Source: Flavonifractor sp. An112 (GTDB taxonomy: Bacteria > Bacillota > Clostridia > Oscillospirales > Oscillospiraceae). Taken from it: DNA of 64,000 bases. The stretch covers positions 62,001-126,000 of the forward strand of contig NZ_NFLU01000004.1 in assembly GCF_002161085.1 (NCBI RefSeq), read 5' to 3'. The position numbers were made by a program, and so were the translations under genes. The first letter of the stretch is position 1. The number at the start of each line of letters is the position of its first letter. Shown piece after piece: positions 1 through 64,000 of this stretch. Under the pieces are notes generated by a model. That model was given only the letters and a program-made list of their open reading frames with translations, had not been told where the DNA came from and ran no database searches.

Positions 1-1358
1 CGGGGCTCTACTTCACCATCCGTACCAAGGGCGTCCAGTTTCGCCTGTTCCCTGAGGCCATCCGTGTGCTGGGAGAGAAGAAAAAGGACGGCAAGGATAT
101 CTCGTCCTTCCAGGCCTTGATGATCTCCACCGCCTCCCGGGTGGGTACCGGCAACATCGCCGGTGTGGCCAACGCCATCATCGCCGCCACCCTCATCGGC
201 GGCTACGGCGCGGTGTTCTGGATGTGGCTGCTGGCCCTCATCGGTGCGGCCTCCGCCTTTATTGAGAGCACCCTGGCCCAGTGCTACAAGGAGAAGCACG
301 GGGAGAACTGGGTAGGCGGCCCGGCCTACTATATCCAGAAAGCCCTGGGCAGCCGCTTCTTCGGTGTGGTGTTTGCCGTGCTGCTCATCGCCTGCTTTGC
401 TTACGGTTTCAACGCCCTCCAGGCCTATAACGCCGGTTCTGCCCTCCAGTATTATCTGCCCGATTACTCCAACAGCATCTGGCCCATGGTGGTGGGCGCG
501 GTGCTGGCCATTCTCACCGGTGTGTGTATCTTTGGCGGCGTGCGCCGCATCAGTGCCATCACCTCCGGCATCGTGCCGGTGATGGCCGCCATCTATATCG
601 CTTTGGGCCTCTTTATCACCATTAAGAACATCGGCCAGGTGCCTCACATGATCTCCCTGATCTTCTCCCAGGCCTTCGATCCCAAGGCCATGTTTGCCGG
701 TATCGGAGCCTCCTGCATCATGCAGGGCATCAAGCGGGGCCTCTACTCCAACGAGGCCGGTATGGGCTCCGCCCCCAACGCCGCTGCCGCCGCCGACGTG
801 TCCCATCCGGTGAAGCAGGGCCTGGTGCAGATGCTGTCCGTGTTCATCGACACCATTGTGATCTGCTCCACCACCGCCTTTATGCTGCTCCTGTCCGGGG
901 TGTCCATTGACGCCTACAGCGAGGGCATGAACTTTGTCCAGGCGGCGGTCCACGCCCAGGTGGGTTCCTTTGGCCCCATCTTCATCACCGTTTCCATTTT
1001 CCTCTTTGCTTTCAGTTCCCTGGTGGGTAACTACTACTACACCGAGTCCAACTTTAAATTTATTCGTGACTCCAAGACCGGCCTGATTATCTTCCGGCTG
1101 ACCTGCGTGGCGGCCATCTTCATCGGCGCCCAGATGAATTTCTCCATGGTGTGGGACCTGGCTGATGTGCTCATGGGCCTGATGGCACTGGTGAATCTGG
1201 TGGCCATTCTGCTGCTGGGGGGCAAGGCCCTGAAGGTGCTGAAAGATTATGTGAACCAGAAGAAGGCGGGCAAAAACCCGGTATACCGCTATGAGGAGGT
1301 GGGCGTAGGCGACCCCCAGATCTGGGACGAGGCCCACGCCCGCAAGTGGGAGAACTGA
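1..1358 (+). CDS. Alanine/glycine:sodium symporter (AGCS family), 5'-truncated
   Basis: Integral membrane protein expected to import alanine or glycine with sodium. The frame is already open at base 3, and its first residues (GLYFTIRTKGVQFRLFPEA) match the region after the first helices of the family, so the true start lies upstream of the window. About 450 residues are visible, with many hydrophobic segments and the family motif NEAGMGSAPNAAAAA near position 770. The charged C-terminal tail (KVLKDYVNQKKAGK onward) is cytoplasmic-like. It ends 44 bases before addA; no terminator is evident between them. Substrate choice within the family (alanine versus glycine) cannot be told from the sequence. 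Confidence 0.9.
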   Translation, partial: GLYFTIRTKGVQFRLFPEAIRVLGEKKKDGKDISSFQALMISTASRVGTGNIAGVANAIIAATLIGGYGAVFWMWLLALIGAASAFIESTLAQCYKEKHGENWVGGPAYYIQKALGSRFFGVVFAVLLIACFAYGFNALQAYNAGSALQYYLPDYSNSIWPMVVGAVLAILTGVCIFGGVRRISAITSGIVPVMAAIYIALGLFITIKNIGQVPHMISLIFSQAFDPKAMFAGIGASCIMQGIKRGLYSNEAGMGSAPNAAAAADVSHPVKQGLVQMLSVFIDTIVICSTTAFMLLLSGVSIDAYSEGMNFVQAAVHAQVGSFGPIFITVSIFLFAFSSLVGNYYYTESNFKFIRDSKTGLIIFRLTCVAAIFIGAQMNFSMVWDLADVLMGLMALVNLVAILLLGGKALKVLKDYVNQKKAGKNPVYRYEEVGVGDPQIWDEAHARKWEN

Positions 1359-1402
1359 TATTCCGTAGATAAAACCCGATCCCATAGAAAGGGGGAAACC
1401 AG

Positions 1403-4400
1403 ATGGCCTTTTCCCTGACAGAAGAACAACAGGCGGCGGTAGATAACCGGGGGGGCGGCCTTCTGGTCTCCGCTGCGGCGGGCTCCGGTAAGACCCGGGT
1501 GCTGGTAGAACGTCTGCTGGCCCGGGTGGAGGAGGGGGCCGACGTAGACCGCTTCCTGGTCATCACCTACACCAAGGCTGCCGCTGCCGAGCTGCGGAGC
1601 CGTATTGTGCAGGAGTTGTCCGACCGGCTGGCTCTGCGGCCCACCGACGGCCACCTGCGCCGTCAGGCCACCCTGGTGTACAAGGCGGGCATCTCCACCA
1701 TCCACGCCTTCTGCGCCCAACTGCTGCGGGAGTGCGGCCACCTGCTGGATCTGGACCCGGATTTCCGGCTGTGCGACGAGGGGGAGGCGGGCATCCTCAT
1801 GCTCCGCGCCCTCAACGATGTGCTGGACAGGCGGTATGAGGCCATGGACAGCGATTTTGCCCAGTTGGTGGACACCATGTCAGCCGGGCGGGACGACGCC
1901 CGGCTGATCCAAATCGTGCTGGACATCCGGGGCCGGGTCCAGGCCCACCCCAATCCCGCAGCCTGGCTGGAGGAACAGGAGCGGACCTTTGCTCTGGAGG
2001 GAATCTCCGACCCGGTGCAGACACCCTGGGGGCAGCTGCTGCTGGCTGATGCCGCCGGGCAGGCCGCCTATTGGCGGCGGCGGATGGAGGAGGCCCGGGA
2101 TCTGTGTGAGCGGGACGCCAATCTGCTGGCCAATTACGGGGGCAGTGTGGCCCAAACCGCCCAGGCCTTACAGCAGTTTGTGGAGGCGGCGAGCCAGGGG
2201 TGGGATGCTGCCCGTGCTCTGCTGCCTATTCCCTTCCCCACAGTGGGACGGAAGAAGATGGTGGATGACCCCGCCGCCGTGGAGCGGGTGAAGGTCATCC
2301 GCAGCGCCTGCAAAAAGCGGCTGGAAAAACTGGAGGACTGGTTTGCCGACAGCGGGGACGACCTGTTAGCCGACCTGCGGACGGTGTACCCCGCCATGCG
2401 GGGGCTGTTCGCCCTGGTGCGGGACTTTGAGGAGGCCTATGCCGCCGAGAAGGCCCGGCGTGGGCTGGTGGACTTCTCCGATCTGGAGCATATGGCGGTA
2501 CGCCTGCTGGTAGGGGAGGACGGCCAGCCCACCGAGCTGGCCCGTCAGTGGAGCACCCGGTACGATGAGATCATGGTGGACGAGTACCAGGACACCAACG
2601 AGGTACAGAACGCCATTTTCTCCGCTCTGTCCAAAGATGGGACTAATCTGTTTATGGTGGGCGACGTGAAGCAGTCTATCTACCGCTTCCGTCTGGCCGA
2701 CCCCACCATCTTCCTGGGCAAGTACCGCTCTTTCAAGCCCTACACCGAGGCTGGAGAAGGGGAGGAGCGGCGGGTCATCCTGTCCCGCAACTTCCGCTCC
2801 CGGCCCGAGGTGCTGGAGGGATGCAACGACCTGTTCCGGGCCGTCATGTCGGTGCCCTTTGGTGAGATGGAGTACTCCGACGACCAGGCCCTCTACCCCG
2901 GTGCCCCTTTCCAACCGGACTCCACCTACTGCGTGGAGCTGGACGCCCTGGACGGGGATATCGATGGAGAAGAGGGCGCGGAGAAGGTGAGCCGGGACCT
3001 GCTGGAGGCCCGGTTTGCTGCCCACCGCATCCGGGACCTGCTGGACCAAAACTTCCCTGTCTCTGACGGGGAGGGGGGCACCCGGCCAGTGTGTCCCTCC
3101 GATATCGTGATTTTGCTCCGCTCTCCCAATACGGTCCTGCGCCACTATGCCCGGGCTCTGGGGGAGCGGGATATCCTGTGGGAGGCCGAGGGAGGTGGAG
3201 ACTTCTTCGGCTCCACCGAGATCTCGGTGGCCCTGTCTCTGCTCCAAATCGTGGACAATCCCCGGCAGGATGTGCCCCTCATCTCGGTACTGCGCTCCCC
3301 GGTGTACGGCTTCTCGGCCGACCGGTTGGCCCAGATTCGGGCGGCCAGCCCGGATACCGACTTTTACGCTGCCTTGGCCGCTGACGACGGGGAGGACAGT
3401 AAGGCCTTCCTGGCCGAGCTGGACGACCTGCGGTTTGGGTCAGAGGACATGAGCAGTCACCAGCTGCTGTGGCACATCTATGACCGCACCAATTTGCTGG
3501 GTATCTTCGGCGCCATGGAGGAGGGAGAGACCCGGCAGGGCAACCTGCTGGCCCTGGCCGAGCTGGCCCGGCAGTTCGAGGGGGCGGGCCACAAGGGCCT
3601 GTTCCGGTTCCTCACCTACCTGACCCGGCTGAGGGAGAACGGAAACACCCTGATGCCTCCCACCCCCGGCCGCACCGGCGGCGGAGTGCGGATTATGAGT
3701 ATCCATAAATCCAAAGGTCTGGAGTTCCCGGTGGTGCTGCTGTGCGGTCTGGCCCGGCGGCTCAACCGGGAGGACATGAGCCGCCCAATTCTGTTCCACC
3801 CCAAGCTGGGTGTGGGCCCCAAGGGTCTGGACGTGGAGCGGGGCATCGAATATCCCACTCTGGCCCGGATGGCGGTTGCCCGCCAGCTGGAGCGGGAGAT
3901 GATGGCGGAGGAGCTGCGGCTTCTCTATGTGGCTATGACCCGTGCCAAAGAGAAGCTGATCCTGTCGGTGGCCCTCACCGGAGGGGGGAAGGATCTGGAG
4001 AAGCTGGCAGGGGACGCAGGTGATCCGGTGGACCCCCAGGTACTGCTGGCCTGCCAGAGTGTGGGCCAGTGGGTGCTGCTCCATGCTCTGTGCCGCCCTG
4101 AGGCGGGAGCCCTCCGCCGGGCGGCAGGACAGGACGAGGTGGTCTTGGATACCTCCTTTGGTCCGGCGTGGGACATCCGATTTGTGGATGGAACGCCCTT
4201 GGCGCAGATGCCGCCTCACCGCTGGATAGCTCCGCAGCGGGAGCAGGAAGAGGAAGAAGGTGGGGAGGATCTGACCGACCTGCTGCGCTGGACCTATCCC
4301 CATGAGGCGGAGGTGGCTATTCCCTCCAAGCTTACCGCTACTCAGCTGAAGGGCAGGGCTTTGGACGAGGAGGCGGCGGAGGAGGCCCCACGGCCTGCCA

Positions 4401-4960
4401 GACCTCTCAGCTTTGGACGGCCCCGGTTTGCCGCCGAGGAGATGGGCCTTACCGCCGCCCAGCGGGGCACCGCCCTTCATCAGGTGCTCCAGTACATCGA
4501 CTTTGAGCGGTCCGAGACGGTGGAAGGGGTGCGGGCGGAGATAGCCCGCCTGGTGGAACAGCAGTACATCACCCCCCAGCAGGGGGAAGCGGTGGACCCT
4601 GCCCCCATCGCTGCCTTCTTCCGGTCGGACCTGGGGCAGGAGCTGCTCTCCTCTGTCTCCCTGCGGCGGGAGTTCAAGTTTTCCATTCTGGAACCTGCCA
4701 GCCGCTACTATCCCCAGGCGGGGGAGGGGGAGCAGGTGCTTTTCCAGGGCGTGGTGGACTGCTACTATGAGACTCTGGAGGGCATCACGGTGGTGGACTT
4801 CAAGACCGACCGGGTGACCAAGCGCACTGTGGCGGAACGTGCAGAGCATTACCGCCCCCAGCTGGAGGCATACAGCCGGGCTCTGGCGGAAATCACTGGA
4901 AAACAGGTGATCCGCCGGGTGCTGTGGTTCTTTGCGTTGAACCAGAGTGTGGATCTGTAG
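1403..4960 (+). CDS. addA: ATP-dependent helicase/nuclease subunit A (AddA)
   Basis: Helicase-nuclease subunit of the AddAB complex, which processes double-strand breaks for RecA-dependent repair. 1185 residues, normal for the family. Visible in order: Q-motif TEEQQAAV (residues 6-13), Walker A AAAGSGKT (24-31), Walker B VDEYQDTN (near 390), superfamily 1 motif VI LLYVAMTRAKEKL (near 840), and the C-terminal RecB-type nuclease core with GVVDCYYE and VVDFKTDR (near 1117-1138). The ATG at 1403 follows GAAAGGGGGA. The unusual point is context: addB normally lies directly upstream of addA, but the upstream neighbour here is a symporter and no addB is in the window, so AddB must be encoded elsewhere or be absent. 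Confidence 0.95.
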   Translation: MAFSLTEEQQAAVDNRGGGLLVSAAAGSGKTRVLVERLLARVEEGADVDRFLVITYTKAAAAELRSRIVQELSDRLALRPTDGHLRRQATLVYKAGISTIHAFCAQLLRECGHLLDLDPDFRLCDEGEAGILMLRALNDVLDRRYEAMDSDFAQLVDTMSAGRDDARLIQIVLDIRGRVQAHPNPAAWLEEQERTFALEGISDPVQTPWGQLLLADAAGQAAYWRRRMEEARDLCERDANLLANYGGSVAQTAQALQQFVEAASQGWDAARALLPIPFPTVGRKKMVDDPAAVERVKVIRSACKKRLEKLEDWFADSGDDLLADLRTVYPAMRGLFALVRDFEEAYAAEKARRGLVDFSDLEHMAVRLLVGEDGQPTELARQWSTRYDEIMVDEYQDTNEVQNAIFSALSKDGTNLFMVGDVKQSIYRFRLADPTIFLGKYRSFKPYTEAGEGEERRVILSRNFRSRPEVLEGCNDLFRAVMSVPFGEMEYSDDQALYPGAPFQPDSTYCVELDALDGDIDGEEGAEKVSRDLLEARFAAHRIRDLLDQNFPVSDGEGGTRPVCPSDIVILLRSPNTVLRHYARALGERDILWEAEGGGDFFGSTEISVALSLLQIVDNPRQDVPLISVLRSPVYGFSADRLAQIRAASPDTDFYAALAADDGEDSKAFLAELDDLRFGSEDMSSHQLLWHIYDRTNLLGIFGAMEEGETRQGNLLALAELARQFEGAGHKGLFRFLTYLTRLRENGNTLMPPTPGRTGGGVRIMSIHKSKGLEFPVVLLCGLARRLNREDMSRPILFHPKLGVGPKGLDVERGIEYPTLARMAVARQLEREMMAEELRLLYVAMTRAKEKLILSVALTGGGKDLEKLAGDAGDPVDPQVLLACQSVGQWVLLHALCRPEAGALRRAAGQDEVVLDTSFGPAWDIRFVDGTPLAQMPPHRWIAPQREQEEEEGGEDLTDLLRWTYPHEAEVAIPSKLTATQLKGRALDEEAAEEAPRPARPLSFGRPRFAAEEMGLTAAQRGTALHQVLQYIDFERSETVEGVRAEIARLVEQQYITPQQGEAVDPAPIAAFFRSDLGQELLSSVSLRREFKFSILEPASRYYPQAGEGEQVLFQGVVDCYYETLEGITVVDFKTDRVTKRTVAERAEHYRPQLEAYSRALAEITGKQVIRRVLWFFALNQSVDL

Positions 4961-4987
4961 CAATTTGAAAATTTCTGAAAAAAACTG

Positions 4988-5016
4988 TTGCAATCCACCA
5001 GGCTTTGTGCTATTAT
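4988..5016 (+). promoter_or_regulatory. Sigma-A-type promoter of rpmE
   Basis: TTGCAA (4988-4993), a 17-base spacer and TATTAT (5011-5016). It lies in the only intergenic space before rpmE and leaves a leader of about 65 bases. Seen by eye only; the spacing is ideal. Confidence 0.65.
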
Positions 5017-5088
5017 ATTCTAGCGTTTATAAGGCGTGGAGGTTTGCTGCGCCGCTTCATCCGGAACGAGAAAGAGGTGAACACAACA

Positions 5089-5295
5089 ATGAAGGAAGGC
5101 ATCCATCCCAACTACGAGCAGACCACCATCAAGTGTGCCTGTGGTAATGTGATCGAGACCGGCTCTACCAAGAAGGACATCCGCGTGGAAGTTTGCTCCA
5201 AGTGTCACCCCTTCTTTACTGGCAAGCAGAAGATGGTGGATACTGGCGGACGTGTCAGCCGCTTCAACAAGAAGTTCGGCCTGGACAAGAAGTAA
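5089..5295 (+). CDS. rpmE: 50S ribosomal protein L31
   Basis: Structural protein of the large ribosomal subunit, 68 residues. It is the zinc-binding form: Cys16, Cys18, Cys36 and Cys39 form the CxC and CxxC pairs (KCACGN and CSKCHPF). The frame is open further upstream, but the ATG at 5089 is chosen because GAAAGAGGTG precedes it and because MKEGIHPNY is the usual L31 N-terminus. The gene has its own promoter and a strong intrinsic terminator, so it looks monocistronic. Confidence 0.97.
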
Positions 5296-5307
5296 GTCCG
5301 TATACAA

Positions 5308-5341
5308 GGGCCCGTACCGGTTTCGGTACGGGCCCTTTTTT
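5308..5341 (+). terminator. Intrinsic terminator after rpmE
   Basis: Twelve-base-pair GC-rich stem (GGGCCCGTACCG with CGGTACGGGCCC), a four-base loop and a run of T, 13 bases after the rpmE stop codon. Confidence 0.9.
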
Positions 5342-5356
5342 ACTCCTATTAGCACC

Positions 5357-5385
5357 TTTCTTTTTTTCGAAAAGACACATATAAT
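5357..5385 (+). promoter_or_regulatory. Probable promoter of the flavin reductase gene
   Basis: A perfect -10 TATAAT at 5380-5385 with a weak -35 (TTTCTT, 5357-5362) 17 bases upstream, 28 bases before the start codon of the next gene. Confidence 0.5.
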
Positions 5386-5413
5386 AGAGCAGAGACAACA
5401 GGAGGTGTGCGCT

Positions 5414-5917
5414 ATGTTTGAAAAGATCGACCCCAAGGCGTTGGATCAAAACGTCTTTTCCCTCATCGGGGATCAGTGGATGCTCATTACCGCCGGAACC
5501 AAGGACCAGTGCAACACCATGACCGCCAGCTGGGGCGGCCTGGGGGTGCTGTGGGGCAAGCCGGTAGCTATGGTCTACATCCGGCCCCAGCGGTACACCC
5601 TGGAGTTTGTGGAGCGGGAGGACACCTTTACCCTGTGCTTCTTTGGAGAGGAGTACCGGAAGGCTCTGGCCCTGTGCGGTTCCAAGAGCGGCCGGGATAT
5701 GGATAAGGTGAAGGAGTGCGGCTTCACGGTTGCCACGGCGGAGGGCGCCCCCTACTTTGAGGAGGCCGACCTGGTGCTGGTGTGCAAGAAGGCCTACTGG
5801 CAGGACATGGACCCCACCCACTTCCTGGACAGGGAGATCGACAGCAAGTGGTACCCCGAAAAGGATTATCACCGTATCTTCATCGGCGAGATCCTGGAGG
5901 TCTTGCGGAAAGTATAA
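5414..5917 (+). CDS. Flavin reductase family protein
   Basis: Small flavoprotein of the NAD(P)H:FMN oxidoreductase / RutF-like flavin reductase superfamily, 167 residues. The N-terminal part MTASWGGLGVLWGKP followed by VAMVYIRPQRYT is the conserved FMN-binding split-barrel signature. Many Clostridia carry such proteins as cytosolic electron donors to unknown acceptors, so the partner is not assignable. The start at 5414 follows AGGAGGTGTGC. The next gene, hflX, begins 34 bases downstream without a terminator between, so co-transcription is likely. Confidence 0.85.
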   Translation: MFEKIDPKALDQNVFSLIGDQWMLITAGTKDQCNTMTASWGGLGVLWGKPVAMVYIRPQRYTLEFVEREDTFTLCFFGEEYRKALALCGSKSGRDMDKVKECGFTVATAEGAPYFEEADLVLVCKKAYWQDMDPTHFLDREIDSKWYPEKDYHRIFIGEILEVLRKV

Positions 5918-5951
5918 CGTAGGGGCGCACCCTGCGCCCATCGGAGGACAC

Positions 5952-7244
5952 ATGACAGAAAACCAAGAGAAAAAAGCAATCAACCGGGCAGTGCTGGTGG
6001 GCCTCAACGCCCACTGCCTGTCCGAGGCGGAAAATGCCGACGACTCCTCCATGGAGGAGCTGGCCGACCTGCTGGAGACGGCGGGCGGCGAGTGCGTGGG
6101 CACCGTGTTTCAAAATAAGGATACCCCCGATCCCCGTACCTTCATCGGTGAGGGCAAGGTGGCGGAGGTAAAGGAACTGGTGGACGCCATGGGGGCGGAC
6201 ATGGTTATCGTGGACAACCCCCTGTCTCCCTCCCAGCAGCGTGCCCTGTCTGAGGACCTGAAGGTCCAGGTGCTGGACCGGGCGGCCCTCATCCTGGACA
6301 TCTTTGCCCAGCGTGCCCGCACTAAGGAGGGCCGTCTCCAGGTAGAGCTGGCCCAGTATCAGTACCTGCTGCCCCGACTGCTGGGTATGTGGACCCACCT
6401 GGAGCGGCAGGAGGGTGCCATCGGCACCCGCGGTCCCGGTGAGACTCAGCTGGAGACCGACCGGCGGCACATCCGCCGAAAGATTCAGAAGCTGCGGGAG
6501 GAGCTGGACCAGGTGCGCCGGGTGCGGGCTACCCAGCGCTCCCGCCGGGAGAAGAATGAGGTGCCGGTGGTGGCCATCGTGGGCTATACCAACGCCGGCA
6601 AGTCCACCCTGCTCAACAAGCTGACCGGGGCGGATATCCCTGCCAACAACCGGCTCTTCGATACCCTGGACACCACCACCCGTACCCTGGAGATCTCCGA
6701 CACCTGCACGGTGCTCCTCAGCGATACCGTAGGCTTCATCCGCAAGCTGCCCCACCATCTGGTGGAGGCCTTTAAGGCCACCCTGGAGGAGCTGTCTTAC
6801 GCCGACCTGCTCCTCCACGTCATCGATACCTCCAACCCGGAGTGGCGGGAGCAGGCCGAGGTGGTGGAGAAGCTGATCTGTGAGCTGGGCGCCGAGCAGA
6901 CTCCCCGTATCGACGTATTCAACAAGATCGACCGCTGCCCCAGCGAGATTTTGCCCCACGGCGAGGACATCGTATCGATTTCCGCTAAGACCGGCCAGGG
7001 ACTGGACGAGCTGCTCAGCAAGATCGGCGACCGGCTGGACACCGGCGCCCACCGGGTGGTGCTCCACATTCCCTATGACAAGGGCGGTATTGTGGATCTA
7101 CTCCACCGGGAGGCCAAGGTGGAACGGGTGGACTACGGCGAGACCATCGAGGTAGAGGCTGTGTGCACCCCCATTCAGCTGGGTAGGTTAAAGGACTATA
7201 TTGTGTCCGGCTGGACGCCCCCCAAGGAGTTTTGGGAAGACTGA
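5952..7244 (+). CDS. hflX: GTPase HflX
   Basis: Ribosome-associated GTPase that splits stalled ribosomes under stress. 430 residues. The N-terminal HflX domain (FIGEGKVAEVKELV, RGPGETQLETDRRHI) leads into a coiled region and the G domain: G1 GYTNAGKST (near residue 211), switch region TLDTTTRTLE, G3 DTVGFI (near 258) and G4 NKID (near 324). The reading frame is open upstream across the flavin reductase gene, but ATG 5952 preceded by TCGGAGGA is the convincing start. It is followed by a hairpin-rich intergenic element rather than a simple terminator. Confidence 0.95.
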   Translation: MTENQEKKAINRAVLVGLNAHCLSEAENADDSSMEELADLLETAGGECVGTVFQNKDTPDPRTFIGEGKVAEVKELVDAMGADMVIVDNPLSPSQQRALSEDLKVQVLDRAALILDIFAQRARTKEGRLQVELAQYQYLLPRLLGMWTHLERQEGAIGTRGPGETQLETDRRHIRRKIQKLREELDQVRRVRATQRSRREKNEVPVVAIVGYTNAGKSTLLNKLTGADIPANNRLFDTLDTTTRTLEISDTCTVLLSDTVGFIRKLPHHLVEAFKATLEELSYADLLLHVIDTSNPEWREQAEVVEKLICELGAEQTPRIDVFNKIDRCPSEILPHGEDIVSISAKTGQGLDELLSKIGDRLDTGAHRVVLHIPYDKGGIVDLLHREAKVERVDYGETIEVEAVCTPIQLGRLKDYIVSGWTPPKEFWED

Positions 7245-7251
7245 GGCGCGG

Positions 7252-7373
7252 GCATTTTCTGCGGAAAATGCGTCGCTTCGCTTCAAGCCGCGCCTTCCAG
7301 GGGGAACCAGTTCCCCCTAGATACGCGCCGGAAACGGCGCGATACCCCCTCCGCTCTCCGAGGGGTTTTAAAT
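7252..7373. repeat. Intergenic array of small hairpins
   Basis: Several palindromes in about 120 non-coding bases: GCATTTTC/GAAAATGC (7252-7271), AGGGGGAA/TTCCCCCT (7299-7318), CGCGCCG/CGGCGCG with a GAAA loop (7324-7341), and an imperfect CCCCT/AGGGG stem (7346-7365) running into GGTTTTAAAT. A second array with the same final 10-mer lies at 19932-20030. It could be a dispersed palindromic element or serve as a bulky 3' end for hflX; no function is known. Confidence 0.5.
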
Positions 7374-7398
7374 GTTTGTGATATGAGGAGGAACGGCT

Positions 7399-7932
7399 AT
7401 GCAGCCACTGGAAACTGACCGCCTGCTGCTGCGTCCCTTTACGGAGAAGGACGCGGTCGGCCTGTATGCCTATGCCAGACACCCGGAGGTGGGTCCCTGG
7501 GCTGGGTGGAAGCCCCACGCCGATGAGGCGGAGAGCTTGCGGGTGATCCGGGAGATCTTCCTGCCCTCTGACACCCTTGCGGTGATTCAAAAGTCCGACG
7601 GGCGGCTCATCGGCTCCGCCGGGTTTGTGGGCAAGCACCGCACCGAGCTGGGCACCCCCAGCGAGGAGGTGGGTTACTCCCTAGCTCGGGACTGCTGGGG
7701 CCAGGGCCTGATCCCAGAGGCGGTGGAGGCCATCCTCCGCCATTCCTTTGTGGACCTGGGCTATGCCGCCATCTGGGCCGCTTACTACGACGGCAACCGC
7801 AAATCCAAGCGGGTGATGCAGAAATGCGGCATGACCTACCGCCTCAGCCGGGTGGAGCCGGTGGAGCAGCTGAATGAGACCCGGCTGGCCCACTACTTTG
7901 CCATCACCAGAAGGGAGTGGGAGGCCAGATGA
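7399..7932 (+). CDS. GNAT family N-acetyltransferase (RimJ/RimL-like)
   Basis: Acetyl-CoA-dependent transferase of 177 residues. The opening METDRLLLRPFTEKDA is typical of the RimJ/RimL-type (Acetyltransf_3) branch. EVGYSLARDCWGQGL is the acetyl-CoA-binding motif A region, and the end of the domain carries NRKSKRVMQKCGM. Family members modify ribosomal proteins, peptides or drugs; the substrate is not predictable. The ATG at 7399 follows GAGGAGGAACGGCT. Its TGA overlaps the ATG of the next gene (ATGA at 7929-7932), so the two are translationally coupled. Confidence 0.88.
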   Translation: MQPLETDRLLLRPFTEKDAVGLYAYARHPEVGPWAGWKPHADEAESLRVIREIFLPSDTLAVIQKSDGRLIGSAGFVGKHRTELGTPSEEVGYSLARDCWGQGLIPEAVEAILRHSFVDLGYAAIWAAYYDGNRKSKRVMQKCGMTYRLSRVEPVEQLNETRLAHYFAITRREWEAR

Positions 7933-8558
7933 CGGAATACTATGTCCCCACCGCCCCCTCGGAGACGGAATTTGTGGAGAAGCGATCCCGATTCATCGGC
8001 CATGTCTGGCCGGTGGAGAGCGAGGAGGAGGCCCGGGGTTACATCGAGGCCATGAAGAAGAAGTACTACGACGCTCGCCACAACTGCTGGTGCTACCGCA
8101 TCAAGGAGGGCGGCGTGGAGCGCTACTCCGACGACGGAGAGCCCCAGGGCACCGCCGGTCAGCCCATGCTAAACGTGTTTCAGCGGGAAGAGGTCACCAA
8201 CGTGTGCTGCGTGGTGACCCGCTACTTCGGGGGCGTGCTGCTGGGGGCGGGCGGTCTGGTGCGGGCCTACACCCAGAGCGCCAAGGACGCTCTGGATGCC
8301 GCCGGGATCTCGGTGGTGCGCCGGTGGGTAGAGACGGCGGTGACCTGCCCCTACTCCTTCTTCGAGCGGGTGCGCCAGGAGGCGGAGGCCCAGGGTGGTG
8401 TACTGGGGGAGAGCGAGTACGCCGCCGACGTTACCGTCCATGTGCTGCTGCCCGAGGAGAACACCGAGGCTTTCGCCGCCCGGCTCACCGAGATGACTGC
8501 AGGAGGTGTGGCTCCCATGACTTTGGGAGAAGCCTTCCGGGCAGTACCCATCAAATAA
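7929..8558 (+). CDS. YigZ family protein (IMPACT/UPF0029 domain)
   Basis: Protein of 209 residues with the UPF0029/IMPACT N-terminal domain (YSDDGEPQGTAGQP and VTRYFGGVLLGAGGLVRAY) and a C-terminal DUF1949-like ferredoxin-fold part. Bacterial YigZ proteins are soluble and of uncertain function; the eukaryotic relative IMPACT acts in translational control. The start is set by the ATGA overlap with the acetyltransferase stop and by GGGAGG at 7919-7924. Transcription probably ends in the hairpin at 8563-8600. Confidence 0.9.
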   Translation: MTEYYVPTAPSETEFVEKRSRFIGHVWPVESEEEARGYIEAMKKKYYDARHNCWCYRIKEGGVERYSDDGEPQGTAGQPMLNVFQREEVTNVCCVVTRYFGGVLLGAGGLVRAYTQSAKDALDAAGISVVRRWVETAVTCPYSFFERVRQEAEAQGGVLGESEYAADVTVHVLLPEENTEAFAARLTEMTAGGVAPMTLGEAFRAVPIK

Positions 8559-8562
8559 AAGC

Positions 8563-8600
8563 AAAAGCGTCCCCACGGCAACGCCGTGGGGACGCTTTTT
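8563..8600. terminator. Bidirectional intrinsic terminator between yigZ and modC
   Basis: Stem AAAAGCGTCCCCACGGC / GCCGTGGGGACGCTTTT with a three-base loop; T runs flank it on both strands. It lies between the convergent YigZ gene and modC, overlapping the modC stop codon. Confidence 0.9.
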
Positions 8601-9654
8601 ATTTGCTGGTCAGCAGCAGCAGGTCTTTGGTGGGCAGCTCCAGCCACAGAGGGTCGCGCTGGGACAGAGCGGCCCAGCGGTCCTTCTCCAGCTCAATGCG
8701 CAGACGGGAAAAGCCCTGGCTGCCGCCGGGGGTGGACAGCATGACCACCGTGGAGAATACGTTCTCCACCACCCGCTCCACCAGGCAGGGGAGTGCGTTG
8801 GGGCCGGGGCCCTCCACCGGCCTGATGTAGTGGGCCCGGACACCGATATGGGTCAGCCCTTCCGGCAGCGGCTGGCCTGGGTTCAGGGTTACGCCCCAGT
8901 CCAGAGCCTCTACCTTGCCGTCCGCTGTGGCCTTGGCACGGGACACATTCTTGCAGCCGGACAGCAGACAGGCCGACAGGGTGCGGGGAGCCTCAAAGAG
9001 TTCATGTACCGGCATCATGGCCTGGGAGCGGCCATTGTCCAGTACACACACCTGCTGGCACAGCCGCTGCACCTCATCCCGGTTATGGGTGACAAAGAGC
9101 ACCGGCCCGGAGAAGACGGAGAGAATGTCGGCCAGCTCCAGTTCCACCTGCCACTTCAGATAGCTGTCCAGGGCGGAGAAGGGCTCGTCCAACAGCAGTA
9201 CCTCTGGTTGACTGGCCAGAATACGGGCCAGAGCCACCCGCTGCTGCTGGCCGCCGGACAGTTGCCGGGGGTATTTGTGCTCCTGCCCCTCCAGGTAGAA
9301 GGAGGAGATCAGGCAGTTTACCGTCTCCTTCCGGGCGGCTTTGTCCTGTACCCCCACGGCAATGTTCTGGGCCACCGTCATGTTGGGGAAGAGGGCGTAA
9401 TTCTGGAAGAGATAGCCTACTTTCCGCTTCTGCGGGGGCAGGTCAATGCGACGCTCCGAGTCGAAGAGTACCCTGTCGTCCAGCACAATGCGGCCCCGGT
9501 CGGGCTTCTCGATGCCGGCAATGCACTTGAGGGTCAGGCTCTTGCCGCAGCCGGAGGCACCCAGCAGGCCGGTAACCTGGCCGCTCTCCGTCTCAAAGGA
9601 GCAGTCCAGCCGGAATTTACCGAAGTCTTTGTGAATGTCAACCTGTAACCGCAT
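8599..9654 (-). CDS. modC: Molybdate ABC transporter ATP-binding protein
   Basis: ATPase of the molybdate importer, 351 residues. Walker A GASGCGKS, Q-loop region YLFQNYALFPNM, signature [15 protein letters not shown], Walker B LLLDEPFSALD and the H-loop in FVTHNRDE are all present. The C-terminal 100 residues (VEALDWGVTL onward) form a TOBE-like molybdate-binding domain. The ATG at 9654 shares one base with the modB TGA (TGATG), a clear coupling signal, so the longer open frame upstream is not used. Last gene of the minus-strand molybdenum block. Confidence 0.93.
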   Translation of the reverse strand: MRLQVDIHKDFGKFRLDCSFETESGQVTGLLGASGCGKSLTLKCIAGIEKPDRGRIVLDDRVLFDSERRIDLPPQKRKVGYLFQNYALFPNMTVAQNIAVGVQDKAARKETVNCLISSFYLEGQEHKYPRQLSGGQQQRVALARILASQPEVLLLDEPFSALDSYLKWQVELELADILSVFSGPVLFVTHNRDEVQRLCQQVCVLDNGRSQAMMPVHELFEAPRTLSACLLSGCKNVSRAKATADGKVEALDWGVTLNPGQPLPEGLTHIGVRAHYIRPVEGPGPNALPCLVERVVENVFSTVVMLSTPGGSQGFSRLRIELEKDRWAALSQRDPLWLELPTKDLLLLTSK

Positions 9655-10352
9655 CACTCCACCTCCCCGGAGACAGGAGCGGCCCGGCGGCGGGGCCGGC
9701 GGTCCTTTTTCTCCAGCATATTGACACACAGCAGTACCACGGCAGAGATGGCCAGGTTGATGAGCACCCATTGCATGGCTCCGGCGTCGTCGCCGGTACG
9801 CCACAGCTGGTACACCGTGGTGGAGATGGTGGCCGTCTTGCCGGGGGTATATCCGGCGATCATGGCGGTGGCGCCGTATTCGCCCAGAGCACGGGCGAAG
9901 GCCAGCACGGTGCCTGCGATGATGCCCTGCTTGCAGTAAGGCATCATGACCCGCCAGAAGATCCAGGTGTTGGACCTGCCCAAGGTACGGGCAGCATGGG
10001 CCAGAGTAATATCAAAGGACTCGAAGGCTCCCCGGGCAGTGCGGTACATCAGGGGAAAGGCCACCACCGCCGAGGCGAAGATGGCCGAGTACCATACCAT
10101 GGTCAGCCGCAGGTCAAAGACCTCCAGGAACCACAGCCCGATGGTCCGCTTGGGGCCCAGCAGCCGCAGCAGGAAATAGCCCACCACGGTGGGGGGAAGG
10201 ACCAGGGGGAGGGTGAGGACCACATCCAGCACACCCTTCACCAGCCGGGGCAGTTTGGCCACATAGTAGGCCGCCAGAATGCCCAGGAAGAAGATGAGCA
10301 CCGTGGAAATGGCGGCGATGCGCAGGGAATTCAAAAGGGGATAGAGATCCAG
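9654..10352 (-). CDS. modB: Molybdate ABC transporter permease
   Basis: Inner-membrane channel of the molybdate importer. Five to six hydrophobic helices and the EAA-type cytoplasmic loop (HAARTLGRSNTWIFWRVMMP, then ALGEYGATAMIAGY) identify ModB. The start is uncertain. No ATG or GTG exists in frame: TTG at 10334 lacks a Shine-Dalgarno, while CTG at 10352 is preceded by AGGCAGGTGA at six bases and adds DLYPLL, the usual ModB beginning. I prefer CTG; with TTG the protein is 226 residues. It lies between modA (57 bases) and modC (overlapping). Confidence 0.85.
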   Translation of the reverse strand: MDLYPLLNSLRIAAISTVLIFFLGILAAYYVAKLPRLVKGVLDVVLTLPLVLPPTVVGYFLLRLLGPKRTIGLWFLEVFDLRLTMVWYSAIFASAVVAFPLMYRTARGAFESFDITLAHAARTLGRSNTWIFWRVMMPYCKQGIIAGTVLAFARALGEYGATAMIAGYTPGKTATISTTVYQLWRTGDDAGAMQWVLINLAISAVVLLCVNMLEKKDRRPRRRAAPVSGEVE

Positions 10353-10408
10353 AACCGATCACCTGCCTTATTAAATGGGCCTGCCGCCATAGCGGCAGGC
10401 CCTTGTGT

Positions 10409-11284
10409 TTACTGGATGACGGTAAAGCCAACACCCTCCAGCACGGCGATGGCGCTCTCGTCGGTGTGCAGATAGTCCAGGAAGGCCTGGGCGGCGGCCT
10501 GGCTGGCTTCGCTGCCGCCGCACTTCATGACGGCGGCGGGATAGATGACCTGATCGCACATCTCGGCGGTAGCCTGATCCACCACGGTGAGCTCATAGGT
10601 AAAGGCGTCGGTGGCGTAGATGATGCCGCAGTCCACAGCGCCCTCCTTCACCTGATTGGCCACCTCGGATACGTTGGAGGCGTAAGTCACCTTGCCGGCG
10701 TCCTCCAGGGCGGTGATATCAATGCCCAGGGTGTCCAGAATCTGGAGGGAGTAGGCGCCCACGGGGACATCATCGTTGCCCAGGCAGAGCAGGGACAGCT
10801 TGTCGGTGGCCAGATCGGAGAAGGACTGGATGTCCTTGGGGTTGTCGTCGGGCACTGCCAGCACCACCTTGTTCTCCACAAAGTTGATGCGGGTGTCGGA
10901 CAGCACGAAATCCAGGCCCTCGTTGGTACCGGTGGTGTCGGTGCTGTCCAGCTGGTTCATCTGCTTCTGGGCAGCGGAGATAAACAGGTCGCACACCGCG
11001 CCCTCTTCGATCTGGGTCTTGAGGGTACCGGAGGAGTCAAAGGTGAAGGTGAGGGTGACGTTGGGAGCCACCTCTTTGTAGAGGTCGGCGATCTGGGTAA
11101 GGGTGGCCTCCATGGAGGCGGCGGCGAACACCACCACTTCCACCTCTTCGGCCTGAGCGGGGGTGGTTTCAGCGGGAGTCTCGCTGCTCTGAGCGGGGCT
11201 CTGGGCGGCACCGGAATTGCCGCCGCAGGCGGCTAACGCCAGGATCAATGACAGGGACAGGATCAGGGATACGATTTTTTTCAT
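10409..11284 (-). CDS. modA: Molybdate-binding lipoprotein of the ABC transporter
   Basis: Extracellular solute-binding lipoprotein, 291 residues. A lipoprotein signal peptide (LSLILALAACGG, lipidated Cys at residue 20) is followed by a low-complexity Gln/Ser/Pro/Glu linker and the ModA fold: VFAAASMEATL, DSSGTLKTQI and DLFISAAQKQM are the oxyanion-contact regions. The RBS AAGGAG lies eight bases before the ATG and forms part of the closing helix of an upstream riboswitch-like leader, so translation is probably cofactor-controlled. Tungstate binding cannot be excluded, but no tup or wtp genes are nearby. Confidence 0.93.
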   Translation of the reverse strand: MKKIVSLILSLSLILALAACGGNSGAAQSPAQSSETPAETTPAQAEEVEVVVFAAASMEATLTQIADLYKEVAPNVTLTFTFDSSGTLKTQIEEGAVCDLFISAAQKQMNQLDSTDTTGTNEGLDFVLSDTRINFVENKVVLAVPDDNPKDIQSFSDLATDKLSLLCLGNDDVPVGAYSLQILDTLGIDITALEDAGKVTYASNVSEVANQVKEGAVDCGIIYATDAFTYELTVVDQATAEMCDQVIYPAAVMKCGGSEASQAAAQAFLDYLHTDESAIAVLEGVGFTVIQ

Positions 11285-11289
11285 GCTGC

Positions 11290-11386
11290 ATTCTCCTTTA
11301 CAAAATGGTAGGCGATCCCGTTTCCAGGAGCGCCCCGGCCCGCCGCCATGACATCAAAGGTTTTAGGCGTTACGGGCTCGAAGAAT
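11290..11386 (-). promoter_or_regulatory. Putative Moco riboswitch in the modA leader (RBS-sequestering)
   Basis: Structured leader directly upstream of modA. Read on the minus strand it aligns with the leader at 16612-16707 in order: CTTCGAGC, AACGCCTAA, ATGGCG, CGCTCCTGGAAACGG, then TTTGTAAAGGAG. It has a GGAAAC (GAAA) tetraloop (11320-11325) and a receptor-like CCTAAA (11362-11367) opposite CATGG (11346-11350). The 5' strand ATTCTTC can pair with GGAGAAT, which contains the modA Shine-Dalgarno, giving an RBS-occluding helix. The assignment to the Moco RNA family (Rfam RF01055) rests on operon context and this shared structure; I could not run a covariance search. Confidence 0.7.
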
Positions 11387-11398
11387 TCAGGACTTATC

Positions 11399-11884
11399 TT
11401 AACGGGCGCAGTTACCCGTAGTCCCCCTTAAAATCTCCAGGCCGTGGGCCAGAGAGGGAAGAATAAACTCCAGGCACTCCCGCACCGCCTTGGGACTGCC
11501 GGGCAGGTTGACCATGAGGGTCTGTTTGCGGATGCCCGCCGCCGCCCTGCTCAGCATGGCCCGGGGGGTGATCTGGAGGGACTGCCACCGCATGGCCTCG
11601 GCAATGCCGGGGGCGGGGCGCTCGGTGACCGCCAGGGTGGCTTCCGGGGTGAGATCAGTGGGGGAGAAGCCGGTGCCGCCGGTGGTGAGGACCAGGTCGG
11701 CCAGATCGTTGTCGCACAACCGCTTTAGCTCGCCGCCCAGCGGCTCCATGCCGTCGGGCAGCAGGGCGGTGTGGACCACCTCATAGCCTGCCGCCTCCAC
11801 CATTTCCCGGATCACGGGACCGCTCTTGTCCTCCCGCTGTCCGGCATAGCCGGAGTCGCTGAGGGTGATGATGGCTACCCGCAT
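11399..11884 (-). CDS. mog: Molybdopterin adenylyltransferase-type protein (Mog/MoaB family)
   Basis: Cytosolic enzyme that adenylylates molybdopterin before molybdate insertion, 161 residues. The MoCF-biosynthesis fold is clear: TTGGTGFSPTDLTPEAT, then PGIAEAMRWQSL, TPRAMLSRAAAGIR and NLPGSPKAV, which carry the molybdopterin-binding and catalytic residues. The GGAGG of its RBS overlaps the end of the MOSC gene. Mog and MoaB are hard to separate by motif; an active enzyme is likely because moeA and moaA/C are beside it. Confidence 0.9.
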   Translation of the reverse strand: MRVAIITLSDSGYAGQREDKSGPVIREMVEAAGYEVVHTALLPDGMEPLGGELKRLCDNDLADLVLTTGGTGFSPTDLTPEATLAVTERPAPGIAEAMRWQSLQITPRAMLSRAAAGIRKQTLMVNLPGSPKAVRECLEFILPSLAHGLEILRGTTGNCAR

Positions 11885-11886
11885 AT

Positions 11887-12324
11887 TCAGCCCTCCTCCA
11901 CGATGGTGAGGTCGTCCCCCACCGAGATGGTGCCCCCATGGAGCACCTTGGTAAATACGCCCTCCCGGGGCATGATGCAGTCGCCCATGACCTTGTAGAT
12001 CTCACAGTGGGCGTGGCACTGCTTGCCCACCTGGGTCAGCTCCAGCACCACGTCGTTGCACTTGAATTTGGTGCCGATGGGCAGGGTCTTGAAGTCGTAG
12101 CCCTCCACCACCAGGTTTTCCCCAAAAGCACCGTCATCCACCACGGCACCTCTGGCCCGGAAGGCCTCCACCTGCTCGTGAGAGAGCAGGGATACCTGAC
12201 GGTGCCACTTGCCGGCGTGGGCGTCCCCCTGGATGCCCCAGTCCTCCACGAACTGGGCGGAGCCCACATTTTTCTTCTGGGTGCCCTTCTGTTCACTGAC
12301 ACAGACAGCGATCACTTTGCCCAT
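11887..12324 (-). CDS. MOSC domain-containing protein
   Basis: Single MOSC domain of 145 residues. MOSC domains mature molybdenum cofactor, typically as sulfur carriers, using a conserved cysteine; here it is in TQVGKQCHAHCEIY. HAGKWHRQVSLLSHEQVE and FGENLVVEGYDF are typical of the small Firmicutes group. The ATG at 12324 is five bases after the moaA stop and seven bases after GGAGGA, so the in-frame TTG further upstream, which lies within the Shine-Dalgarno, is rejected. Its place inside the Moco operon supports a role in cofactor maturation. Confidence 0.88.
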   Translation of the reverse strand: MGKVIAVCVSEQKGTQKKNVGSAQFVEDWGIQGDAHAGKWHRQVSLLSHEQVEAFRARGAVVDDGAFGENLVVEGYDFKTLPIGTKFKCNDVVLELTQVGKQCHAHCEIYKVMGDCIMPREGVFTKVLHGGTISVGDDLTIVEEG

Positions 12325-12328
12325 GGTC

Positions 12329-13303
12329 TTATCCTCCAATTTGATTCATGTTGCGGCCCTCGTCGGCCGCCTCCCGCTGTCCGCCGAAGTGGTGGCTGGC
12401 GGGTTTGTGGTTGATAGCGTCTGCCATGGCAGTTTGCAGGGCCGTATCGTCGGCGCCAGCGTCCAGCAGAGCCTTCAGATCCACCCCGTGGTCGTATTGC
12501 AGACAGGTCTTGAGAAAACCGGTGGCAGTGAGCCGCACCCGGTTGCAGCTTTGACAGAACTGATGGGACACCGCACTAATAAAGCCCACCTTGCCCTGGA
12601 AGCCGGGGAAGGTCACATTCCGGCTGGGCCCGCCCAGAGCATCGGAGGGGCAAGGAAGGGCGAGGCCGAAGGCGGTCTCCAGCTGCCGCAGCACCTCCTC
12701 CTCGGTGCGGCGAGTGAGGGTGTCCCCCAGGCCAATGGGCATCAGCTCGATGAAGCGGACGGTCAGGTCCCGGTTCCTGGCCAGGGCGGCCAGAGGGACC
12801 AGCTGGGCGTCATTGCCGCCGGAGGGGACGCAGTTGACCTTAACGGTGAGGCCCGGCGCGGCCAGGGCGGCCTCCAATCCAGCCAAAGCCCGGGGCAGCT
12901 CGTCTCGCCGGGTGAGGGCAGCAAACTGGGCCCGGTCCAGGGTGTCCAGGCTGAGGTTCACCCCATCCAAGCCGGCCTTCAAAAGTTCGGGTAGTTGGTC
13001 GGCCAGCAGTATTCCGTTGGTGGTGAGACTGACGGTACGGATGCCGTCGATGGCCTTTAACTCCTGCACCAGATTGGCCAGACCCTTGCGGACCAGAGGC
13101 TCGCCGCCGGTGAGGCGCACCTTTTCCACCCCCAGAGAGGCGGCCAGACGCACCAGACGGATGATCTGCTCATAGGTAAGGATGGCGCTGTGGTCCACCC
13201 ACTCCACACCCTCCTCGGGCATACAGTAGCGGCAGCGCAGATTGCACCGGTCGGTGACCGATACCCGTAGATAGCGGATGTTTCGTCCAAATTGGTCAAG
13301 CAT
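12329..13303 (-). CDS. moaA: GTP 3',8-cyclase (MoaA), radical SAM enzyme
   Basis: First enzyme of molybdopterin synthesis, converting GTP to 3',8-cyclo-GTP with S-adenosylmethionine. 324 residues. The N-terminal cluster motif is CNLRCRYC (Cys20, Cys24, Cys27), the SAM motif is LTGGEPLVR, and the C-terminal substrate cluster is CQSCNRVRLTATGFLKTC. The family's C-terminal double glycine is present (NQIGG). ATG 13303 is preferred to an in-frame GTG nine bases upstream because AAGGAG sits ten bases before the ATG but only one base before the GTG. It overlaps mobB by eight bases. Confidence 0.95.
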   Translation of the reverse strand: MLDQFGRNIRYLRVSVTDRCNLRCRYCMPEEGVEWVDHSAILTYEQIIRLVRLAASLGVEKVRLTGGEPLVRKGLANLVQELKAIDGIRTVSLTTNGILLADQLPELLKAGLDGVNLSLDTLDRAQFAALTRRDELPRALAGLEAALAAPGLTVKVNCVPSGGNDAQLVPLAALARNRDLTVRFIELMPIGLGDTLTRRTEEEVLRQLETAFGLALPCPSDALGGPSRNVTFPGFQGKVGFISAVSHQFCQSCNRVRLTATGFLKTCLQYDHGVDLKALLDAGADDTALQTAMADAINHKPASHHFGGQREAADEGRNMNQIGG

Positions 13304-13805
13304 GGCCGCCACTCTCCTTTACTAAGCGGAGCAGAAAGCGGGCCGCCTCATGGGGCTGGTCCAGGGGCAGCACCGGTACGTCGGGTACCTCCAGAGGCAG
13401 ATCGGTGACCAGAGCCAGCAGGGTGGCCGGGTCGGACACCGGTTCCTCCGAGTTGCCCTTCCGTACCACCTCCAGCTTGGGCCAGCCGGTGTGCTTGAAG
13501 CCCTCCAGCAGGATCAGATCCGCTTCGGGGAATTGCGTGATGAGGAAGTCCTCTGTTACAGGCTGCTTCTTCACGATCTTAAACTTTTCCCTGTCAAAGA
13601 TGGCGGTGCCTGCCGCACCAGCGGCCATAAAGCGGCCGGTATCGGTGCCGGGCGGGTCTGCGTCAAAAGAGTGGCCATCGTGCTTGACCACTGCCACGGT
13701 GAGGCCCGACTCCTCCAGCAGGGGGAGCATGGCTTCTATGAGGGTGGTTTTGCCGGAGTTTTTTACCCCGGATACTGCCACCACCAGGGGCTTAGCCACG
13801 GTCAT
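13296..13805 (-). CDS. mobB: Molybdopterin-guanine dinucleotide biosynthesis protein B
   Basis: GTP-binding accessory protein of molybdopterin-guanine dinucleotide formation, 169 residues. Walker [10 protein letters not shown] is near the N-terminus; [19 protein letters not shown] and [10 protein letters not shown] are family motifs. It overlaps moaC by 14 bases and moaA by eight, so all three are translationally linked. No mobA is in the window, so the guanylyltransferase must be elsewhere or the organism may use the cofactor without MGD. Confidence 0.93.
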
Positions 13806-14271
13806 ACACCCCCGACTTGCCGCCCTCCTTGTGGACCAGATGGATGTCGCCCAATTCCATCCCCTTGTCCAGGGCCTTACACATATCGTAGATGGTAAGC
13901 AGGGCTACAGAGACGCCGGTGAGGGCCTCCATTTCCACGCCGGTTTTGCCGGAGAGCTTGACGGTGCAGGTGGCCCGCACGGCGCAGGCCTCTTCCAGAA
14001 TTTCGAAATCCACCGACAGGTGGCTGAGCAGCAGGGGATGGCACAGAGGGATCAGCTCCCAGGTGCGCTTGGCGGCCATGATACCCGCCACCCGGGCCAC
14101 ACCCAGCACGTCGCCCTTGGCGGCGGTGTGTCCGGTGATAGCGGCCAGGATGGGCGGGGTGACTTTGATGGTGCCCTCGGCCACCGCCGTGCGATAGGTG
14201 GGCTCCTTGCCGGTCACATCCACCATAATGGCGTTGCCGGCCTCGTCAAAATGATTGAAAGCAGGTTCCAT
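13792..14271 (-). CDS. moaC: Cyclic pyranopterin monophosphate synthase
   Basis: Converts 3',8-cyclo-GTP to cyclic pyranopterin monophosphate. 159 residues, the normal size. Signature segments are [16 protein letters not shown] and [19 protein letters not shown] followed by [12 protein letters not shown], which carry the active-site residues. A strong AAGGAGG lies before the ATG. moaD and moaE, needed for the next step, are not in the window. Confidence 0.96.
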
Positions 14272-14303
14272 AATAACCTCCTTATAGAATCGATATCAGG
14301 TGG

Positions 14304-15500
14304 TCACAGCAGCCACACTTGGATGGCCTGTCCAGCATCCACCGGCGGAGTGCCTGCAGGCAGCTCCACCAGACAGTTGCACCCCACCAGGGAGGCCAGC
14401 TGGCCGGAGGAATGCCCCACCGGCAGCGTCACCTGCCCGTTCTCATACTGGCCCCGAAGAAAACGACGCCGGGGGCTGGGTTTGTCATAGGGGGTGGTCA
14501 GGATGGCCTGCTGCCGTCGGGGGAGCAGGTGGGGCTCTCCTGCCAGCGCGGCCAGCAGGGGCTGGGCCAGCAATTCAAAGGTGGTGAAAGCGGCAAAGGG
14601 GTTGCCGGACAGAGACAGGATCGGCTTGCCCTTATACCGGGAGAACATAGCCGGGGTGCCCGGTTTCAGGTCCACCCTCCAAAATACCCGCTCCGCCCCC
14701 AGCAGGGGGAGGGCCTGGTGAAAGATATCCTTGTCACCCACCGACACGCCGCCGGTGGTGATGAGCAGGTCACAGTCCTCCAGCATCCCCTCCATGGCCT
14801 CTGTTACAGCGGCAGGGGAGTCAGCGGCATGACGGCAAAGGGAAGGCATACCAAGCTCCGTCAGCCGGGCGGTGAGCAGGGCTCCGTTGGAGCCGTAAAT
14901 CTTCCCGGGAGGGAGGGGCTGCCCGGCCTCCACCACTTCGTCCCCAGTGGTGAGCAGCCCCACTTTTGGCCTGCGTCGCACGGCTACCTCTGTGATACCG
15001 GCGCTGGCCAGTACGCCAAGGGCAGCGGCGTCCAGCCGGGTGCCTGCCTTCAACAGCAGGCTGCCAATCCGGTAGTCCTCGCCTTGGTAGACATAATTTT
15101 TATAAGGGGGGAGAGAGGCATAGATGCTCACGGGATTACCCCGATCGGTGTCCTCCTGACGGAGTACGCAGTCACAGCCCTGGGGCAACATGGCTCCCGT
15201 CATGATGCGGATGGCCTGTCCGGGCAGAAGAGGGGATTTTGCTTCATCTCCCGCATACAGGGTATCTACCACCGGCAGACAGATGGGGTGGTCCCGGTCC
15301 GCCCCGGCGATGTCAGCAGAGCGGAGAGCATAGCCGTCCAGAGGGGAGCGGTCAAAAGGCGGCTGGTCAATGGGGGCAGTCACATGGTCTGCCAGGGTAC
15401 GGCCCAGAGCCTGAAGGGCGGGCAGTGTCTCCGATCCCAGCGGGGACAGTTTACCGGTTATCAGCTCAACTGCCTGTTCCAGCGAAATACCCGTGACCAT
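14304..15500 (-). CDS. moeA: Molybdopterin molybdenumtransferase
   Basis: Inserts molybdate into adenylylated molybdopterin. 398 residues with the four MoeA domains: N-terminal PPFDRSPLDGYALRS, TGAMLPQGCDCVLRQED, the MoCF core LLTTGDEVVEAGQ and LITTGGVSVGDKD, KPGTPAMFSRYKGKPILSL ending in SGNP, and the C-terminal beta-barrel. The ATG at 15500 begins two bases after the stop of the preceding MoeA-like gene, with AAGGGG before it; the frame is open further upstream but overlaps that gene. Confidence 0.94.
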   Translation of the reverse strand: MVTGISLEQAVELITGKLSPLGSETLPALQALGRTLADHVTAPIDQPPFDRSPLDGYALRSADIAGADRDHPICLPVVDTLYAGDEAKSPLLPGQAIRIMTGAMLPQGCDCVLRQEDTDRGNPVSIYASLPPYKNYVYQGEDYRIGSLLLKAGTRLDAAALGVLASAGITEVAVRRRPKVGLLTTGDEVVEAGQPLPPGKIYGSNGALLTARLTELGMPSLCRHAADSPAAVTEAMEGMLEDCDLLITTGGVSVGDKDIFHQALPLLGAERVFWRVDLKPGTPAMFSRYKGKPILSLSGNPFAAFTTFELLAQPLLAALAGEPHLLPRRQQAILTTPYDKPSPRRRFLRGQYENGQVTLPVGHSSGQLASLVGCNCLVELPAGTPPVDAGQAIQVWLL

Positions 15501-15502
15501 GG

Positions 15503-16528
15503 TCAGCACCCCTTGCCGAAGGGGCAGATGGGATAGTGGCACTCCGGGCAGCCCAGGCACAGACCGCCATGGCCCAGGGCCTTCAGGTCAGCACGGCTTA
15601 CCTTGACTCCAGCGGCGATGCGGGGGAGTACCAGGTCAAATACGGTGGCCTTGGCGTACATGACGCAGCCGGGCAGGCCCATAATGGGGGTACCGTCGGC
15701 AAAGTAGCCCAGCAGGAACATGGCTCCGGGCAGCACTGGGGCGCCGTAGGACACGATGTCCGCACCAGTGTCCTTGATGGCCTTGGGGGTCTTGTCGTCC
15801 GGGTCCACGCTCATGCCGCCGGTGCACAGGATCAGGTCCACCCCCTTGGCTTTATAGTCCAGGGCGGCGGCGGTGATGGCGGCCATGTCGTCGCCGGGGA
15901 GGCAGTGCTGGGTGACCTCAATACCGTAGGTGGCCAGCTTGTCGATGATAACGGGGGTAAAGGTGTCCTCAATGAGGCCCTTGGCCACTTCGCTGCCGGT
16001 GGTGATGAGACCGCAGGTTTTCAGCTTCCAGGGGGTGAGGGAGAGGATGGGGCCGGTCCCGGCCCGCTCCTCCACCGCCTTCAGCTTGTCCTCGGCGATA
16101 ACCAGGGGGATGATACGGGTGCCTGCCAGCTTGTCCCCCTTGTGAACGGCGGTGTTGGTATGGCGGGTGGCGATCATGATCTCGTCCTCGCCGTTGAGGG
16201 CGTTAAGCCGCGCCACATCCACCTGAAACAGGCCGTCGATGTCGGCGATGAGCTCGATCTTGCCCTCCTTCACAGCGGTGCCGTGCATATGCTCGTTCTG
16301 GCACAGGGCCTGGAGGCGGAGGGCGGCCTCATCCTCATGGAGCATCCCGGGCTGGCGCTCCCATACATAGAGGTGCTCCTTGCCCATGCTCAGCAGCACC
16401 GGGATATCCTCCTCGGTAACCACATGGCCTTTGCGGAACCGGGCGTCCTTGGTGACGCCCCGAATGATCTGGGTCAGGTCGTGGCAGAGCACATGACCTA
16501 CCGCGTCGCGGGTATCGATCAATTTCAT
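15503..16528 (-). CDS. MoeA-like molybdopterin-binding protein with C-terminal Cys-rich tail
   Basis: First gene of the molybdenum operon, 341 residues. The central MoCF_biosynth fold is seen in GLITTGSEVAKGLIED and LILCTGGMSVDPDDKTPKAI, so it probably binds molybdopterin. The N-terminal part resembles neither MoeA domains I-II nor a known enzyme closely. The tail ends CLGCPECHYPICPFGKGC, six cysteines in 18 residues, suggesting a metal or iron-sulfur site. Such proteins often lead Moco operons in Clostridia; the reaction is unknown to me. AGGAGGG precedes the ATG, and a riboswitch-like leader with terminator precedes that. Confidence 0.85.
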   Translation of the reverse strand: MKLIDTRDAVGHVLCHDLTQIIRGVTKDARFRKGHVVTEEDIPVLLSMGKEHLYVWERQPGMLHEDEAALRLQALCQNEHMHGTAVKEGKIELIADIDGLFQVDVARLNALNGEDEIMIATRHTNTAVHKGDKLAGTRIIPLVIAEDKLKAVEERAGTGPILSLTPWKLKTCGLITTGSEVAKGLIEDTFTPVIIDKLATYGIEVTQHCLPGDDMAAITAAALDYKAKGVDLILCTGGMSVDPDDKTPKAIKDTGADIVSYGAPVLPGAMFLLGYFADGTPIMGLPGCVMYAKATVFDLVLPRIAAGVKVSRADLKALGHGGLCLGCPECHYPICPFGKGC

Positions 16529-16544
16529 TATCTGTCCCTCCTAG

Positions 16545-16580
16545 TAAAGAAAAAGAGGTACCGTCCGATCCGGTACCTCT
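16545..16580 (-). terminator. Leader terminator (riboswitch expression platform) of the Moco operon
   Basis: On the minus strand AGAGGTACCG pairs with CGGTACCTCT around a seven-base loop, followed by TTTTTCTTT. It sits between the putative Moco aptamer and the first gene of the operon, ending 17 bases before that gene's start codon, the arrangement expected for transcription attenuation. Confidence 0.85.
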
Positions 16581-16611
16581 GGACAGAAGGATACAATCCC
16601 CCTGTGGTAGA

Positions 16612-16707
16612 GACTCCTTTTCAAAGACGGAAGGCCGCGCCGTTTCCAGAGCGACCCTGGCGGTACGCCATAGGCCGGGCCCTTAGGCGGTTCCGCTCGG
16701 AGCACAC
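16612..16707 (-). promoter_or_regulatory. Putative Moco riboswitch upstream of the Moco biosynthesis operon
   Basis: Minus-strand leader of the first Moco gene. It shows CTCC pairing with GGAG as a closing helix, CCTAAG (16682-16687) facing TATGG (16668-16672), which together are the classic 11-nucleotide GAAA-tetraloop receptor, and a GGAAAC tetraloop (16642-16647). The same elements recur in the modA leader. Upstream of Moco genes this fits the Moco RNA motif (Rfam RF01055). A terminator follows, so high cofactor likely stops transcription. No covariance search was possible. Confidence 0.72.
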
Positions 16708-16719
16708 TTAATTTTCATC

Positions 16720-16748
16720 AGCATACCATATTTTTTGTCAGATTGCAA
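16720..16748 (-). promoter_or_regulatory. Promoter of the Moco operon
   Basis: On the minus strand TTGCAA (16748-16743), a 17-base spacer and TATGCT (16725-16720), starting the transcript just before the putative riboswitch. Confidence 0.7.
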
Positions 16749-16777
16749 TGGTCAAGGACCTCTGGCTGTGGTACACT
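16749..16777 (+). promoter_or_regulatory. Probable promoter of gluQ
   Basis: TGGTCA (16749-16754), a 17-base spacer and TACACT (16772-16777), divergent from and abutting the Moco operon promoter. The -35 matches consensus at four of six positions. Confidence 0.45.
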
Positions 16778-16799
16778 ACAGAAGAAAGGGGAGAGGAGC

Positions 16800-17744
16800 A
16801 TGAGAGAGCTGCGGGGGCGGTTTGCCCCCAGTCCCAGCGGACGGATGCACCTGGGCAACCTGTTTTCCGCGCTGCTGGCCTGGCTGTCGGTGCGCTGTGC
16901 CGGGGGAACTATGGTGCTGCGGATGGAGGACCTGGACCCGGACCGGTGCCGGGCGGAATACGCCGATCAGCTGGCTGACGATCTGCGCTGGCTGGGTCTG
17001 GACTGGGACGAGGGTTATCAGACCGGAGGACCTCATGGACCCTATACCCAAAGTGACCGTACAGAATTGTATGCGGACGCCTTCCGAGATCTGGAGAAAA
17101 GAGGGCTGATCTACCCCTGCTTCTGCACTCGGGCGGAGCGGCTGGCTGCCTCAGCGCCCCACAGGAGCGACGGACAGGTGATCTATGGTGGCAAGTGTAG
17201 ACGCTTGACAGAGAAAGAGCGGGCGGAATTGGGTGAAAAACGTTGTCCCGCCTGGCGTTTGATGGTATCTGACAGGAATATTAGCTTTACAGATAAACTG
17301 CAAGGAGCCTATACCGAAAACCTGCTCAAAGACTGCGGAGACTTCATTGTGCGCCGGTCTGACGGGGTGTATGCCTACCAGCTGGCGGTGGTATACGACG
17401 ACGGGGCCATGGAGATCAATCAGGTGGTGCGGGGGCGGGATCTGCTGGATTCCACCCCCCGGCAGATTTATCTCTACGAGCTGTTGGGACTGACCCCGCC
17501 GGAGTTCTGCCACGTGCCTCTGCTGCTGGCCCCCGACGGCAGACGGCTGTCCAAGCGGGAGCGGGATCTGGATATGGGAGCCCTGCGGCAGCGGTTCACA
17601 CCGGAGGGGCTGACCGGCTTACTGGCCTTCTGGGCCGGGCAGCTGGACAAGCCGGAGCCGGTGCGTCCGGCGGAGCTGGCCAAGGACTTCGACTGGGCCA
17701 AGGTTCCGGCAGGTGATATTACCATTGATCCCGGTCAACTATAA
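16800..17744 (+). CDS. gluQ: Glutamyl-Q tRNA(Asp) synthetase
   Basis: Paralogue of the GluRS catalytic core that attaches glutamate to queuosine in tRNA-Asp. 314 residues; it lacks the anticodon-binding domain of true GltX (about 480 residues), which rules that out. FAPSPSGRMHLGNL holds the HIGH-like motif, LSKRERD the KMSKS-like motif, and CFC with YGGKC are the zinc-site cysteines. The ATG at 16800 follows AGAGGAGC; the frame upstream runs through the promoter. It ends in a strong bidirectional terminator. Confidence 0.92.
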   Translation: MRELRGRFAPSPSGRMHLGNLFSALLAWLSVRCAGGTMVLRMEDLDPDRCRAEYADQLADDLRWLGLDWDEGYQTGGPHGPYTQSDRTELYADAFRDLEKRGLIYPCFCTRAERLAASAPHRSDGQVIYGGKCRRLTEKERAELGEKRCPAWRLMVSDRNISFTDKLQGAYTENLLKDCGDFIVRRSDGVYAYQLAVVYDDGAMEINQVVRGRDLLDSTPRQIYLYELLGLTPPEFCHVPLLLAPDGRRLSKRERDLDMGALRQRFTPEGLTGLLAFWAGQLDKPEPVRPAELAKDFDWAKVPAGDITIDPGQL

Positions 17745-17781
17745 AAAAGGACGCCGCGGCAATTGCTGCGGCGTCCTTTTT
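17745..17781. terminator. Bidirectional terminator between gluQ and the DUF3048 gene
   Basis: Stem AAAAGGACGCCGC / GCGGCGTCCTTTT around AATT-containing loop sequence, flanked by A and T runs. The two adjacent genes converge here. Confidence 0.9.
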
Positions 17782-17785
17782 ATCT

Positions 17786-18880
17786 TTAGGAGAAACTCAC
17801 GTTGCAGTCGGTGGGGACCACGCACACATAGGTATTGCCCACACCGAAGGTAATGGGGTTGCCGTCGGCATCCTCATAATAGAACTGGCCGCTGGGGGCC
17901 TGCTTGCTCCAGGTCAGCTCGGTGATTTTGCCGCCGCAGGCAAAATAGCCCTTGCCGCCGCTGGACAGGTCCACGGTGATGTGGCCCAGATAGTCGCCGG
18001 TGTTGCGGCAGGCGGTCTTGATGATGACTACGTTGGTGACCTCTACCTGCTGCTGGGTGTTGCCGTCTATGTAGGCCGCGCCGTACTCCTCTACGCCGTA
18101 CTTACCGGTGTTCTCATTGTAGACAAAGCGGCCGGTCTTGTAGCTGGAGACGGGAACGGTGATCTGGGTGGCGTCCACGCCGTCGGCGGGAGTACCATCT
18201 TCAGCGAAGTTCATCTCATAGACGTAGCCGTCCTTATGGTCCAGACGGATGTTGTAGGTGGGCAGCCGGTCCATGATGGATTGGCCGGTTGTGACCACCG
18301 TGTGCTCCAGGCTGTAGCTTTGCTTGCGCACCGGGTCACGCCACATCAGATTGCTGTTTTCGGTGCTGCCCAGATAGGGGCCCCGTACCGCGTCCAGGGC
18401 GGTGACGCCCCAGGTCTTGATTTTGCTGTAGGCGTCCTCGCTGCCGCCGGCATGGAGGAACACGGCGTCGTGGCCCAGAGCAACCTCCAGATAGTAGGGA
18501 CGGGCGGAGCGGATAGAGCCGATGGTGCCCACCCCGTCCAGGGACTGATAGACGCCAACCATTCGGGTGATGCCGCCCTCGGCGGGAATCTCATAGATGA
18601 TATCAGCCTGAGACTGGCCCAGCTGGGGGAGGGCCTGCTTCAGATTGTTGAGCATGATGGCCACCGGCCGGCGGTTGACCCACTCTTCGCCCATGGGCAG
18701 GCCGGTGAGTGGGTTGAGGGGGCCGTCATAAGGGGTCTCGGTGGGTGTGGGCGTAACACTTTCCACCACGGGGGCGGAGGAAGTGGGCGGCGCGGGGGAG
18801 TCCTCCGGTTCCGGAGACCCACCGCAGGCGGAGAGCAGCAGGGGCAGCGTAAGCAGCAGGGGCAGCAGTTTTTTTCCCAT
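17786..18880 (-). CDS. DUF3048 domain-containing lipoprotein (YerB-like)
   Basis: Putative surface lipoprotein of 364 residues. The signal peptide LLLTLPLLLSACGG places the lipidated cysteine at residue 19 and is followed by a Pro/Ser/Thr-rich spacer to about residue 50. The rest is the two-part DUF3048 region: NRRPVAIMLNNLKQALPQ, QADIIYEIPAEGGITRM and SIRSARPYYLEVA are family hallmarks, and GYFACGGKITELTWSK lies in the C-terminal half. The family is common in Gram-positive bacteria and has no established function. It is monocistronic, with its own promoter at 18949-18978. Confidence 0.9.
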   Translation of the reverse strand: MGKKLLPLLLTLPLLLSACGGSPEPEDSPAPPTSSAPVVESVTPTPTETPYDGPLNPLTGLPMGEEWVNRRPVAIMLNNLKQALPQLGQSQADIIYEIPAEGGITRMVGVYQSLDGVGTIGSIRSARPYYLEVALGHDAVFLHAGGSEDAYSKIKTWGVTALDAVRGPYLGSTENSNLMWRDPVRKQSYSLEHTVVTTGQSIMDRLPTYNIRLDHKDGYVYEMNFAEDGTPADGVDATQITVPVSSYKTGRFVYNENTGKYGVEEYGAAYIDGNTQQQVEVTNVVIIKTACRNTGDYLGHITVDLSSGGKGYFACGGKITELTWSKQAPSGQFYYEDADGNPITFGVGNTYVCVVPTDCNVSFS

Positions 18881-18948
18881 GACGGTATCCTCCGTTTTCT
18901 TGCCGGGCGCCCGCCGTGGGGGCCGGGGCTCCGCAGTGTGGTACCTTT

Positions 18949-18978
18949 ATCATACTCTGTGGGACAGGTTCCCGTCAA
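18949..18978 (-). promoter_or_regulatory. Promoter of the DUF3048 lipoprotein gene
   Basis: On the minus strand TTGACG (18978-18973), an 18-base spacer and TATGAT (18954-18949). Confidence 0.6.
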
Positions 18979-19003
18979 GGTGGCCGCAGCCGGGAAATTG
19001 CAC

Positions 19004-19032
19004 TTGTGATTTTACTCGGGCTTGGGTATAAT
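19004..19032 (+). promoter_or_regulatory. Promoter of the DUF4364 gene
   Basis: TTGTGA (19004-19009), a 17-base spacer and a perfect TATAAT (19027-19032), divergent from the DUF3048 promoter. Confidence 0.7.
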
Positions 19033-19070
19033 GATTAGTAAGCGGCAAGCGCTTCGGAAAGGAGAACTCC

Positions 19071-19604
19071 ATGGCACGTCACGGTTTTATCCACGACAAA
19101 CTGGATATCAAGTTCCTGATCCTCTACATCATGGCACGGGTGGCGTCTCCCATCGATTTTCACGCCCTTACTGACCTGACCATGTGCGATGATGGGGTGG
19201 ACTACTTTGAGTTTGCCGAGGCGGTCTCCGAACTGGTGGAAACCGGGCACCTGACCCTGGAGAACGACCTGTACGCCATCACCGACAAGGGACGTTCCAA
19301 CGGCGCCGCCTGTGAGAGCAGCCTGCCCTACACCGTCAAGCAGAAGTGCGGTGTCAATCTGGCCCGGATCAACGGCATCCTCCGGCGCAATGCACAGGTG
19401 CGCGCCCATGTGGAGGACCGGCCGGAGGGGGGCAGCACGGTGAAGATGGAGTTGGACGATGACAAGGGAAATCTGTTCACGCTGGAGCTGTTCTGCGGTA
19501 CCCGGGAGCAGGCCCAGCGGATGGCCAAGGGCTTCAAGGAGGAGCCGGAGCGGGTGTACAACGATGTGATCACTGCTCTGCTGGAGTGGGAGAAAAATCG
19601 ATAA
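19071..19604 (+). CDS. DUF4364 family protein
   Basis: Protein of 177 residues with the DUF4364 opening (DKLDIKFLILYIMARVASPI), a predicted winged-helix N-terminal half (YFEFAEAVSELVETGHLTLE, YAITDKGR) and a beta-rich C-terminal half. The winged-helix look suggests DNA binding, but I know of no characterised member. ATG 19071 is preceded by GGAAAGGAGAA. It directly precedes the tRNA-Leu pair, which has its own strong promoter. Confidence 0.88.
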   Translation: MARHGFIHDKLDIKFLILYIMARVASPIDFHALTDLTMCDDGVDYFEFAEAVSELVETGHLTLENDLYAITDKGRSNGAACESSLPYTVKQKCGVNLARINGILRRNAQVRAHVEDRPEGGSTVKMELDDDKGNLFTLELFCGTREQAQRMAKGFKEEPERVYNDVITALLEWEKNR

Positions 19605-19629
19605 TTTCCCGGGAAAGAAAAAATAAGTG

Positions 19630-19658
19630 TTGACAAAGCCTGGTCGGGGCGCTATAAT
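19630..19658 (+). promoter_or_regulatory. Consensus promoter of the tRNA-Leu pair
   Basis: TTGACA (19630-19635), 17 bases, TATAAT (19653-19658): a perfect match to the sigma-A consensus, 32 bases before the first tRNA. Confidence 0.9.
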
Positions 19659-19690
19659 AACCGAGCAGTCTTTTGACGGGGCTGTGTTTT

Positions 19691-19776
19691 GCGGATGTGC
19701 TGGAACTGGTAGACTGGCTAGCTTGAGGTGCTAGTGGCCCACGGCCGTACGGGTTCGAGTCCCGTCATCCGCACCA
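19691..19776 (+). tRNA. tRNA-Leu (anticodon GAG)
   Basis: Type II tRNA of 86 bases with encoded CCA. The acceptor stem GCGGATG pairs with CATCCGC. The anticodon arm CTAGC-TTGAGGT-GCTAG gives GAG. A long variable arm follows, and the T loop is GGTTCGAGTCC. Confidence 0.95.
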
Positions 19777-19779
19777 TAT

Positions 19780-19867
19780 GCGCGAGTGGTGGAATTGGCA
19801 GACTCGCTAGATTCAGGTTCTAGTGTGCATTACGCACGTGCGGGTTCAAGTCCCGCCTCGCGCACCA
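19780..19867 (+). tRNA. tRNA-Leu (anticodon CAG)
   Basis: Type II tRNA with encoded CCA, three bases after the previous one. The acceptor GCGCGAG pairs with CTCGCGC. The anticodon arm CTAGA-TTCAGGT-TCTAG gives CAG. The variable arm is long. Confidence 0.95.
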
Positions 19868-19905
19868 AAAAAGAAGGACATCCGTAAAGGATGTCCTTCT
19901 TTTTT
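19867..19905 (+). terminator. Terminator of the tRNA-Leu pair
   Basis: Long stem AAAAAAGAAGGACATCC / GGATGTCCTTCTTTTTT with a five-base loop and a T run, directly after the CCA end. Confidence 0.92.
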
Positions 19906-19931
19906 GGATACCTCAAGAAATCAAAATGCTC

Positions 19932-20030
19932 GGGGCAAGTGAATTGCCCCTGCGCCGAGGTTTTGGGCTGACAGCCCAAAACGCTCGTACGGCGCAAAAG
20001 CGCCGACGGCCCAAAGGGCCGGTTTTAAAT
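19932..20030. repeat. Intergenic array of small hairpins
   Basis: Four perfect palindromes in about 90 bases: GGGGCAA/TTGCCCC (19932-19950), GTTTTGGGCT/AGCCCAAAAC (19960-19982), GGCGC/GCGCC (19991-20004) and GGCCC/GGGCC (20008-20020), then GGTTTTAAAT. The layout and the final 10-mer are shared with 7252-7373. No coding sense or known RNA family is evident. Confidence 0.5.
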
Positions 20031-20108
20031 ACTGCAAGAAATGAAAGACATTGATACGGCCCGATGCAAGATGGGCCGCCATTATCCCGGAAATGGAGGA
20101 CCAGGACC

Positions 20109-21242
20109 ATGAATGAAAAGGAAGTAGGGGAGCTGCGCCGCCGGTTCAAGGCGGACAAGAGTGCCATCACCCATGTGCGGGGCTGCTACGTCAACGAAAA
20201 GAAGGAGATCGTCTCTCAGTTTAACCAGTCCCTGGCGCTGATGAGCGAGGAGGAGAGCGAAAAGCTGCTGGCCATTCTGCGCCGCACCCTTTCCGGCGGC
20301 ATTGACCGCAACCTGATCGACATCAGCTTTGCCACCAAGCAGGTGGCGGAGGGGGAGGAGCACAAGCTGCTCATGGCCCTGCGGGATTCTGGTCTGGGGG
20401 ATGAGGAAGCTGTCCAGGCCTTTTTCCAGAAGACCATCGACAGCCTGGATCTGGAAGGCAGCTATCTGATCCTGCTGGCTCATGACCGGTACGACGTACC
20501 CTACCGGGCTAAGGACGGCGAGACCCAGAAAGACGCCTCCGAGGAGGTCTATTCCTACATCCTGTGCAGCATCTGCCCGGTGAAGCAGACCAAGCCTGCT
20601 CTCAGTTTCCAGGCCCGGGAGAGCCGCTTCTATAACCGCCAGGCTGACTGGCTGGTGTCCCCGCCGGAGGTGGGTTTCCTGTTTCCCGCCTTTGACGATC
20701 GTACCACCAACCTTTATGACGCGTTGTACTACAATCGAGACGTGGGGGAGAACCACGAGAATTTTGCCCAGGCGGTATTTGCCTCTCCCATCCCCATGCC
20801 TGCCCAGGCCCAGAAGGAAACCTTCCAGTCCATTCTGGGGGAGACTTTGGGGGAGGAGTGCAGCTACGATGTGGTCCAGGCGGTCCATGACCAGCTGCGG
20901 GAGCTGGTAGAGGAGCACAAGGAGAATAAGGAAGAGGAGCATCTGATGGTGTCTAAGGGGGCGGTGAAGTGTGTGCTGCTGTCCTGCGGTGTGTCCGAGA
21001 GCCATGTAAACGCCTTTGACAGCCGCTACGACGACAGCTTTGGAGCGGAGACCCGGCTCAGTCCCCGGAACCTGGTGGACGCCAAGCAGGTCCAGGTCTC
21101 CATGCCCGACGTAACCATCAAGGTGTCCCCGGAGTACAGCGCTCTGGTGGAGACTCGCTCTATCAATGGGAAAAAGTACATCCTCATTCCGGCGGAAGGG
21201 GAAGTGGAGGTCAACGGGGTGCCCATCCACATCGACGGCTGA
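20109..21242 (+). CDS. DUF4317 domain-containing protein
   Basis: Soluble protein of 377 residues matching the DUF4317 family of Clostridia: the opening ELRRRFKADKSAITHVRGCY, the middle LILLAHDRYDVPYR and the acidic segment near residue 280 are typical. No enzyme motif or membrane segment is visible, and the function is unknown. The ATG at 20109 follows GGAGGACCAGGACC; an upstream in-frame start would run through the hairpin array. The next gene has its own promoter, so this is probably a single-gene unit. Confidence 0.88.
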   Translation: MNEKEVGELRRRFKADKSAITHVRGCYVNEKKEIVSQFNQSLALMSEEESEKLLAILRRTLSGGIDRNLIDISFATKQVAEGEEHKLLMALRDSGLGDEEAVQAFFQKTIDSLDLEGSYLILLAHDRYDVPYRAKDGETQKDASEEVYSYILCSICPVKQTKPALSFQARESRFYNRQADWLVSPPEVGFLFPAFDDRTTNLYDALYYNRDVGENHENFAQAVFASPIPMPAQAQKETFQSILGETLGEECSYDVVQAVHDQLRELVEEHKENKEEEHLMVSKGAVKCVLLSCGVSESHVNAFDSRYDDSFGAETRLSPRNLVDAKQVQVSMPDVTIKVSPEYSALVETRSINGKKYILIPAEGEVEVNGVPIHIDG

Positions 21243-21256
21243 CCACAAGCTGGGAA

Positions 21257-21285
21257 TTGCATCTTTTTGAAAAATAGAGTAGAAT
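21257..21285 (+). promoter_or_regulatory. Promoter of the YesL-like gene
   Basis: TTGCAT (21257-21262), 17 bases, TAGAAT (21280-21285), 32 bases before the start codon. Confidence 0.6.
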
Positions 21286-21316
21286 CAGGTATCGACTTTT
21301 GCAGGGAGGCATTGCC

Positions 21317-21967
21317 ATGGGAATCTTTAACCCGGAGCACGGTATCTACCGCCTGACGGAAAAGATAGCCGATCTGGTGATTTTGAGTGTGTTTTGGCTG
21401 GTGTGTTCCATTCCCCTGGTGACGCTGGGGCCAGCCACCACCGCGCTCTACAACACGGTGGTACGCTGTATCCTGGGCGATGAGCGCAACAGCTGGGTCC
21501 TGTTTTTCCGTACCTTCAAGCAAAATTTCAAGGTGGGTGCACTGACCAGCCTGGTGATAGTCCCGCTGATGGCGGTGCTGGTCATCCTCCACGAGGTGCT
21601 CTATCAGATGGCCCTGACGGACGATGTGGGCTATACGCTGTTTTTTGCCTACCGGGTCTTTCTGCTACTGCCCATCGGCTTTATCTGCTACCTCTTTCCG
21701 GTGCTCTCCCGGTTTACCTTTCAGGTCAGCGGGCTGCTGGTCAACTGCGGCAAGCTGGCCATCGCACACTTGCCCAGCACCGTGCTGATGGCGGTGATCG
21801 CTTTTGTCGCCCTCATCGTATGCTCTAATGTGCCCATTCTGGTTATGTTGCTGCCCACTATCGTGACTTGTCTGCACGCCTTTCTGCTGGAGCGGATTTT
21901 CCGGCCCTATATCAAGGAGCAGCAGCCGGACGTGGACGATGAAGAGGACGACGAAGATGAAATGTAA
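21317..21967 (+). CDS. YesL family (DUF624) membrane protein
   Basis: Integral membrane protein of 216 residues with about five hydrophobic helices. The segment LVILSVFWLVCSIPLVTLGP ahead of ATTALYNTV is the DUF624 signature. YesL-like proteins commonly sit beside sugar ABC transporters or glycan genes in Firmicutes, but their role is not established; this copy is next to the hexuronate regulator. It ends in a very acidic tail (DVDDEEDDEDEM). ATG 21317 is preceded by GGGAGG. A bidirectional terminator follows. Confidence 0.85.
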   Translation: MGIFNPEHGIYRLTEKIADLVILSVFWLVCSIPLVTLGPATTALYNTVVRCILGDERNSWVLFFRTFKQNFKVGALTSLVIVPLMAVLVILHEVLYQMALTDDVGYTLFFAYRVFLLLPIGFICYLFPVLSRFTFQVSGLLVNCGKLAIAHLPSTVLMAVIAFVALIVCSNVPILVMLLPTIVTCLHAFLLERIFRPYIKEQQPDVDDEEDDEDEM

Positions 21968-21990
21968 ATAAATATATCAATATATCAATG

Positions 21991-22036
21991 AAAAAGCCGC
22001 ACCGGCTTCCATGAGGGAAGCCGGCGCGGCTTTTTT
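21991..22036. terminator. Bidirectional terminator between the YesL-like gene and gntR
   Basis: Stem AAAAAGCCGC-CCGGCTTCC / GGAAGCCGG-GCGGCTTTTTT with a five-base loop; A and T runs on the two sides serve both convergent genes. Confidence 0.9.
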
Positions 22037-22039
22037 GCG

Positions 22040-22714
22040 TCAGAGGGAGGAGTGCATCATGGTATTGATGGCCTCCTGATAGGAGAGCTGGATGTGCTCG
22101 GTGAGCAGCTGGCAGGCAGTTTCCTGCTGCTGCTGAAGAATGGCGTCCAGAATGGCGATATGCTCCTGATTGCTCACCTGATAGCGCAGGGGGCGCCATG
22201 CGGTGATGCGGATCAGGTTCAGATAGTCCACCAGACTGCGCATCAGCTGGGAGGCATACTGATTATGAAGGGTATCCACCAGCTCCAGGTGAAATTTATT
22301 GTCCAGTTCAATCAGGGGAGAGGCGGTCTGTCCAGCCCTGCCTGCCTCATCGTCCTGGTGCTCCAGCAGCAGGGCCCGCATATCGGTGGCCCACTGGAGA
22401 TCCACCTGATAGAAGCACTGGCGGAGAATCATGGGCTCTAACAGGGAGCGGATCTCAAAGATATCATGGATGCTCTTGGGGGTGGGGCGGGTGATCTCGA
22501 TGCCTTTGCGGGGGTGAATTTGCACCAGATTGTCCTGGGCCAGCGCCAGAACGGCCTCCCGTACCGGCGTCCGGCCCAGCCCCAGGGATTCCTGAAGCTG
22601 AGACTCATTCACAAATTGGCCGGGCGACAGTTCCTTTTGCAGGATCATATTCTTGATCTGATCGTATGCCTGTTTGGACAGACTGGTCTCCCGTTTGGTA
22701 TTGATGGGTGCCAT
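22040..22714 (-). CDS. GntR family (FadR/FCD subfamily) transcriptional regulator
   Basis: DNA-binding repressor-type protein of 224 residues. The N-terminal winged helix (YDQIKNMILQKELSPGQFV, then GLGRTPVREAVLALAQ) precedes an all-helical FCD ligand-binding domain (LDNKFHLELV, QEHIAILDAI). FCD regulators usually sense sugar acids. It is divergent from uxaC with repeated TGATATATCA-like sites at both promoters, so it very likely controls the hexuronate operon and itself, as UxuR/ExuR-type regulators do. ATG 22714 follows GGAAGGAAG; the in-frame extension upstream lacks an RBS. Confidence 0.92.
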   Translation of the reverse strand: MAPINTKRETSLSKQAYDQIKNMILQKELSPGQFVNESQLQESLGLGRTPVREAVLALAQDNLVQIHPRKGIEITRPTPKSIHDIFEIRSLLEPMILRQCFYQVDLQWATDMRALLLEHQDDEAGRAGQTASPLIELDNKFHLELVDTLHNQYASQLMRSLVDYLNLIRITAWRPLRYQVSNQEHIAILDAILQQQQETACQLLTEHIQLSYQEAINTMMHSSL

Positions 22715-22755
22715 AGGCAACTTCCTTCCGCAGCGACATATCAAAATTGTGTGCC

Positions 22756-22789
22756 TGATATATCAGCTGTACATTCATGTAATATATCA
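22756..22789. promoter_or_regulatory. Probable GntR operators in the gntR leader
   Basis: A perfect palindrome TGATATATCA (22756-22765) and a near copy TAATATATCA (22780-22789), downstream of the gntR -10 box. A half-like ACATATCA lies at 22737-22744. Their position fits autorepression. Confidence 0.65.
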
Positions 22790-22798
22790 TCCGCTTGC

Positions 22799-22827
22799 AG
22801 TATACCAGCCTTGGAAGGGTCCGTCAA
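22799..22827 (-). promoter_or_regulatory. Promoter of gntR
   Basis: On the minus strand TTGACG (22827-22822), 17 bases, TATACT (22804-22799). Confidence 0.7.
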
Positions 22828-23002
22828 GTAGGTGGGGAAATGACAAAAAAGGGAAGAAATGATGGGAATTAGAGACAAAAAAAGGAGTCAATTAGGTCCT
22901 GAAGGGGAAATTGCAGGACATTTCGGGATCTCTTGTTGTCGGATTATCACAAGAAGGAAAACATGAAAATGAATTTCTTTGGCAGAATCGTCGGTTTATG
23001 GG

Positions 23003-23031
23003 TTGACAGGTCGAATAAACTGTGATATCTT
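23003..23031 (+). promoter_or_regulatory. Promoter of the hexuronate operon
   Basis: TTGACA (23003-23008), 17 bases, TATCTT (23026-23031). Between this and the gntR promoter (22828-23002) the 175 bases are AT-rich and show no other recognisable element. Confidence 0.75.
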
Positions 23032-23040
23032 CAAACCATA

Positions 23041-23072
23041 AAATATATCAGCGATATATCAGCTGCATATCA
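23041..23072. promoter_or_regulatory. Probable GntR operator cluster at the uxaC promoter
   Basis: AAATATATCA (23041-23050), CGATATATCA (23052-23061) and TGCATATCA (23064-23072) lie head-to-tail just downstream of the -10 box, matching the perfect palindrome in the gntR leader. A repressor here would block transcription initiation or early elongation. Confidence 0.65.
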
Positions 23073-23102
23073 GCCCGTACCGGACGCATGGGAGGGAAGC
23101 AT

Positions 23103-24542
23103 ATGAGCGGGGCAAAGCCCTTTTTGGACGAAGATTTTCTGCTGACCACCGAAACGGCCAGGACGCTGTACCACACAGTGGCGGAGCAGATGCCCATTCT
23201 GGATTACCATTGTCACGTCAGTCCCCGGGAGATCGCCGAGAACCGGGTCTTTCATGACCTGACCCAGCTCTGGCTGGAAGGGGACCATTATAAGTGGCGG
23301 TTGATGCGGGCTAACGGGGCGGAGGAACGACTGGTGACCGGCGACGCCGATCCCTTTGAAAAGTTCCAGACCTGGGCCAAAGCGCTGGAGCGGGCTCCGG
23401 GTAATCCACTCTATCATTGGAGCCACCTGGAGCTGCGCCGCTATTTCCGGTATGACGGCCATCTGACCGGCGCCAACGCCAAAGAGGTCTGGGACCACTG
23501 CGGCAAGGTCATCGGGGATGGGATGTCCGTCCGGGATATCCTGAAGCAGTCCAATGTAACCCTGCTGTGTACCACCGACAACCCGGCGGACAGTCTGGAG
23601 TGGCACGCTAAAATGGCTGCCGATCCCACCCTGGAGACCTGCGTGCTACCCGCATTCCGACCCGATCAGGCGGTGAACCTGGAGAAGGCGGAGTTTGCCG
23701 CCTACCTGGAGCGGCTGGGCCAGGCGGCCGGCGTGAAGATCGACGGCTGGGACAGCCTGCTGGGGGCGCTGGAGAACCGGATGGACTTCTTCCATACAAA
23801 CGGCTGCCGGGTGGCTGACCACGGATTGGACAACATCTGCTATCGGCCCGCTGGCACGGAAGAGCTGGATGCCATCCTGAAACGGCGGCTGGCCGGGGAA
23901 GAGGTGACCGGGGAAGAGAAGTGGAAGTACAAGACAGCCCTGCTTCTTTTCTTCGAAAGAGGCTATGCCAAACGAAACTGGGTGATGCAGCTTCACTTTG
24001 CCGCTCAGCGCAATAACAACACCAAGATGTACCGGCTTTTGGGACCGGATACCGGATATGACAGCATCGGGCCGGGGGTAAACCTGCCTGATCTGGCCGC
24101 CTTCCTCAGCACCCTGGAGGAGGAGGGGGCTCTGCCCAAGACCATCCTCTACTCTCTGGATCCCAACGACAACGCAGGACTCATCACCCTGATGGGCTGC
24201 TTCCAGGGACCGGGCGTGGCCGGGAAGATGCAGCACGGCGCGGCCTGGTGGTTCAACGACAATAAGGGCGGTATGGAGGCCCAGATGAAGGCCCTGGCGG
24301 CCAACGGCCTGCTGGGGAACTTTGTGGGGATGCTCACCGATTCCCGCAGCTTCCTCTCCTATACCCGGCATGAATATTTCCGGCGCATCCTGTGTGAGCT
24401 GCTGGGCGGCTGGGTGGAAAGCGGACAGCTGCCCGATGACCGGGCAGCGCTGGATGGCATGACGGCCGACATCTGTTACCGAAACAGCATTCGTTACTTT
24501 GGCTTGGAACAGTATCATTTACGGGGGGCAGAGAAGCTATGA
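23103..24542 (+). CDS. uxaC: Uronate isomerase (glucuronate/galacturonate isomerase)
   Basis: Converts D-glucuronate to D-fructuronate and D-galacturonate to D-tagaturonate, the first step of hexuronate catabolism. 479 residues, close to E. coli UxaC. The amidohydrolase-fold metal site starts with DYHCHVSP (near residue 40). [14 protein letters not shown] and [19 protein letters not shown] are conserved family segments. ATG 23103 is chosen because GGGAGGAAGC precedes it; the longer open frame starts inside the promoter. It overlaps the next gene by ATGA. Confidence 0.95.
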
Positions 24543-25270
24543 GTATGATCAGCGTCAAGGGGTTGAAAAAGAGTTTTAAGAACCATGAGGTGCTCAAGGG
24601 TATTGACATTGAGATCCAGCCAGGTGAGGTGGTGGCCATCGTAGGGCCCTCCGGCTGCGGCAAGTCCACCTTCCTGCGCTGCCTCAACCTGCTGGAGAAG
24701 CCCTCCGGTGGACAGATCCTCTACCACGACGTGGATCTGGTCAGCGCCGACGCCAAGACGGCCACCAAGGTACTGCTCGGTATGGGCATGGTGTTCCAGC
24801 AGTTCAACCTGTTTCCCCACCTGACGGTGCTGGACAACATTATGCTGGCCCCCACCATGGTTAAGGGACAGGACAAGCAGACCAGCCAGGAGCAGGCCAT
24901 GGCACTGCTCAAGACCGTGGGCCTGGAGGACAAGAAGGATGCCTACCCCAACCAGCTCTCCGGAGGTCAGCAACAGCGCATCGCCATTGCCCGGGCTCTG
25001 GCCATGAAGCCGGAGGTCATGCTCTTCGACGAGCCCACCTCCGCTCTGGACCCCGAGATGGTAGGCGAGGTGCTGGACGTGATGAAGAAGCTGGCTGCGG
25101 AGGGCATGACCATGCTGGTGGTCACCCACGAGATGGGCTTTGCCCGTGAGGCTGCTGACCGTGTGATCTTCATTGACGGCGGCTACATCGTGGAGGACAG
25201 CGAGCCCGAGGAGTTCTTCAGCCACCCCAAGAATAAGCGGCTTCAGGAGTTCTTGAGCAAAATGCTCTGA
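24539..25270 (+). CDS. Polar amino acid-type ABC transporter ATP-binding protein
   Basis: ATPase of a PAAT-family (GlnQ/HisP-like) importer, 243 residues. Walker A is GPSGCGKST, the signature [15 protein letters not shown], Walker [21 protein letters not shown], and [15 protein letters not shown] holds the switch histidine. The ATGA overlap with uxaC ties it to the hexuronate operon. Its SBP and permease lie 3.3 and 4.3 kb further on, separated by four enzyme-like genes, which is unusual for a family whose three genes are normally adjacent. The transported compound is unknown; the operon suggests a uronate derivative. Confidence 0.9.
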
Positions 25271-25299
25271 TCTTCATTATATTAAGGAGGAAACGAACC

Positions 25300-26052
25300 A
25301 TGTCTCAGATCAAGGTAGCTCGTTACAGTGATGTGAAGTACGACTTTGTCAACGGCTTTGCCAAGGTGCCGGTGCTGGAAGGGGAGTTCGACCAGGCCCA
25401 CTTCGCCCACTGCGCCCTGCAGCCCGGCTGCTCCGTGACCCCTGACATCTACTCTGTGAAGGAGCACAATCAGCTGTTCATCTTCACCAAGGGCAAGGGC
25501 TACGTGACCACCCCCCGTCAGGCCTGGAACATTGTGGAGCCCGGTGTGTTCGTCCCCGAATTTGATACCGAGCACTTCACCATCACCTGCTCCGCCGACA
25601 GCAAGCAGCCTCTGGAGTACCTGCATATCATCACCGAGCTGAGCGACTACGACAAGACCTGTCTGGTGGAGTCCCGCATGGTGCTGCCCCGGTTCCGCGG
25701 CATTTCCCAGGGCTGGACCTATGACGAGGACTTCAAGGACAACGATATCACCACCTCCATCATGCTGCTGGAGCACCGCAACCTGGGCCGTCTGTCCATG
25801 GGCTGTGTCCGGGGCAAGGGCCCGGTGGAGATCGGTCAGCATATCCACAACGAACTGGCCCAGTGGTATTTCCCCCTGCCCGGCTCCGAGTTTATCTACA
25901 CCGCCGGCGGGGAAGAGGTCAAGATGACCGGCGGCGACCTGTCCTTCACCCCCACCGGCTTCTGGCACGGCAGCAAGGTGGAAGCGGACAAGACCTGCGA
26001 CTACATCTGGTTCGAGATGTGCATCGACGGCTATCCCGGCGAGATCAAGTAA
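25300..26052 (+). CDS. Bicupin protein A (unknown function)
   Basis: Protein of 250 residues with two cupin barrels. The first contains EHNQLFIFTKGKGYV and the second IGQHIHNELAQWYF with the metal-ligand pattern HxHxxE, followed by SFTPTGFWHGS. It is clearly paralogous to the next gene: LSDYDKTCL, LPRFRG, LEHRNLGRLSMG, GQHIHNEL and the end GYPGEIK are shared. Soluble, no signal peptide. I do not recognise a characterised relative; cupins in sugar-acid operons are often isomerases or epimerases (KduI, for example). AAGGAGG precedes the ATG. Confidence 0.8.
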   Translation: MSQIKVARYSDVKYDFVNGFAKVPVLEGEFDQAHFAHCALQPGCSVTPDIYSVKEHNQLFIFTKGKGYVTTPRQAWNIVEPGVFVPEFDTEHFTITCSADSKQPLEYLHIITELSDYDKTCLVESRMVLPRFRGISQGWTYDEDFKDNDITTSIMLLEHRNLGRLSMGCVRGKGPVEIGQHIHNELAQWYFPLPGSEFIYTAGGEEVKMTGGDLSFTPTGFWHGSKVEADKTCDYIWFEMCIDGYPGEIK

Positions 26053-26102
26053 GATATCCATCCACTACACATTATCTATTTCAATGAAAAGGGGAATGTA
26101 CC

Positions 26103-26852
26103 ATGGCTCTGGTTCAGATTTCGAGAGGCGCTGAGGTCAAGCACAACTATGTGGACGGCGTGTCCCGGGTGCCCATCCTGGAGGGCGCTTACCATGACGC
26201 GACGGTGGAGCGCATCTCCATCCAGCCCGGCGCCGACCTGACCCCGGAGATCTTCTCCCGTCAGGAGCACAATCAGGTGTTTCTCATCACCGCCGGCAAG
26301 GGCTACATCGTCACCCCCCGCCGGGTGTTCAACATCACCGAGGTCTCCGTGTTCGTGCCCGACTTTGACAAGGAGCAGTTTACCTTCCACTGCGCCGCCG
26401 ACGCCAAGGAAAATATGGAGATTGTTCACTTCGTCACCGAGCTGAGCGACTACGACAAGACCTGCCTGAAGGAGTCCCACCTGACTCTGCCCCGGTTCCG
26501 GGGTGTGTCCCAGGCCTGGCATTACAAGGAGGACTTCACCGGCGCCGACATTCAGCAGATGATGCTCATCGAGCACCGCAATCTGGGCCGCCTGTCCATG
26601 GGCGCCAACTTCGGCACCGGCCCCAACTACATCGGCCAGCACATCCACAATGAGCTGGAGCAGTGGTACATCATGTTGCCCGGGGCCTCCTTCACCTACA
26701 CCGCCGAGGACGAGAAGATCCATGTGGTGGGCGGCGACGTGACCTACACCCCCCACGGCTCCCACCACGGCAGCGAGTGCGCCGAGGGCGAGAAGTTCGC
26801 CTATGTGTGGTTCGAGCTGTGTGAGAACGGCTATCCCGGCGAGATCAAGTAA
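26103..26852 (+). CDS. Bicupin protein B (paralogue of the preceding gene)
   Basis: Protein of 249 residues, roughly half identical by eye to bicupin A and collinear with it over its whole length. The second cupin keeps IGQHIHNELEQWY; the first keeps EHNQVFLITAGKGYI. Differences concentrate in the N-terminal barrel and near the mouth of the second barrel (YTPHGSHHGSECAEG against SFTPTGFWHGSKVEA). The tandem arrangement and conserved ends suggest a heteromeric enzyme or two enzymes acting on related substrates. The next start codon is two bases after its stop. Confidence 0.8.
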   Translation: MALVQISRGAEVKHNYVDGVSRVPILEGAYHDATVERISIQPGADLTPEIFSRQEHNQVFLITAGKGYIVTPRRVFNITEVSVFVPDFDKEQFTFHCAADAKENMEIVHFVTELSDYDKTCLKESHLTLPRFRGVSQAWHYKEDFTGADIQQMMLIEHRNLGRLSMGANFGTGPNYIGQHIHNELEQWYIMLPGASFTYTAEDEKIHVVGGDVTYTPHGSHHGSECAEGEKFAYVWFELCENGYPGEIK

Positions 26853-26854
26853 GG

Positions 26855-27697
26855 ATGGCCCGGAATTGGGAGCTGCTGGGCTCCAACAGTACCTACAGCC
26901 ATATGCCCCTGGAGGCCTGCCTGGACGACCTGGTGGAGCTTGGGTTGACGGCCCTGGACTTCGTACCCCAGACGCCCCATTTCTGGTGCAGCCATACTGA
27001 GATGGGGGACGCCGCCGCCCTCCGGCGAATGCTGGAGGAGAGAGGCCTGCGGGCCGCGGTGGTCACCCCGCCTCCCTATCGCTATTCCATCACCGCCCCG
27101 GCGGGGATGCAGCGGCAGTCCACGCTGGACTATTACCGCCGCTGTATCCTGCTGGCGGCCTCCCTGGGGGCCGACCGGGTGGTGCTGGGGGCGGAGGGGG
27201 CCTGCTGGGACCTGGAACGGGACAGACTGCTGGACCAGGCGGCGGAGCTGCTGGACAGGCTGTGTCCAGCGGCAGAGGCCGCTCAGGTGAAGCTGCTGCT
27301 CATGCCGGTGCTGGGCCCCGACGCCCCTCTGGCCGCCCAGTCCCCTGTGCTGGGATCGGCGGAGGAGATCCTGGGCGTAATCCGCCGGGTGGACAGCCCC
27401 TGGCTGGGGGCCTGCCTGGATACCAACGCCATGAGCGTGTGGGGAGACGATATCCCCGGCTGGTTTGCCCGGCTGGGAACCTGCACCGAGCTGGTTCGGC
27501 TGTGCGACGGCAATTACCACGGCTGGCGGGCCTGGGGGGAAGGATGCCTGCCCATGGACCACTATCTGGAACAGCTGGAGACGGCAGGTTACCGGGGAGA
27601 ACTCTCTCTGCTGCTGCCCGGCGAGCGCTATGTGGACCGGCCCGGCTATCCGCTGAGGCAGGCTCTGGCGGCGCTGAGAACAGGGGGGAGGACATGA
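26855..27697 (+). CDS. Sugar phosphate isomerase/epimerase-like TIM barrel A
   Basis: Xylose isomerase-like TIM barrel (AP_endonuc_2 superfamily), 280 residues. Strand motifs include LTALDFVPQTPHFW, LGADRVVLGAEG, LGACLDTNAM (metal-ligand Asp region) and VRLCDGNYHGWRAWGEG. Members isomerise or epimerise sugars or sugar acids using a divalent metal. Two bases after bicupin B and overlapping the next gene by ATGA, so all are co-translated. A metal-ligand Glu is less obvious than in the following paralogue, so partial loss of activity is possible. Confidence 0.8.
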   Translation: MARNWELLGSNSTYSHMPLEACLDDLVELGLTALDFVPQTPHFWCSHTEMGDAAALRRMLEERGLRAAVVTPPPYRYSITAPAGMQRQSTLDYYRRCILLAASLGADRVVLGAEGACWDLERDRLLDQAAELLDRLCPAAEAAQVKLLLMPVLGPDAPLAAQSPVLGSAEEILGVIRRVDSPWLGACLDTNAMSVWGDDIPGWFARLGTCTELVRLCDGNYHGWRAWGEGCLPMDHYLEQLETAGYRGELSLLLPGERYVDRPGYPLRQALAALRTGGRT

Positions 27698-28530
27698 AGG
27701 GTATCCGACGCGGCCAGCTGGTGAACATGAACCAGCACTACCGCCGGTTTTCTCTGGACTACTTCCTGGACTGCCAGCGGAAGCTGGGCTTTCGCCAGAT
27801 CGAGCTGTGGTGCGGGGCTTCCCACTTCTGGCTGGATCACACCGGCTATGACGACGTATCGGTGCTGAAAAGCAAGCTGAAGGACCACGGCGTGAAGGTG
27901 GTATCCATTACCGCCCCCAGCATGGCCTACCAGTACCAGTACGCCGCCCAGGACAGGGATCAGCTGGAATACTCCTTCCGTTACTTCTCCAACGCCATCC
28001 ATCTGGCCGCTGAACTGGGGGCCGACCGGGTGGTGGTCAACTCCGGCTGGGGTTACCTGGGGGAGGAGGAGGACACCATGTGGAACCGGTGCCGGGATCA
28101 TCTCTGCCGTCTGTGCAGGGTGGCCCAACCCCTGGGCGTGAACCTGGTGATGGAATCCCTGCGGGACGATGAGAGCAACCTGGTCTACAACCTGGAACGA
28201 GCTGTACGGATGTACCGGGAGGTGGATCACCCCAGTCTGAAAATGATGGTGGACAACATTGCCACCGGAGCGGCGGGGGAGAGCCTGGAGGACTGGTTCC
28301 GGGCTTTCGGCTCGGACCTGATCCATATGCACTTTCTGGACGGCGACCCCTGGCTCCACAACATCTGGGGAGACGGCAACACCTCCTTGTCCCAACAGAT
28401 TCAAATCATGAACCAATGGAACTATACCGGCTACCTGGTGCAGGAGGTGGCGGATGAGCACTACTTCTCCGACCCCTTCGAGGCAGACCGGAAAAACCTC
28501 CGGGTACTGGAGCGGTTCCTGGAGGATTGA
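27694..28530 (+). CDS. Sugar phosphate isomerase/epimerase-like TIM barrel B
   Basis: Second xylose isomerase-like TIM barrel, 278 residues, paralogous to the preceding gene. FRQIELWCGASHFWLDH, LGADRVVVNSGWGYLGEE, VNLVMESLRDDESN (metal-ligand Glu), LKMMVDNI, LIHMHFLDGDPW and VQEVADEHYF cover the barrel strands with the usual Glu-Asp-His-Glu metal set. ATG 27694 overlaps the upstream stop (ATGA) and follows GGGGGGAGGAC. The product is cytosolic; the substrate is unknown, but the operon implies a sugar acid. Confidence 0.82.
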   Translation: MKGIRRGQLVNMNQHYRRFSLDYFLDCQRKLGFRQIELWCGASHFWLDHTGYDDVSVLKSKLKDHGVKVVSITAPSMAYQYQYAAQDRDQLEYSFRYFSNAIHLAAELGADRVVVNSGWGYLGEEEDTMWNRCRDHLCRLCRVAQPLGVNLVMESLRDDESNLVYNLERAVRMYREVDHPSLKMMVDNIATGAAGESLEDWFRAFGSDLIHMHFLDGDPWLHNIWGDGNTSLSQQIQIMNQWNYTGYLVQEVADEHYFSDPFEADRKNLRVLERFLED

Positions 28531-28591
28531 GCGTTATTTCCCGATGCGCCCCATCGGTAAATAAAATCAAATGTAAGGAAAGGTGAACATC

Positions 28592-29494
28592 ATGAAGCTG
28601 AAAAGATTGATCCCCTCGGTCCTCTCTCTTGCACTGGTCTTTTCCCTGGCCGCCTGCGGCGGCGGCGGCAGCGGCAGCGCCAACACTCCCGCTCAGAATG
28701 AGACTACCCCCGCCCAGAGCGAGACCACCCCGGCTCAGACCGAGGGCGACGGTTCCCTGCAGCGTGTCCTGGACGCCGGCAAGCTGACCATCGGCGCCGA
28801 GGGCAACTGGATCCCCTATGTGTACAATGAGGACGGCACCGGCGAGCTCACCGGCTTTGAGGTGGAGGTGGCCAAGGAAGTGGCTTCCCGCCTGGGCGTG
28901 GAGGCCGAGTTCCAGATCTCCGACAGCTGGGACCCCGTGCTGGCCGGCCTGGACGCCGCCCGCTATGACATCGTCATCTGCGGCGTGAACCCCAACCCCG
29001 AGCGCCAGGAGAAGTATGCCTGCACCATCGCCTATGCCGAGAACCCCTACTGCCTGGTGGTCAACGGCGACAACACCGAGATCACCTCCTTTGATGACCT
29101 GAGCGGCAAGCTGTGCATCAACTCTCCCTCCTCCGCCGCCGGCCAGATCGCCCAGCGCTACGGCGCCACCACCGCTGACGGCGACCTGACCGCCGCCATG
29201 GAGCAGCTCAACACCGGCCGTGCCGACGCCCATGTGAACAACGTGGCCGCTGTGGACGCCTATATGGCTGAGCGCCCCGACGTGAACGTGAAGATCGCGG
29301 CTACCTATGAGCCCGACGAGGAGAACCGCTACGAGATCGAGTCTGCCGCCATGCTCCGCAAGGAGGACCAGGAGCTGTGCGACAAGGTCTCCGAGATTCT
29401 GCAGAGCATGATCGACGACGGCACCCTGTACGACCTGACTGTGGAGTACTTTGGCCAGGCCGTGGCCGACAGCACCAGCATCTATCAGAAGTAA
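28592..29494 (+). CDS. Polar amino acid-type solute-binding lipoprotein
   Basis: Extracellular binding lipoprotein of 300 residues (SBP_bac_3 fold). A signal peptide LSLALVFSLAACGG is followed by a repetitive linker in which NETTPAQSETTPAQ repeats. ITIGAEGNWIP-type opening (KLTIGAEGNWIPYV), GFEVEVAKEVASRLG and AARYDIVICGVNPNPER are family landmarks. ATG 28592 is used with AAGGAAAGG upstream; a GTG nine bases earlier overlaps that RBS. A hairpin follows, then the permease gene. Confidence 0.9.
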   Translation: MKLKRLIPSVLSLALVFSLAACGGGGSGSANTPAQNETTPAQSETTPAQTEGDGSLQRVLDAGKLTIGAEGNWIPYVYNEDGTGELTGFEVEVAKEVASRLGVEAEFQISDSWDPVLAGLDAARYDIVICGVNPNPERQEKYACTIAYAENPYCLVVNGDNTEITSFDDLSGKLCINSPSSAAGQIAQRYGATTADGDLTAAMEQLNTGRADAHVNNVAAVDAYMAERPDVNVKIAATYEPDEENRYEIESAAMLRKEDQELCDKVSEILQSMIDDGTLYDLTVEYFGQAVADSTSIYQK

Positions 29495-29507
29495 GCACAC
29501 ACAGGCG

Positions 29508-29534
29508 GAGGGGACTGCCGCCGGCAGTCCCCTC
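29508..29534 (+). other. Intergenic hairpin between SBP and permease genes
   Basis: GAGGGGACTGCC pairs with GGCAGTCCCCTC around a three-base loop, with no T run. It is typical of elements that stabilise binding-protein mRNA and lower downstream expression rather than a full terminator. Confidence 0.6.
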
Positions 29535-29582
29535 GCCCCGATCAACTTTAATACTTATTACACTCGAAGGAGGTGGGCCGCT

Positions 29583-30254
29583 GTGGAACAACTGGAACTG
29601 CTGATAAACTCTTTCTGGCCCATGTTTAAAGCCGGATTGTTGATTTCCGTCCCGCTGATGTTGGTATCCTTTGCCATGGGCCTGGTACTGGCCTTTGCCC
29701 TGGCGCTGATGCGTATGTCCAAGATCGCGCCCTTCAAGGCCGTGGCCTGGTTCGTGGTCTGGGTCATCCGCGGCACCCCTCTTCTGGTCCAGATCTATGT
29801 GATTTATTTCGGCCTGCCCTCGGTGGGGCTGGTCCTGGCTCCCATTCCGTCGGCCATTCTGGCCCTTACAATCAGCCAGGGCGCCTATAACTCCGAAGTC
29901 ATCCGTGCCGCCCTGGGCTCCATCCCCAAAGGCCAGTTTGAGGCCTGCCGGGCTCTGGGCCTGAACAAATTGCAGACCATGCGGAAGGTCATCATCCCCC
30001 AGGCAGCTCTGGTGGCGGTGCCCTCCCTGGGCAACTCCTTTATCAGCCTGCTGAAGGATACCTCCCTGGTATCCACCATCACCGTGGCCGAGATCATGAT
30101 GACGGCCAAGACCATCAATGCCACCGCCTTTGAGCCCCTGCTGCTCTATGTGGAGGCCGGCGTGGTGTACCTGATCTTCAGCACCGTCCTGACGCAGCTG
30201 CAGGGAATGCTGGAGAAGAAGCTGGGCAAGCATCTGGTTGATTCCAGAGCCTGA
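29583..30254 (+). CDS. Polar amino acid-type ABC transporter permease
   Basis: Inner-membrane permease of the PAAT family (HisM/GlnP-like), 223 residues with about five helices. The family motif IRGTPLLVQIYVIYFGLP and the EAA loop FEACRALGLNKLQTMRKVII are clear. The start is GTG 29583, preceded by AAGGAGGTGGGCC, one of the strongest Shine-Dalgarno sites in the operon; the longer open frame upstream is not used. It probably works as a homodimer with the ATPase at 24539 and SBP at 28592. Confidence 0.92.
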   Translation: MEQLELLINSFWPMFKAGLLISVPLMLVSFAMGLVLAFALALMRMSKIAPFKAVAWFVVWVIRGTPLLVQIYVIYFGLPSVGLVLAPIPSAILALTISQGAYNSEVIRAALGSIPKGQFEACRALGLNKLQTMRKVIIPQAALVAVPSLGNSFISLLKDTSLVSTITVAEIMMTAKTINATAFEPLLLYVEAGVVYLIFSTVLTQLQGMLEKKLGKHLVDSRA

Positions 30255-30273
30255 ATAAGAGAGGCAATCACTC

Positions 30274-31887
30274 ATGTTACATTTGAATACACAGGGCCTG
30301 CGGGATACCGCGGCCTGGGAGGCGGCGGGCATCGCCCTTCCCCGGTACAATGTGCAGACGGTGCGCAAGCGCACCTGGGAGAGCCCTGCCTGGGTCCACT
30401 TTGGCGCGGGCAACATCTTCCGGGGCTTCCTGGCCGCCGCCCAGCAGACCCTTTTGAATACCGGCGGAGCCAATACCGGTATCATTGCCGCCGAGTCCTT
30501 CGATTTTCAGATCATTGACAATGTCTATACCCCTTACGACAGCCTGAGCCTGCTGGTCCGCATGGCGGCCGACCGCCTCAATCAGATGGAGGTGATCGGC
30601 AGCGTGGCCGGGGGCCTGAAGGCCGACTGCCAGGGCCCCGACTGGGACAGGCTGGTGAAGGTGTTCCAGTCTCCCACCCTGCAAATGGCCAGCTTTACCA
30701 TCACCGAGAAGGGTTACGCTCTCACCGGGCTGAAGGGTGATTTGCAGCCGGTGGTGGAGCGGGACCTGGAGAGCGGCCCAGACTGTCCCAGACACACCAT
30801 GTCCATCGCCGCCGCCCTGCTCTACCGGCGGTTCCAGGCGGGGGGAGCCCCCATCGCCATGGTGAGCATGGACAACTGCGCCCAGAACGGTCAAAAGCTC
30901 CAGGATGCGGTGGAGCGCATCGCCGCCGGATGGCTGGAGCGAGGCATGGTACCTCAGGACTTCTTGACCTGGCTGACCGACAGAAGTAAGGTGACCTTCC
31001 CCTGGTCCATGATCGACAAGATCACCCCCCATCCCTCCCAGAAGGTACAGCAGGAGCTGGAGGGCCTGGGCCTGGCGGATATGACCATCAGCAAAACCAA
31101 CACCGGCACCCTCATTGCTCCCTTCGTCAACGCGGAGATCACCGAGTATCTGGTACTGGAGGATACCTTCCCCAATGGACGGCCCGCCCTGGAGCGGGCG
31201 GGGGTGTACCTCACCGACCGGACCACCGTGGAGAAGGCGGAGAAGATGAAGGTGGGTACCTGCCTTAATCCTCTTCATACCGCCCTGGCGGTGTTCGGCT
31301 GCCTGCTGGGCTACACCTCCATTGCCGCCGAGATGGGAGATGCCGACCTGAAGGCCCTGGTGGAGCACATCGCCGCCGAGAGCCTGCCGGTGGTGGAGGA
31401 CCCGGGTATCCTCAGCCCCCGAGCCTTCATCGACGAGGTGCTGAACAAGCGCTTCCCCAATCCTGCCATACCCGATACCCCACAGCGCATTGCCGCCGAC
31501 TGTTCTCAGAAGATCCCTGTCCGCTACGGCGGAACCCTGCAGCGGTATGAGAAGCGGCCCGACCTGGATCTGTCCGGCCTGGTGTACATCCCACTGGTGT
31601 TTGCCGGCTGGTGCCGGTACTTGCTGGGCCTGGACGACCAGGGCAGGGAGATGCCGGTGAGCCCCGATCCGCTGGCGGCTCAGTTGCAATCCTATCTGAC
31701 CGGAATCACCCTGGGCCGGCCGGAGTCCTGTACCGATCAGCTTAAACCCATCCTGTCCAACGCCGCCATTTTCGGCGTGGACCTGTACCAGTCCGACCTG
31801 GGCCGGAAGGCGGAGGAGGCCTTCCGGGCTATGCTGGCCGGACCGGGCGCGGTGCGTGCCGCCCTGCGGCATTATTTATCGCTCTGA
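30274..31887 (+). CDS. uxuB: D-mannonate oxidoreductase (fructuronate reductase)
   Basis: NADH-dependent reduction of D-fructuronate to D-mannonate. 537 residues, mannitol dehydrogenase superfamily: HFGAGNIFRGF is the nucleotide-binding start, KVGTCLNPLHTALAVFG holds the catalytic Lys-Asn-His set, and LVLEDTFPNGRP is a conserved loop. Somewhat longer than E. coli UxuB (486). Its separate tagaturonate-specific relative lies at 34789. The gene follows the permease by 19 bases. Confidence 0.92.
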   Translation: MLHLNTQGLRDTAAWEAAGIALPRYNVQTVRKRTWESPAWVHFGAGNIFRGFLAAAQQTLLNTGGANTGIIAAESFDFQIIDNVYTPYDSLSLLVRMAADRLNQMEVIGSVAGGLKADCQGPDWDRLVKVFQSPTLQMASFTITEKGYALTGLKGDLQPVVERDLESGPDCPRHTMSIAAALLYRRFQAGGAPIAMVSMDNCAQNGQKLQDAVERIAAGWLERGMVPQDFLTWLTDRSKVTFPWSMIDKITPHPSQKVQQELEGLGLADMTISKTNTGTLIAPFVNAEITEYLVLEDTFPNGRPALERAGVYLTDRTTVEKAEKMKVGTCLNPLHTALAVFGCLLGYTSIAAEMGDADLKALVEHIAAESLPVVEDPGILSPRAFIDEVLNKRFPNPAIPDTPQRIAADCSQKIPVRYGGTLQRYEKRPDLDLSGLVYIPLVFAGWCRYLLGLDDQGREMPVSPDPLAAQLQSYLTGITLGRPESCTDQLKPILSNAAIFGVDLYQSDLGRKAEEAFRAMLAGPGAVRAALRHYLSL

Positions 31888-31911
31888 CGGAGCACAAGGA
31901 GAGAGATAGTC

Positions 31912-32988
31912 ATGAAGATGACGTTTCGCTGGTATGGGAGCCAGATGGATCCTATTCCGCTGCGCTATATCAAGCAGATCCCCAACATGAGCGGTGTGGT
32001 CACCTCCCTGATGGATATGCCCGCAGGCGCCCTCTGGCCGGAGGAGCGTATCCAGGCCCTGAAGCAGGAGGTCAATGACGCTGGCCTGGAGATGGAGGTC
32101 ATTGAGAGTGTCAATGTCCACGAGGACATCAAGCTGGGCCTGCCCAGCCGGGACCAGTACATCGAAGCCTATCAGGAGACCATCCGCCGTCTGGGCAGGG
32201 CGGGGGTCAAGGTGATCTGCTACAACTTTATGCCCGTGTTCGACTGGACCCGCAGTGACCTGTTCAAACCCCGGCCCGATGGGGCCGCTGTGCTGGCCTA
32301 TGACCAGGCGGTCATTGACCGCATCACTGATCCCCAGGCCTTTGCCGACCAGATTCAGCAGGGAGCGGGGGAGTTTGAGATGGCGGGCTGGGAGCCTGAG
32401 CGTATGGCGGAGATTAAGTCCCTCTTCGCACAGTACGCCAGCGTATCCCACCAGGACCTGCGCAACAATCTGGCCTATTTTCTGAAAGCCATCATTCCCG
32501 TCTGTGAGCAGTACGATGTGAAAATGGCCATCCATCCTGACGATCCACCCTGGGACATCTTCGGCCTGCCCCGGATCTATACCAGCGCTGAGGATATCCG
32601 TCAGATCCTGGCCATGGTAGACAGCCCTTATAACTGCCTGACCCTGTGCTCCGGGTCCCTGGGTTCCAATCCCAACAACGATATCCCCGCTTTGGTGCGG
32701 GAGTTCGGCAGCCAGGGCCGCATCCCCTTCGCCCACGTCCGCAACATCAAATTTACCGGCCCCGGCCAGTTCGAGGAGGCGGCTCACTTCTCCGCCGACG
32801 GCAGCCTGGACCTGTACGAGATCATGAAGGCCTACTACGACGTGGGGATGGACTTCTATGTCCGGCCCGATCACGGTCGAATGATCTGGGACGAGAAGGG
32901 AAGGGCGGGCTATGGCCTGTTTGACCGGGCTCTGGGCGCTTCCTATCTCAACGGCCTGTGGGAGGCCATCGAAAAAGACCATCAATAA
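31912..32988 (+). CDS. uxuA: Mannonate dehydratase
   Basis: Dehydrates D-mannonate to 2-keto-3-deoxygluconate. 358 residues, TIM-barrel UxuA type: FRWYGSQMDPIPLRYIKQIP at the N-terminus, CYNFMPVFDWTRSDL, MAIHPDDPPWDIFGLPRI and VRPDHGRMIWDEKGRAGYGL carry the metal and substrate ligands. Paired with uxuB, as in E. coli. A hairpin without a strong T run separates it from eda. Confidence 0.95.
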   Translation: MKMTFRWYGSQMDPIPLRYIKQIPNMSGVVTSLMDMPAGALWPEERIQALKQEVNDAGLEMEVIESVNVHEDIKLGLPSRDQYIEAYQETIRRLGRAGVKVICYNFMPVFDWTRSDLFKPRPDGAAVLAYDQAVIDRITDPQAFADQIQQGAGEFEMAGWEPERMAEIKSLFAQYASVSHQDLRNNLAYFLKAIIPVCEQYDVKMAIHPDDPPWDIFGLPRIYTSAEDIRQILAMVDSPYNCLTLCSGSLGSNPNNDIPALVREFGSQGRIPFAHVRNIKFTGPGQFEEAAHFSADGSLDLYEIMKAYYDVGMDFYVRPDHGRMIWDEKGRAGYGLFDRALGASYLNGLWEAIEKDHQ

Positions 32989-32996
32989 CAGTGCGC

Positions 32997-33037
32997 GGCG
33001 CGTCCGGCCGGGGTGAAAGCCGCGTGCCGGACGCGCC
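32997..33037 (+). other. Intra-operon hairpin between uxuA and eda
   Basis: Twelve-base-pair stem GGCGCGTCCGGC / GCCGGACGCGCC followed by CCTTCTTT. The T run is broken, so it may be a weak attenuator or mRNA-processing element rather than a full terminator. Confidence 0.5.
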
Positions 33038-33069
33038 CCTTCTTTGTGAAGAAAACAGGAGGCATAACT

Positions 33070-33714
33070 ATGGACGCCATTTCCAAGCGCATTTCTGAGA
33101 TCGGCGTGGTGCCGGTCATCAAACTCAACCATCCCCAGGAGGACGCCGCTCCGCTGGCTCATGCCCTGTGCGCCGGTGGGGTGCCGGTGGCGGAGGTCAC
33201 CTTCCGGGCCGCCGGAGCTGCCCAGGCCATCCGCCTTATGACCGAAGCCTGCCCGGATATGCTGGTAGGGGCGGGTACCGTCCTTACCACCGATCAGGTG
33301 GACCAGGCTCTGGAGGCCGGGGCCAAATTCATCGTCACCCCCGGCCTGGACCCGGATATCGTTACCTATTGCCAGAGCAAGGGTGTGCCCGTGTTCCCCG
33401 GCTGCACCACCCCTACCGACTACCATACTGCCAATAAGCTGGGGCTGGAGGTACTGAAGTTCTTCCCTGCGGAGCAGTCCGGCGGTCTGGCCAAGATCAA
33501 GGCCATGAGCGCCCCTTTCCCCATGTTCAAGATCATGCCCACCGGCGGCATCTCCCTGAAAAACCTGAAGGAGTATCTGTCCAGCCCGGTGGTGTGCGCC
33601 TGCGGCGGCTCCTATATGGTCACCGCCGATCTCATCGACAATCACAAGTGGGACGAGATCACCGCACTGTGTCAGCAGTCGGTGGCCATCGTCAAGGAGG
33701 TACGAAATGGCTAA
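33070..33714 (+). CDS. eda: 2-keto-3-deoxy-6-phosphogluconate (KDPG) aldolase
   Basis: Class I aldolase cleaving KDPG to pyruvate and glyceraldehyde 3-phosphate; it may also act on 4-hydroxy-2-oxoglutarate. 214 residues. The catalytic glutamate is in VAEVTFR, the Schiff-base lysine in LKFFPAEQSGG, and GAGTVLTTDQV and MPTGGIS are conserved. ATG 33070 follows AGGAGGCATAACT. The gene overlaps kdgK by eight bases. Confidence 0.94.
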   Translation: MDAISKRISEIGVVPVIKLNHPQEDAAPLAHALCAGGVPVAEVTFRAAGAAQAIRLMTEACPDMLVGAGTVLTTDQVDQALEAGAKFIVTPGLDPDIVTYCQSKGVPVFPGCTTPTDYHTANKLGLEVLKFFPAEQSGGLAKIKAMSAPFPMFKIMPTGGISLKNLKEYLSSPVVCACGGSYMVTADLIDNHKWDEITALCQQSVAIVKEVRNG

Positions 33715-34729
33715 AGTTGTTACATTCGGCGAGCTGATGCTCCGCCTGGCCCCCAACGGCTACTACCGCTTCTTCCAGAACGACCAGATGCAGGCCACCT
33801 TCGGCGGCGGCGAGGCCAATGTGGCGGTCTCCCTGGCCAACTACGGCCTGGACAGCGTGTATGTCACCAAGCTGCCCGCCCACGCCATCGGTCAGGCTGC
33901 CGTGGACTCTCTGCGGTACTTTGGCGTGGATACCTCCAAGATTGTCCGGGGCGGGGACCGGGTAGGCATCTACTACCTGGAGAAGGGCGCCTCCCAGCGG
34001 GGAAGCGTGTGCATTTATGATCGGGCCCACTCCTCCATTGCCGAGGCCCGGTCCGGCGACTTCAACTGGGACGCCATCTTTGAGGGGGCCGATTGGTTCC
34101 ATTTTACCGGCATTACCCCCGCTCTGGGCCCCAATCTGGTGGAGCTGTGCCGTCAGGCCTGTGAGGCTGCCAAGGCCCGGGGTGTCAAGATCTCCTGCGA
34201 TCTGAATTACCGGGGCAAGCTGTGGACCCGGGACCAGGCCCGGGCGGCTATGACCGACCTGTGCCGCTATGTGGATGTGTGCATCTCCAACGAGGAGGAC
34301 GCCAAGGATGTGTTCGGCATCGAGGCCGAGGGCAGCGATATCTATGGCGGCAAGCTGAACAAGGCGGGCTATGAGAGCGTGGCCAAGCAGCTGATGGACA
34401 AGTTCGGCTTTGAGAAGGTGGCCATCACCCTGCGCACCTCCATCTCCGCCAGCGACAACGACTGGGCCGGAATGCTGTACGACGGCAAGGATTGCTGCTT
34501 CTCCAAGGAGTACCACCTCCACATCGTGGACCGGGTGGGCGGCGGCGATTCCTTCGGCGCCGGGCTGATCTACGCCCTGTTGTCCGGTAAGTCCTCTCAG
34601 GACGCCATTGAGTTTGCAGTGGCGGCCTCCGCCCTGAAGCACTCGGTGGAGGGAGACTACAACCGGGTCACCGTGGCCGAGGTGGAGAAGCTGGCCGGCG
34701 GCGACGGCTCTGGCCGGGTACAGCGGTAA
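33707..34729 (+). CDS. kdgK: 2-keto-3-deoxygluconate kinase
   Basis: PfkB-family kinase phosphorylating 2-keto-3-deoxygluconate to KDPG. 340 residues. GGGEANVAVSLANYG is the first PfkB signature and DRVGGGDSFGAGLIYALL the second, with the catalytic aspartate. FGELMLRLAP at the N-terminus is typical of KDG kinases. The start overlaps eda by eight bases, so aldolase and kinase are coupled. Confidence 0.94.
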   Translation: MAKVVTFGELMLRLAPNGYYRFFQNDQMQATFGGGEANVAVSLANYGLDSVYVTKLPAHAIGQAAVDSLRYFGVDTSKIVRGGDRVGIYYLEKGASQRGSVCIYDRAHSSIAEARSGDFNWDAIFEGADWFHFTGITPALGPNLVELCRQACEAAKARGVKISCDLNYRGKLWTRDQARAAMTDLCRYVDVCISNEEDAKDVFGIEAEGSDIYGGKLNKAGYESVAKQLMDKFGFEKVAITLRTSISASDNDWAGMLYDGKDCCFSKEYHLHIVDRVGGGDSFGAGLIYALLSGKSSQDAIEFAVAASALKHSVEGDYNRVTVAEVEKLAGGDGSGRVQR

Positions 34730-34740
34730 CAGAAAAAATG

Positions 34741-34768
34741 GACAGCTGGACCATTTGGTCCAGCTGTC
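34741..34768 (+). other. Intra-operon hairpin between kdgK and uxaB
   Basis: Perfect stem GACAGCTGGACC / GGTCCAGCTGTC with an ATTT loop, followed by TGTTTC. The weak T run suggests partial attenuation or mRNA protection before the galacturonate branch genes. Confidence 0.6.
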
Positions 34769-34788
34769 TGTTTCAAAGGAGGGTCGGG

Positions 34789-36291
34789 ATGAAAACATTA
34801 AATTATCAGGTGTTGAAGGAGAGCGGCTACACCGGCTATGTGCTGGAGGAGGGGCCGGAAAAGGTGCTCCAGTTTGGCGAGGGCAACTTCCTGCGGGCCT
34901 TTGCTGATTGCTGGTTCGATCTGGCCAACGAGCGGGTGGGGTGGAACGGTAAGTGTGTGCTGGTCCAGCCCATCCCCCAGGGCCTGGCAAAAGAGATCAA
35001 CGCCCAGCAGGGGCTGTATACCCTGTGCCTGCGGGGACGGGAAAACGGCCAGCCGGTGGACCGGCGGCGGGTGATCTCGGCGGTGAGCCGCTGCCTCAAC
35101 CCCTATGAGGGGGAGGATTATCAGGCCATGCTGGAGGTGGCTATCTCCCCGGAGCTGGAGTACATCGTGTCCAACACCACCGAGGCGGGCATCGTCTACG
35201 ACCCTACCTGTAAGCTGGAGGATCAGCCTCCTGCATCCTTTCCCGCCAAGCTGACCCAGGTGCTCTACCGCCGATGGCAGGCGGGGCAGCCGGGCCTGGT
35301 GATCCTGTCCTGTGAGCTGATCGACAACAACGGAACGATTCTGCAGGACTGTGTGGAGCGCCACGCCGCCCAGTGGGGGCTGGAGGAGACCTTTGTGGAG
35401 TGGCTAAAGGGATGTACTTTCTGCTCTACCTTGGTGGACCGCATCGTGCCCGGCCGCATCCGGGACCGGGAGGAGCAGGCTGGACTGGAGACGGAGCTGG
35501 GTTATGCTGACCCCCTGTTGGACGTGGGGGAGGTGTTCGGCGTCTGGGTGATCCAGGGGCCGGAATGGTTGGCGGACAAGCTGCCCTTCCGTGCCGCCGG
35601 GCTCAACTGTCCGGTGGTGCCCGATGTGACCCCCTACAAGCACCGGAAGGTGCGGATACTCAACGGTGGACACACCGGCTTTGTGCCGGGGGCCTACCTG
35701 GCGGGCTTTGATATCGTCCGGGACTGCATGGCCCACCCGGTGGTGCGGGGCTTTCTGGAGCAAATGCTCTACCGGGAGATCATCCCCACCCTGGAGCTGG
35801 ACCGGGCCGACCTGGAGCAGTTTGCCCAGGCGGTGGAGGACCGGTTTGACAATCCCTTTGTGGACCACGCCCTGCTGAGCATCTGCCTGAACACCGTGTC
35901 CAAGTGGCGGGCGCGGAATCTGCCCAGCCTGCTGGCCTACCAGCGGCAGACGGGACAGCTGCCACCCTGCCTCACCATGAGTCTGGCGGCGGCCATTCAG
36001 TTTTACTGTGGGCATATGGAGGAACTGACCGGGCAGGGACTGGTCTGCCGCCGGAGCGACGGCACAGCCTACACTGTCTCCGATGACCGGTGGGTGCTGA
36101 AGTTTTGCTGGGCCCACCGGGGGGACAGTGCCGGGGAACTGGTACAGGCCATCCTGAGCCACGAGCAGATGTGGGGTATGGACCTGACGTCGGTGGACGG
36201 CCTGACGGCGGCGGTGACGGCAGATCTGGAGAAGATCCGGACCGACGGGGTGCTGGCCGCATATGCCGCCTGTCTGGAGGAAGACGCATGA
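34789..36291 (+). CDS. uxaB: Tagaturonate reductase (altronate oxidoreductase)
   Basis: NADH-dependent reduction of D-tagaturonate to D-altronate, the galacturonate branch. 500 residues. VLQFGEGNFLRAF is the cofactor-binding start, and VRILNGGHTGFVPGAYLAG and LLSICLNTVSKWRARNLP are UxaB-type segments distinct from UxuB. ATG 34789 follows AAGGAGGGTCGGG; the longer open frame begins inside the intra-operon hairpin. It overlaps uxaA by ATGA. Confidence 0.93.
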   Translation: MKTLNYQVLKESGYTGYVLEEGPEKVLQFGEGNFLRAFADCWFDLANERVGWNGKCVLVQPIPQGLAKEINAQQGLYTLCLRGRENGQPVDRRRVISAVSRCLNPYEGEDYQAMLEVAISPELEYIVSNTTEAGIVYDPTCKLEDQPPASFPAKLTQVLYRRWQAGQPGLVILSCELIDNNGTILQDCVERHAAQWGLEETFVEWLKGCTFCSTLVDRIVPGRIRDREEQAGLETELGYADPLLDVGEVFGVWVIQGPEWLADKLPFRAAGLNCPVVPDVTPYKHRKVRILNGGHTGFVPGAYLAGFDIVRDCMAHPVVRGFLEQMLYREIIPTLELDRADLEQFAQAVEDRFDNPFVDHALLSICLNTVSKWRARNLPSLLAYQRQTGQLPPCLTMSLAAAIQFYCGHMEELTGQGLVCRRSDGTAYTVSDDRWVLKFCWAHRGDSAGELVQAILSHEQMWGMDLTSVDGLTAAVTADLEKIRTDGVLAAYAACLEEDA

Positions 36292-37766
36292 AGCTGATCC
36301 AGATTCAGATGGGAGACAATGTGGCGGTGGCCCTGTCCCCGGTTGAGGCGGGGGAGCAGGTAAGCGTTGGGGTATGGACTCTGACAGCGGCGGAGTCCAT
36401 CCCTCAGGGACATAAGCTGGCGCTTGTGCCGCTGAAGCCGGGAGATCTGGTGTACAAATATGGCTGCGCCATCGGACGGGTCACCAATCCCGTGCCGGCA
36501 GGCGGGTGGGTCCACACCCACAACATGACCACCAATCTGTCCGCCCACACCCACTTCTCCTACCGCCCAACGGTACAGGCTCTGGAGTCGGAGGAGCCGG
36601 AGCAGTTTCTGGGCTATCTGCGGCCGAATGGCCGGGTGGCAACACGCAACGAGATCTGGGTACTGCCCACCGTGGGCTGCGTCAACGAGATCGCCTGCCA
36701 GCTGGCGGCCGGCAACCAGGACCTGGTGGGGGGGAGCGTGGAAGGGCTTTACGCCTTTCCTCACCCCTACGGATGCAGCCAGACGGGGACGGACCACGCC
36801 AACACCCGGGCCATCCTGGCTGGACTGGCCCGCCATCCCAACGCGGCGGCGGTGCTGGTGGTGGGGCTGGGATGCGAGAACCTGCAATGCAGCCAGCTGA
36901 TGGAGGATCTGGGAGCGGAGGCAGCGGAGCGGGTGAAGTTCCTGGTGTGCCAGCAGGTGGAGGACGAACTGGCGGCAGGCCGGGCCTTGCTGGAGGAGTG
37001 TGCCGCCTATGCCGCTCAGTTCCAGCGCCAACCGGTGCCGGTGAGCAAGCTGGTGGTGGGCCTCAAGTGCGGCGGCTCCGACGGCCTGTCCGGCATCACC
37101 GCCAACCCGGTGGTGGGCCGGTTCAGTGATCTGCTGGTGGCCCGGGGAGGCAGCACCATCCTCACCGAGGTGCCCGAGATGTTTGGCGCCGAGGAACTGC
37201 TGCTGGGCCGCTGTGCCGACGAAGGGGTGTTCCGTCAGGCAGCGGAGATGCTCCAGGGCTTCCGGGATTATTTTGTCTCTCACGGCGAAAACGTCTACGA
37301 AAATCCCTCTCCCGGCAATAAGAGTGGGGGGATCACCACCCTGGAGGACAAATCCTGCGGCTGCGTCCAGAAGGGAGGCACCGCCCCCATCGTGGGGGTG
37401 GTGCCCTATGGCGGGCAGGTAGTGCGGCACGGATTAAATCTGCTGTGGGGTCCGGGTAACGACCTGGTGTCCACCACCGCCCTCAGCGCGGCGGGAGCCC
37501 ACCTGATCCTCTTCACCACCGGGCGGGGCACGCCTTTCGGCGCGCCGGCCCCCACCTTGAAGATTTCCAGCAACAAGGCGCTGGCCGCCCGCAAGCCGGG
37601 GTGGATCGACTTTGACGCCGGCAGCGTGGCGGAGGGGGAGTCCATTGACCAGGCGGCCCGGCGGCTCTTCCATCTGGTGCTCCGCACGGCCGGAGGCGCT
37701 CCCACCAAAAGCGAGGAGGCTGGCCGCCGGGGGATCGCTATCTTCAAGGACGGCGTGACACTGTAA
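36288..37766 (+). CDS. uxaA: Altronate dehydratase
   Basis: Iron-dependent dehydration of D-altronate to 2-keto-3-deoxygluconate. 492 residues: an N-terminal SAF domain (about 1-90, HTHNMTTNLS) and a C-terminal catalytic domain with GCSQTG, GLGCENLQ, LKCGGSDGLSGITANPVVGR, TEVPEMFGAE and DKSCGCVQKGG. Last gene of the hexuronate operon; the ATG overlaps the uxaB stop. No clear terminator follows, only about 125 bases leading to pyk. Confidence 0.95.
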   Translation: MKLIQIQMGDNVAVALSPVEAGEQVSVGVWTLTAAESIPQGHKLALVPLKPGDLVYKYGCAIGRVTNPVPAGGWVHTHNMTTNLSAHTHFSYRPTVQALESEEPEQFLGYLRPNGRVATRNEIWVLPTVGCVNEIACQLAAGNQDLVGGSVEGLYAFPHPYGCSQTGTDHANTRAILAGLARHPNAAAVLVVGLGCENLQCSQLMEDLGAEAAERVKFLVCQQVEDELAAGRALLEECAAYAAQFQRQPVPVSKLVVGLKCGGSDGLSGITANPVVGRFSDLLVARGGSTILTEVPEMFGAEELLLGRCADEGVFRQAAEMLQGFRDYFVSHGENVYENPSPGNKSGGITTLEDKSCGCVQKGGTAPIVGVVPYGGQVVRHGLNLLWGPGNDLVSTTALSAAGAHLILFTTGRGTPFGAPAPTLKISSNKALAARKPGWIDFDAGSVAEGESIDQAARRLFHLVLRTAGGAPTKSEEAGRRGIAIFKDGVTL

Positions 37767-37808
37767 AGGACCATGGAAATTTCCACATGGTAGGATGAAA
37801 AATCCTTC

Positions 37809-37837
37809 TTTCCAAAACAGGATAAATCAGGTAAACT
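37809..37837 (+). promoter_or_regulatory. Possible pyk promoter
   Basis: TTTCCA (37809-37814), 17 bases, TAAACT (37832-37837). Weak -35; proposed because pyk needs expression independent of uronates. Confidence 0.4.
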
Positions 37838-37890
37838 ATAGCTAGTTATGTTAGGCCCCACAGGGACCACATCTGTTATGGAGGTAGGAC

Positions 37891-39324
37891 ATGAGAAAGA
37901 CGAAAATCATCTGTACCCTCGGTCCGGCAGTGGACGACGAGGAGACCCTGCGCAAGCTGATTCTCAAGGGCATGAACGCCGCCCGCTTCAACTTTTCTCA
38001 CGGCACCCATGAGACCCACCTGGCCCAGCTCACCAAGCTGAAGCGGGTCCGGGACGGATTGGGCGCGCCGGTGGCCACCATTCTGGATACCAAGGGCCCC
38101 GAGATCCGGGTCAAGACCTTTGAAAACAGCCCAGTGACCCTGGAGCGGGGACAGACCTTTGTGCTCCACACCGACGATGTGCCCGGCGATCAGAATCAGG
38201 TGTCGGTGACCTATCAGAACCTGCATAACGAAGTGGGACCTGGCTGCCGTATCCTGGTGGATGACGGCCTCATTGAGCTGAAAGTGGAGCGCATCGAAGG
38301 CGCCAGCATTGTTTGCGAGGTGGAGAACGGCGGCCCCCTGTCCAGTAACAAGTCTATCAACATCCCCGACGTACATATCCACCTGCCCTCCCTCACCGAC
38401 AAGGACCGGGACGATATCAAGTTCGCCGTGGAGAACGACTTTGACTTCATCGCCGCCTCTTTTGTTCGCAAGGCCAGCGATGTAGAGGATATCCGGGCTG
38501 AGCTCCACAAGCATGAGGGGGGCGACAAGGTCCAGATCATCGCCAAAATCGAGAACCGAGAGGGCGTGGACAACATCGAGTCCATCCTTGCCGCCTCCGA
38601 CGGCATCATGGTGGCACGAGGCGACCTGGGTGTGGAGATCCCTGCCCACGAGGTGCCCATCCTCCAGAAGCAGATGATCAAGGCCGCCACCCAGAAGGGT
38701 CTGCCGGTCATCACCGCCACCCAGATGCTGGACTCTATGATCCGCAACCCCCGACCCACCCGGGCAGAGGTGTCCGATGTGGCCAATGCCGTGTTTGACG
38801 GCACCTCCTGCGTCATGCTTTCCGGCGAGACTGCCTCCGGCAAGTATCCGATCGAGGCTCTGGAGACCATGGTAGCCACCGTCACCGCCGCCGAGGAGGC
38901 CATCGACTACTGGGGCCGGTTCCGGGAGCGCAATCTGCTGCCGGAGATCGGCGGCATCAGCGATGCCATCACCCACACCTGCTGTCTGACCGCCATGGAC
39001 CTGGGGGCGACGGCCATTCTGGCCCCCACCAAGTCGGGCTACACCGCCAAGGTGATCTCCCGTTTCCGTCCCGGCTGCAACATCATTTCCCTGACTCAAA
39101 GCGAGTCCACCCGCCGTCAGCTGGCCATCTCCTGGGGTGTCCACCCCTATCTTTGCGGCGAGGTGGATTCCACCGACCGGATGTTCTCCCTGGCTGTGGA
39201 TGTGGCCCGGAAGGAGGGGGTGGTGAAGCCCGGCGAGACCGTGGTCATCACCGCCGGCGTACCCCTGGGCAAGTCGGGCACCACCAACCTGATTAAGGCT
39301 CAAGTGGTGGAAGAAGGACTGTAA
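37891..39324 (+). CDS. pyk: Pyruvate kinase
   Basis: Last step of glycolysis. 477 residues, the form without a C-terminal PEP-utiliser domain. MNAARFNFSHGTHE, ILDTKGPEIRVKTF, IAKIENREGVDNI, MVARGDLGVEIPAHEVP and TATQMLDSMI cover the nucleotide, PEP and metal sites. ATG 37891 follows TGGAGGTAGGAC. The location beside the uronate operon, whose products are pyruvate and triose phosphate, is functionally sensible but may be coincidental. A clear terminator follows. Confidence 0.96.
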   Translation: MRKTKIICTLGPAVDDEETLRKLILKGMNAARFNFSHGTHETHLAQLTKLKRVRDGLGAPVATILDTKGPEIRVKTFENSPVTLERGQTFVLHTDDVPGDQNQVSVTYQNLHNEVGPGCRILVDDGLIELKVERIEGASIVCEVENGGPLSSNKSINIPDVHIHLPSLTDKDRDDIKFAVENDFDFIAASFVRKASDVEDIRAELHKHEGGDKVQIIAKIENREGVDNIESILAASDGIMVARGDLGVEIPAHEVPILQKQMIKAATQKGLPVITATQMLDSMIRNPRPTRAEVSDVANAVFDGTSCVMLSGETASGKYPIEALETMVATVTAAEEAIDYWGRFRERNLLPEIGGISDAITHTCCLTAMDLGATAILAPTKSGYTAKVISRFRPGCNIISLTQSESTRRQLAISWGVHPYLCGEVDSTDRMFSLAVDVARKEGVVKPGETVVITAGVPLGKSGTTNLIKAQVVEEGL

Positions 39325-39340
39325 ACTTCTATATTCCAGG

Positions 39341-39374
39341 AAAAGAACCGGACGTTGTCGGCGTCCGGTTCTTT
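39341..39374 (+). terminator. Terminator of pyk
   Basis: AAAAGAACCGGACG pairs with CGTCCGGTTCTTTT around a short loop. Confidence 0.9.
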
Positions 39375-39413
39375 TATACTTTGGAAAGAAATGACAGGGT
39401 ACGATGAGAGGTG

Positions 39414-39442
39414 TTGAGAGCCGGCAAACGATCTGGTATAAT
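39414..39442 (+). promoter_or_regulatory. Promoter of the YesN/YesM operon
   Basis: TTGAGA (39414-39419), 17 bases, perfect TATAAT (39437-39442). Confidence 0.75.
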
Positions 39443-39480
39443 GTGTCTAACGGAATCCAAGAACGGGGAGCGGACTGTCC

Positions 39481-39507
39481 GGCACCCTGATAGAAAGGAT
39501 AGGTGCC
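39481..39507 (+). promoter_or_regulatory. Leader stem-loop presenting the RBS of the response regulator gene
   Basis: GGCACC (39481-39486) can pair with GGTGCC (39502-39507), leaving the GAAAGGAT Shine-Dalgarno in the loop, four bases before the start codon. It could modulate translation; it may also be chance. Confidence 0.3.
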
Positions 39508-39510
39508 CCA

Positions 39511-40794
39511 ATGGCTGCAAAGACGCAGTATACCGTGGTCGTGGCCGACGATGAGGACGAGCTGAGAGAAGCGGTGTGTACCATGATTCCCTGGCAGGAC
39601 TATGGATTTTGCCTGGTGGGGAGCGCCAGCAATGGACTGGATGCCCTCCAGCTGGTGGAAAAACACGCCCCCGACCTGCTGCTTACCGACATCAGGATGC
39701 CCTTTATCTCAGGTATTGAGCTGGCCCGGCAGGTGCGGGAGGTGCGCCCTGCCACTAACATCGCCTTTTTGAGCGGCTATGACGATTTTGAATACGCCAA
39801 GCAGGCCATTCAGTATAACATCATCAGCTATATGCTCAAGCCTCTGACTATGGAAGGATTGGGCGCGGAACTGTGTACCATCCGAAAAAAGATCGACGCC
39901 CAATATGCCATGTTCCGGCAGACCGGGCCTCGTGCCGATGGGTCCGACCTGCGGACAGCCATGCTGATGCCCCTGGTGCTGGACGACTACGCCGAGCTGG
40001 AAGGGGAGGTCCAGGCAGAGGGCTATGCCCGGCAGTGCGGCCTGTTGCGGGATGTGGATGACAGGCCGGGCTATACCGTAATGGTATCCACCCTGCTCAA
40101 TGAGGACGGCGGCAACGTCACCGAGCCATCCTTTGTGGCCTCGGTGGACCGGTTGGCCTCCAAGTACCTGCGGAGCGTCAGCTTTTTTGCATCCGGAAAG
40201 GTGATTTCGGTGCTGCTTGGCAATGCGTCGGACTTTGACGAATATCTCCACATCCTGGCCGACGAGATCCCTCAGATGGCGGACAGGGTGTTGGGCAAGC
40301 GTTGCCGCATCGGCGTCAGCCGGGTGGTGAGGGCCCTGACCGATCTGCACGGCGCCTATCGGGAGGCCATGGAGGCTCTGCGCCAGGGGGATCGGACGGA
40401 GGGAGGCGCCCAGTTCATCAGCGACCTGGCTCCCGCGGTCAAGGGCGGCGAACTGCTGTGCAAGCGGGCTCTGGAGGCCCTGGACCAGCACTATATGGAG
40501 GCCGATTTGTCTCTGGTGTCCCTTAGCGGGATGCTGACTGTCAGCCCCAATCATCTCAGCGCCTGCATCAAGAAGTACACCGGTGAGACCTTCATTAACA
40601 TCCTGATCCGCAAGCGAATGGAGGCTGCCCGGGAACTGTTGACTACCTCCGGACTGAAGGTGCAGGAGGTTTCCCAGCGCTGCGGTTATACCGACCAGCA
40701 CTATTTCAGCTACTGTTTTAAAAAATATTGCGGAGAATCTCCCAATGCCATGCGCCGCAGGCTGGAGCAGGAAAGGCTGGGTGAGGACGCGTGA
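39511..40794 (+). CDS. AraC-type response regulator (YesN-like)
   Basis: Cytosolic response regulator of 427 residues. The N-terminal receiver has DDEDEL, the phospho-acceptor in LLTDIRMPFISG (near residue 57) and YMLKPLTMEGLG with the conserved lysine. A variable middle section follows, then two AraC/XylS helix-turn-helices at the C-terminus (LSLVSLSGMLTVSPNHLSAC, VQEVSQRCGYTDQHYFSYCF). It pairs with the overlapping histidine kinase gene (GTGA at 40791-40794). Such pairs regulate carbohydrate uptake; the adjacent mgl and gal genes are the likely targets. Confidence 0.92.
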   Translation: MAAKTQYTVVVADDEDELREAVCTMIPWQDYGFCLVGSASNGLDALQLVEKHAPDLLLTDIRMPFISGIELARQVREVRPATNIAFLSGYDDFEYAKQAIQYNIISYMLKPLTMEGLGAELCTIRKKIDAQYAMFRQTGPRADGSDLRTAMLMPLVLDDYAELEGEVQAEGYARQCGLLRDVDDRPGYTVMVSTLLNEDGGNVTEPSFVASVDRLASKYLRSVSFFASGKVISVLLGNASDFDEYLHILADEIPQMADRVLGKRCRIGVSRVVRALTDLHGAYREAMEALRQGDRTEGGAQFISDLAPAVKGGELLCKRALEALDQHYMEADLSLVSLSGMLTVSPNHLSACIKKYTGETFINILIRKRMEAARELLTTSGLKVQEVSQRCGYTDQHYFSYCFKKYCGESPNAMRRRLEQERLGEDA

Positions 40795-42512
40795 AAGGGC
40801 GCGGCACGGCCCGGAAAGGCCTGCGTATCACCACCATTCTGGTAGCCATGGTGGTGGGAGTGGTGGCAGTCATCCTCTGCTGCTGCATCCTGCTGTTTTT
40901 GGACCGTTATCGGGATGCCATGGTGCAGAATGCCCGCACCAGCAGCAGCCAGGCGGTATCCCAGGTGTCCACAACGGTGGCCAACTACCTGGGAGATATG
41001 GAGCAGGCTATGGAGCTGGTGGAGCAGTCCATGCTGGAAAGTGCGGACAGCCGGGATAAGCTGCTCACTGCTTTTTTGAATTTCCGGCCCGATGTGGTGG
41101 CGGTAACCAGCTACTCCTCCGACGGAGCGCTGCTGGACTGCTGGTCCCTGGGGCGGGAACCCAGAGAGACCATCTATGAGAACCTCTCCTTTGATCTGGA
41201 GAAAGCCAGGACCGCGCAGGCTCCCTATATGATGGCGCCCCATGTGGAGACTATTTTTGAGAGTTACTACCCCTGGGTGGTGACCATGACTGCTCCGCTG
41301 GAGCAGGGGGGAGGAGCCGCCTGGGTCTCTCTGGATCTGAGCTTTTCCAGTATTTCAAGCTATATCAATAACATCAGTATCGGCCAGCGGGGCTACTGCT
41401 TTTTGATGGACGGGGCGGGCAATATCGTCTACCATCCTCAGCAGCAGCTGCTGTACGCTGGCCTTAAAACGGAGAATACCACGGCGCTGGCCGAGCTGGA
41501 TGACGGCTCCTATGCCGACGATACGGTGATTTACAGCCTGACCGGCGTGGCGGGCAGCGACTGGCGGGTGGTGGGCGTCAGCTATGTGGACGAGCTGGTC
41601 AACCGCGGTGTACGGGAAATGATCCAACTGTCTCTGTTTTTGGCGGTTGTAGTGCTGGCGGCGGCAGTGCTGACCAGCTGGCTGCTCTTCCGCCTGCTGG
41701 GCCGCCCCCTGCGGGGGCTGGCCGCCGCCATGGAGAACTTTGAGACCGATGCAGACCACTTTACCTATCATCCGGTGGGCGGTACCCGGGAGGTACAGGA
41801 GCTCTCCGAGTCCTTTGAGCATATGGTGCTGCGGATCCAGCGGCTGATGACCACCGTGCGGGAGGAGGAGGTCAACCTCCGCAAGACAGAGCTGAAAGCC
41901 CTTCAGGCCCAGATCAACCCCCACTTCCTCTATAATACGCTGGACTCCATTGCCTGGATGTGCGAGCAGGGCCGCAACGCCGAGGCCGTCAAGATGGTCC
42001 ACGCCCTGGCCCGGCTGTTCCGCATCAGCATCAGCAAGGGCCATGAGCTTATCCCCATCGCCAAGGAGATCGAACACGCAGAGAGCTATCTTCAGATTCA
42101 GAAGTACCGCTATAAAAACCAATTTACCTATGAATTTAATGTAGACCCCGAGTGCCTGGATTATTACTGCAATAAGATTACCCTTCAGCCCATCATTGAG
42201 AACGCCATCAACCACGGTCTGGATCTGATGGTGGATGAGGGACACATCTGGGTACAGGTGCGGCAGGAGGGAGAGGATATCCTGTTCCGTGTGCTGGACA
42301 ACGGGGTTGGTATGAGCAAGGAGCAGCTCAGCTCCATCCTCCAGCATGATCCCAAGGATCGCACCGGCATCGGTATTAAAAACGTCAACGACCGGCTGAA
42401 GATCTACTTTGGTAAGCAGTACGGGCTGCATATCAGCAGCGAGCCCGATGTGGGTACCTGCGTGGAGATCCTGATGCCCAAGATACAGGAGGGGGATTAT
42501 GAGGCGAAATAA
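40791..42512 (+). CDS. Sensor histidine kinase (YesM-like)
   Basis: Membrane sensor kinase of 573 residues. TM1 is near residues 13-36, followed by an extracellular Cache-like sensor region to about 275, TM2 (LSLFLAVVVLAAAVLTSWLL), a HAMP region, and the His_kinase domain with phospho-acceptor motif QINPHFLYNTLDSI. The ATPase part has LQPIIENAINHGL, VLDNGVGMS and GIGIKNVNDRL. Start is GTG 40791 overlapping the regulator stop. Its 3' end overlaps a sugar-binding lipoprotein gene by 14 bases, suggesting a three-component sugar sensor. Confidence 0.92.
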   Translation: MKGRGTARKGLRITTILVAMVVGVVAVILCCCILLFLDRYRDAMVQNARTSSSQAVSQVSTTVANYLGDMEQAMELVEQSMLESADSRDKLLTAFLNFRPDVVAVTSYSSDGALLDCWSLGREPRETIYENLSFDLEKARTAQAPYMMAPHVETIFESYYPWVVTMTAPLEQGGGAAWVSLDLSFSSISSYINNISIGQRGYCFLMDGAGNIVYHPQQQLLYAGLKTENTTALAELDDGSYADDTVIYSLTGVAGSDWRVVGVSYVDELVNRGVREMIQLSLFLAVVVLAAAVLTSWLLFRLLGRPLRGLAAAMENFETDADHFTYHPVGGTREVQELSESFEHMVLRIQRLMTTVREEEVNLRKTELKALQAQINPHFLYNTLDSIAWMCEQGRNAEAVKMVHALARLFRISISKGHELIPIAKEIEHAESYLQIQKYRYKNQFTYEFNVDPECLDYYCNKITLQPIIENAINHGLDLMVDEGHIWVQVRQEGEDILFRVLDNGVGMSKEQLSSILQHDPKDRTGIGIKNVNDRLKIYFGKQYGLHISSEPDVGTCVEILMPKIQEGDYEAK

Positions 42513-43380
42513 ATACATCCCCCTGCTGCTGGCAGCCCTGTTTGGCATGGCGCTGGGCGGCTGCGGGGGAAGCGGAGGGACCACGGAGCAATATACCGTG
42601 GCGTTGGTGGCAAAATCCACCCAGACGGAATTCTGGCTGTCGGTCTTTGCCGGGGCGGAGGCGGCTGCCACGGAGTACAATATGGAGCTGACCATTGTGG
42701 GACCGGAGACCGAGGAGGACTACGAGACCCAGAACCAGATGGTGGAGGAGGCGGCCAGGGACGGCGCGGACGCCATTGTTTTCTCTGCCATTGATTTTGA
42801 AAACAACGCTGCCTCCATTGACAGTGCGGCCCAGCAAGGCGTCAGGATTGTGGCCATCGACAGCAATGTGGCATCCGACCAGGTGAGTACCTACATCGGT
42901 ACGGACAACTACGCCGCCGGACAGATGGCGGCCCAGGCCGCATTGGACCGGGTGGAAGGTCCGTTGAAGGTGGGGGTGGTCAATTACGACATCAGCAGTG
43001 CCAACGGCCAGGAGCGGGAGCGGGGAGCCACCGACCTCTTTTTGAAGAGTGGTCGGGCGGAGATCGTCTCGGTCATTAACACACTGGCCGATGCAGAACA
43101 AGCGCAGACGGATACCGCCGCTCTGCTGCGGGCATACTCAGAGATCAACGTGCTGGTGGCCTTCAATGAGCCCACCAGTGTGGGTGCGGCCAGAGCAGTG
43201 GAAGAGGCAGGACGCTCGGATGACCTGTTCCTGGTGGGCTTCGATTCCAATGTGATCACCATGACTCCATTGCCCGTACCCGCGGCGTCCGCGCTGCTCT
43301 GGGCACCGGCGTTGAGAAGGACGGTGCCATCGACAGCACTCCTGTCGGCACCAACGCTGACGGCTCCTCCACCGTCGTGA
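42499..43380 (+). CDS. Sugar-binding lipoprotein of the sensor system, C-terminus replaced by out-of-frame mglB sequence
   Basis: Predicted 293-residue product. A lipoprotein signal (LLLAALFGMALGGCGG) and a Peripla_BP_4 ribose/galactose-type fold run to about residue 255 (VALVAKSTQTEFWLSVFAGA, DAIVFSAIDFEN, YIGTDNYAAGQMAAQ, DLFLVGFDSNVITM). From 43264 the reading frame no longer encodes the second lobe: the last 38 residues are Pro/Ala/Thr-rich translation of DNA whose other frame encodes MglB. The gene overlaps the YesM-type kinase, so the intact form was probably the periplasmic sensor partner. The product here lacks most of its C-terminal lobe and is likely non-functional. Confidence 0.75.
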   Translation: MRRNKYIPLLLAALFGMALGGCGGSGGTTEQYTVALVAKSTQTEFWLSVFAGAEAAATEYNMELTIVGPETEEDYETQNQMVEEAARDGADAIVFSAIDFENNAASIDSAAQQGVRIVAIDSNVASDQVSTYIGTDNYAAGQMAAQAALDRVEGPLKVGVVNYDISSANGQERERGATDLFLKSGRAEIVSVINTLADAEQAQTDTAALLRAYSEINVLVAFNEPTSVGAARAVEEAGRSDDLFLVGFDSNVITMTPLPVPAASALLWAPALRRTVPSTALLSAPTLTAPPPS

Positions 43381-44174
43381 AGGACGGCTCCATCGAGGTG
43401 GACGGCACCACTTACATCATCCGCGAGCTGGCTTCTCAGGAGATGAAGAACTCCGCCGGCGCCACTTGGGACGCTGCCACCGCCGGCAACGCCATCGGTA
43501 CCTGGGCTTCCTCCTTCGGCGATCAGATCGACATCGTTGCCTCCAACAACGACGGCATGGGTATGTCCATGTTCAACGCTTGGTCCAAGGAGAACAAGGT
43601 TCCCACCTTCGGCTATGACGCAAACTCTGACGCCGTTGCCGCTATCGCGGAAGGTTACGGCGGCACCATCAGCCAGCACGCCGACGTGCAGGCCTACCTG
43701 ACCCTGCGTGTGCTGCGCAACGCTCTGGACGGCGTGGACGTTGACATGGGTATCGGCACCGAGGACGACGCCGGCAACGTGCTGACCGACGACGTGTTCT
43801 ATTATGACGAGGCGACCCGCTCCTACTACGCTCTGAACGTGGCCGTCACCGCTGAGAACTACGAGCAGTTCCTGGACTCCACCGTGACCTACGAGCCTGT
43901 TTCCAAGCAGCTGGACGCCACTGCTCACCCCACCAAGAACGTGTGGCTGAACATCTACAACTCCGCTGATAACTTCCTGGGTTCCACCTATCAGCCCCTG
44001 CTGCAGAAGTACGACGATCTGCTGAACCTGAACGTGGAGTACATCGCTGGCGACGGTCAGACCGAGTCCAACATCACCAACCGTCTGGGCAACCCCAGCG
44101 CCTATGACGCCTTCGCCATCAACATGGTGAAGACTGACAACGCCGCTTCCTACACCGGCATTCTGAGCCAGTAA
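43263..44174 (+). pseudogene. mglB: Galactose/glucose-binding protein MglB, 5'-truncated remnant
   Basis: The frame from 43263 reads DSIARTRGVRAALGTG, corresponding to the middle of MglB (E. coli DAEARTTYVIKEL), then DIVASNNDGMGMSMFNAW, VPTFGYDANSDAVAAIAEGY and the C-terminal lobe. The signal peptide and N-terminal lobe are missing. The only in-frame start (GTG 43377) lacks an RBS. The end (VWLNIYNSADNFLGSTYQPL onward) resembles the beginning of a second sugar-binding lobe, an odd architecture. Codons are biased as in highly expressed SBP genes. It directly precedes mglA, so it is the remnant of the transporter's own binding protein. Confidence 0.75.
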
Positions 44175-44224
44175 TTGTGAGCGCGGCCGCTAAGGTCAAA
44201 CTGAATCAGAACTAAGAACCGCTT

Positions 44225-44298
44225 GCTATTAGGGAGAAGGAATTCTCCGTACGGGAGGAGGAACTCTCCGTTCGGGAGAAGGAATTCTCCCTAATAGC
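44225..44298 (+). repeat. Nested hairpin with three 21-base tandem units between mglB and mglA
   Basis: Outer arms GCTATTAGGGAGAA and TTCTCCCTAATAGC (14 bp) enclose three tandem units beginning GGGAGAAGGAATTCTCC (44232), GGGAGGAGGAACTCTCC (44253) and GGGAGAAGGAATTCTCC (44274), each a small hairpin. There is no T run. Placed after a binding-protein gene and before its ATPase, it probably stabilises the upstream mRNA. Confidence 0.7.
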
Positions 44299-44371
44299 GC
44301 ATTTTAGTGAAAAACCGGCAGAATCAGACTTTTCGCTGAAACTGCTAATATGCAAAACGGGAGTAACGAGA

Positions 44372-45880
44372 ATGGCAGATGCGAAAGATGATATTGTCCT
44401 GTCAATCCGTGGTATGTGCAAATCCTTTGGCCGGAACCGGGTGCTGGACCACATCAATCTGGATGTGAAGCGGGGCACGGTCATGGGACTTATGGGCGAG
44501 AACGGCGCCGGTAAGTCTACCATGATGAAGTGCCTTTTTGGTACCTACCAAAAGGACGAAGGCAAGATCTTCCTCAATGGTAAGGAGATCAGCTTTTCCG
44601 GCCCCAAGGACGCCCTGGAAAACGGGATTGCCATGGTGCACCAGGAGTTAAACCAGTGCCTGGAACGGAACGTCATCGATAACCTGTTCCTGGGCCGCTA
44701 TCCCACCAACTCCGCAGGTATTGTGGATGAAGGCGGGATGAAGAAAAAGGCCTCCGAGCTGTTCCGAAAGCTCGGTATGACCGTCAACCTGACCCAGCCA
44801 ATGCGGAATATGTCCGTTTCGCAGCGGCAGATGTGTGAGATCGCCAAAGCAATTTCCTATAATTCGCAGGTGATCGTGCTGGACGAGCCCACTTCCTCTC
44901 TGACCGTGCAGGAAGTGGACAAACTCTTTGAAATGATGCGGATGCTGAAGGAGCAGGGCATCGCTCTGATCTACATTTCCCATAAGATGGATGAGATCTT
45001 TGAGATTTGCGATGAGATCTCGGTCCTGCGGGACGGTAATCTGGTCATGACCAAGCCCTCCAAGGAGACCAATATGAACGAGCTGATCACCGCTATGGTG
45101 GGCCGCTCCCTGGAGAGCCGCTTCCCGCCGGTGGACAATCAGCCGGGAGACACTATCCTCTCGGTGCAGCACCTGTCCACCAAGTACGCGCCTCATCTTC
45201 AGGACATCACCTTTGACGTCCGGGAGGGCGAGATCTTCGGCCTGTATGGCCTGGTGGGCGCCGGTCGTACCGAGCTTCTGGAGACCATCTTCGGTGTGCG
45301 TACCCGCGCGGCTGGGCGGGTGTATTTCAAAAACCGGCTGATGAACTTCAACAGCGCCAAAGAGGCTATTGAACATGGTTTTGCCATGATCACCGAAGAG
45401 CGTAAAGCCAACGGCCTGTTCCTTAAGTGTGACCTTACCTTTAACACTACCATTGCCAACCTGCAGCAGTACAAGTCCGGTGTGGCTCTGTCCACGCCCA
45501 AGATGGTGAAGGCCACCAACAAGGAGATCAAGGTCATGCACACCAAGTGCATGGGACCGGACGACATGATTACCAGCCTGTCCGGCGGTAACCAGCAGAA
45601 GGTCATCTTCGGCAAGTGGCTGGAGCGGGAGCCCCAGGTATTTATGATGGACGAGCCTACCCGCGGCATCGACGTGGGCGCCAAGTATGAGATCTATGAG
45701 CTGATCATTCAAATGGCCAAGCAGGGAAAGACCATCATCGTGGTCTCTTCCGAGATGCCTGAGATTCTGGGCATCACCAACCGGATCGGCGTGATGTCCA
45801 ACGGACACCTGTCCGGTATCGTCAACACCAAGGAGACCAATCAGGAGGAGCTTTTGCGCTTGAGTGCAAAGTACCTGTAA
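44372..45880 (+). CDS. mglA: Galactose/methylgalactoside ABC transporter ATP-binding protein
   Basis: CUT2-family ATPase of 502 residues with two nucleotide-binding domains. Domain 1: Walker A GENGAGKST (residues 43-51), signature MSVSQRQMCEIAKA, Walker B VIVLDEPTSSLT. Domain 2: degenerate Walker A GLVGAGRTE, signature LSGGNQQKVIFGKWL, MMDEPTRGIDVGAKYEIY. The asymmetry is normal for MglA/RbsA. The start ATG 44372 follows GGGAGTAACGAG, a weak site. It powers the permease encoded next. Confidence 0.94.
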   Translation: MADAKDDIVLSIRGMCKSFGRNRVLDHINLDVKRGTVMGLMGENGAGKSTMMKCLFGTYQKDEGKIFLNGKEISFSGPKDALENGIAMVHQELNQCLERNVIDNLFLGRYPTNSAGIVDEGGMKKKASELFRKLGMTVNLTQPMRNMSVSQRQMCEIAKAISYNSQVIVLDEPTSSLTVQEVDKLFEMMRMLKEQGIALIYISHKMDEIFEICDEISVLRDGNLVMTKPSKETNMNELITAMVGRSLESRFPPVDNQPGDTILSVQHLSTKYAPHLQDITFDVREGEIFGLYGLVGAGRTELLETIFGVRTRAAGRVYFKNRLMNFNSAKEAIEHGFAMITEERKANGLFLKCDLTFNTTIANLQQYKSGVALSTPKMVKATNKEIKVMHTKCMGPDDMITSLSGGNQQKVIFGKWLEREPQVFMMDEPTRGIDVGAKYEIYELIIQMAKQGKTIIVVSSEMPEILGITNRIGVMSNGHLSGIVNTKETNQEELLRLSAKYL

Positions 45881-45891
45881 TGGTGGAGGGG

Positions 45892-45983
45892 ACAAAGCAT
45901 ACGTGCTTTGTGTGTATTGCAACAAAGGCTGAACGCCATGATATGGTAAGGCCCCGCAGATCACCCGTACAGCGGATGATCTG
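45892..45983 (+). other. Two hairpins in the mglA-mglC intergenic region
   Basis: ACAAAGCA/TGCTTTGT with a TACG loop (45892-45911) and CAGATCA/TGATCTG (45957-45983) in the 131 bases between mglA and mglC. No terminator T run and no promoter is obvious. Confidence 0.5.
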
Positions 45984-46011
45984 AGCGACATTATAGTGGG
46001 AGAAATTGCTT

Positions 46012-47667
46012 ATGGTAGCAAATAATTCGAAAATTCTGACGGCTGAGCAGGAGGAAAAACTGCGTCAGCCCATTGACGAGTATGTCGGTAAGATCCAGGC
46101 ACAGATCGACGCCCTGCGGGCGGACGGCACAGACAAGGTTATCGACATTCAGAATAGCATTGACAGCCTGAAGCGGGATAAGATCTATACGGCCCAGGAG
46201 AAGGCTGCCAAGCTGAAGGAGTATCAGGCAGAGCTGGCAAAGGCCAAAGAGGTGGAGGCCAAGAACAAGGAGCAGGTTTCCAAGCTGATTGGCGATGCCG
46301 AGGCCTATCTGAAAGCACACTTTGACACCGACTATTATCAGGCGGTCACCGCCAGCTGCAAAGAAGAGAAGCAGCAGGCCCTGACCAATTACGCCGCAGC
46401 GGTGGATCAGCTCAACAAGGAGCATCAGGCGACCCTCTCCAAGCTGAGCGATCCCCACGAGATCAAGGACGAGAAATACGTCCACAAGAACCGCCTGTTT
46501 GACGCCAAGATGAAGCGGACCAAGGACCTGCAGGAGGTCAAGGACCGCCGCCATGCCGCCTTCGATCACAAGTTCCACCTGATCGATATGCTGCGGATGA
46601 GCAAGTTCACCTTCGGTGAGACCATGTCTCAGAAGTGGGAGAACTACAAGTACACCTTCAACCGCCGTGACTTCCTGCTGAGAAACGGCCTGTACATCGC
46701 CATTATCATTATTTTCATTGCCCTTTGTATTGCCACCCCGATCATCAAGAATGTCCAACTGCTGACGGTAAACAACGTGCTCAACATTCTGTCTCAGGCC
46801 TCTCCCAGAATGTTCCTGGCTCTGGGCGTGGCGGGACTCATCCTGCTGGCTGGTACCGACCTGTCCATCGGCCGTATGGTTGGTATGGGCATGACGGCAG
46901 CCACCATCGTAATGCACTCCGGCCCCAATACCGGCGGCGTGTTCGGTTACCTCTTTGACTTCTCCGGCATCCCCGTGATCGTCCGGGTGTTCCTGGCTCT
47001 GGTGGTCTGCATCGTGCTGTGCACCATCTTCACCACCATCGCCGGCTTCTTCACCGCCAAGTTCAAGATGCACCCCTTCATTTCCACCATGGCTACCATG
47101 CTGGTCATCTTCGGCCTGGTGACCTATTCCACCAAGGGCGTGTCCTTCGGCGGCATTGACTCCACCATTCCCGGCATGGTCATTCCCCGCATCAACGGCT
47201 TCCCCACCATCATCCTGTGGGCGGTAGCCGCCGTGGCGGTGGTGTGGTTCATCTGGAACAAGACCACCTTCGGCAAGAACCTGTTCGCTGTGGGCGGCAA
47301 CCCTGAGGCCGCCGCGGTTTCCGGTATCTCCGTGTTCAAGGTCACTGTGGGCGCCTTCATCCTGGCCGGTGTGCTCTACGGCTTCGGTTCCTGGCTGGAG
47401 TGCCTGCGCATGACCGGTTCCGGCTCCGCCGCTTATGGCCAGGGCTGGGAAATGGATGCCATCGCGGCCTGCGTGGTGGGCGGCATCTCCTTCACCGGTG
47501 GTATCGGTAAGATCTCCGGCTGTGTGGTGGGCGTGTTCATCTTCACCGCCCTGACCTACTCTCTGACCACTCTGGGCATCGACACCAACCTGCAGTTCGT
47601 GTTCTCCGGCATCATCATCCTCGTGGCTGTTATGCTGGACTGCCTGAAGTACGTGCAGAAGAAGTAA
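46012..47667 (+). CDS. mglC: Galactose/methylgalactoside ABC transporter permease with coiled-coil N-terminal extension
   Basis: Permease of 551 residues against about 336 in E. coli MglC. Residues 1 to about 215 are hydrophilic and rich in Lys/Glu/Gln/Ala heptad-like segments (YTAQEKAAKLKEYQAELAKA), predicted cytoplasmic coiled coil. The BPD_transp_2 membrane domain starts at LRNGLYIAIIIIFIALCIAT, with about ten helices, GLILLAGTDLSIGRMVGMG and VGGNPEAAAVSGI as family motifs. ATG 46012 follows GTGGGAGA. The extension could contact the ATPase or cytoplasmic enzymes; its role is unknown. Confidence 0.92.
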   Translation: MVANNSKILTAEQEEKLRQPIDEYVGKIQAQIDALRADGTDKVIDIQNSIDSLKRDKIYTAQEKAAKLKEYQAELAKAKEVEAKNKEQVSKLIGDAEAYLKAHFDTDYYQAVTASCKEEKQQALTNYAAAVDQLNKEHQATLSKLSDPHEIKDEKYVHKNRLFDAKMKRTKDLQEVKDRRHAAFDHKFHLIDMLRMSKFTFGETMSQKWENYKYTFNRRDFLLRNGLYIAIIIIFIALCIATPIIKNVQLLTVNNVLNILSQASPRMFLALGVAGLILLAGTDLSIGRMVGMGMTAATIVMHSGPNTGGVFGYLFDFSGIPVIVRVFLALVVCIVLCTIFTTIAGFFTAKFKMHPFISTMATMLVIFGLVTYSTKGVSFGGIDSTIPGMVIPRINGFPTIILWAVAAVAVVWFIWNKTTFGKNLFAVGGNPEAAAVSGISVFKVTVGAFILAGVLYGFGSWLECLRMTGSGSAAYGQGWEMDAIAACVVGGISFTGGIGKISGCVVGVFIFTALTYSLTTLGIDTNLQFVFSGIIILVAVMLDCLKYVQKK

Positions 47668-47690
47668 TTCCATCAAGCAAAAGCGCGAAG

Positions 47691-47742
47691 CCGCTGCAGG
47701 GCAGACGCGGGGGACCGCTCTGCTTTGCAGCGGTTTTTCTTT
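47691..47742 (+). terminator. Terminator of the mgl operon
   Basis: CCGCTGCA...GCAG pairs with CTGC...TGCAGCGG, followed by TTTTTCTTT. Confidence 0.8.
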
Positions 47743-47762
47743 GTACACCGCTCTGTCAGGGA

Positions 47763-47791
47763 TTGGATTTGAGGGCGGAATGTGCTATGAT
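47763..47791 (+). promoter_or_regulatory. Promoter of galKET
   Basis: TTGGAT (47763-47768), 17 bases, TATGAT (47786-47791). Confidence 0.65.
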
Positions 47792-47856
47792 GAAAGAAAC
47801 AGCCCGAGGAGTGGGGTCTGCCCGCTCTGTCCGGGACGCAAAAGGAGAGAAGAACC

Positions 47857-49143
47857 ATGCAAGAACTGGGCGCTGTGCGTAACGCACTGAACGCAGGGGA
47901 GCTGGATGGCCCGCTGAAGGGCCTGCTGTGTCACGACCTTACCGCCGGCCGGAAACGGGTAGCGGATCTGCTGGATGGGTTTCAAAAGACCTTTGGGGCG
48001 GGGGAGAACACACCTGTGACCCTGTGCTCCGCCCCGGGCCGCACCGAGATCTGCGGCAACCATACCGATCATCAGCACGGCCGGGTGCTGGCCGGCGCGG
48101 TAGACCTGGACTTTTTGGCTTGCGCCGCCCCCAACGGCACCAACACCATCCGGTTCCAGTCTGAGGGCTGGCCCCTGGTGGAGGTGAACCTGGACACCCT
48201 GGAGCCCAAGGAAGAGGAGAAGGAGTCCACTGCTTCCCTGGTCCGGGGTATGGCGGCTCAGGCCGCCCAGCGGGGCTATCCTGTATCCGGCTTTGATGTA
48301 TATGCCACCTCTGAGGTGCTGCCCGGCTCCGGCCTGTCCTCCTCGGCGGCCTGCGAGGTGCTGCTGGGTGTCATCGAGAATCATCTGTTCTGCCGGGACG
48401 AGCTGGACCCGGTGACAATTGCCCAGATGGGCCAGAAGGCAGAGAACATTTACTTCGGTAAGCCCAGCGGCCTGATGGACCAGACAGCTTCCTCCGTGGG
48501 CGGCGCGGTGGCCATCGATTTTGCTGACCCTGCCGCCCCTGTGGTGCGGACGGTAGCGGTGGATCTGGCCGGCCTGGGCTATGCCCTGTGTATCATCGAC
48601 TCGGGGGCCAGCCACGCCGACCTGACGGCGGAGTACGCCGCAGTGCCCCAGGAGATGGGGGCGGTGGCAGCCTACTTTGGTAAACAGGTGCTGCGGGAAG
48701 TGGAGGAGGATCAGGTGATCCAGGCCCTGCCCCAGCTGCGGAAGGCGGTAGGGGACCGGGCGGTGCTCCGTGCCCTCCACTTCTTTGCCGACGACAAGCG
48801 GGTGAAGCTGGAGGCCGACGCCCTGGAGCAGGGAGATATGGATACCTTCCTGGAAGTGGTGAAACAGTCGGGCCGTTCCTCCTGGGATCTGCTCCAGAAT
48901 ATTACTCCCATCGGCGCGGTGAAGGAGCAGGCCATGGCGGTGGCCCTCACTGTGGCGGAGCGGGCTCTGTCCGGCCGGGGCGCTTGCCGGGTTCACGGCG
49001 GAGGCTTTGCCGGTACCATCCAGGCCTTTGTGCCGCTGGATCTGCTGGAGAGTTTCCGCAAGCAGGTGGAGGCCTGCCTGGGGGAGGGCAGCTGTCATGT
49101 GCTGTCCATCCGCCCTGTGGGCGGCACCGTTCTCTGGCCCTGA
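47857..49143 (+). CDS. galK: Galactokinase
   Basis: Phosphorylates alpha-D-galactose to galactose 1-phosphate. 428 residues, GHMP kinase fold. The N-terminal signature is CSAPGRTEICGNHTDHQHG, with substrate contacts; motif 2 is VLPGSGLSSSAACEV; GKPSGLMDQTAS carries the catalytic aspartate region; motif 3 is CRVHGGGFAGTIQAFVP. About 40 residues longer than E. coli GalK, mainly at the N-terminus. First gene of galK-galE-galT, the Leloir pathway. Confidence 0.95.
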   Translation: MQELGAVRNALNAGELDGPLKGLLCHDLTAGRKRVADLLDGFQKTFGAGENTPVTLCSAPGRTEICGNHTDHQHGRVLAGAVDLDFLACAAPNGTNTIRFQSEGWPLVEVNLDTLEPKEEEKESTASLVRGMAAQAAQRGYPVSGFDVYATSEVLPGSGLSSSAACEVLLGVIENHLFCRDELDPVTIAQMGQKAENIYFGKPSGLMDQTASSVGGAVAIDFADPAAPVVRTVAVDLAGLGYALCIIDSGASHADLTAEYAAVPQEMGAVAAYFGKQVLREVEEDQVIQALPQLRKAVGDRAVLRALHFFADDKRVKLEADALEQGDMDTFLEVVKQSGRSSWDLLQNITPIGAVKEQAMAVALTVAERALSGRGACRVHGGGFAGTIQAFVPLDLLESFRKQVEACLGEGSCHVLSIRPVGGTVLWP

Positions 49144-49183
49144 ACAAGTGCATACAGTGAAGTGAAAGGAGCGCGTCTGAACA

Positions 49184-50176
49184 ATGGCGATTTTGGTATT
49201 GGGCGGAGCCGGATATATCGGCTCCCACACGGTGTACGAACTGATCGAGGCCGGCCGGGACGTGGTGGTGGCCGACAACCTGCAGACTGGCTTCAAAGCC
49301 GCAGTCCATCCCAAGGCAAAATTCTATCAGCTGGACATCCGGGATCGGGGGGCTCTGGATACCCTGTTCCAGGCCGAGGACATCGAGGGCGTCATCCACT
49401 TTGCCGCCTCCTCCCAGGTGGGAGAGTCCATGTCCGATCCTCTGAAGTACTATGACAACAACCTCCACGGCACCATGGTGCTCCTCCAGTCCATGGTGGC
49501 CCACGGCGTGGACAAGATCGTATTCTCTTCCACCGCCGCCACCTACGGTGAGCCGGAGCGGGTGCCCATCCTGGAGGACGACCGTACTGTGCCCACCAAC
49601 TGCTACGGCGAGACCAAGCTGTCCATGGAGCACATGATGAGCTGGGTTTCCAAGGCCCACGGCCTGAAATACGTGGCCCTGCGCTACTTCAACGCCTGCG
49701 GTGCCCATATCTCCGGCCAGATCGGCGAGGCCCACAATCCTGAGACCCATCTGATCCCCATCATTCTCCAGGTGCCCCTGGGCCAGCGGGAGGCGGTCAG
49801 CGTGTTTGGCGACGACTATCCCACCAAGGACGGCACCTGCATCCGGGATTATATCCATGTCACCGACCTGGCTCAGGCCCATATTCTGGCTCTGGATTAC
49901 CTGCTCAAGGGCGGGGAGAACAACGTGTTCAACCTGGGCAACGGTGTGGGCTTTACCGTAAAGGAAGTAGTGGACGTGGCCCGGGCAGTTACCGGACACC
50001 CCATCCCCGCCAAGATGGCTCCCCGCCGGGCGGGCGATCCCGCTCAGCTCATCGCCTCTTCGGAGAAGGCCATCAAGGTGCTGGGCTGGAAGCCTCAGTA
50101 CAACGACCTGAACACCATCGTGGCCTCCGCCTGGGCCTGGCATAAGAGCCATCCCAACGGCTTTGAGGAGGGCTGA
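49184..50176 (+). CDS. galE: UDP-glucose 4-epimerase
   Basis: Interconverts UDP-galactose and UDP-glucose with bound NAD. 330 residues, short-chain dehydrogenase fold. GGAGYIGSHTVYEL is the NAD-binding motif; the catalytic YxxxK is in NCYGETKLSMEHM; STAATYGEPE provides the active-site serine/threonine. It starts 40 bases after galK with GAAAGGAGCG upstream and is two bases from galT. Confidence 0.96.
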   Translation: MAILVLGGAGYIGSHTVYELIEAGRDVVVADNLQTGFKAAVHPKAKFYQLDIRDRGALDTLFQAEDIEGVIHFAASSQVGESMSDPLKYYDNNLHGTMVLLQSMVAHGVDKIVFSSTAATYGEPERVPILEDDRTVPTNCYGETKLSMEHMMSWVSKAHGLKYVALRYFNACGAHISGQIGEAHNPETHLIPIILQVPLGQREAVSVFGDDYPTKDGTCIRDYIHVTDLAQAHILALDYLLKGGENNVFNLGNGVGFTVKEVVDVARAVTGHPIPAKMAPRRAGDPAQLIASSEKAIKVLGWKPQYNDLNTIVASAWAWHKSHPNGFEEG

Positions 50177-50178
50177 GC

Positions 50179-51669
50179 ATGGAGCGTGACCAGGCCATTG
50201 CCAAGCTGGTGTCCTACGCCGTGGAAAAGGGTCTTGTCCGGCCCGAGGAGCGGATTTGGGCAGTAAACACCCTGCTGGACATCCTGCGGGTGGACAGCTG
50301 CGCCCTGCCGGAAGTGGGACAGGTAGGGGAGGAGGAACTGCCCGCCATTTTGGGCGCCCTCACCGACGACGCCTGTGCCCGGGGAATGCTGCCCGAGGAC
50401 ACCGTAACTTACCGGGACCTGTTTGACACACGGCTTATGGGTGCCCTTACGCCTCGTCCCGCCCAGGTCATTGATACCTTCAACGACCTGTACCGTCAGG
50501 ACCCCAAGGCGGCTACCGATTGGTACTATAAATTCAGCCAGGACACCAACTATATCCGCCGGGACCGCATTGCCAAGGACGTGCAGTGGAAGGCCCAGAC
50601 CGAGTATGGCGAGCTGGACATCACCATCAATCTGTCCAAGCCGGAGAAGGACCCCAAGGCCATTGCGGCGGCCCGCAACCTGCCTGCTTCCGCCTATCCC
50701 CGGTGCCAGCTGTGTGCCGAGAATGAGGGCTATGCCGGACGGGTAAACCATCCCGCCCGCCAGAACCACCGCATTGTGCCCATTACCATTAACGGTTCTC
50801 CCTGGTTTTTGCAGTATTCTCCCTATGTGTATTACAATGAACACTGCATCTGCCTGAACAGTGTCCATACCCCCATGAAGATCGACAAGGCCTGCTTCGG
50901 CAAGCTGCTGGACTTCGTGGGTCAGTTCCCTCACTACTTCGTGGGGTCCAACGCCGACCTGCCCATTGTAGGCGGCTCCATCCTGGCCCACGACCATTTC
51001 CAGGGCGGCCGCTACACCTTCGCCATGGAGAAGGCTCCGGTGGAGACCCCCTTCACCTTCCCGGGCTATGAGGATGTGCAGGCCGGCATTGTCAAGTGGC
51101 CCATGTCGGTGGTGCGCCTTACCTGTGCCGATCCCCAGCGGCTCATCGACCTGGCCGACCGCATCCTGACCAGCTGGCGGGGCTATACCGATGAGAGCGC
51201 TTTCATCTACGCCGAGACCGACGGTGAGCCTCACAACACCATTACCCCCATCGCCCGGCGGCGGGGGAGCGACTACGAGCTGGACCTGGTGCTGCGCAAC
51301 AACATCACCACCGAGGAGCATCCCCTGGGCGTCTATCACCCCCATGCCGAGCTCCACCACATCAAGAAGGAGAACATCGGCCTCATCGAGGTCATGGGCC
51401 TGGCGGTACTGCCTGCCCGGCTCAAGACTGAACTGGCGGCGGTGGCGGACAAGCTGGCACAGGGCGGCGACCTGCGCTCCGACCCGCTGACCGCACCCCA
51501 CGCTGACTGGGCGGAGGGCTTTGCCTCCCAGATTACTCCTGACAACGCCCTGGACGTGGTCTACCACGAGACCGGCCTGGTGTTTGCCAAGGTGCTGGAG
51601 CACGCCGGCGTTTACGCCCGTACCCCGGAGGGTAAGGAGGCCTTCCTCCGTTTCCTGAGCCAGGTGTAA
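50179..51669 (+). CDS. galT: UDP-glucose--hexose-1-phosphate uridylyltransferase, class 2
   Basis: Exchanges UMP between UDP-glucose and galactose 1-phosphate. 496 residues, the larger Firmicutes class 2 GalT, not the E. coli type (348). LCAENEGYAGRVNHPARQNH, YYNEHCICLNSVHTPM and GGSILAHDHFQGGRY (the histidine cluster) are family motifs. Two bases after galE. A perfect terminator follows. Confidence 0.95.
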   Translation: MERDQAIAKLVSYAVEKGLVRPEERIWAVNTLLDILRVDSCALPEVGQVGEEELPAILGALTDDACARGMLPEDTVTYRDLFDTRLMGALTPRPAQVIDTFNDLYRQDPKAATDWYYKFSQDTNYIRRDRIAKDVQWKAQTEYGELDITINLSKPEKDPKAIAAARNLPASAYPRCQLCAENEGYAGRVNHPARQNHRIVPITINGSPWFLQYSPYVYYNEHCICLNSVHTPMKIDKACFGKLLDFVGQFPHYFVGSNADLPIVGGSILAHDHFQGGRYTFAMEKAPVETPFTFPGYEDVQAGIVKWPMSVVRLTCADPQRLIDLADRILTSWRGYTDESAFIYAETDGEPHNTITPIARRRGSDYELDLVLRNNITTEEHPLGVYHPHAELHHIKKENIGLIEVMGLAVLPARLKTELAAVADKLAQGGDLRSDPLTAPHADWAEGFASQITPDNALDVVYHETGLVFAKVLEHAGVYARTPEGKEAFLRFLSQV

Positions 51670-51692
51670 GACAGTTCAACTTCATACGGCTG

Positions 51693-51727
51693 AAATCCCC
51701 CGGCGCGATTAGCGCCGGGGGATTTTG
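51693..51727 (+). terminator. Terminator of galKET
   Basis: AAATCCCCCGGCGC pairs perfectly with GCGCCGGGGGATTT around GATTA, followed by T. Confidence 0.9.
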
Positions 51728-51780
51728 CATATGCGGCTCTGTGAAATTCGGATATTCTGTAAGGTGCGTCCATCTTTCTA

Positions 51781-51809
51781 TTGTCAGAGAGGAATAAATT
51801 GGGTATACT
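51781..51809 (+). promoter_or_regulatory. Promoter of the dynamin-like GTPase operon
   Basis: TTGTCA (51781-51786), 17 bases, TATACT (51804-51809). It is the only convincing promoter for the next 7.7 kb of same-strand genes. Confidence 0.75.
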
Positions 51810-51885
51810 GGAAGAGATAAAATTGCAGAATCCAGTCGGAACTGGTCGGAACTGTGGGCCGGTGGCGGCACGCGGAGGGAAGACG

Positions 51886-53271
51886 GTGAAACGAGGAAAG
51901 AAATGGTGGGCGGACCGGCCTGCCCAGGCCGAAACAGCCCTTTCCCAAGACGCAATCAGCGGTATAAATCCAGAGATGAGTGCAGAGAGGAGCATGATCA
52001 TGTTTGCGGATATGTTGGACAACTTCATGGACCTGTTTGACCTGGATGACCTGCCGAAAGAGCCGGACGATGGGCTTATGTCCCAGGCGGGAGAGCAGGA
52101 GCAGAACAGTGACCCGGTACTGGTGGACCTGGACGGGGACGGAATCCCCGATATGGTGGTCCAGCAGCAGGGGTTGGATTTGGACGGGGATGGCATTCTG
52201 GAGACCCAGCTGGTCAACCAGGCTTTTGACCTGGATGGAGACGGCATCATCGATGCCCAGCGGGTAAGTGTGGGTGTGGACGGTGACCTGGACGGAGTTG
52301 CCGATCTGAATGTGGATACCGTTGCTGTGGACCTAGATGGAGACGGTCTGGCTGATTATCAGCAGATGGGTATGGATCTGGATGGGGATGGTGTGTTTGA
52401 ACGCCTGGACCAGTTTGTGGATCTGGACGGAGACGGCGTCTTTGATATGGCCCATACGGCCATGGACACAGATGGAGACGGCCGCTTCGATGCATTCCAG
52501 ATGACGGAGGACCTGGATGGCGACGGCGTGTTCCACGGTGTGGAGCTTGCGCCCGACGACCGTGAACCTCAGGCGGACGACCAAAATCGTCCCGATGATC
52601 AGGACGATCAGATCTTTGACGACGAGGCGGACCCCTTCTACGAGCCTGAACCTCAGGCGGAAGTGGAGCCTCAGCCCGACCCCGGCTATGGCGCAGTTCC
52701 CAATTTTGAACCCTTTGATCCCGACCAGGCTGACCCGAGTAAGGTGATCGGCGATCCGGAAAGCGCCATGGAAAACTGGCACTGGCAGGAGACTGGAAGC
52801 AGTTGTGCGGTGGCTTCCCAGGAGTTTGTGCTGGAGGAGCTTACCGGACAGGAATTTGAGGAGTCGGACCTGCGGGATCTGGCCGAGGCCAACGGCTGGT
52901 ATATGCCCCAGGCGGGTACCCCCATGGACGACGTGGGCAATATTCTGGAGCATATGGGACTGGACGTGGAGCGCAGCCAGGGCAATTCCATCGATGATAT
53001 CGCTCAATGTCTCCAGGACGGCGGTCAGGTCATCGTGGCGGTGGACAGCAGCGAGCTGTGGGAAGGGGTCAATGACGACAACTTCGGCCCCGGTATGCAG
53101 GCCGATCACGCGGTACAGGTCATTGGCATCGACTATACCGACCCGGATGAGCCTATGGTGATCCTCAATGACCCCGGCGCCTCCAACGGCGGCGGCGCTC
53201 AGGTCCCTCTGGACGAGTTTATGGACGCCTGGGAGGACAGCGGCTGCTATATGGTGGAGGCTTACGCCTGA
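51886..53271 (+). CDS. Calcium-binding-repeat protein with C39-like cysteine peptidase domain
   Basis: First gene of the dynamin operon, 461 residues from GTG 51886 (GGAGGGA five bases before it); ATG 52000 is an alternative giving 423. After an N-terminal leader, residues about 75-225 hold nine DxDxDG loops (VDLDGDGIPDM, FDLDGDGIIDA, VDLDGDGVFDM, MDTDGDGRFDA and similar), typical calcium-binding sites. An acidic Pro/Asp/Glu linker leads to a C-terminal papain-like C39 fold: TGSSCAVASQEFVLEEL (Cys nucleophile), ADHAVQVIGID (His), VILNDPGASNGGG (Asp/Asn). No signal peptide or membrane helix, so it is probably cytosolic. Confidence 0.75.
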   Translation: MKRGKKWWADRPAQAETALSQDAISGINPEMSAERSMIMFADMLDNFMDLFDLDDLPKEPDDGLMSQAGEQEQNSDPVLVDLDGDGIPDMVVQQQGLDLDGDGILETQLVNQAFDLDGDGIIDAQRVSVGVDGDLDGVADLNVDTVAVDLDGDGLADYQQMGMDLDGDGVFERLDQFVDLDGDGVFDMAHTAMDTDGDGRFDAFQMTEDLDGDGVFHGVELAPDDREPQADDQNRPDDQDDQIFDDEADPFYEPEPQAEVEPQPDPGYGAVPNFEPFDPDQADPSKVIGDPESAMENWHWQETGSSCAVASQEFVLEELTGQEFEESDLRDLAEANGWYMPQAGTPMDDVGNILEHMGLDVERSQGNSIDDIAQCLQDGGQVIVAVDSSELWEGVNDDNFGPGMQADHAVQVIGIDYTDPDEPMVILNDPGASNGGGAQVPLDEFMDAWEDSGCYMVEAYA

Positions 53272-53309
53272 GGGAACAGACGTGTCATTGGTGAAAGGAG
53301 CAAAGTGCG

Positions 53310-53840
53310 ATGCAAGAGATGCAGATACCATCCGTTTATCAGCTGATCCGCAGCTTTAACCGGGGCGAATTCCGGCGAAAAAGCATTCCCCAGGAACTGG
53401 TGTCCGGCTGGCCTGCCATCCGGCGGCTGGGCAAGACCCTGTGTGTGACCATCCCCTATTATGCCCGGGGACGGGCGGGGGATAAGACCATCCTTTATCC
53501 CCTGTACTGTTCGGCCACAGTGCCCCTGGGCAACCCGGATATGCTGTTGGATTATACCGTTTATCCCCATCAGCAGGGCTGGCAGGACCTGGACTGGTCA
53601 AAGCCTGTGGGATCTTTTCCCCATGAGGCCCTTGCGGGGATAGGGCGAAAGGAATACCAGGCTTTGTGTGCCCGCTTGTATGACTATTACGATGAGATGG
53701 TACGGGCCATTCTTCAGGGTAAGCCCTTTACTGCCCGGGAGGAGATGGGGGCTCTGTTCTGCCGTCTGATGGAGCCGGACCAGTATCCCCAGTATCTGCG
53801 GATCGATCAGAGATTTTATCGCTTCTTCTGTCCCATCTGA
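53310..53840 (+). CDS. Hypothetical protein in the dynamin operon
   Basis: Soluble protein of 176 residues that I do not recognise. It is rich in aromatic and basic residues (tyrosines in IPYYARGRAGD, RLYDYYDEMV, RFYRFFCPI) with a mixed alpha/beta look, no signal peptide, no membrane segment and no obvious catalytic motif. ATG 53310 follows AAAGGAGCAAAGTGCG, a strong RBS. The 38-base gap to the previous gene and 41-base gap to the first dynamin gene lack a terminator, so it should be co-expressed with both. A role as adaptor is a guess. Confidence 0.65.
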   Translation: MQEMQIPSVYQLIRSFNRGEFRRKSIPQELVSGWPAIRRLGKTLCVTIPYYARGRAGDKTILYPLYCSATVPLGNPDMLLDYTVYPHQQGWQDLDWSKPVGSFPHEALAGIGRKEYQALCARLYDYYDEMVRAILQGKPFTAREEMGALFCRLMEPDQYPQYLRIDQRFYRFFCPI

Positions 53841-53881
53841 AGGCACGGAAGAGATTATCATGGAGAAGAGGGTGGGCGGAC

Positions 53882-55645
53882 GTGTGGAAAGAGGAATATA
53901 CCCAGGCCTGCAGTATTTTGGCGGCAGGGCGCTATGCTAAGCTGGCCAAGCAGGCGGAGGGGCTCCATCGCTGGGTGAATGCCCGTAAATTCAGCGTAGT
54001 GGTGGTAGGAGAGTTCTCCCGAGGTAAAAGCCGCCTTATCAACGAGCTGCTGGACCGGCCGATTTTGCCGGTCAGGACCCTGCCCACGACCGCCCTGCGT
54101 ACCACAGTGACCTACCATAATAAGGAGATGCTGGTTCATGTAGGCCCTGACGGAAAAAAGACGGGCTACCCCCTGAAGGAGCAGGCATGGCAGCGGTTTC
54201 TGGCCGGAGAGGGCAGAGCGGACCCGCAGGGCGCCCTCTATGTGGGCGTGGACATTCCATGGCTGGGTCAGCACCGGCTGGAGCTGGTGGACACTCCGGG
54301 CACCGGGGATCTTGTGGAGCGGCGGACCATCCTGGCAGAGGAGGCCCTCACTGGTGCGGACGGCGTGATCATTGCCGTTTCGGCCCGTACGCCGGTCAGC
54401 GGCACGGAGCGCAAATGGATCCAGAGCCGGCTGCTGGCCCGGGAAGTGCCCCGCATCATGGTGGTTATCACCAAGCTGGACCAGATCGAGGAGGAATCCC
54501 GGGCCAGGGTAGTGGCCCATATCCGGGACAAGGTCCGGGAGATCAGTCCGGCGGTGGAGGTGTACGTGGCCCATGACTGGAGCGGGGAAGAGGGAGTCCC
54601 CGGCGGCCGAGAGCAGATCATTAGACGGCTGATGGACTGGGCGGATGCCCCGGAGCACAGCCAGCTGCGGGAACAGGCGGCCCGGGACCGGCTTGCCGGG
54701 CTGTTGACCATAGCGGCCGACGATTTGCGCTGCAGGGCGGAGCAAGCCAGGAATCAACGAACCCAAAAGGCTCAGGACCAGCAGCAGGCAGCCAGACAAG
54801 CCGCAGAGCAGGCGGGACAGCTGTGGGACATGATGATTTCCGAACTGAAGGACCGGGCCCCAGCGTGTATCACCAGTATCCGCAGCTTTGCCGCTGAGAA
54901 GGAGCAGCTGCTGCTGGAGAAATTCCAATATGAGCTGTCCCATGTCAGTGAACCCAAGCGGTGGTGGGAGGAGGACTACCCCTACCGGATGAAAATGGAG
55001 ATGACCGGGTTTTCCGCTGCCATGGAGCAGGAGTTTGCCAGGACCTTCAGCGATGATCTTCGGGGAATCAACGAGACTATGGCCCGCAACTACCGGCAGA
55101 CCCTGTCGGTGGGCCGCATCGGCATCATGGACAAGGATCTGATCGATATCGGCAGCGGCGAACAGATCGCCGGACTGGAGGACATCCAGAAGAAAAAGGT
55201 CAACTTTCAGGTAGGACGAACCCTGGCTACTGCCGCCGGGTATGTACTGCTGGCCGGTACAGGCGGTCCAGCTGCCATTGTTACCAATCTGTGCCTGGGC
55301 GCGGGCAGCACGGTGCTGGGTGAGAAGGTATTCCGCTCCAGTGTGGACGTGCAGAGGGGCAAGGTGCTGGAAGCGGTCAAGGGACAGGTGGAGCAGTTTA
55401 CCAAACGGGCAATTTCCGCCGCTGAGCAAAACATCAATCAGGCCTACCGCAGGATGTGCGGCGAGATCATGCAGCGGAAGGAACTCTGGTTGGATACACA
55501 GACCAGAAAACCGGCGGAATCCATGGCGGACGAGCGGGGCGGCAGCCTAGACAAGCTGCTGCTGGAGACAGAGAACCTCATCGCACGGCTGACCAGACAT
55601 CAAGGTGGAGGTACGGACGATGGAGCACTCTGTCAAGGCGGTTGA
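53882..55645 (+). CDS. Dynamin-like GTPase 1
   Basis: Bacterial dynamin-like protein, 587 residues. G1 VVGEFSRGKSRLINELL (near residue 40), G2 threonine in LPTTALRTT, G3 LVDTPGTGD (near 138) and a complete G4 VVITKLDQ (near 200). A long helical stalk follows (Gln/Ala-rich coiled coil near 290-320), then a hydrophobic, Gly/Ala-rich segment around 445-480 (LATAAGYVLLAGTGGPAAIV) that could be the membrane-inserting paddle. Starts at GTG 53882. Overlaps the next GTPase gene by 26 bases. Dynamins remodel or tether membranes; here the partner GTPases are encoded alongside. Confidence 0.85.
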   Translation: MWKEEYTQACSILAAGRYAKLAKQAEGLHRWVNARKFSVVVVGEFSRGKSRLINELLDRPILPVRTLPTTALRTTVTYHNKEMLVHVGPDGKKTGYPLKEQAWQRFLAGEGRADPQGALYVGVDIPWLGQHRLELVDTPGTGDLVERRTILAEEALTGADGVIIAVSARTPVSGTERKWIQSRLLAREVPRIMVVITKLDQIEEESRARVVAHIRDKVREISPAVEVYVAHDWSGEEGVPGGREQIIRRLMDWADAPEHSQLREQAARDRLAGLLTIAADDLRCRAEQARNQRTQKAQDQQQAARQAAEQAGQLWDMMISELKDRAPACITSIRSFAAEKEQLLLEKFQYELSHVSEPKRWWEEDYPYRMKMEMTGFSAAMEQEFARTFSDDLRGINETMARNYRQTLSVGRIGIMDKDLIDIGSGEQIAGLEDIQKKKVNFQVGRTLATAAGYVLLAGTGGPAAIVTNLCLGAGSTVLGEKVFRSSVDVQRGKVLEAVKGQVEQFTKRAISAAEQNINQAYRRMCGEIMQRKELWLDTQTRKPAESMADERGGSLDKLLLETENLIARLTRHQGGGTDDGALCQGG

Positions 55646-57377
55646 GTTTCAATTATATGAGGATTTGGTCCAGCTGCAGAAGATGCTGGAGGTCATGGAG
55701 CTGGATCCGGCCCTGACGGAGCGGTTAGAGGAGTGTAAAGAGCTGATTCGCACCAAGCGCTACCGCGTGGCGGTGATGGGGGAGTTCAAGCGGGGAAAGA
55801 GTACCCTCATCAACGCCATGTTGGGCCTGCCGGTGCTGCCGGCGGACGCTACCCCCACTACTGCCACCGTAAACCGTATTACCTACGGAGTGGAGGAGCG
55901 GGCTGTGGTGCGCTTCCGGGACGGTCGGGAGCAGGAGATCCCGGTGGACCGGCTGGCGGACTATGTGACCAAGCTGACGGAGGAGGGCCGGGCGGTCTCT
56001 GAGACCGTACAGGAGACGGTGCTGTACTATCCCAGCGTTATCTGTCAGAACCATATTGAGATCATTGACACTCCGGGCCTGAACGACGAGCGGGAAATGA
56101 CCCGCATTACCCTGGAGACCCTGCCCCAGGTGGATGCGGTCATTATGCCCATCCACGCCCGGGTACCCTTCAGCAGCACCGAGCGGGACTTTGTTTGTCA
56201 GATGCTGGAGAGCAAAAACATCGATGACATTATCTTCGTCATGACCTTTCTGGACCAGCTGGACGAGGACGACTATGTGTACGAGGACTACGTGGAGGCG
56301 GTGAGCCGCCGCATCCGGCAGGAGGTTTTTGGGGCGCTGGAGGAACGCCGGGCCTCAGAAGAGGTGCTGCGGAAGGCCCACCGAGTTCTGGACCAGGTTC
56401 GGCTCAGCGGTGTCTCGGCCTCCCTGGCCCTGAAGTCCTTCGTGAGCAACCAGAAAAAGCTGCTGGCTCAGAGTCATTTTGAAGGTTTTCTCAACGACCT
56501 GAAAAAGACTCTGGCAGGCCGCCAGATGGAGTGTGCCGTCTGGAAGGCGGCTGCCGGTATGGAGTGGGTAGTGACCCATCTGGAGGAGGCCCAGCGGGAG
56601 CGGGAGGGCTTTTTCCGGCGGGAAGAGGATAGACTTCGGGAGATGCAGCGGCGTACCCAACGCTTTTTTGGGGATTTTTCCCAACAGCTGGAGGAACTTT
56701 TCCGGCAGCAGCCGGACGTCATGGAGCTGGTGCTGGAGCCCCTGCGTCAGGAGGAAGAGAAGGCGACAGCCGCTGTGATCCGGGCGCTGAGCGGGGTCAG
56801 GGTTGCGGAACATATGGCAGTATTCCAGGCGATCAATCCGGTGATCTTGCAGATCCCGGAACAGATGGATGGCTGCTGGCAGCAACAATTAAAACCCATG
56901 CTACTCAGCCGGCTTGCCCAGGTGCTGGAGCAGATCAGCGTGGTGGGCAACCAGGCCGGTGTGGATGAGCCGCTGATGAAGGAGTACGGCTATCTGTTGC
57001 AGGAAGCAGAGGATACATGGACTGCCCAGAGCTTTGTTTGGGTGGACGGCCCTTATCCCAACGTGCCGGATCTGGCTCACTGCAACTTCATCCGCTATTT
57101 CCGCCCCTATTTGCAGCGCTCGGTGCAAGCCATGGCCCAGCGAATTGTGGATGCTGCCGAGACGGTGAAGGGACGCTGTTGTGCTCAGCTGCCTGAGCGC
57201 AATGAACCGCTGCGGGAACGCCTAGCCCAGAGACAGCAAGAGCAGTATCGCCAGTTGGACGGCCAGCGCAGGGCCTACGAGCAGAATCTGGACAATCTGC
57301 GCCAGACGGTCAATCAGGCCTGGAGTAATACCCAGGCTCTGCTGCGGGAGTGGGAGGACGGTCCCAGAGTTGGATAA
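55620..57377 (+). CDS. Dynamin-like GTPase 2
   Basis: Second dynamin-like protein, 585 residues. G1 VMGEFKRGKSTLINAML, G2 ATPTTATVNRITYG, G3 IIDTPGLNDERE; the expected G4 reads VMTFLDQLDE, so the TKxD lysine is replaced by Phe. The rest is a mostly helical stalk with Arg/Gln-rich coiled coils (EREGFFRREEDRLREMQRR, ERLAQRQQEQYRQLDGQRR). No clear hydrophobic membrane segment is visible, unlike its neighbours, so it may need them for membrane contact. ATG 55620 follows GGAGGTACGGACG and lies inside the end of the previous gene. Confidence 0.85.
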   Translation: MEHSVKAVEFQLYEDLVQLQKMLEVMELDPALTERLEECKELIRTKRYRVAVMGEFKRGKSTLINAMLGLPVLPADATPTTATVNRITYGVEERAVVRFRDGREQEIPVDRLADYVTKLTEEGRAVSETVQETVLYYPSVICQNHIEIIDTPGLNDEREMTRITLETLPQVDAVIMPIHARVPFSSTERDFVCQMLESKNIDDIIFVMTFLDQLDEDDYVYEDYVEAVSRRIRQEVFGALEERRASEEVLRKAHRVLDQVRLSGVSASLALKSFVSNQKKLLAQSHFEGFLNDLKKTLAGRQMECAVWKAAAGMEWVVTHLEEAQREREGFFRREEDRLREMQRRTQRFFGDFSQQLEELFRQQPDVMELVLEPLRQEEEKATAAVIRALSGVRVAEHMAVFQAINPVILQIPEQMDGCWQQQLKPMLLSRLAQVLEQISVVGNQAGVDEPLMKEYGYLLQEAEDTWTAQSFVWVDGPYPNVPDLAHCNFIRYFRPYLQRSVQAMAQRIVDAAETVKGRCCAQLPERNEPLRERLAQRQQEQYRQLDGQRRAYEQNLDNLRQTVNQAWSNTQALLREWEDGPRVG

Positions 57378-57449
57378 GATACAGAGAACGACCGGAAAAG
57401 GAGACCCTCTTTTCCGGCGCCATTGACAGAGAGAAAGGCGGGAACACCT

Positions 57450-59519
57450 ATGGCAGAGGAGAAGAACAGCCAGGAGACTTCATTCAGCGGATTTATCAAC
57501 TATAAGCAGACCATGACCAGCATTACTACCGATCTGAAGAAACTGCGGGAGTACAGTGAGAAGCTGGATCTGAACGGCAACATCAATGGCATTGACGAGA
57601 TACTCAAGCGGATGGCCAACGACAACTTCAACGTGGCCATTGTGGGTGAGTTCAAGCGGGGCAAGAGCACCGTCATCAATGCCCTGCTGGGCAAAAACAT
57701 CCTGCCGGTGGACGTGCTGCCTACCACCGCCACCCTCAATAAGATCACCTACAATGTGACGCCCTTTGTCACCGTGGAATATAAGGACGGACGCAAGGAG
57801 CAGATCGGCATTGAGGAGCTGGACAACTACGTCACCAAGCTGACCCGGGAGAGCGAGGAGCGGGCCAAGACCATCAAGGAGGCAGTGGTTTATTATCCTA
57901 TCAACTACTGTAAAAACGGTGTTACCATCATCGATACCCCCGGCCTCAACGACGACGCGGCTATGACCGAGGTGACCATGTCGGTACTGCCTACCATTGA
58001 CGCCGCCCTGATGGTTATCATGGCTCAGGCGCCCTTCTCCGAGTCGGAGCGGGACTTCCTGGAGAGCAAGATCATCACCAGCGATCTGGGGCGGGTGCTG
58101 TTCGTGGTCACCGGCATCGATCTGCTGGACGAGGAGGATGTGGATCGGGTCCTGGAGAACATCAAGCGCCGCATCCAGGAGCACGTGCTGAAGAAGGCGG
58201 AAAGCGTCTATGGCGTGGATTCCCGGGAGTATCAGACCTATCAGCGCAAGCTGGGCAACATCAATCTGTACGGACTGTCCGCCAAGAAGGCGCTGAAGGC
58301 CAAGGTCAAGGGCGATGTGCAGATGTTGGAGGACAGCTGCTTCCCCACGTTTGAAGCGGCACTGGAGAAGTTCTTGTCGGAGGAGCGGGGAGCGATCACC
58401 CTCAGCGTGCCGGTGAGCCGGATCAAAACCGCCTCCATGGAGCTGGTGAAGGCCATTCAGCTGCGGATGAGCAGCATGGACATGATGGCCAGCGAGTTTG
58501 AAAAGAAATATACAGCTGCGCTGGGGGAGATTGAGTCGGTCCGAAAGGAGCGCAGCCGGGAATTTGATACCGTCAATGAAAATGCCGACAAGGCCTTTGC
58601 GGGCCTGCTGCCCATGATCGACAGTTACTGGGATACAGTGGAGCAGGCGGTATCCGATGCCATTGACGCCTATCCCATCAGCAACTCCGACCTGAAGAAG
58701 GAAAATGCCGCTGCCACGGCCCAGGCGCTGACCAACCAGGTGAAAAACGCGGTGGCCAAGGTAAGCCAGACGGTAAGCGAGCGCATCCAGAACGCCATCA
58801 ATGTGGCACTGGAGGGGGAGGCCCAGCGCCTGGCTGGCTTTGAGAATTACTTCTTCCAGGCCACCGAGCGCATCCATGGAATGTTTATGCCCCAACGTAC
58901 CAGCGCGTCGGGAGGAGACTCGGTGATCGGTGTGGTAGCCAACTCGCTGGTTGGTTTCGGCATCGGCGGTGTGTATGTAGGCTTCAAGGAGGCCGGCTGG
59001 AAGGGGGCGCTGCTGGGCGGCGCCACCGGTGTGGGCGGCATGGCCCTGGGCAACATCGGTGTGTTCGGCCTGCTGATGCCTGCGCTGGCCATTCCGATCA
59101 CCTGGCCGGTAGTGATTGTTGGCTCCCTGGTGGTAGGTACCCTCAGCCTTTTCAGCAGTAAGTGGGTGGTGGACAAGACCTTCTCCCGAGAGAAGATCGA
59201 GACCTACAAGGCGTCCTTCAAGGCGCAGGTGCTGGAAGAGATCCAGCGGATGAAGGGTGAGAACAACTTCGCCGAGACGGTGCGCCGGCAGGTGGACGAG
59301 GCGTTTGGTGCTCTGAAGGAGAAGATCCGCAAGGAGACTGAAAATATTCTGGAGGATACCCAGAACCAGCTGACCCAGATCAAGGTGGAGCTGGCCCAGC
59401 AGCAGGTATCCGGCTCCAAGGAGAAGGAACAGCTGGATGAGATGCTGGAGAGCATCAACCAGATCTGTGTCCGGGCAGAGGAACTGGAACAGCAGTTGGT
59501 AGGTATTTTGTCCCGATGA
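57450..59519 (+). CDS. Dynamin-like GTPase 3 with membrane-spanning hairpin
   Basis: Third dynamin-like protein, 689 residues and the largest. G1 IVGEFKRGKSTVINALLG, G2 LPTTATLNKITYN, G3 TIIDTPGLNDDAAM, and a degenerate G4 FVVTGIDLLDEED. It is closest to GTPase 2 in the G domain. Residues about 490-575 form two or three hydrophobic helices (VVANSLVGFGIGGVYVGF, GLLMPALAIPITWPVVIVGS), a plausible membrane anchor or paddle, followed by a C-terminal coiled coil. ATG 57450 follows GAAAGGCGGGAA; the open frame before it lacks an RBS. It ends the operon at a strong terminator. Confidence 0.86.
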   Translation: MAEEKNSQETSFSGFINYKQTMTSITTDLKKLREYSEKLDLNGNINGIDEILKRMANDNFNVAIVGEFKRGKSTVINALLGKNILPVDVLPTTATLNKITYNVTPFVTVEYKDGRKEQIGIEELDNYVTKLTRESEERAKTIKEAVVYYPINYCKNGVTIIDTPGLNDDAAMTEVTMSVLPTIDAALMVIMAQAPFSESERDFLESKIITSDLGRVLFVVTGIDLLDEEDVDRVLENIKRRIQEHVLKKAESVYGVDSREYQTYQRKLGNINLYGLSAKKALKAKVKGDVQMLEDSCFPTFEAALEKFLSEERGAITLSVPVSRIKTASMELVKAIQLRMSSMDMMASEFEKKYTAALGEIESVRKERSREFDTVNENADKAFAGLLPMIDSYWDTVEQAVSDAIDAYPISNSDLKKENAAATAQALTNQVKNAVAKVSQTVSERIQNAINVALEGEAQRLAGFENYFFQATERIHGMFMPQRTSASGGDSVIGVVANSLVGFGIGGVYVGFKEAGWKGALLGGATGVGGMALGNIGVFGLLMPALAIPITWPVVIVGSLVVGTLSLFSSKWVVDKTFSREKIETYKASFKAQVLEEIQRMKGENNFAETVRRQVDEAFGALKEKIRKETENILEDTQNQLTQIKVELAQQQVSGSKEKEQLDEMLESINQICVRAEELEQQLVGILSR

Positions 59520-59525
59520 AGCAGA

Positions 59526-59563
59526 AAACGGAAGGCACACCGTTGGGTGTGCCTTCCGTTTGT
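59526..59563 (+). terminator. Terminator of the dynamin operon
   Basis: AAACGGAAGGCACAC pairs with GTGTGCCTTCCGTTT around CGTTGG. Confidence 0.88.
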
Positions 59564-59572
59564 TATCGGCAT

Positions 59573-59612
59573 AAAAAGACGTCGGAGCAAGCGATACAAA
59601 GCCTGCTCCGAC
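59573..59612 (-). terminator. Terminator of the minus-strand tRNA-Leu
   Basis: On the minus strand GTCGGAGCA pairs with TGCTCCGAC, followed by GTCTTTTT, immediately beyond the tRNA 3' end. Confidence 0.85.
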
Positions 59613-59613
59613 G

Positions 59614-59699
59614 TGGTGCCGGTGGTGGGACTCGAACCCACACGGTGTTGCCACCAACGGATTTTGAATCCGTCACGTCTACCATTCCATCACACCGGC
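59614..59699 (-). tRNA. tRNA-Leu (anticodon CAA)
   Basis: Type II tRNA with encoded CCA on the minus strand. The acceptor GCCGGTG pairs with CACCGGC. The anticodon arm ACGGA-TTCAAAA-TCCGT gives CAA; the variable arm is long and the T loop is GGTTCGAGTCC. Confidence 0.95.
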
Positions 59700-59722
59700 G
59701 TCCTATATGCGGTCTGGATGGT

Positions 59723-59751
59723 ATTATACACGAATTGCGGACAGATGGCAA
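59723..59751 (-). promoter_or_regulatory. Promoter of tRNA-Leu(CAA)
   Basis: On the minus strand TTGCCA (59751-59746), 17 bases, TATAAT (59728-59723). Confidence 0.8.
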
Positions 59752-59850
59752 GCCCTGTAATCGGAATAAATTCAGAAAACGCCATACCATTTCACCGGAA
59801 GATGTGTTATGATAACACTATCGAAAATTCCCACGGAGGGCAGAAAATCC

Positions 59851-61242
59851 ATGAAAAAACTCAGACTGATTTTGGCGGCAGGGCTGTTAATGCTGCTGAC
59901 AGGCTGCTTTTCCCAGTCGGTGGACGACCTTTACGCCCCGCCCAGAGCGCCGGACGACTATCTGAAGCTGGATAATAAGATCAACGAAGTCCTTAACGCC
60001 GGCGGCGAGTACGCCGCCCCCCTCACCGGAGAACTGACCCAGAAGGTACAGCTTCAGGATCTGGATGGCGACGGTGTTCAGGAGGCCATCGCTTTTTTCC
60101 GGGTCAGTTCGTCGGAGCGCCCCCTGAAGATCTACATTTATCGTCAGACCGGAGACGACTATGAGGTGGCGGCCATTATTGAAGGCGAGGGTTCGGCCAT
60201 CAACTATGTCTCCTATGAGAATTTGGACGACAGTCCCAGCAAGGAGATCATCGTCAGCTGGCAGATGATGAGCGATCAGAACCACTCCCTGGCTGCCTAT
60301 TCCATTCACAACGGCCAGGTACTGGAGCTGATGCGTACCAATTATACCAATTTCCAGATCTGCGATATGGACCAGGATGGCCAGGACGAGGTCGTGGTGA
60401 TCCAGACCGGCGTCACTGAGGAGAGCAACCGGGTGGAGTTGTATAACTACAAGAACGGCATCTTGGGATTGGACTCCTCGGCGCTCCTGTCCCACAATGT
60501 TACCAGCCTGCCGGAGGGCGGAGTTAAGACTGGATATTTGCAGGATAACATCCCGGCGGTTTTTGTCAGCTCTGCCTATGGCCGCAGCGGCAGCGAGACC
60601 GATTACGATTCCAGCACCGCCTACAGCCAGACCGGGCAGATCACCGATATTTTCGCCTGGAAAAACGGACGGATCCAGAACATCACCCTGGATCCTGAGA
60701 CAGGGGAGAGTGACAATACCATCCGTTGGTATACAGCGGTGACAGCAAAAGACATCAATAATGACGGCATTATGGAGCTGCCTGACCCCTATGCGCTGCC
60801 TGATCCCAGCAGCACCAGCATTGCGGTGAACTTCTGGGCCATCCGCTGGCGGCAGTACGATATCAACGGCAACTCCCATCCGGTCTTCTCCACCTACTAC
60901 AACGATCAGGACGGCTGGTATTTTATCCTGCCGGATAGCTGGGACGGCAAGATCACATTGTCCCGCAGCGACGTGGCCGGCGGGGGAGAGCGGGCGGTCA
61001 TCTTCTCCTACTGGGAGGGAGACGCCAGTGTGGACCCGGCCCCCTTCCTGGTGATCTACACCCTGCGGGGTGACAACCGCTATATGCGGGCCAATATGTC
61101 GGGCCGCTTCCGGCTGCTGGAGGGGGATGACGACAGCGACACCATCTATGCCGCCCGCTTCATCCAGAACAGCTGGGATTGCGGACTGGACGAGAGCGGC
61201 GTGAAGGCACACTTTGCACTGATTACCAACGACTGGTCCTGA
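59851..61242 (+). CDS. Lipoprotein with FG-GAP-like repeats, linked to a two-component system
   Basis: Predicted surface lipoprotein of 463 residues. The signal LILAAGLLMLLTGCFSQ puts the lipidated Cys near residue 18. DLDGDGVQEAIAFFRV, DMDQDGQDEVVVIQT and DINNDGIMELPDP are FG-GAP/VCBS-like calcium-binding loops with beta strands between, suggesting a partial beta-propeller. ATG 59851 follows GGAGGG; an upstream in-frame ATG lacks an RBS. The response regulator gene starts 29 bases after its stop, so it may be the signal-binding partner of the kinase. No function is established. Confidence 0.8.
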   Translation: MKKLRLILAAGLLMLLTGCFSQSVDDLYAPPRAPDDYLKLDNKINEVLNAGGEYAAPLTGELTQKVQLQDLDGDGVQEAIAFFRVSSSERPLKIYIYRQTGDDYEVAAIIEGEGSAINYVSYENLDDSPSKEIIVSWQMMSDQNHSLAAYSIHNGQVLELMRTNYTNFQICDMDQDGQDEVVVIQTGVTEESNRVELYNYKNGILGLDSSALLSHNVTSLPEGGVKTGYLQDNIPAVFVSSAYGRSGSETDYDSSTAYSQTGQITDIFAWKNGRIQNITLDPETGESDNTIRWYTAVTAKDINNDGIMELPDPYALPDPSSTSIAVNFWAIRWRQYDINGNSHPVFSTYYNDQDGWYFILPDSWDGKITLSRSDVAGGGERAVIFSYWEGDASVDPAPFLVIYTLRGDNRYMRANMSGRFRLLEGDDDSDTIYAARFIQNSWDCGLDESGVKAHFALITNDWS

Positions 61243-61271
61243 CACGGACAGGAATATAAGGAGGGAATGGG

Positions 61272-61958
61272 ATGAAAAAGGTACTCGTACTGGAAGACGA
61301 GGCCAACATCCGCAGCTTTGTGGTCATCAACCTGAAGCGGGCCGGTTATGAGGCCATCGAGGCCGAGACCGGCGAGGAGGCCCTGGCCCAGCTCAAGCGC
61401 AACCCGGATATCAAGGTGGCGCTGCTGGACATTATGCTGCCTGATATGGATGGCTTTGAGGTATGCCGCCGCATCCGGGCGGGGGACAATAACATCGGCA
61501 TCATTATGCTTACCGCCCGCACACAGGAGATGGATAAGGTCACCGGGCTGATGACCGGCGCCGACGACTATGTGACCAAGCCCTTTTCCCCGGCGGAGCT
61601 CACCGCCCGCATTGATGCCCTGTACCGCCGTACCGGCGGGGCGGAGGCGGTGGACACCGGCGAGATCAGTCAGCCGCCCTTCCTGCTGAACACCCGCAAC
61701 CGCACCCTGGAGAAGAACGGACAGCGGGTTAAGTTGACCCAGGTGGAGTATTCCATTATGAAACTGTTTATGGACAATCCGGGGAAGGCTCTGTCCCGGG
61801 AGGAGATCCTGGACTCCGTGTGGGGCCGGGACTATTTCGGCGAGCTGAAAATCGTGGACGTGAATATCCGCCGCCTGCGGATCAAAATCGAGGACGACCC
61901 GACGAATCCTACCTTTATAACAACGGTATGGGGCTACGGCTACAAGTGGGGCTTCTGA
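61272..61958 (+). CDS. OmpR/PhoB-family response regulator
   Basis: DNA-binding response regulator of 228 residues. Receiver domain: VLEDEANIRS, phospho-acceptor in ALLDIMLPDMDG (near residue 52), LTARTQEMDKV and the lysine in DDYVTKPFSP. The C-terminal winged helix (LTQVEYSIMKLFMDNPGKAL, IVDVNIRRLRIKIEDDP, VWGYGYKWGF) is typical of OmpR/PhoB. ATG 61272 follows AAGGAGGGAATGGG. The kinase gene is 64 bases downstream. Confidence 0.95.
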   Translation: MKKVLVLEDEANIRSFVVINLKRAGYEAIEAETGEEALAQLKRNPDIKVALLDIMLPDMDGFEVCRRIRAGDNNIGIIMLTARTQEMDKVTGLMTGADDYVTKPFSPAELTARIDALYRRTGGAEAVDTGEISQPPFLLNTRNRTLEKNGQRVKLTQVEYSIMKLFMDNPGKALSREEILDSVWGRDYFGELKIVDVNIRRLRIKIEDDPTNPTFITTVWGYGYKWGF

Positions 61959-62022
61959 CGGCGGCCGCCCAACCCTGTGACGCGCTATTTTTTATCAAAC
62001 CCAGGTGGTGAAACATCGACCT

Positions 62023-63441
62023 ATGAAGAAAATCAAAGGCATCCGCGGCATTCGGAAGCGTTGGATGGTCAACTCCATCAGCGTGGTGCTCTTCATCGTG
62101 CTACTGGCGGTGACTGCCTTTTCCGCAGCCATGGGCAGCTACTACTATTCGACTCTCAGCGAATCTCTGTCCCAAAAGGCGGAAAGCGCGGTGCGCAGCT
62201 TCAACTACTACCGGGCCAGCGGCGACTCCTACTATGAGTATGCCCGGACGCTGGTAGGCAGCGACCAGTCCAGCGACCAGCTGGAGGTGGAGTTCCTGGA
62301 CGCCAGCGGCCAGATCCGCTACTCCAGTTCGGACCTGACTGCCTTCCGTTCTCCGGGTACCCCTGATATCTCCAAGGCGCTGAGCCAGGGCAAGACCGAG
62401 GTGTGGACCGGCTCCGACCCCAGTACTGGGGAGCATATTATGGCTGCCACCAGCCCCCTTATCATCGACGGGGAAGTGGTGGGTGCCATGCGCTATGTTA
62501 CCTCTCTGCGGAACGTGGACTGGCAGATCGTTATTGTGGTAGCCATCTCCCTGGGCATCGGTATGGTGATCCTGGCTATTGTTTACTTTTCCAACCTGTA
62601 CTTTGTCCGCTCCATTGTGGAGCCGGTGGCGGGAATCACGGAGACCGCCAAGCGCATCGCCGCCGGGTCCTACGGCGTGCAGATCGAAAAGCGCTTTGAC
62701 GACGAGATCGGTGATTTGACCGACGCCATCAATGATATGTCTCTGAAGATCAACCAGAGCGAGAAGATGAAGAATGAATTTATCTCCTCAGTGTCCCACG
62801 AGCTGCGTACCCCTCTGACGGCCATCAACGGCTGGGCGGAGACCATCATGAACGGCGAGGTGCGGGACGGTGCCGATGTGAAGAAGGGCATGGGCATCAT
62901 CGTCTCTGAGGCCCGGCGGCTGACCAACATGGTGGAGGAGCTGCTGGAGTTCTCCCGCATCCAGGACGGTCGTTTCACCCTGTCGGTGGAGCCCATGGAC
63001 ATCAAGGCGGAGCTGGAGGACGCGGTATACACCTACCGGGAGTTCTTCCGCCGGGAGGGCATCGAGCTCAACCATTTCGACTGCGACGAGGAGTTTCCGC
63101 CCATTGAAGGCGATCCGGAGCGGCTGCGGCAGGTGTTCTGCAACCTGCTGGACAACGCCGCCAAGCACGGCGGCTCGGGTAAACGCATTGATACCGCTAT
63201 CCACCGGGAGGAGGATATGGTGGTTATCACCATCCGGGACTACGGTCCTGGCATTCCCGAGGAGGAGCTGCCCCACGTCAAGTACAAGTTCTACAAGGGT
63301 TCCTCCAAGGCCCGAGGCTCCGGCATCGGCCTGGCGGTGTGCGATGAGATTGTCAGCCGCCATGAGGGTGTGCTGGAGATTGGCAACGCCGAGGGGGGCG
63401 GCTGTATCGTCACCGTCCGTCTGCCCATCCAGCCCCAGTGA
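62023..63441 (+). CDS. Sensor histidine kinase (PhoR/WalK-like)
   Basis: Membrane sensor of 472 residues. TM1 is near residues 18-42, then an extracellular sensor domain of about 115 residues, TM2 (IVIVVAISLGIGMVILAIVY), a HAMP domain (SIVEPVAGITETAKRIAAGS), HisKA with SSVSHELRTPLTAI, and the ATPase boxes NLLDNAAKHGG, DYGPGIPEEEL and GSGIGLAVCDEIV. ATG 62023 is used; in-frame GTGs at 62005 and 62008 are closer to the AGGTGG sequence and remain possible starts. It partners the regulator at 61272. Confidence 0.93.
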   Translation: MKKIKGIRGIRKRWMVNSISVVLFIVLLAVTAFSAAMGSYYYSTLSESLSQKAESAVRSFNYYRASGDSYYEYARTLVGSDQSSDQLEVEFLDASGQIRYSSSDLTAFRSPGTPDISKALSQGKTEVWTGSDPSTGEHIMAATSPLIIDGEVVGAMRYVTSLRNVDWQIVIVVAISLGIGMVILAIVYFSNLYFVRSIVEPVAGITETAKRIAAGSYGVQIEKRFDDEIGDLTDAINDMSLKINQSEKMKNEFISSVSHELRTPLTAINGWAETIMNGEVRDGADVKKGMGIIVSEARRLTNMVEELLEFSRIQDGRFTLSVEPMDIKAELEDAVYTYREFFRREGIELNHFDCDEEFPPIEGDPERLRQVFCNLLDNAAKHGGSGKRIDTAIHREEDMVVITIRDYGPGIPEEELPHVKYKFYKGSSKARGSGIGLAVCDEIVSRHEGVLEIGNAEGGGCIVTVRLPIQPQ

Positions 63442-63470
63442 GGAAATGTCAGGTAAATCGAACATCTGTT

Positions 63471-63508
63471 TTAAAAAAGAGACCCGCACCCCTTGCAATC
63501 GGGGTGCG
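63471..63508 (-). terminator. Hairpin with T run on the minus strand after the kinase gene
   Basis: AGACCCGCACCCC and GGGGTGCGGGTCT form a 13-bp stem. Only the minus-strand copy is followed by T (CTTTTTT), so as an intrinsic terminator it points leftward, although no minus-strand gene ends here. In the plus direction it could still mark the kinase mRNA 3' end. Confidence 0.5.
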
Positions 63509-63521
63509 GGTCTGATACAAT
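63493..63521 (+). promoter_or_regulatory. Promoter of the DUF1385 gene
   Basis: TTGCAA (63493-63498), 17 bases, TACAAT (63516-63521). The -35 lies in the loop of the preceding hairpin. Confidence 0.65.
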
Positions 63522-63554
63522 ATGTTAGATATGAATCCAAATAGCAAGGAGAAC

Positions 63555-64000
63555 ATGGAACGAATGTCAAAACAGACGAAACGTGCCTGCGACACGCCGT
63601 ATAAGACCATGATCGGCGGTCAGGCCCTGATCGAAGGCATCATGATGCTGGGGCCGGAGAAAAAGGCCGTGGTGGTCCGCAAGCCGGACGGGGAACTGGC
63701 CGAGCAAGTAGAGGAGCGGGTGCTCATCAAGGACAAGCATCCGGTGCTGGGTGTGCCCTTCATCCGGGGCGTCTTTAACTTCTGTTCCTCCATGGCCAAC
63801 GGCGTCAAGGCGCTGATGTACTCCGCATCCTTCGTGCCTGAGGACGAGGAGGAGCCGGAGGAACCCTCTAAATTTGAGCAGTGGCTGGACAAGCACCTGG
63901 GCAGCGAAAAGGCGGCCTCCGCCCTGGTGACCCTGGCAGTGGTACTGGGTATCTGCTTCTCGGTGGGACTCTTCATTCTGCTGCCTACCGCCCTGGTGGG
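63555..64000 (+). CDS. DUF1385 domain-containing membrane protein (YqhQ-like), 3'-truncated
   Basis: The first 148 residues are visible; the gene runs off the window. YKTMIGGQALIEGIMMLGPE and GVPFIRGVFNFCSSMANGVK are hallmarks of DUF1385, followed by an acidic segment and a hydrophobic helix (ALVTLAVVLGICFSVGLFIL). The family is widespread in Firmicutes and often lies next to prmC/prfA or rpmE; its function is not established. AAGGAG is only three bases before ATG 63555, so ATG 63564 is an alternative start. Confidence 0.88.
   Translation, partial: MERMSKQTKRACDTPYKTMIGGQALIEGIMMLGPEKKAVVVRKPDGELAEQVEERVLIKDKHPVLGVPFIRGVFNFCSSMANGVKALMYSASFVPEDEEEPEEPSKFEQWLDKHLGSEKAASALVTLAVVLGICFSVGLFILLPTALV

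Follow-up and report, generated by a model that had tools for sequence, protein, structure and literature searches.

A candidate mobile module that joins a DxDxDG-repeat, C39-like protein to exchangeable dynamin-like GTPases in distant bacteria

Why should three dynamin-like GTPase (DLP) genes stand in one operon behind a protein with DxDxDG repeats and a C39-like peptidase domain? To our knowledge, the switching-on of bacterial dynamins is an open question. The operon occupies positions 52000-59563 of the window, that is, of the whole stretch of 64,000 nucleotides from Flavonifractor sp. An112 analysed here. It consists of g1 (52000..53271, 423 aa, nine DxDxDG motifs and the C39-like domain), g2 (53310..53840, 176 aa, without an assigned family), DLP1 (53882..55645, 587 aa), DLP2 (55620..57377, 585 aa, alternative start GTG 55605) and DLP3 (57450..59519, 689 aa, alternative start TTG 57423). 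All five genes of the original prediction are present near the proposed positions, and all are on the plus strand. The longest open reading frame of g1 opens at TTG 51781. However, ATG 52000 is the more likely start, as the motif GAGGAG ends 7 nt upstream of it and the shorter N-terminus fits the homologue from genome G311 (G and L numbers are our labels for genomes and loci). The single promoter proposed for the operon exists as a plus-strand motif, TTGTCA-17-TATACT (51781..51809), but the scan yielded six such sites against 4.8 +/- 2.2 expected, and thus the site is not taken as evidence. The proposed single terminator is a strong rho-independent hairpin (about 59524..59563, plus strand; -32.7 kcal/mol, z -6.6) ending in a U-rich tail. 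The output of a simple scan did not contain this terminator.

All three GTPases exceed the Dynamin_N cut-off of Pfam (27 bits), with 62.9, 94.1 and 111.8 bits and E-values of 5e-17, 1.3e-26 and 4.5e-32 for DLP1, DLP2 and DLP3, and the prediction of three dynamin-like proteins of 587, 585 and 689 residues thus holds. The G1 and G3 motifs are intact in each. DLP1 has G1 GEFSRGKS, G3 DTPG and G4 TKLD, whereas in DLP2 (TFLD) and DLP3 (TGID) the lysine of the expected G4 motif T/NKxD is lost. The best solved-structure match of DLP2 and DLP3 is BDLP1; DLP1 matches BDLP1, IniA and 5owv, which we take to be Cj-DLP1/2. DLP2 and DLP3 are 39.5% identical over 286 aa. The nearest relatives of DLP3 are found at L107, L122 and L123 (40-44% identity), and orthologue-like relatives of DLP1 at L014, L015 and L040 (29-30% identity). 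Paddle-like stretches, judged by the Kyte-Doolittle 19-residue maximum, had been predicted in the first and third GTPases and not in the second. This is so for DLP3 (2.07, strong) and DLP2 (1.15, no paddle), whereas the stretch in DLP1 is weaker (1.47). By this crude hydropathy measure, a DLP lacking a clear paddle adjoins a paddle-bearing one in six of nine loci, as the originally proposed mixed assembly would lead one to expect. Three DLPs in a row, originally considered an unrecognised arrangement, occur also at L040, at L015 and on a Lysinibacillus plasmid.

Genes homologous to g2 were found at seven loci, the window included, in Clostridia, in a Prevotella-binned contig and on an Anabaena plasmid. 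A DLP gene directly follows g2 in all seven (gaps of -4 to 184 nt), and a C39 gene directly precedes it at all six loci where this position is visible (gaps of 14 to 68 nt). At the fully visible locus of G419 (L040) the five genes stand in the order of the window, three DLPs included. The C39-g2 pair is constant while the set of DLPs changes between two and three, and a gene for Hsp70, with or without one for GrpE, is present in the cluster at some loci. The proposal that the five genes form a unit is strengthened by the C39-repeat and g2 genes standing upstream of DLPs at such distances. Conservation in related genomes was not observed, as none of 19 other genomes of the genus, 11 of them less than 90% complete, has a full-length DLP1 match, although the order is kept in the distant G419. 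The first two genes were never seen without DLPs (0 of 6 loci); however, a C39 homologue without repeats stands alone, with neither DLP nor g2, in G761 (L084). The G419 operon seemingly opens with two transmembrane proteins bearing beta-lactamase-like domains, at this locus only. The upstream gene there, with beta-lactamase-like domains and, below the Pfam cut-off, a kinase-like stretch, is not an Hsp70 gene. At the Anabaena locus one DO-GTPase gene exceeds the Pfam cut-off, and another gene matches weakly.

These counts leave out the weak DLP1 matches in G017, G018 and G045 (L026-L028), which belong to other GTPase clusters (L026, L027) and to an Era-like GTPase with a KH domain (L028). Also left out are three weak g2 matches (E 5e-4 to 9e-4), one of them in G104, where inspection of the locus revealed no module gene; partial C39 matches in a set of 7 genomes, a set of 16 genomes, G207 and a second place in G397; and repeat-only matches in G278 and in G335, the latter (L025) having no module gene at the locus.

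In one genome of the genus, 91% identical at the DNA level, the site of the operon is empty. The absence from near relatives is read as mobility, and the empty site and the patchy spread would fit horizontal transfer of the module. Direct repeats shared by the two flanks reach no more than 10 nt, and thus no integration mechanism is claimed.

The motifs of g1 lie at residues 43-176. In 5000 composition shuffles the mean number of DxDxDG motifs was 0.3 and the maximum 4, so the array exceeds chance and fits putative Ca2+-binding DxDxDG repeat proteins. The C-terminal domain matches Peptidase_C39_2 with 23.6 bits (E 8.4e-5), just under the Pfam cut-off of 24. The cut-off is exceeded by six of nine homologues (L023, L024, L037, L039, L041, L043) and missed by three (L014, 23.6 bits; L084, 19.7 bits; L040, no match at E 0.01). 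The predicted fold is similar to papain-fold peptidases (Foldseek to PDB 3erv, E 6e-5, probability 1.00), with a putative papain-type site formed by Q263, C269, H370 and D391; the oxyanion glutamine and the C-H-D triad are invariant in all eight sequences compared. The repeat protein with a C39-like domain was thus correctly predicted. Hydropathy reveals no signal peptide or transmembrane stretch in 12 proteins examined, g1 included. While g1 resembles the Peptidase_C39_2 family in fold and catalytic set, the C39 domains of the module differ from it in being fused to or placed beside DxDxDG repeats, in having no signal peptide by hydropathy and in their linkage to DLPs. Judging from sequence and model, g1 is likely a cytosolic-looking cysteine peptidase with putative Ca2+-binding repeats.

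The product of g2, described originally as a 176-residue unknown, indeed matches none of the families in Pfam, NCBIfam and PADLOC at E 0.1. It is predicted to adopt an alpha/beta fold (confident model, pLDDT 89.6) with no significant match in the PDB. Cystatin-type chains appear in its Foldseek list at E 0.86 or worse, and as none is significant, a role as a cystatin-like inhibitor of the C39 protein is not claimed. A viral-origin search with g2 of L014 gave matches only at E 4 to 10. There is a 35-residue PHROG match (E 8e-4) and one similar predicted phage structure (ctMAv2, probability 1.00, E 2.3e-3); together these are a hint, no more, of phage relatives.

A related arrangement is found on actinobacterial plasmids. 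At L041-L043 of Rhodococcus an IniA-like GTPase, a second GTPase, Hsp70, a DxDGDG-repeat protein and a C39 protein occur together; at L041 and L043 one protein carries the repeats and its neighbour, the C39 protein, has none, with Hsp70 and the two GTPases encoded nearby. No g2 was found on actinobacterial plasmids carrying C39, repeats and DLPs. Among 72,556 plasmid records surveyed, 28 have a C39 match, and in 27 of these an IniA-like DLP lies no more than 10.4 kb away by coordinates; of the 35 records with an IniA-like DLP, 27 have C39. These plasmids are related rather than independent. Plasmid NC_008271 has one weak C39 match but lacks an IniA-like DLP. Among solved structures, IniA is matched by the DLPs of L041 (E 4.6e-14) and of Anabaena (E 1.6e-32).

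The window operon is assigned neither to Eleos/LeoABC nor to iniBAC nor to the DO-GTPase systems. In bacteria, DLP genes mostly stand in pairs within operons (PMC6104087, in part). Like the pairs (BDLP1, Cj-DLP1/2, DynA, IniA/IniC), the window has Dynamin_N GTPases side by side, but there are three of them, behind a DxDxDG/C39 protein and g2, and neither partner is mentioned for the pairs in the corresponding portions of the literature. LeoABC, also called Eleos (PADLOC LeoA and LeoBC), likewise has three adjacent DLP genes, and DLP3 reaches PADLOC LeoA at E 2e-21. However, LeoABC has no C39 or g2, and its LeoB and LeoC make up one split DLP (PMC4159319, in part), whereas every DLP of the window is unsplit, with G1, G3 and a G4 region of its own in a single frame. 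With NCBIfam DLP_LeoA_gen scores of 25.7 (DLP2) and 24.5 bits (DLP3) against a cut-off of 325, and DLP1 not listed, membership is rejected. Membership in iniBAC is rejected as well, as each window DLP has a solved structure that it matches better than IniA (E for IniA 6e-7, 1e-14 and 6e-10). While the Rhodococcus plasmids carry IniA-like DLPs, those of the window are only distantly IniA-like, and its operon has no Hsp70 gene and no recognised IniB-like gene, g1 and g2 having given no IniB match at E 0.1 in searches of Pfam and NCBIfam as a whole. The DO-GTPase (GAP1) systems with Hsp70/GrpE and peptidase cascades share the logic of a GTPase switch with Hsp70/GrpE or a peptidase (Kaur et al. 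2020, PMC7159879, in part), and a DO-GTPase gene is present in the Anabaena locus. However, no DO-GTPase or GAP1 family was found by Pfam among seven window proteins scanned, and 'dynamin' and 'C39' are absent from the main text of that paper. In the cyanobacterial 'chaperone group' a DLP gene adjoins a downstream DnaK-domain gene (PMC5827413, in part), but that part mentions no C39, repeat protein or g2, and neither 'protease' nor 'operon' is found in the text of the paper. Among the text-search matches listed, which cover few subscription papers and no bioRxiv preprints, no paper links C39 proteins with bacterial dynamins; for C39, dynamin and Hsp70 families together, the sole paper found had two of the terms and concerned rice gametes. 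This silence is weak evidence that no such paper exists.

The partnership looks like a genuine means of bacterial dynamin control, and perhaps one not described before. Our main reading, to which we assign a probability of about 0.45, is that the module is an envelope-damage response spread by horizontal transfer, in which DLP assembly would be controlled by a cytosolic cysteine protease responsive to Ca2+. In a resting cell the free Ca2+ would not suffice for the acidic repeats of g1 to become ordered. A membrane breach, caused by a cell-wall inhibitor, a pore former or phage exit, would let Ca2+ enter and the repeats fold; the C39 domain would then become active and cleave or release a brake on the GTPases, either g2 or a DLP. 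The DLPs could then assemble at the membrane, to reseal or to remodel it, and Hsp70 and GrpE, where present, may take the polymer apart. This reading is suggested by the adjacency of C39, g2 and DLP genes at distant loci, by the split repeat/C39 form at L041 and L043, by the invariant Q-C-H-D set, papain fold and lack of a signal peptide or transmembrane stretch, and by the Hsp70 and GrpE genes in the cluster. The link to the envelope is drawn from the IniA matches of the L041 and Anabaena DLPs, the isoniazid-inducible iniBAC, whose IniA cuts membranes (PMC6715688, in part), and the beta-lactamase-like transmembrane proteins of G419.

Counted against the damage response are the C39 scores of the window and L040 and the number of DxDxDG motifs, which ranges from 2 to 29 across the fused proteins, as a tuned sensor need not vary so. 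So are the moderate confidence of the repeat model (blocks of 54-75), the absence of Hsp70, GrpE or regulator genes from the window operon, the restriction of beta-lactamase-type genes to one locus, and the lone C39 of L084 together with the weak NC_008271 match. Within the window itself nothing favours envelope stress over phage.

Anti-phage defence, with DLPs acting late in infection and g1 as sensor or trigger, as for DynA in Bacillus subtilis, is a possible though doubtful alternative. The patchy operon lies at a variable site bordered by tRNA-Leu(caa) (59614..59699, minus strand, outside the operon), relatives are plasmid-borne, and on MT836781, which carries the label bacteriophage (unverified), a DLP3 relative is close to an integrase gene. 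The PADLOC LeoA/LeoBC scores, the delay of phage lysis by DynA (PMC8844932, in part) and the Anabaena genes of the DO-GTPases, a family known from predicted conflict systems (PMC7159879, in part), point the same way. However, DLPs of other arrangements (E 2e-26 and 1e-21) match or beat the best window LeoA score, that of DLP3 (E 2e-21). Of ten proteins flanking the operons, nine at Clostridia module loci and the tenth at L084, a single one matched PADLOC, and Pfam identifies it as an ordinary sensor histidine kinase. No relative of g1, g2, DLP1 or DLP3 was found in viral_contigs, nor of g2 in phages at E 0.01, and the window neighbours are galactose genes, the tRNA, a lipoprotein-like gene and a two-component pair.

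Vesicle formation by the DLPs, proposed for LeoABC and mycobacterial Ini, with C39 processing the cargo, is very unlikely. Deletion of leoA/leoB about halves the vesicle cargo (PMC4159319, in part) and Ini proteins are said to be necessary for vesicle synthesis (PMC10903876, in part), but the operon has no cargo, exporter or leader-peptide gene and g1 no signal peptide by hydropathy. It is hardly credible that C39-repeat/g2 and DLPs are uncoupled accessory genes co-travelling on mobile DNA: all module genes are accessory, DLP sets vary by locus and one C39 homologue (L084) stands alone, yet the same adjacency, orientation and short gaps at 7 of 7 g2 loci and the fused and split repeat/C39 arrangements are hard to obtain by hitch-hiking. 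Least credible is that g1, instead of acting on the module as a protease, has a different enzymatic role on its C39 fold (amidase or transpeptidase, for instance) or serves as a scaffold, its acidic repeats arranging the DLP polymer, as hinted by a pseudomurein endoisopeptidase in its Foldseek list and a net charge of -102, since a scaffold alone would not need the invariant Q-C-H-D set.

The damage response may be taken further, in a form that we consider unlikely as a whole: a calcium-gated intracellular cysteine protease would switch DLPs on at a membrane breach, a calpain-like repair built from DxDxDG/C39, the possibly new-fold regulator g2 and exchangeable DLPs, moved between distant bacteria, with Hsp70/GrpE recycling the polymer in some lineages. 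The C39-g2 pair with its changing DLPs and the actinobacterial version with protease, repeats and Hsp70 provide concrete candidate regulators of dynamins, and Ca2+ becomes a possible trigger of bacterial dynamins, accessible in vitro with five proteins.

The gene of g2, a 176-aa protein, is directly followed by a gene for a dynamin-like GTPase (DLP) in all seven loci compared. These are the operon of the window (52000-59519, plus strand), loci L014, L023, L039 and L040 from the genomes G361, G311, G397 and G419, the Prevotella-binned MAG contig L015 and the Anabaena plasmid L037. In all six loci where the other side is visible, g2 is directly preceded by the gene of the C39 protein; L015 begins 110 nt before g2. 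Three DLPs occur in the window, in G419 and in L015, where the C39 protein is not visible, and the locus of G361 is cut after the second DLP. The gene order in G311 and G397 is Hsp70-Sel1 (twice in G397), C39, g2, DLP, GrpE, DLP. The Anabaena plasmid contains Hsp70, two DO-GTPase genes (one above the Pfam cut-off, one weak), two genes of other kinds, C39, g2, DLP, DLP. Four of the nine proteins of this locus, from Hsp70 through the second DLP (L037:2891-8975), end with WF (DWF, NWF, NWF, EWF), possibly a shared docking tag.

Among 391 genomes of the class, five have a strong match to g2: the own genome, G311 and G361, which were query rows, and the new cases G397 and G419. Three weak matches were set aside. 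The phylum sample yielded only the own genome (1/299). With weak partial matches left out, the full-length C39 protein is present in 2/398 genomes of the phylum (own, G761), in 2/245 of the order (own, G284), and in 2/21 and 1/16 genomes of two families. In G761 it occurs without repeats, g2 or DLP: the repeat-less homologue is followed by a 791-aa protein with no Pfam family above the cut-off (L084:10351-13741), and there is no DLP within the 19 kb fetched. The contig of G284 stops 70 nt past C39.

A search of plasmids for C39 produced 28 records, one from Anabaena and 27 from Rhodococcus/Prescottella. By coordinates, an IniA-like DLP lies at most 10.4 kb from C39 in 27 of the 28 records. The sole exception, NC_008271, has the weakest C39 match. 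Conversely, C39 is present in 27 of the 35 plasmid records carrying an IniA-like DLP. Since the plasmids are related, these counts stand for a few independent cases rather than 27. Three of the Rhodococcus/Prescottella records were inspected (L041, L042, L043). They encode two GTPases, Hsp70, a repeat-less C39 protein, a sigma factor and a stand-alone protein with many DxDxDG-type motifs (sequences read in L041 and L043); g2 was not found in the Rhodococcus loci by a profile search. The first GTPase is annotated in pieces in L042; in L041, IniA (E 4.6e-14) is the one solved structure that it matches at E 0.001. L043 has a different gene order.

In the window, the first gene, g1, encodes the 423-aa C39 protein and most likely starts at ATG 52000. 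Nine DxDxDG motifs (shuffle mean 0.3), spaced by 17 and then 15 residues and presumably forming Ca2+ loops, precede the C39-like domain. In the structural model (mean pLDDT 66) every repeat is followed by a strand, predicted with moderate confidence (blocks 54-75), and most blocks of the C39 domain are at 85-95, some at 58-76. Its Foldseek matches are C39-like peptidases and members of the papain family, with 3erv scoring best (E 6e-5). Residues Q263, C269, H370 and D391 are invariant in all eight aligned sequences from Clostridia, Anabaena and Rhodococcus. A hydropathy scan revealed neither a signal peptide nor a TM stretch. The g2 protein has no family match in Pfam, NCBIfam or PADLOC. Its predicted structure is confident (pLDDT 89.6, pTM 0.85); a PDB search with it gave nothing significant (best E 0.55), and it resembles one predicted phage protein (prob 1.00, TM 0.60/0.65, E 2.3e-3).

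DLP1, DLP2 and DLP3 (587, 585 and 689 aa) all score above the Dynamin_N cut-off. DLP2 and DLP3 share 39.5% identity across 286 aa, and both lack the G4 lysine; their identity with DLP1 is 31-35% across some 190 aa. The genome has seven Dynamin_N matches. Three are strong, with E 2.5e-17 or lower, and all of these lie within the operon; the other four have E 1e-4 or worse, and three of them reach the cut-off only with adjoining pieces of frame. DLP2 has no paddle by hydropathy. By a crude measure, a 19-residue hydropathy maximum below 1.2 in the C-terminal part, at least one DLP lacking a clear paddle stands beside a paddle-bearing one in six of nine loci (window, L037, L039, L040, L041, L043). 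There is no such mix in L015 (three DLPs, all with paddle) or L014 (two visible, both with paddle). L023 also falls outside this set: its second DLP reaches a maximum of 1.92, but at residue 251.

The relatives of the individual genes differ. In the g2 tree, the window groups with G311 and G397 (98/100); in the C39 tree these two are nearest by path, the window belonging to no well-supported set. Long matches to DLP1 are found only in G361, L015 and G419 (29-30%), and the unit that DLP2 and DLP3 resemble (40-44%) is a different one, present on MT836781 and in a second genus of the order. Thus the C39-g2 pair seems to be the constant part and the DLP sets to be exchanged, which speaks for a split into a constant regulator and changing effectors. 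Relatives of DLP3 (35-44%) form a recurring unit of DLP, 325-346-aa protein, DLP (L107:175-4984, on MT836781; L122:7952-12888; L123:7944-12907; L124:1-3990). The middle protein is M48-like in L122 and L123, below the Pfam cut-off, and a phage-type integrase gene is located near the unit on MT836781. Three consecutive dynamin family genes lie a few genes from the predicted resistance gene fexA on a Lysinibacillus plasmid (L108:5963-12629), and on a plasmid from a cyanobacterium a DLP gene adjoins cas1 and cas2 (L109:4586-9935).

The five co-directional genes, separated by 38, 41, -26 and 72 nt, are flanked by galT upstream (50179-51669) and by tRNA-Leu(caa) downstream on the opposite strand (59614-59699). 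The original prediction of one promoter and one terminator holds for the terminator, a hairpin at the operon end (-32.7 kcal/mol, z -6.6) followed by a U-rich tail, whereas the promoter-like site at 51781 is not above chance expectation. The gap between galT and the tRNA (51670-59613; compared in L064, L065 and L066) is variable in the genus, being empty or containing a GGDEF gene, SSB and SpaA-type genes or the dynamin operon. On one contig of G006, the galT side (2668 nt at 91.2% DNA identity) and the tRNA side (1991 nt at 91.1%) are 218 nt apart, compared to 7.9 kb in the window. The GGDEF gene occupies the gap in G011, and SSB and SpaA-type genes follow the tRNA in G015. The lipoprotein-like gene g6 past the tRNA is present in 20/20 genomes of the genus, own included. 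A full-length match to DLP1 is absent from all 19 other genomes, 11 of which are less than 90% complete; two have weak matches (24-25%). Thus the operon has been either inserted or lost at this variable site. With a GC content of 0.589, it differs little from the window (0.604), so composition gives no mark of foreign origin. Other clusters of weakly dynamin-like GTPases were observed in two genomes of the genus, G017 and G018 (L026, L027).

Bacteria maintain low resting Ca2+. A cytosolic protein with putative Ca2+-type loops beside a protease domain could sense Ca2+ leaking through a damaged membrane, calpain being a comparison for such a module, and the protease would act on g2 or a DLP. Such DLPs act on membranes by tethering, fusing or cutting them, as reported for IniA (PMC6715688), DynA (PMC8844932) and Cj-DLP (PMC6104087). 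A response to envelope stress is favoured by the resemblance of the Rhodococcus and Anabaena DLPs to IniA and by a feature seen in one locus only: the operon of G419 is headed by neighbouring genes for two TM proteins, both bearing beta-lactamase-like domains (L040:2066-6183). This pair is a possible envelope sensor; one of the two has a kinase-like N-terminus, below the cut-off. The module may instead serve in phage defence, as suggested by its mobility, its occurrence on plasmids and the effect of DynA on phage lysis (PMC8844932); however, the ten flanking proteins scanned lend this no support.

The comparisons made do not place the operon in the Eleos/LeoABC, iniBAC or DO-GTPase systems. 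Some elements are already known: DLP pairs (PMC6104087), a DLP adjoining DnaK in cyanobacteria (PMC5827413) and conflict systems that combine a GTPase with Hsp70 and GrpE (PMC7159879). A limited literature search did not turn up the C39/repeat protein or g2 as DLP partners. Their association with DLPs is well supported, and the proposed mechanism, while unproven, is testable.
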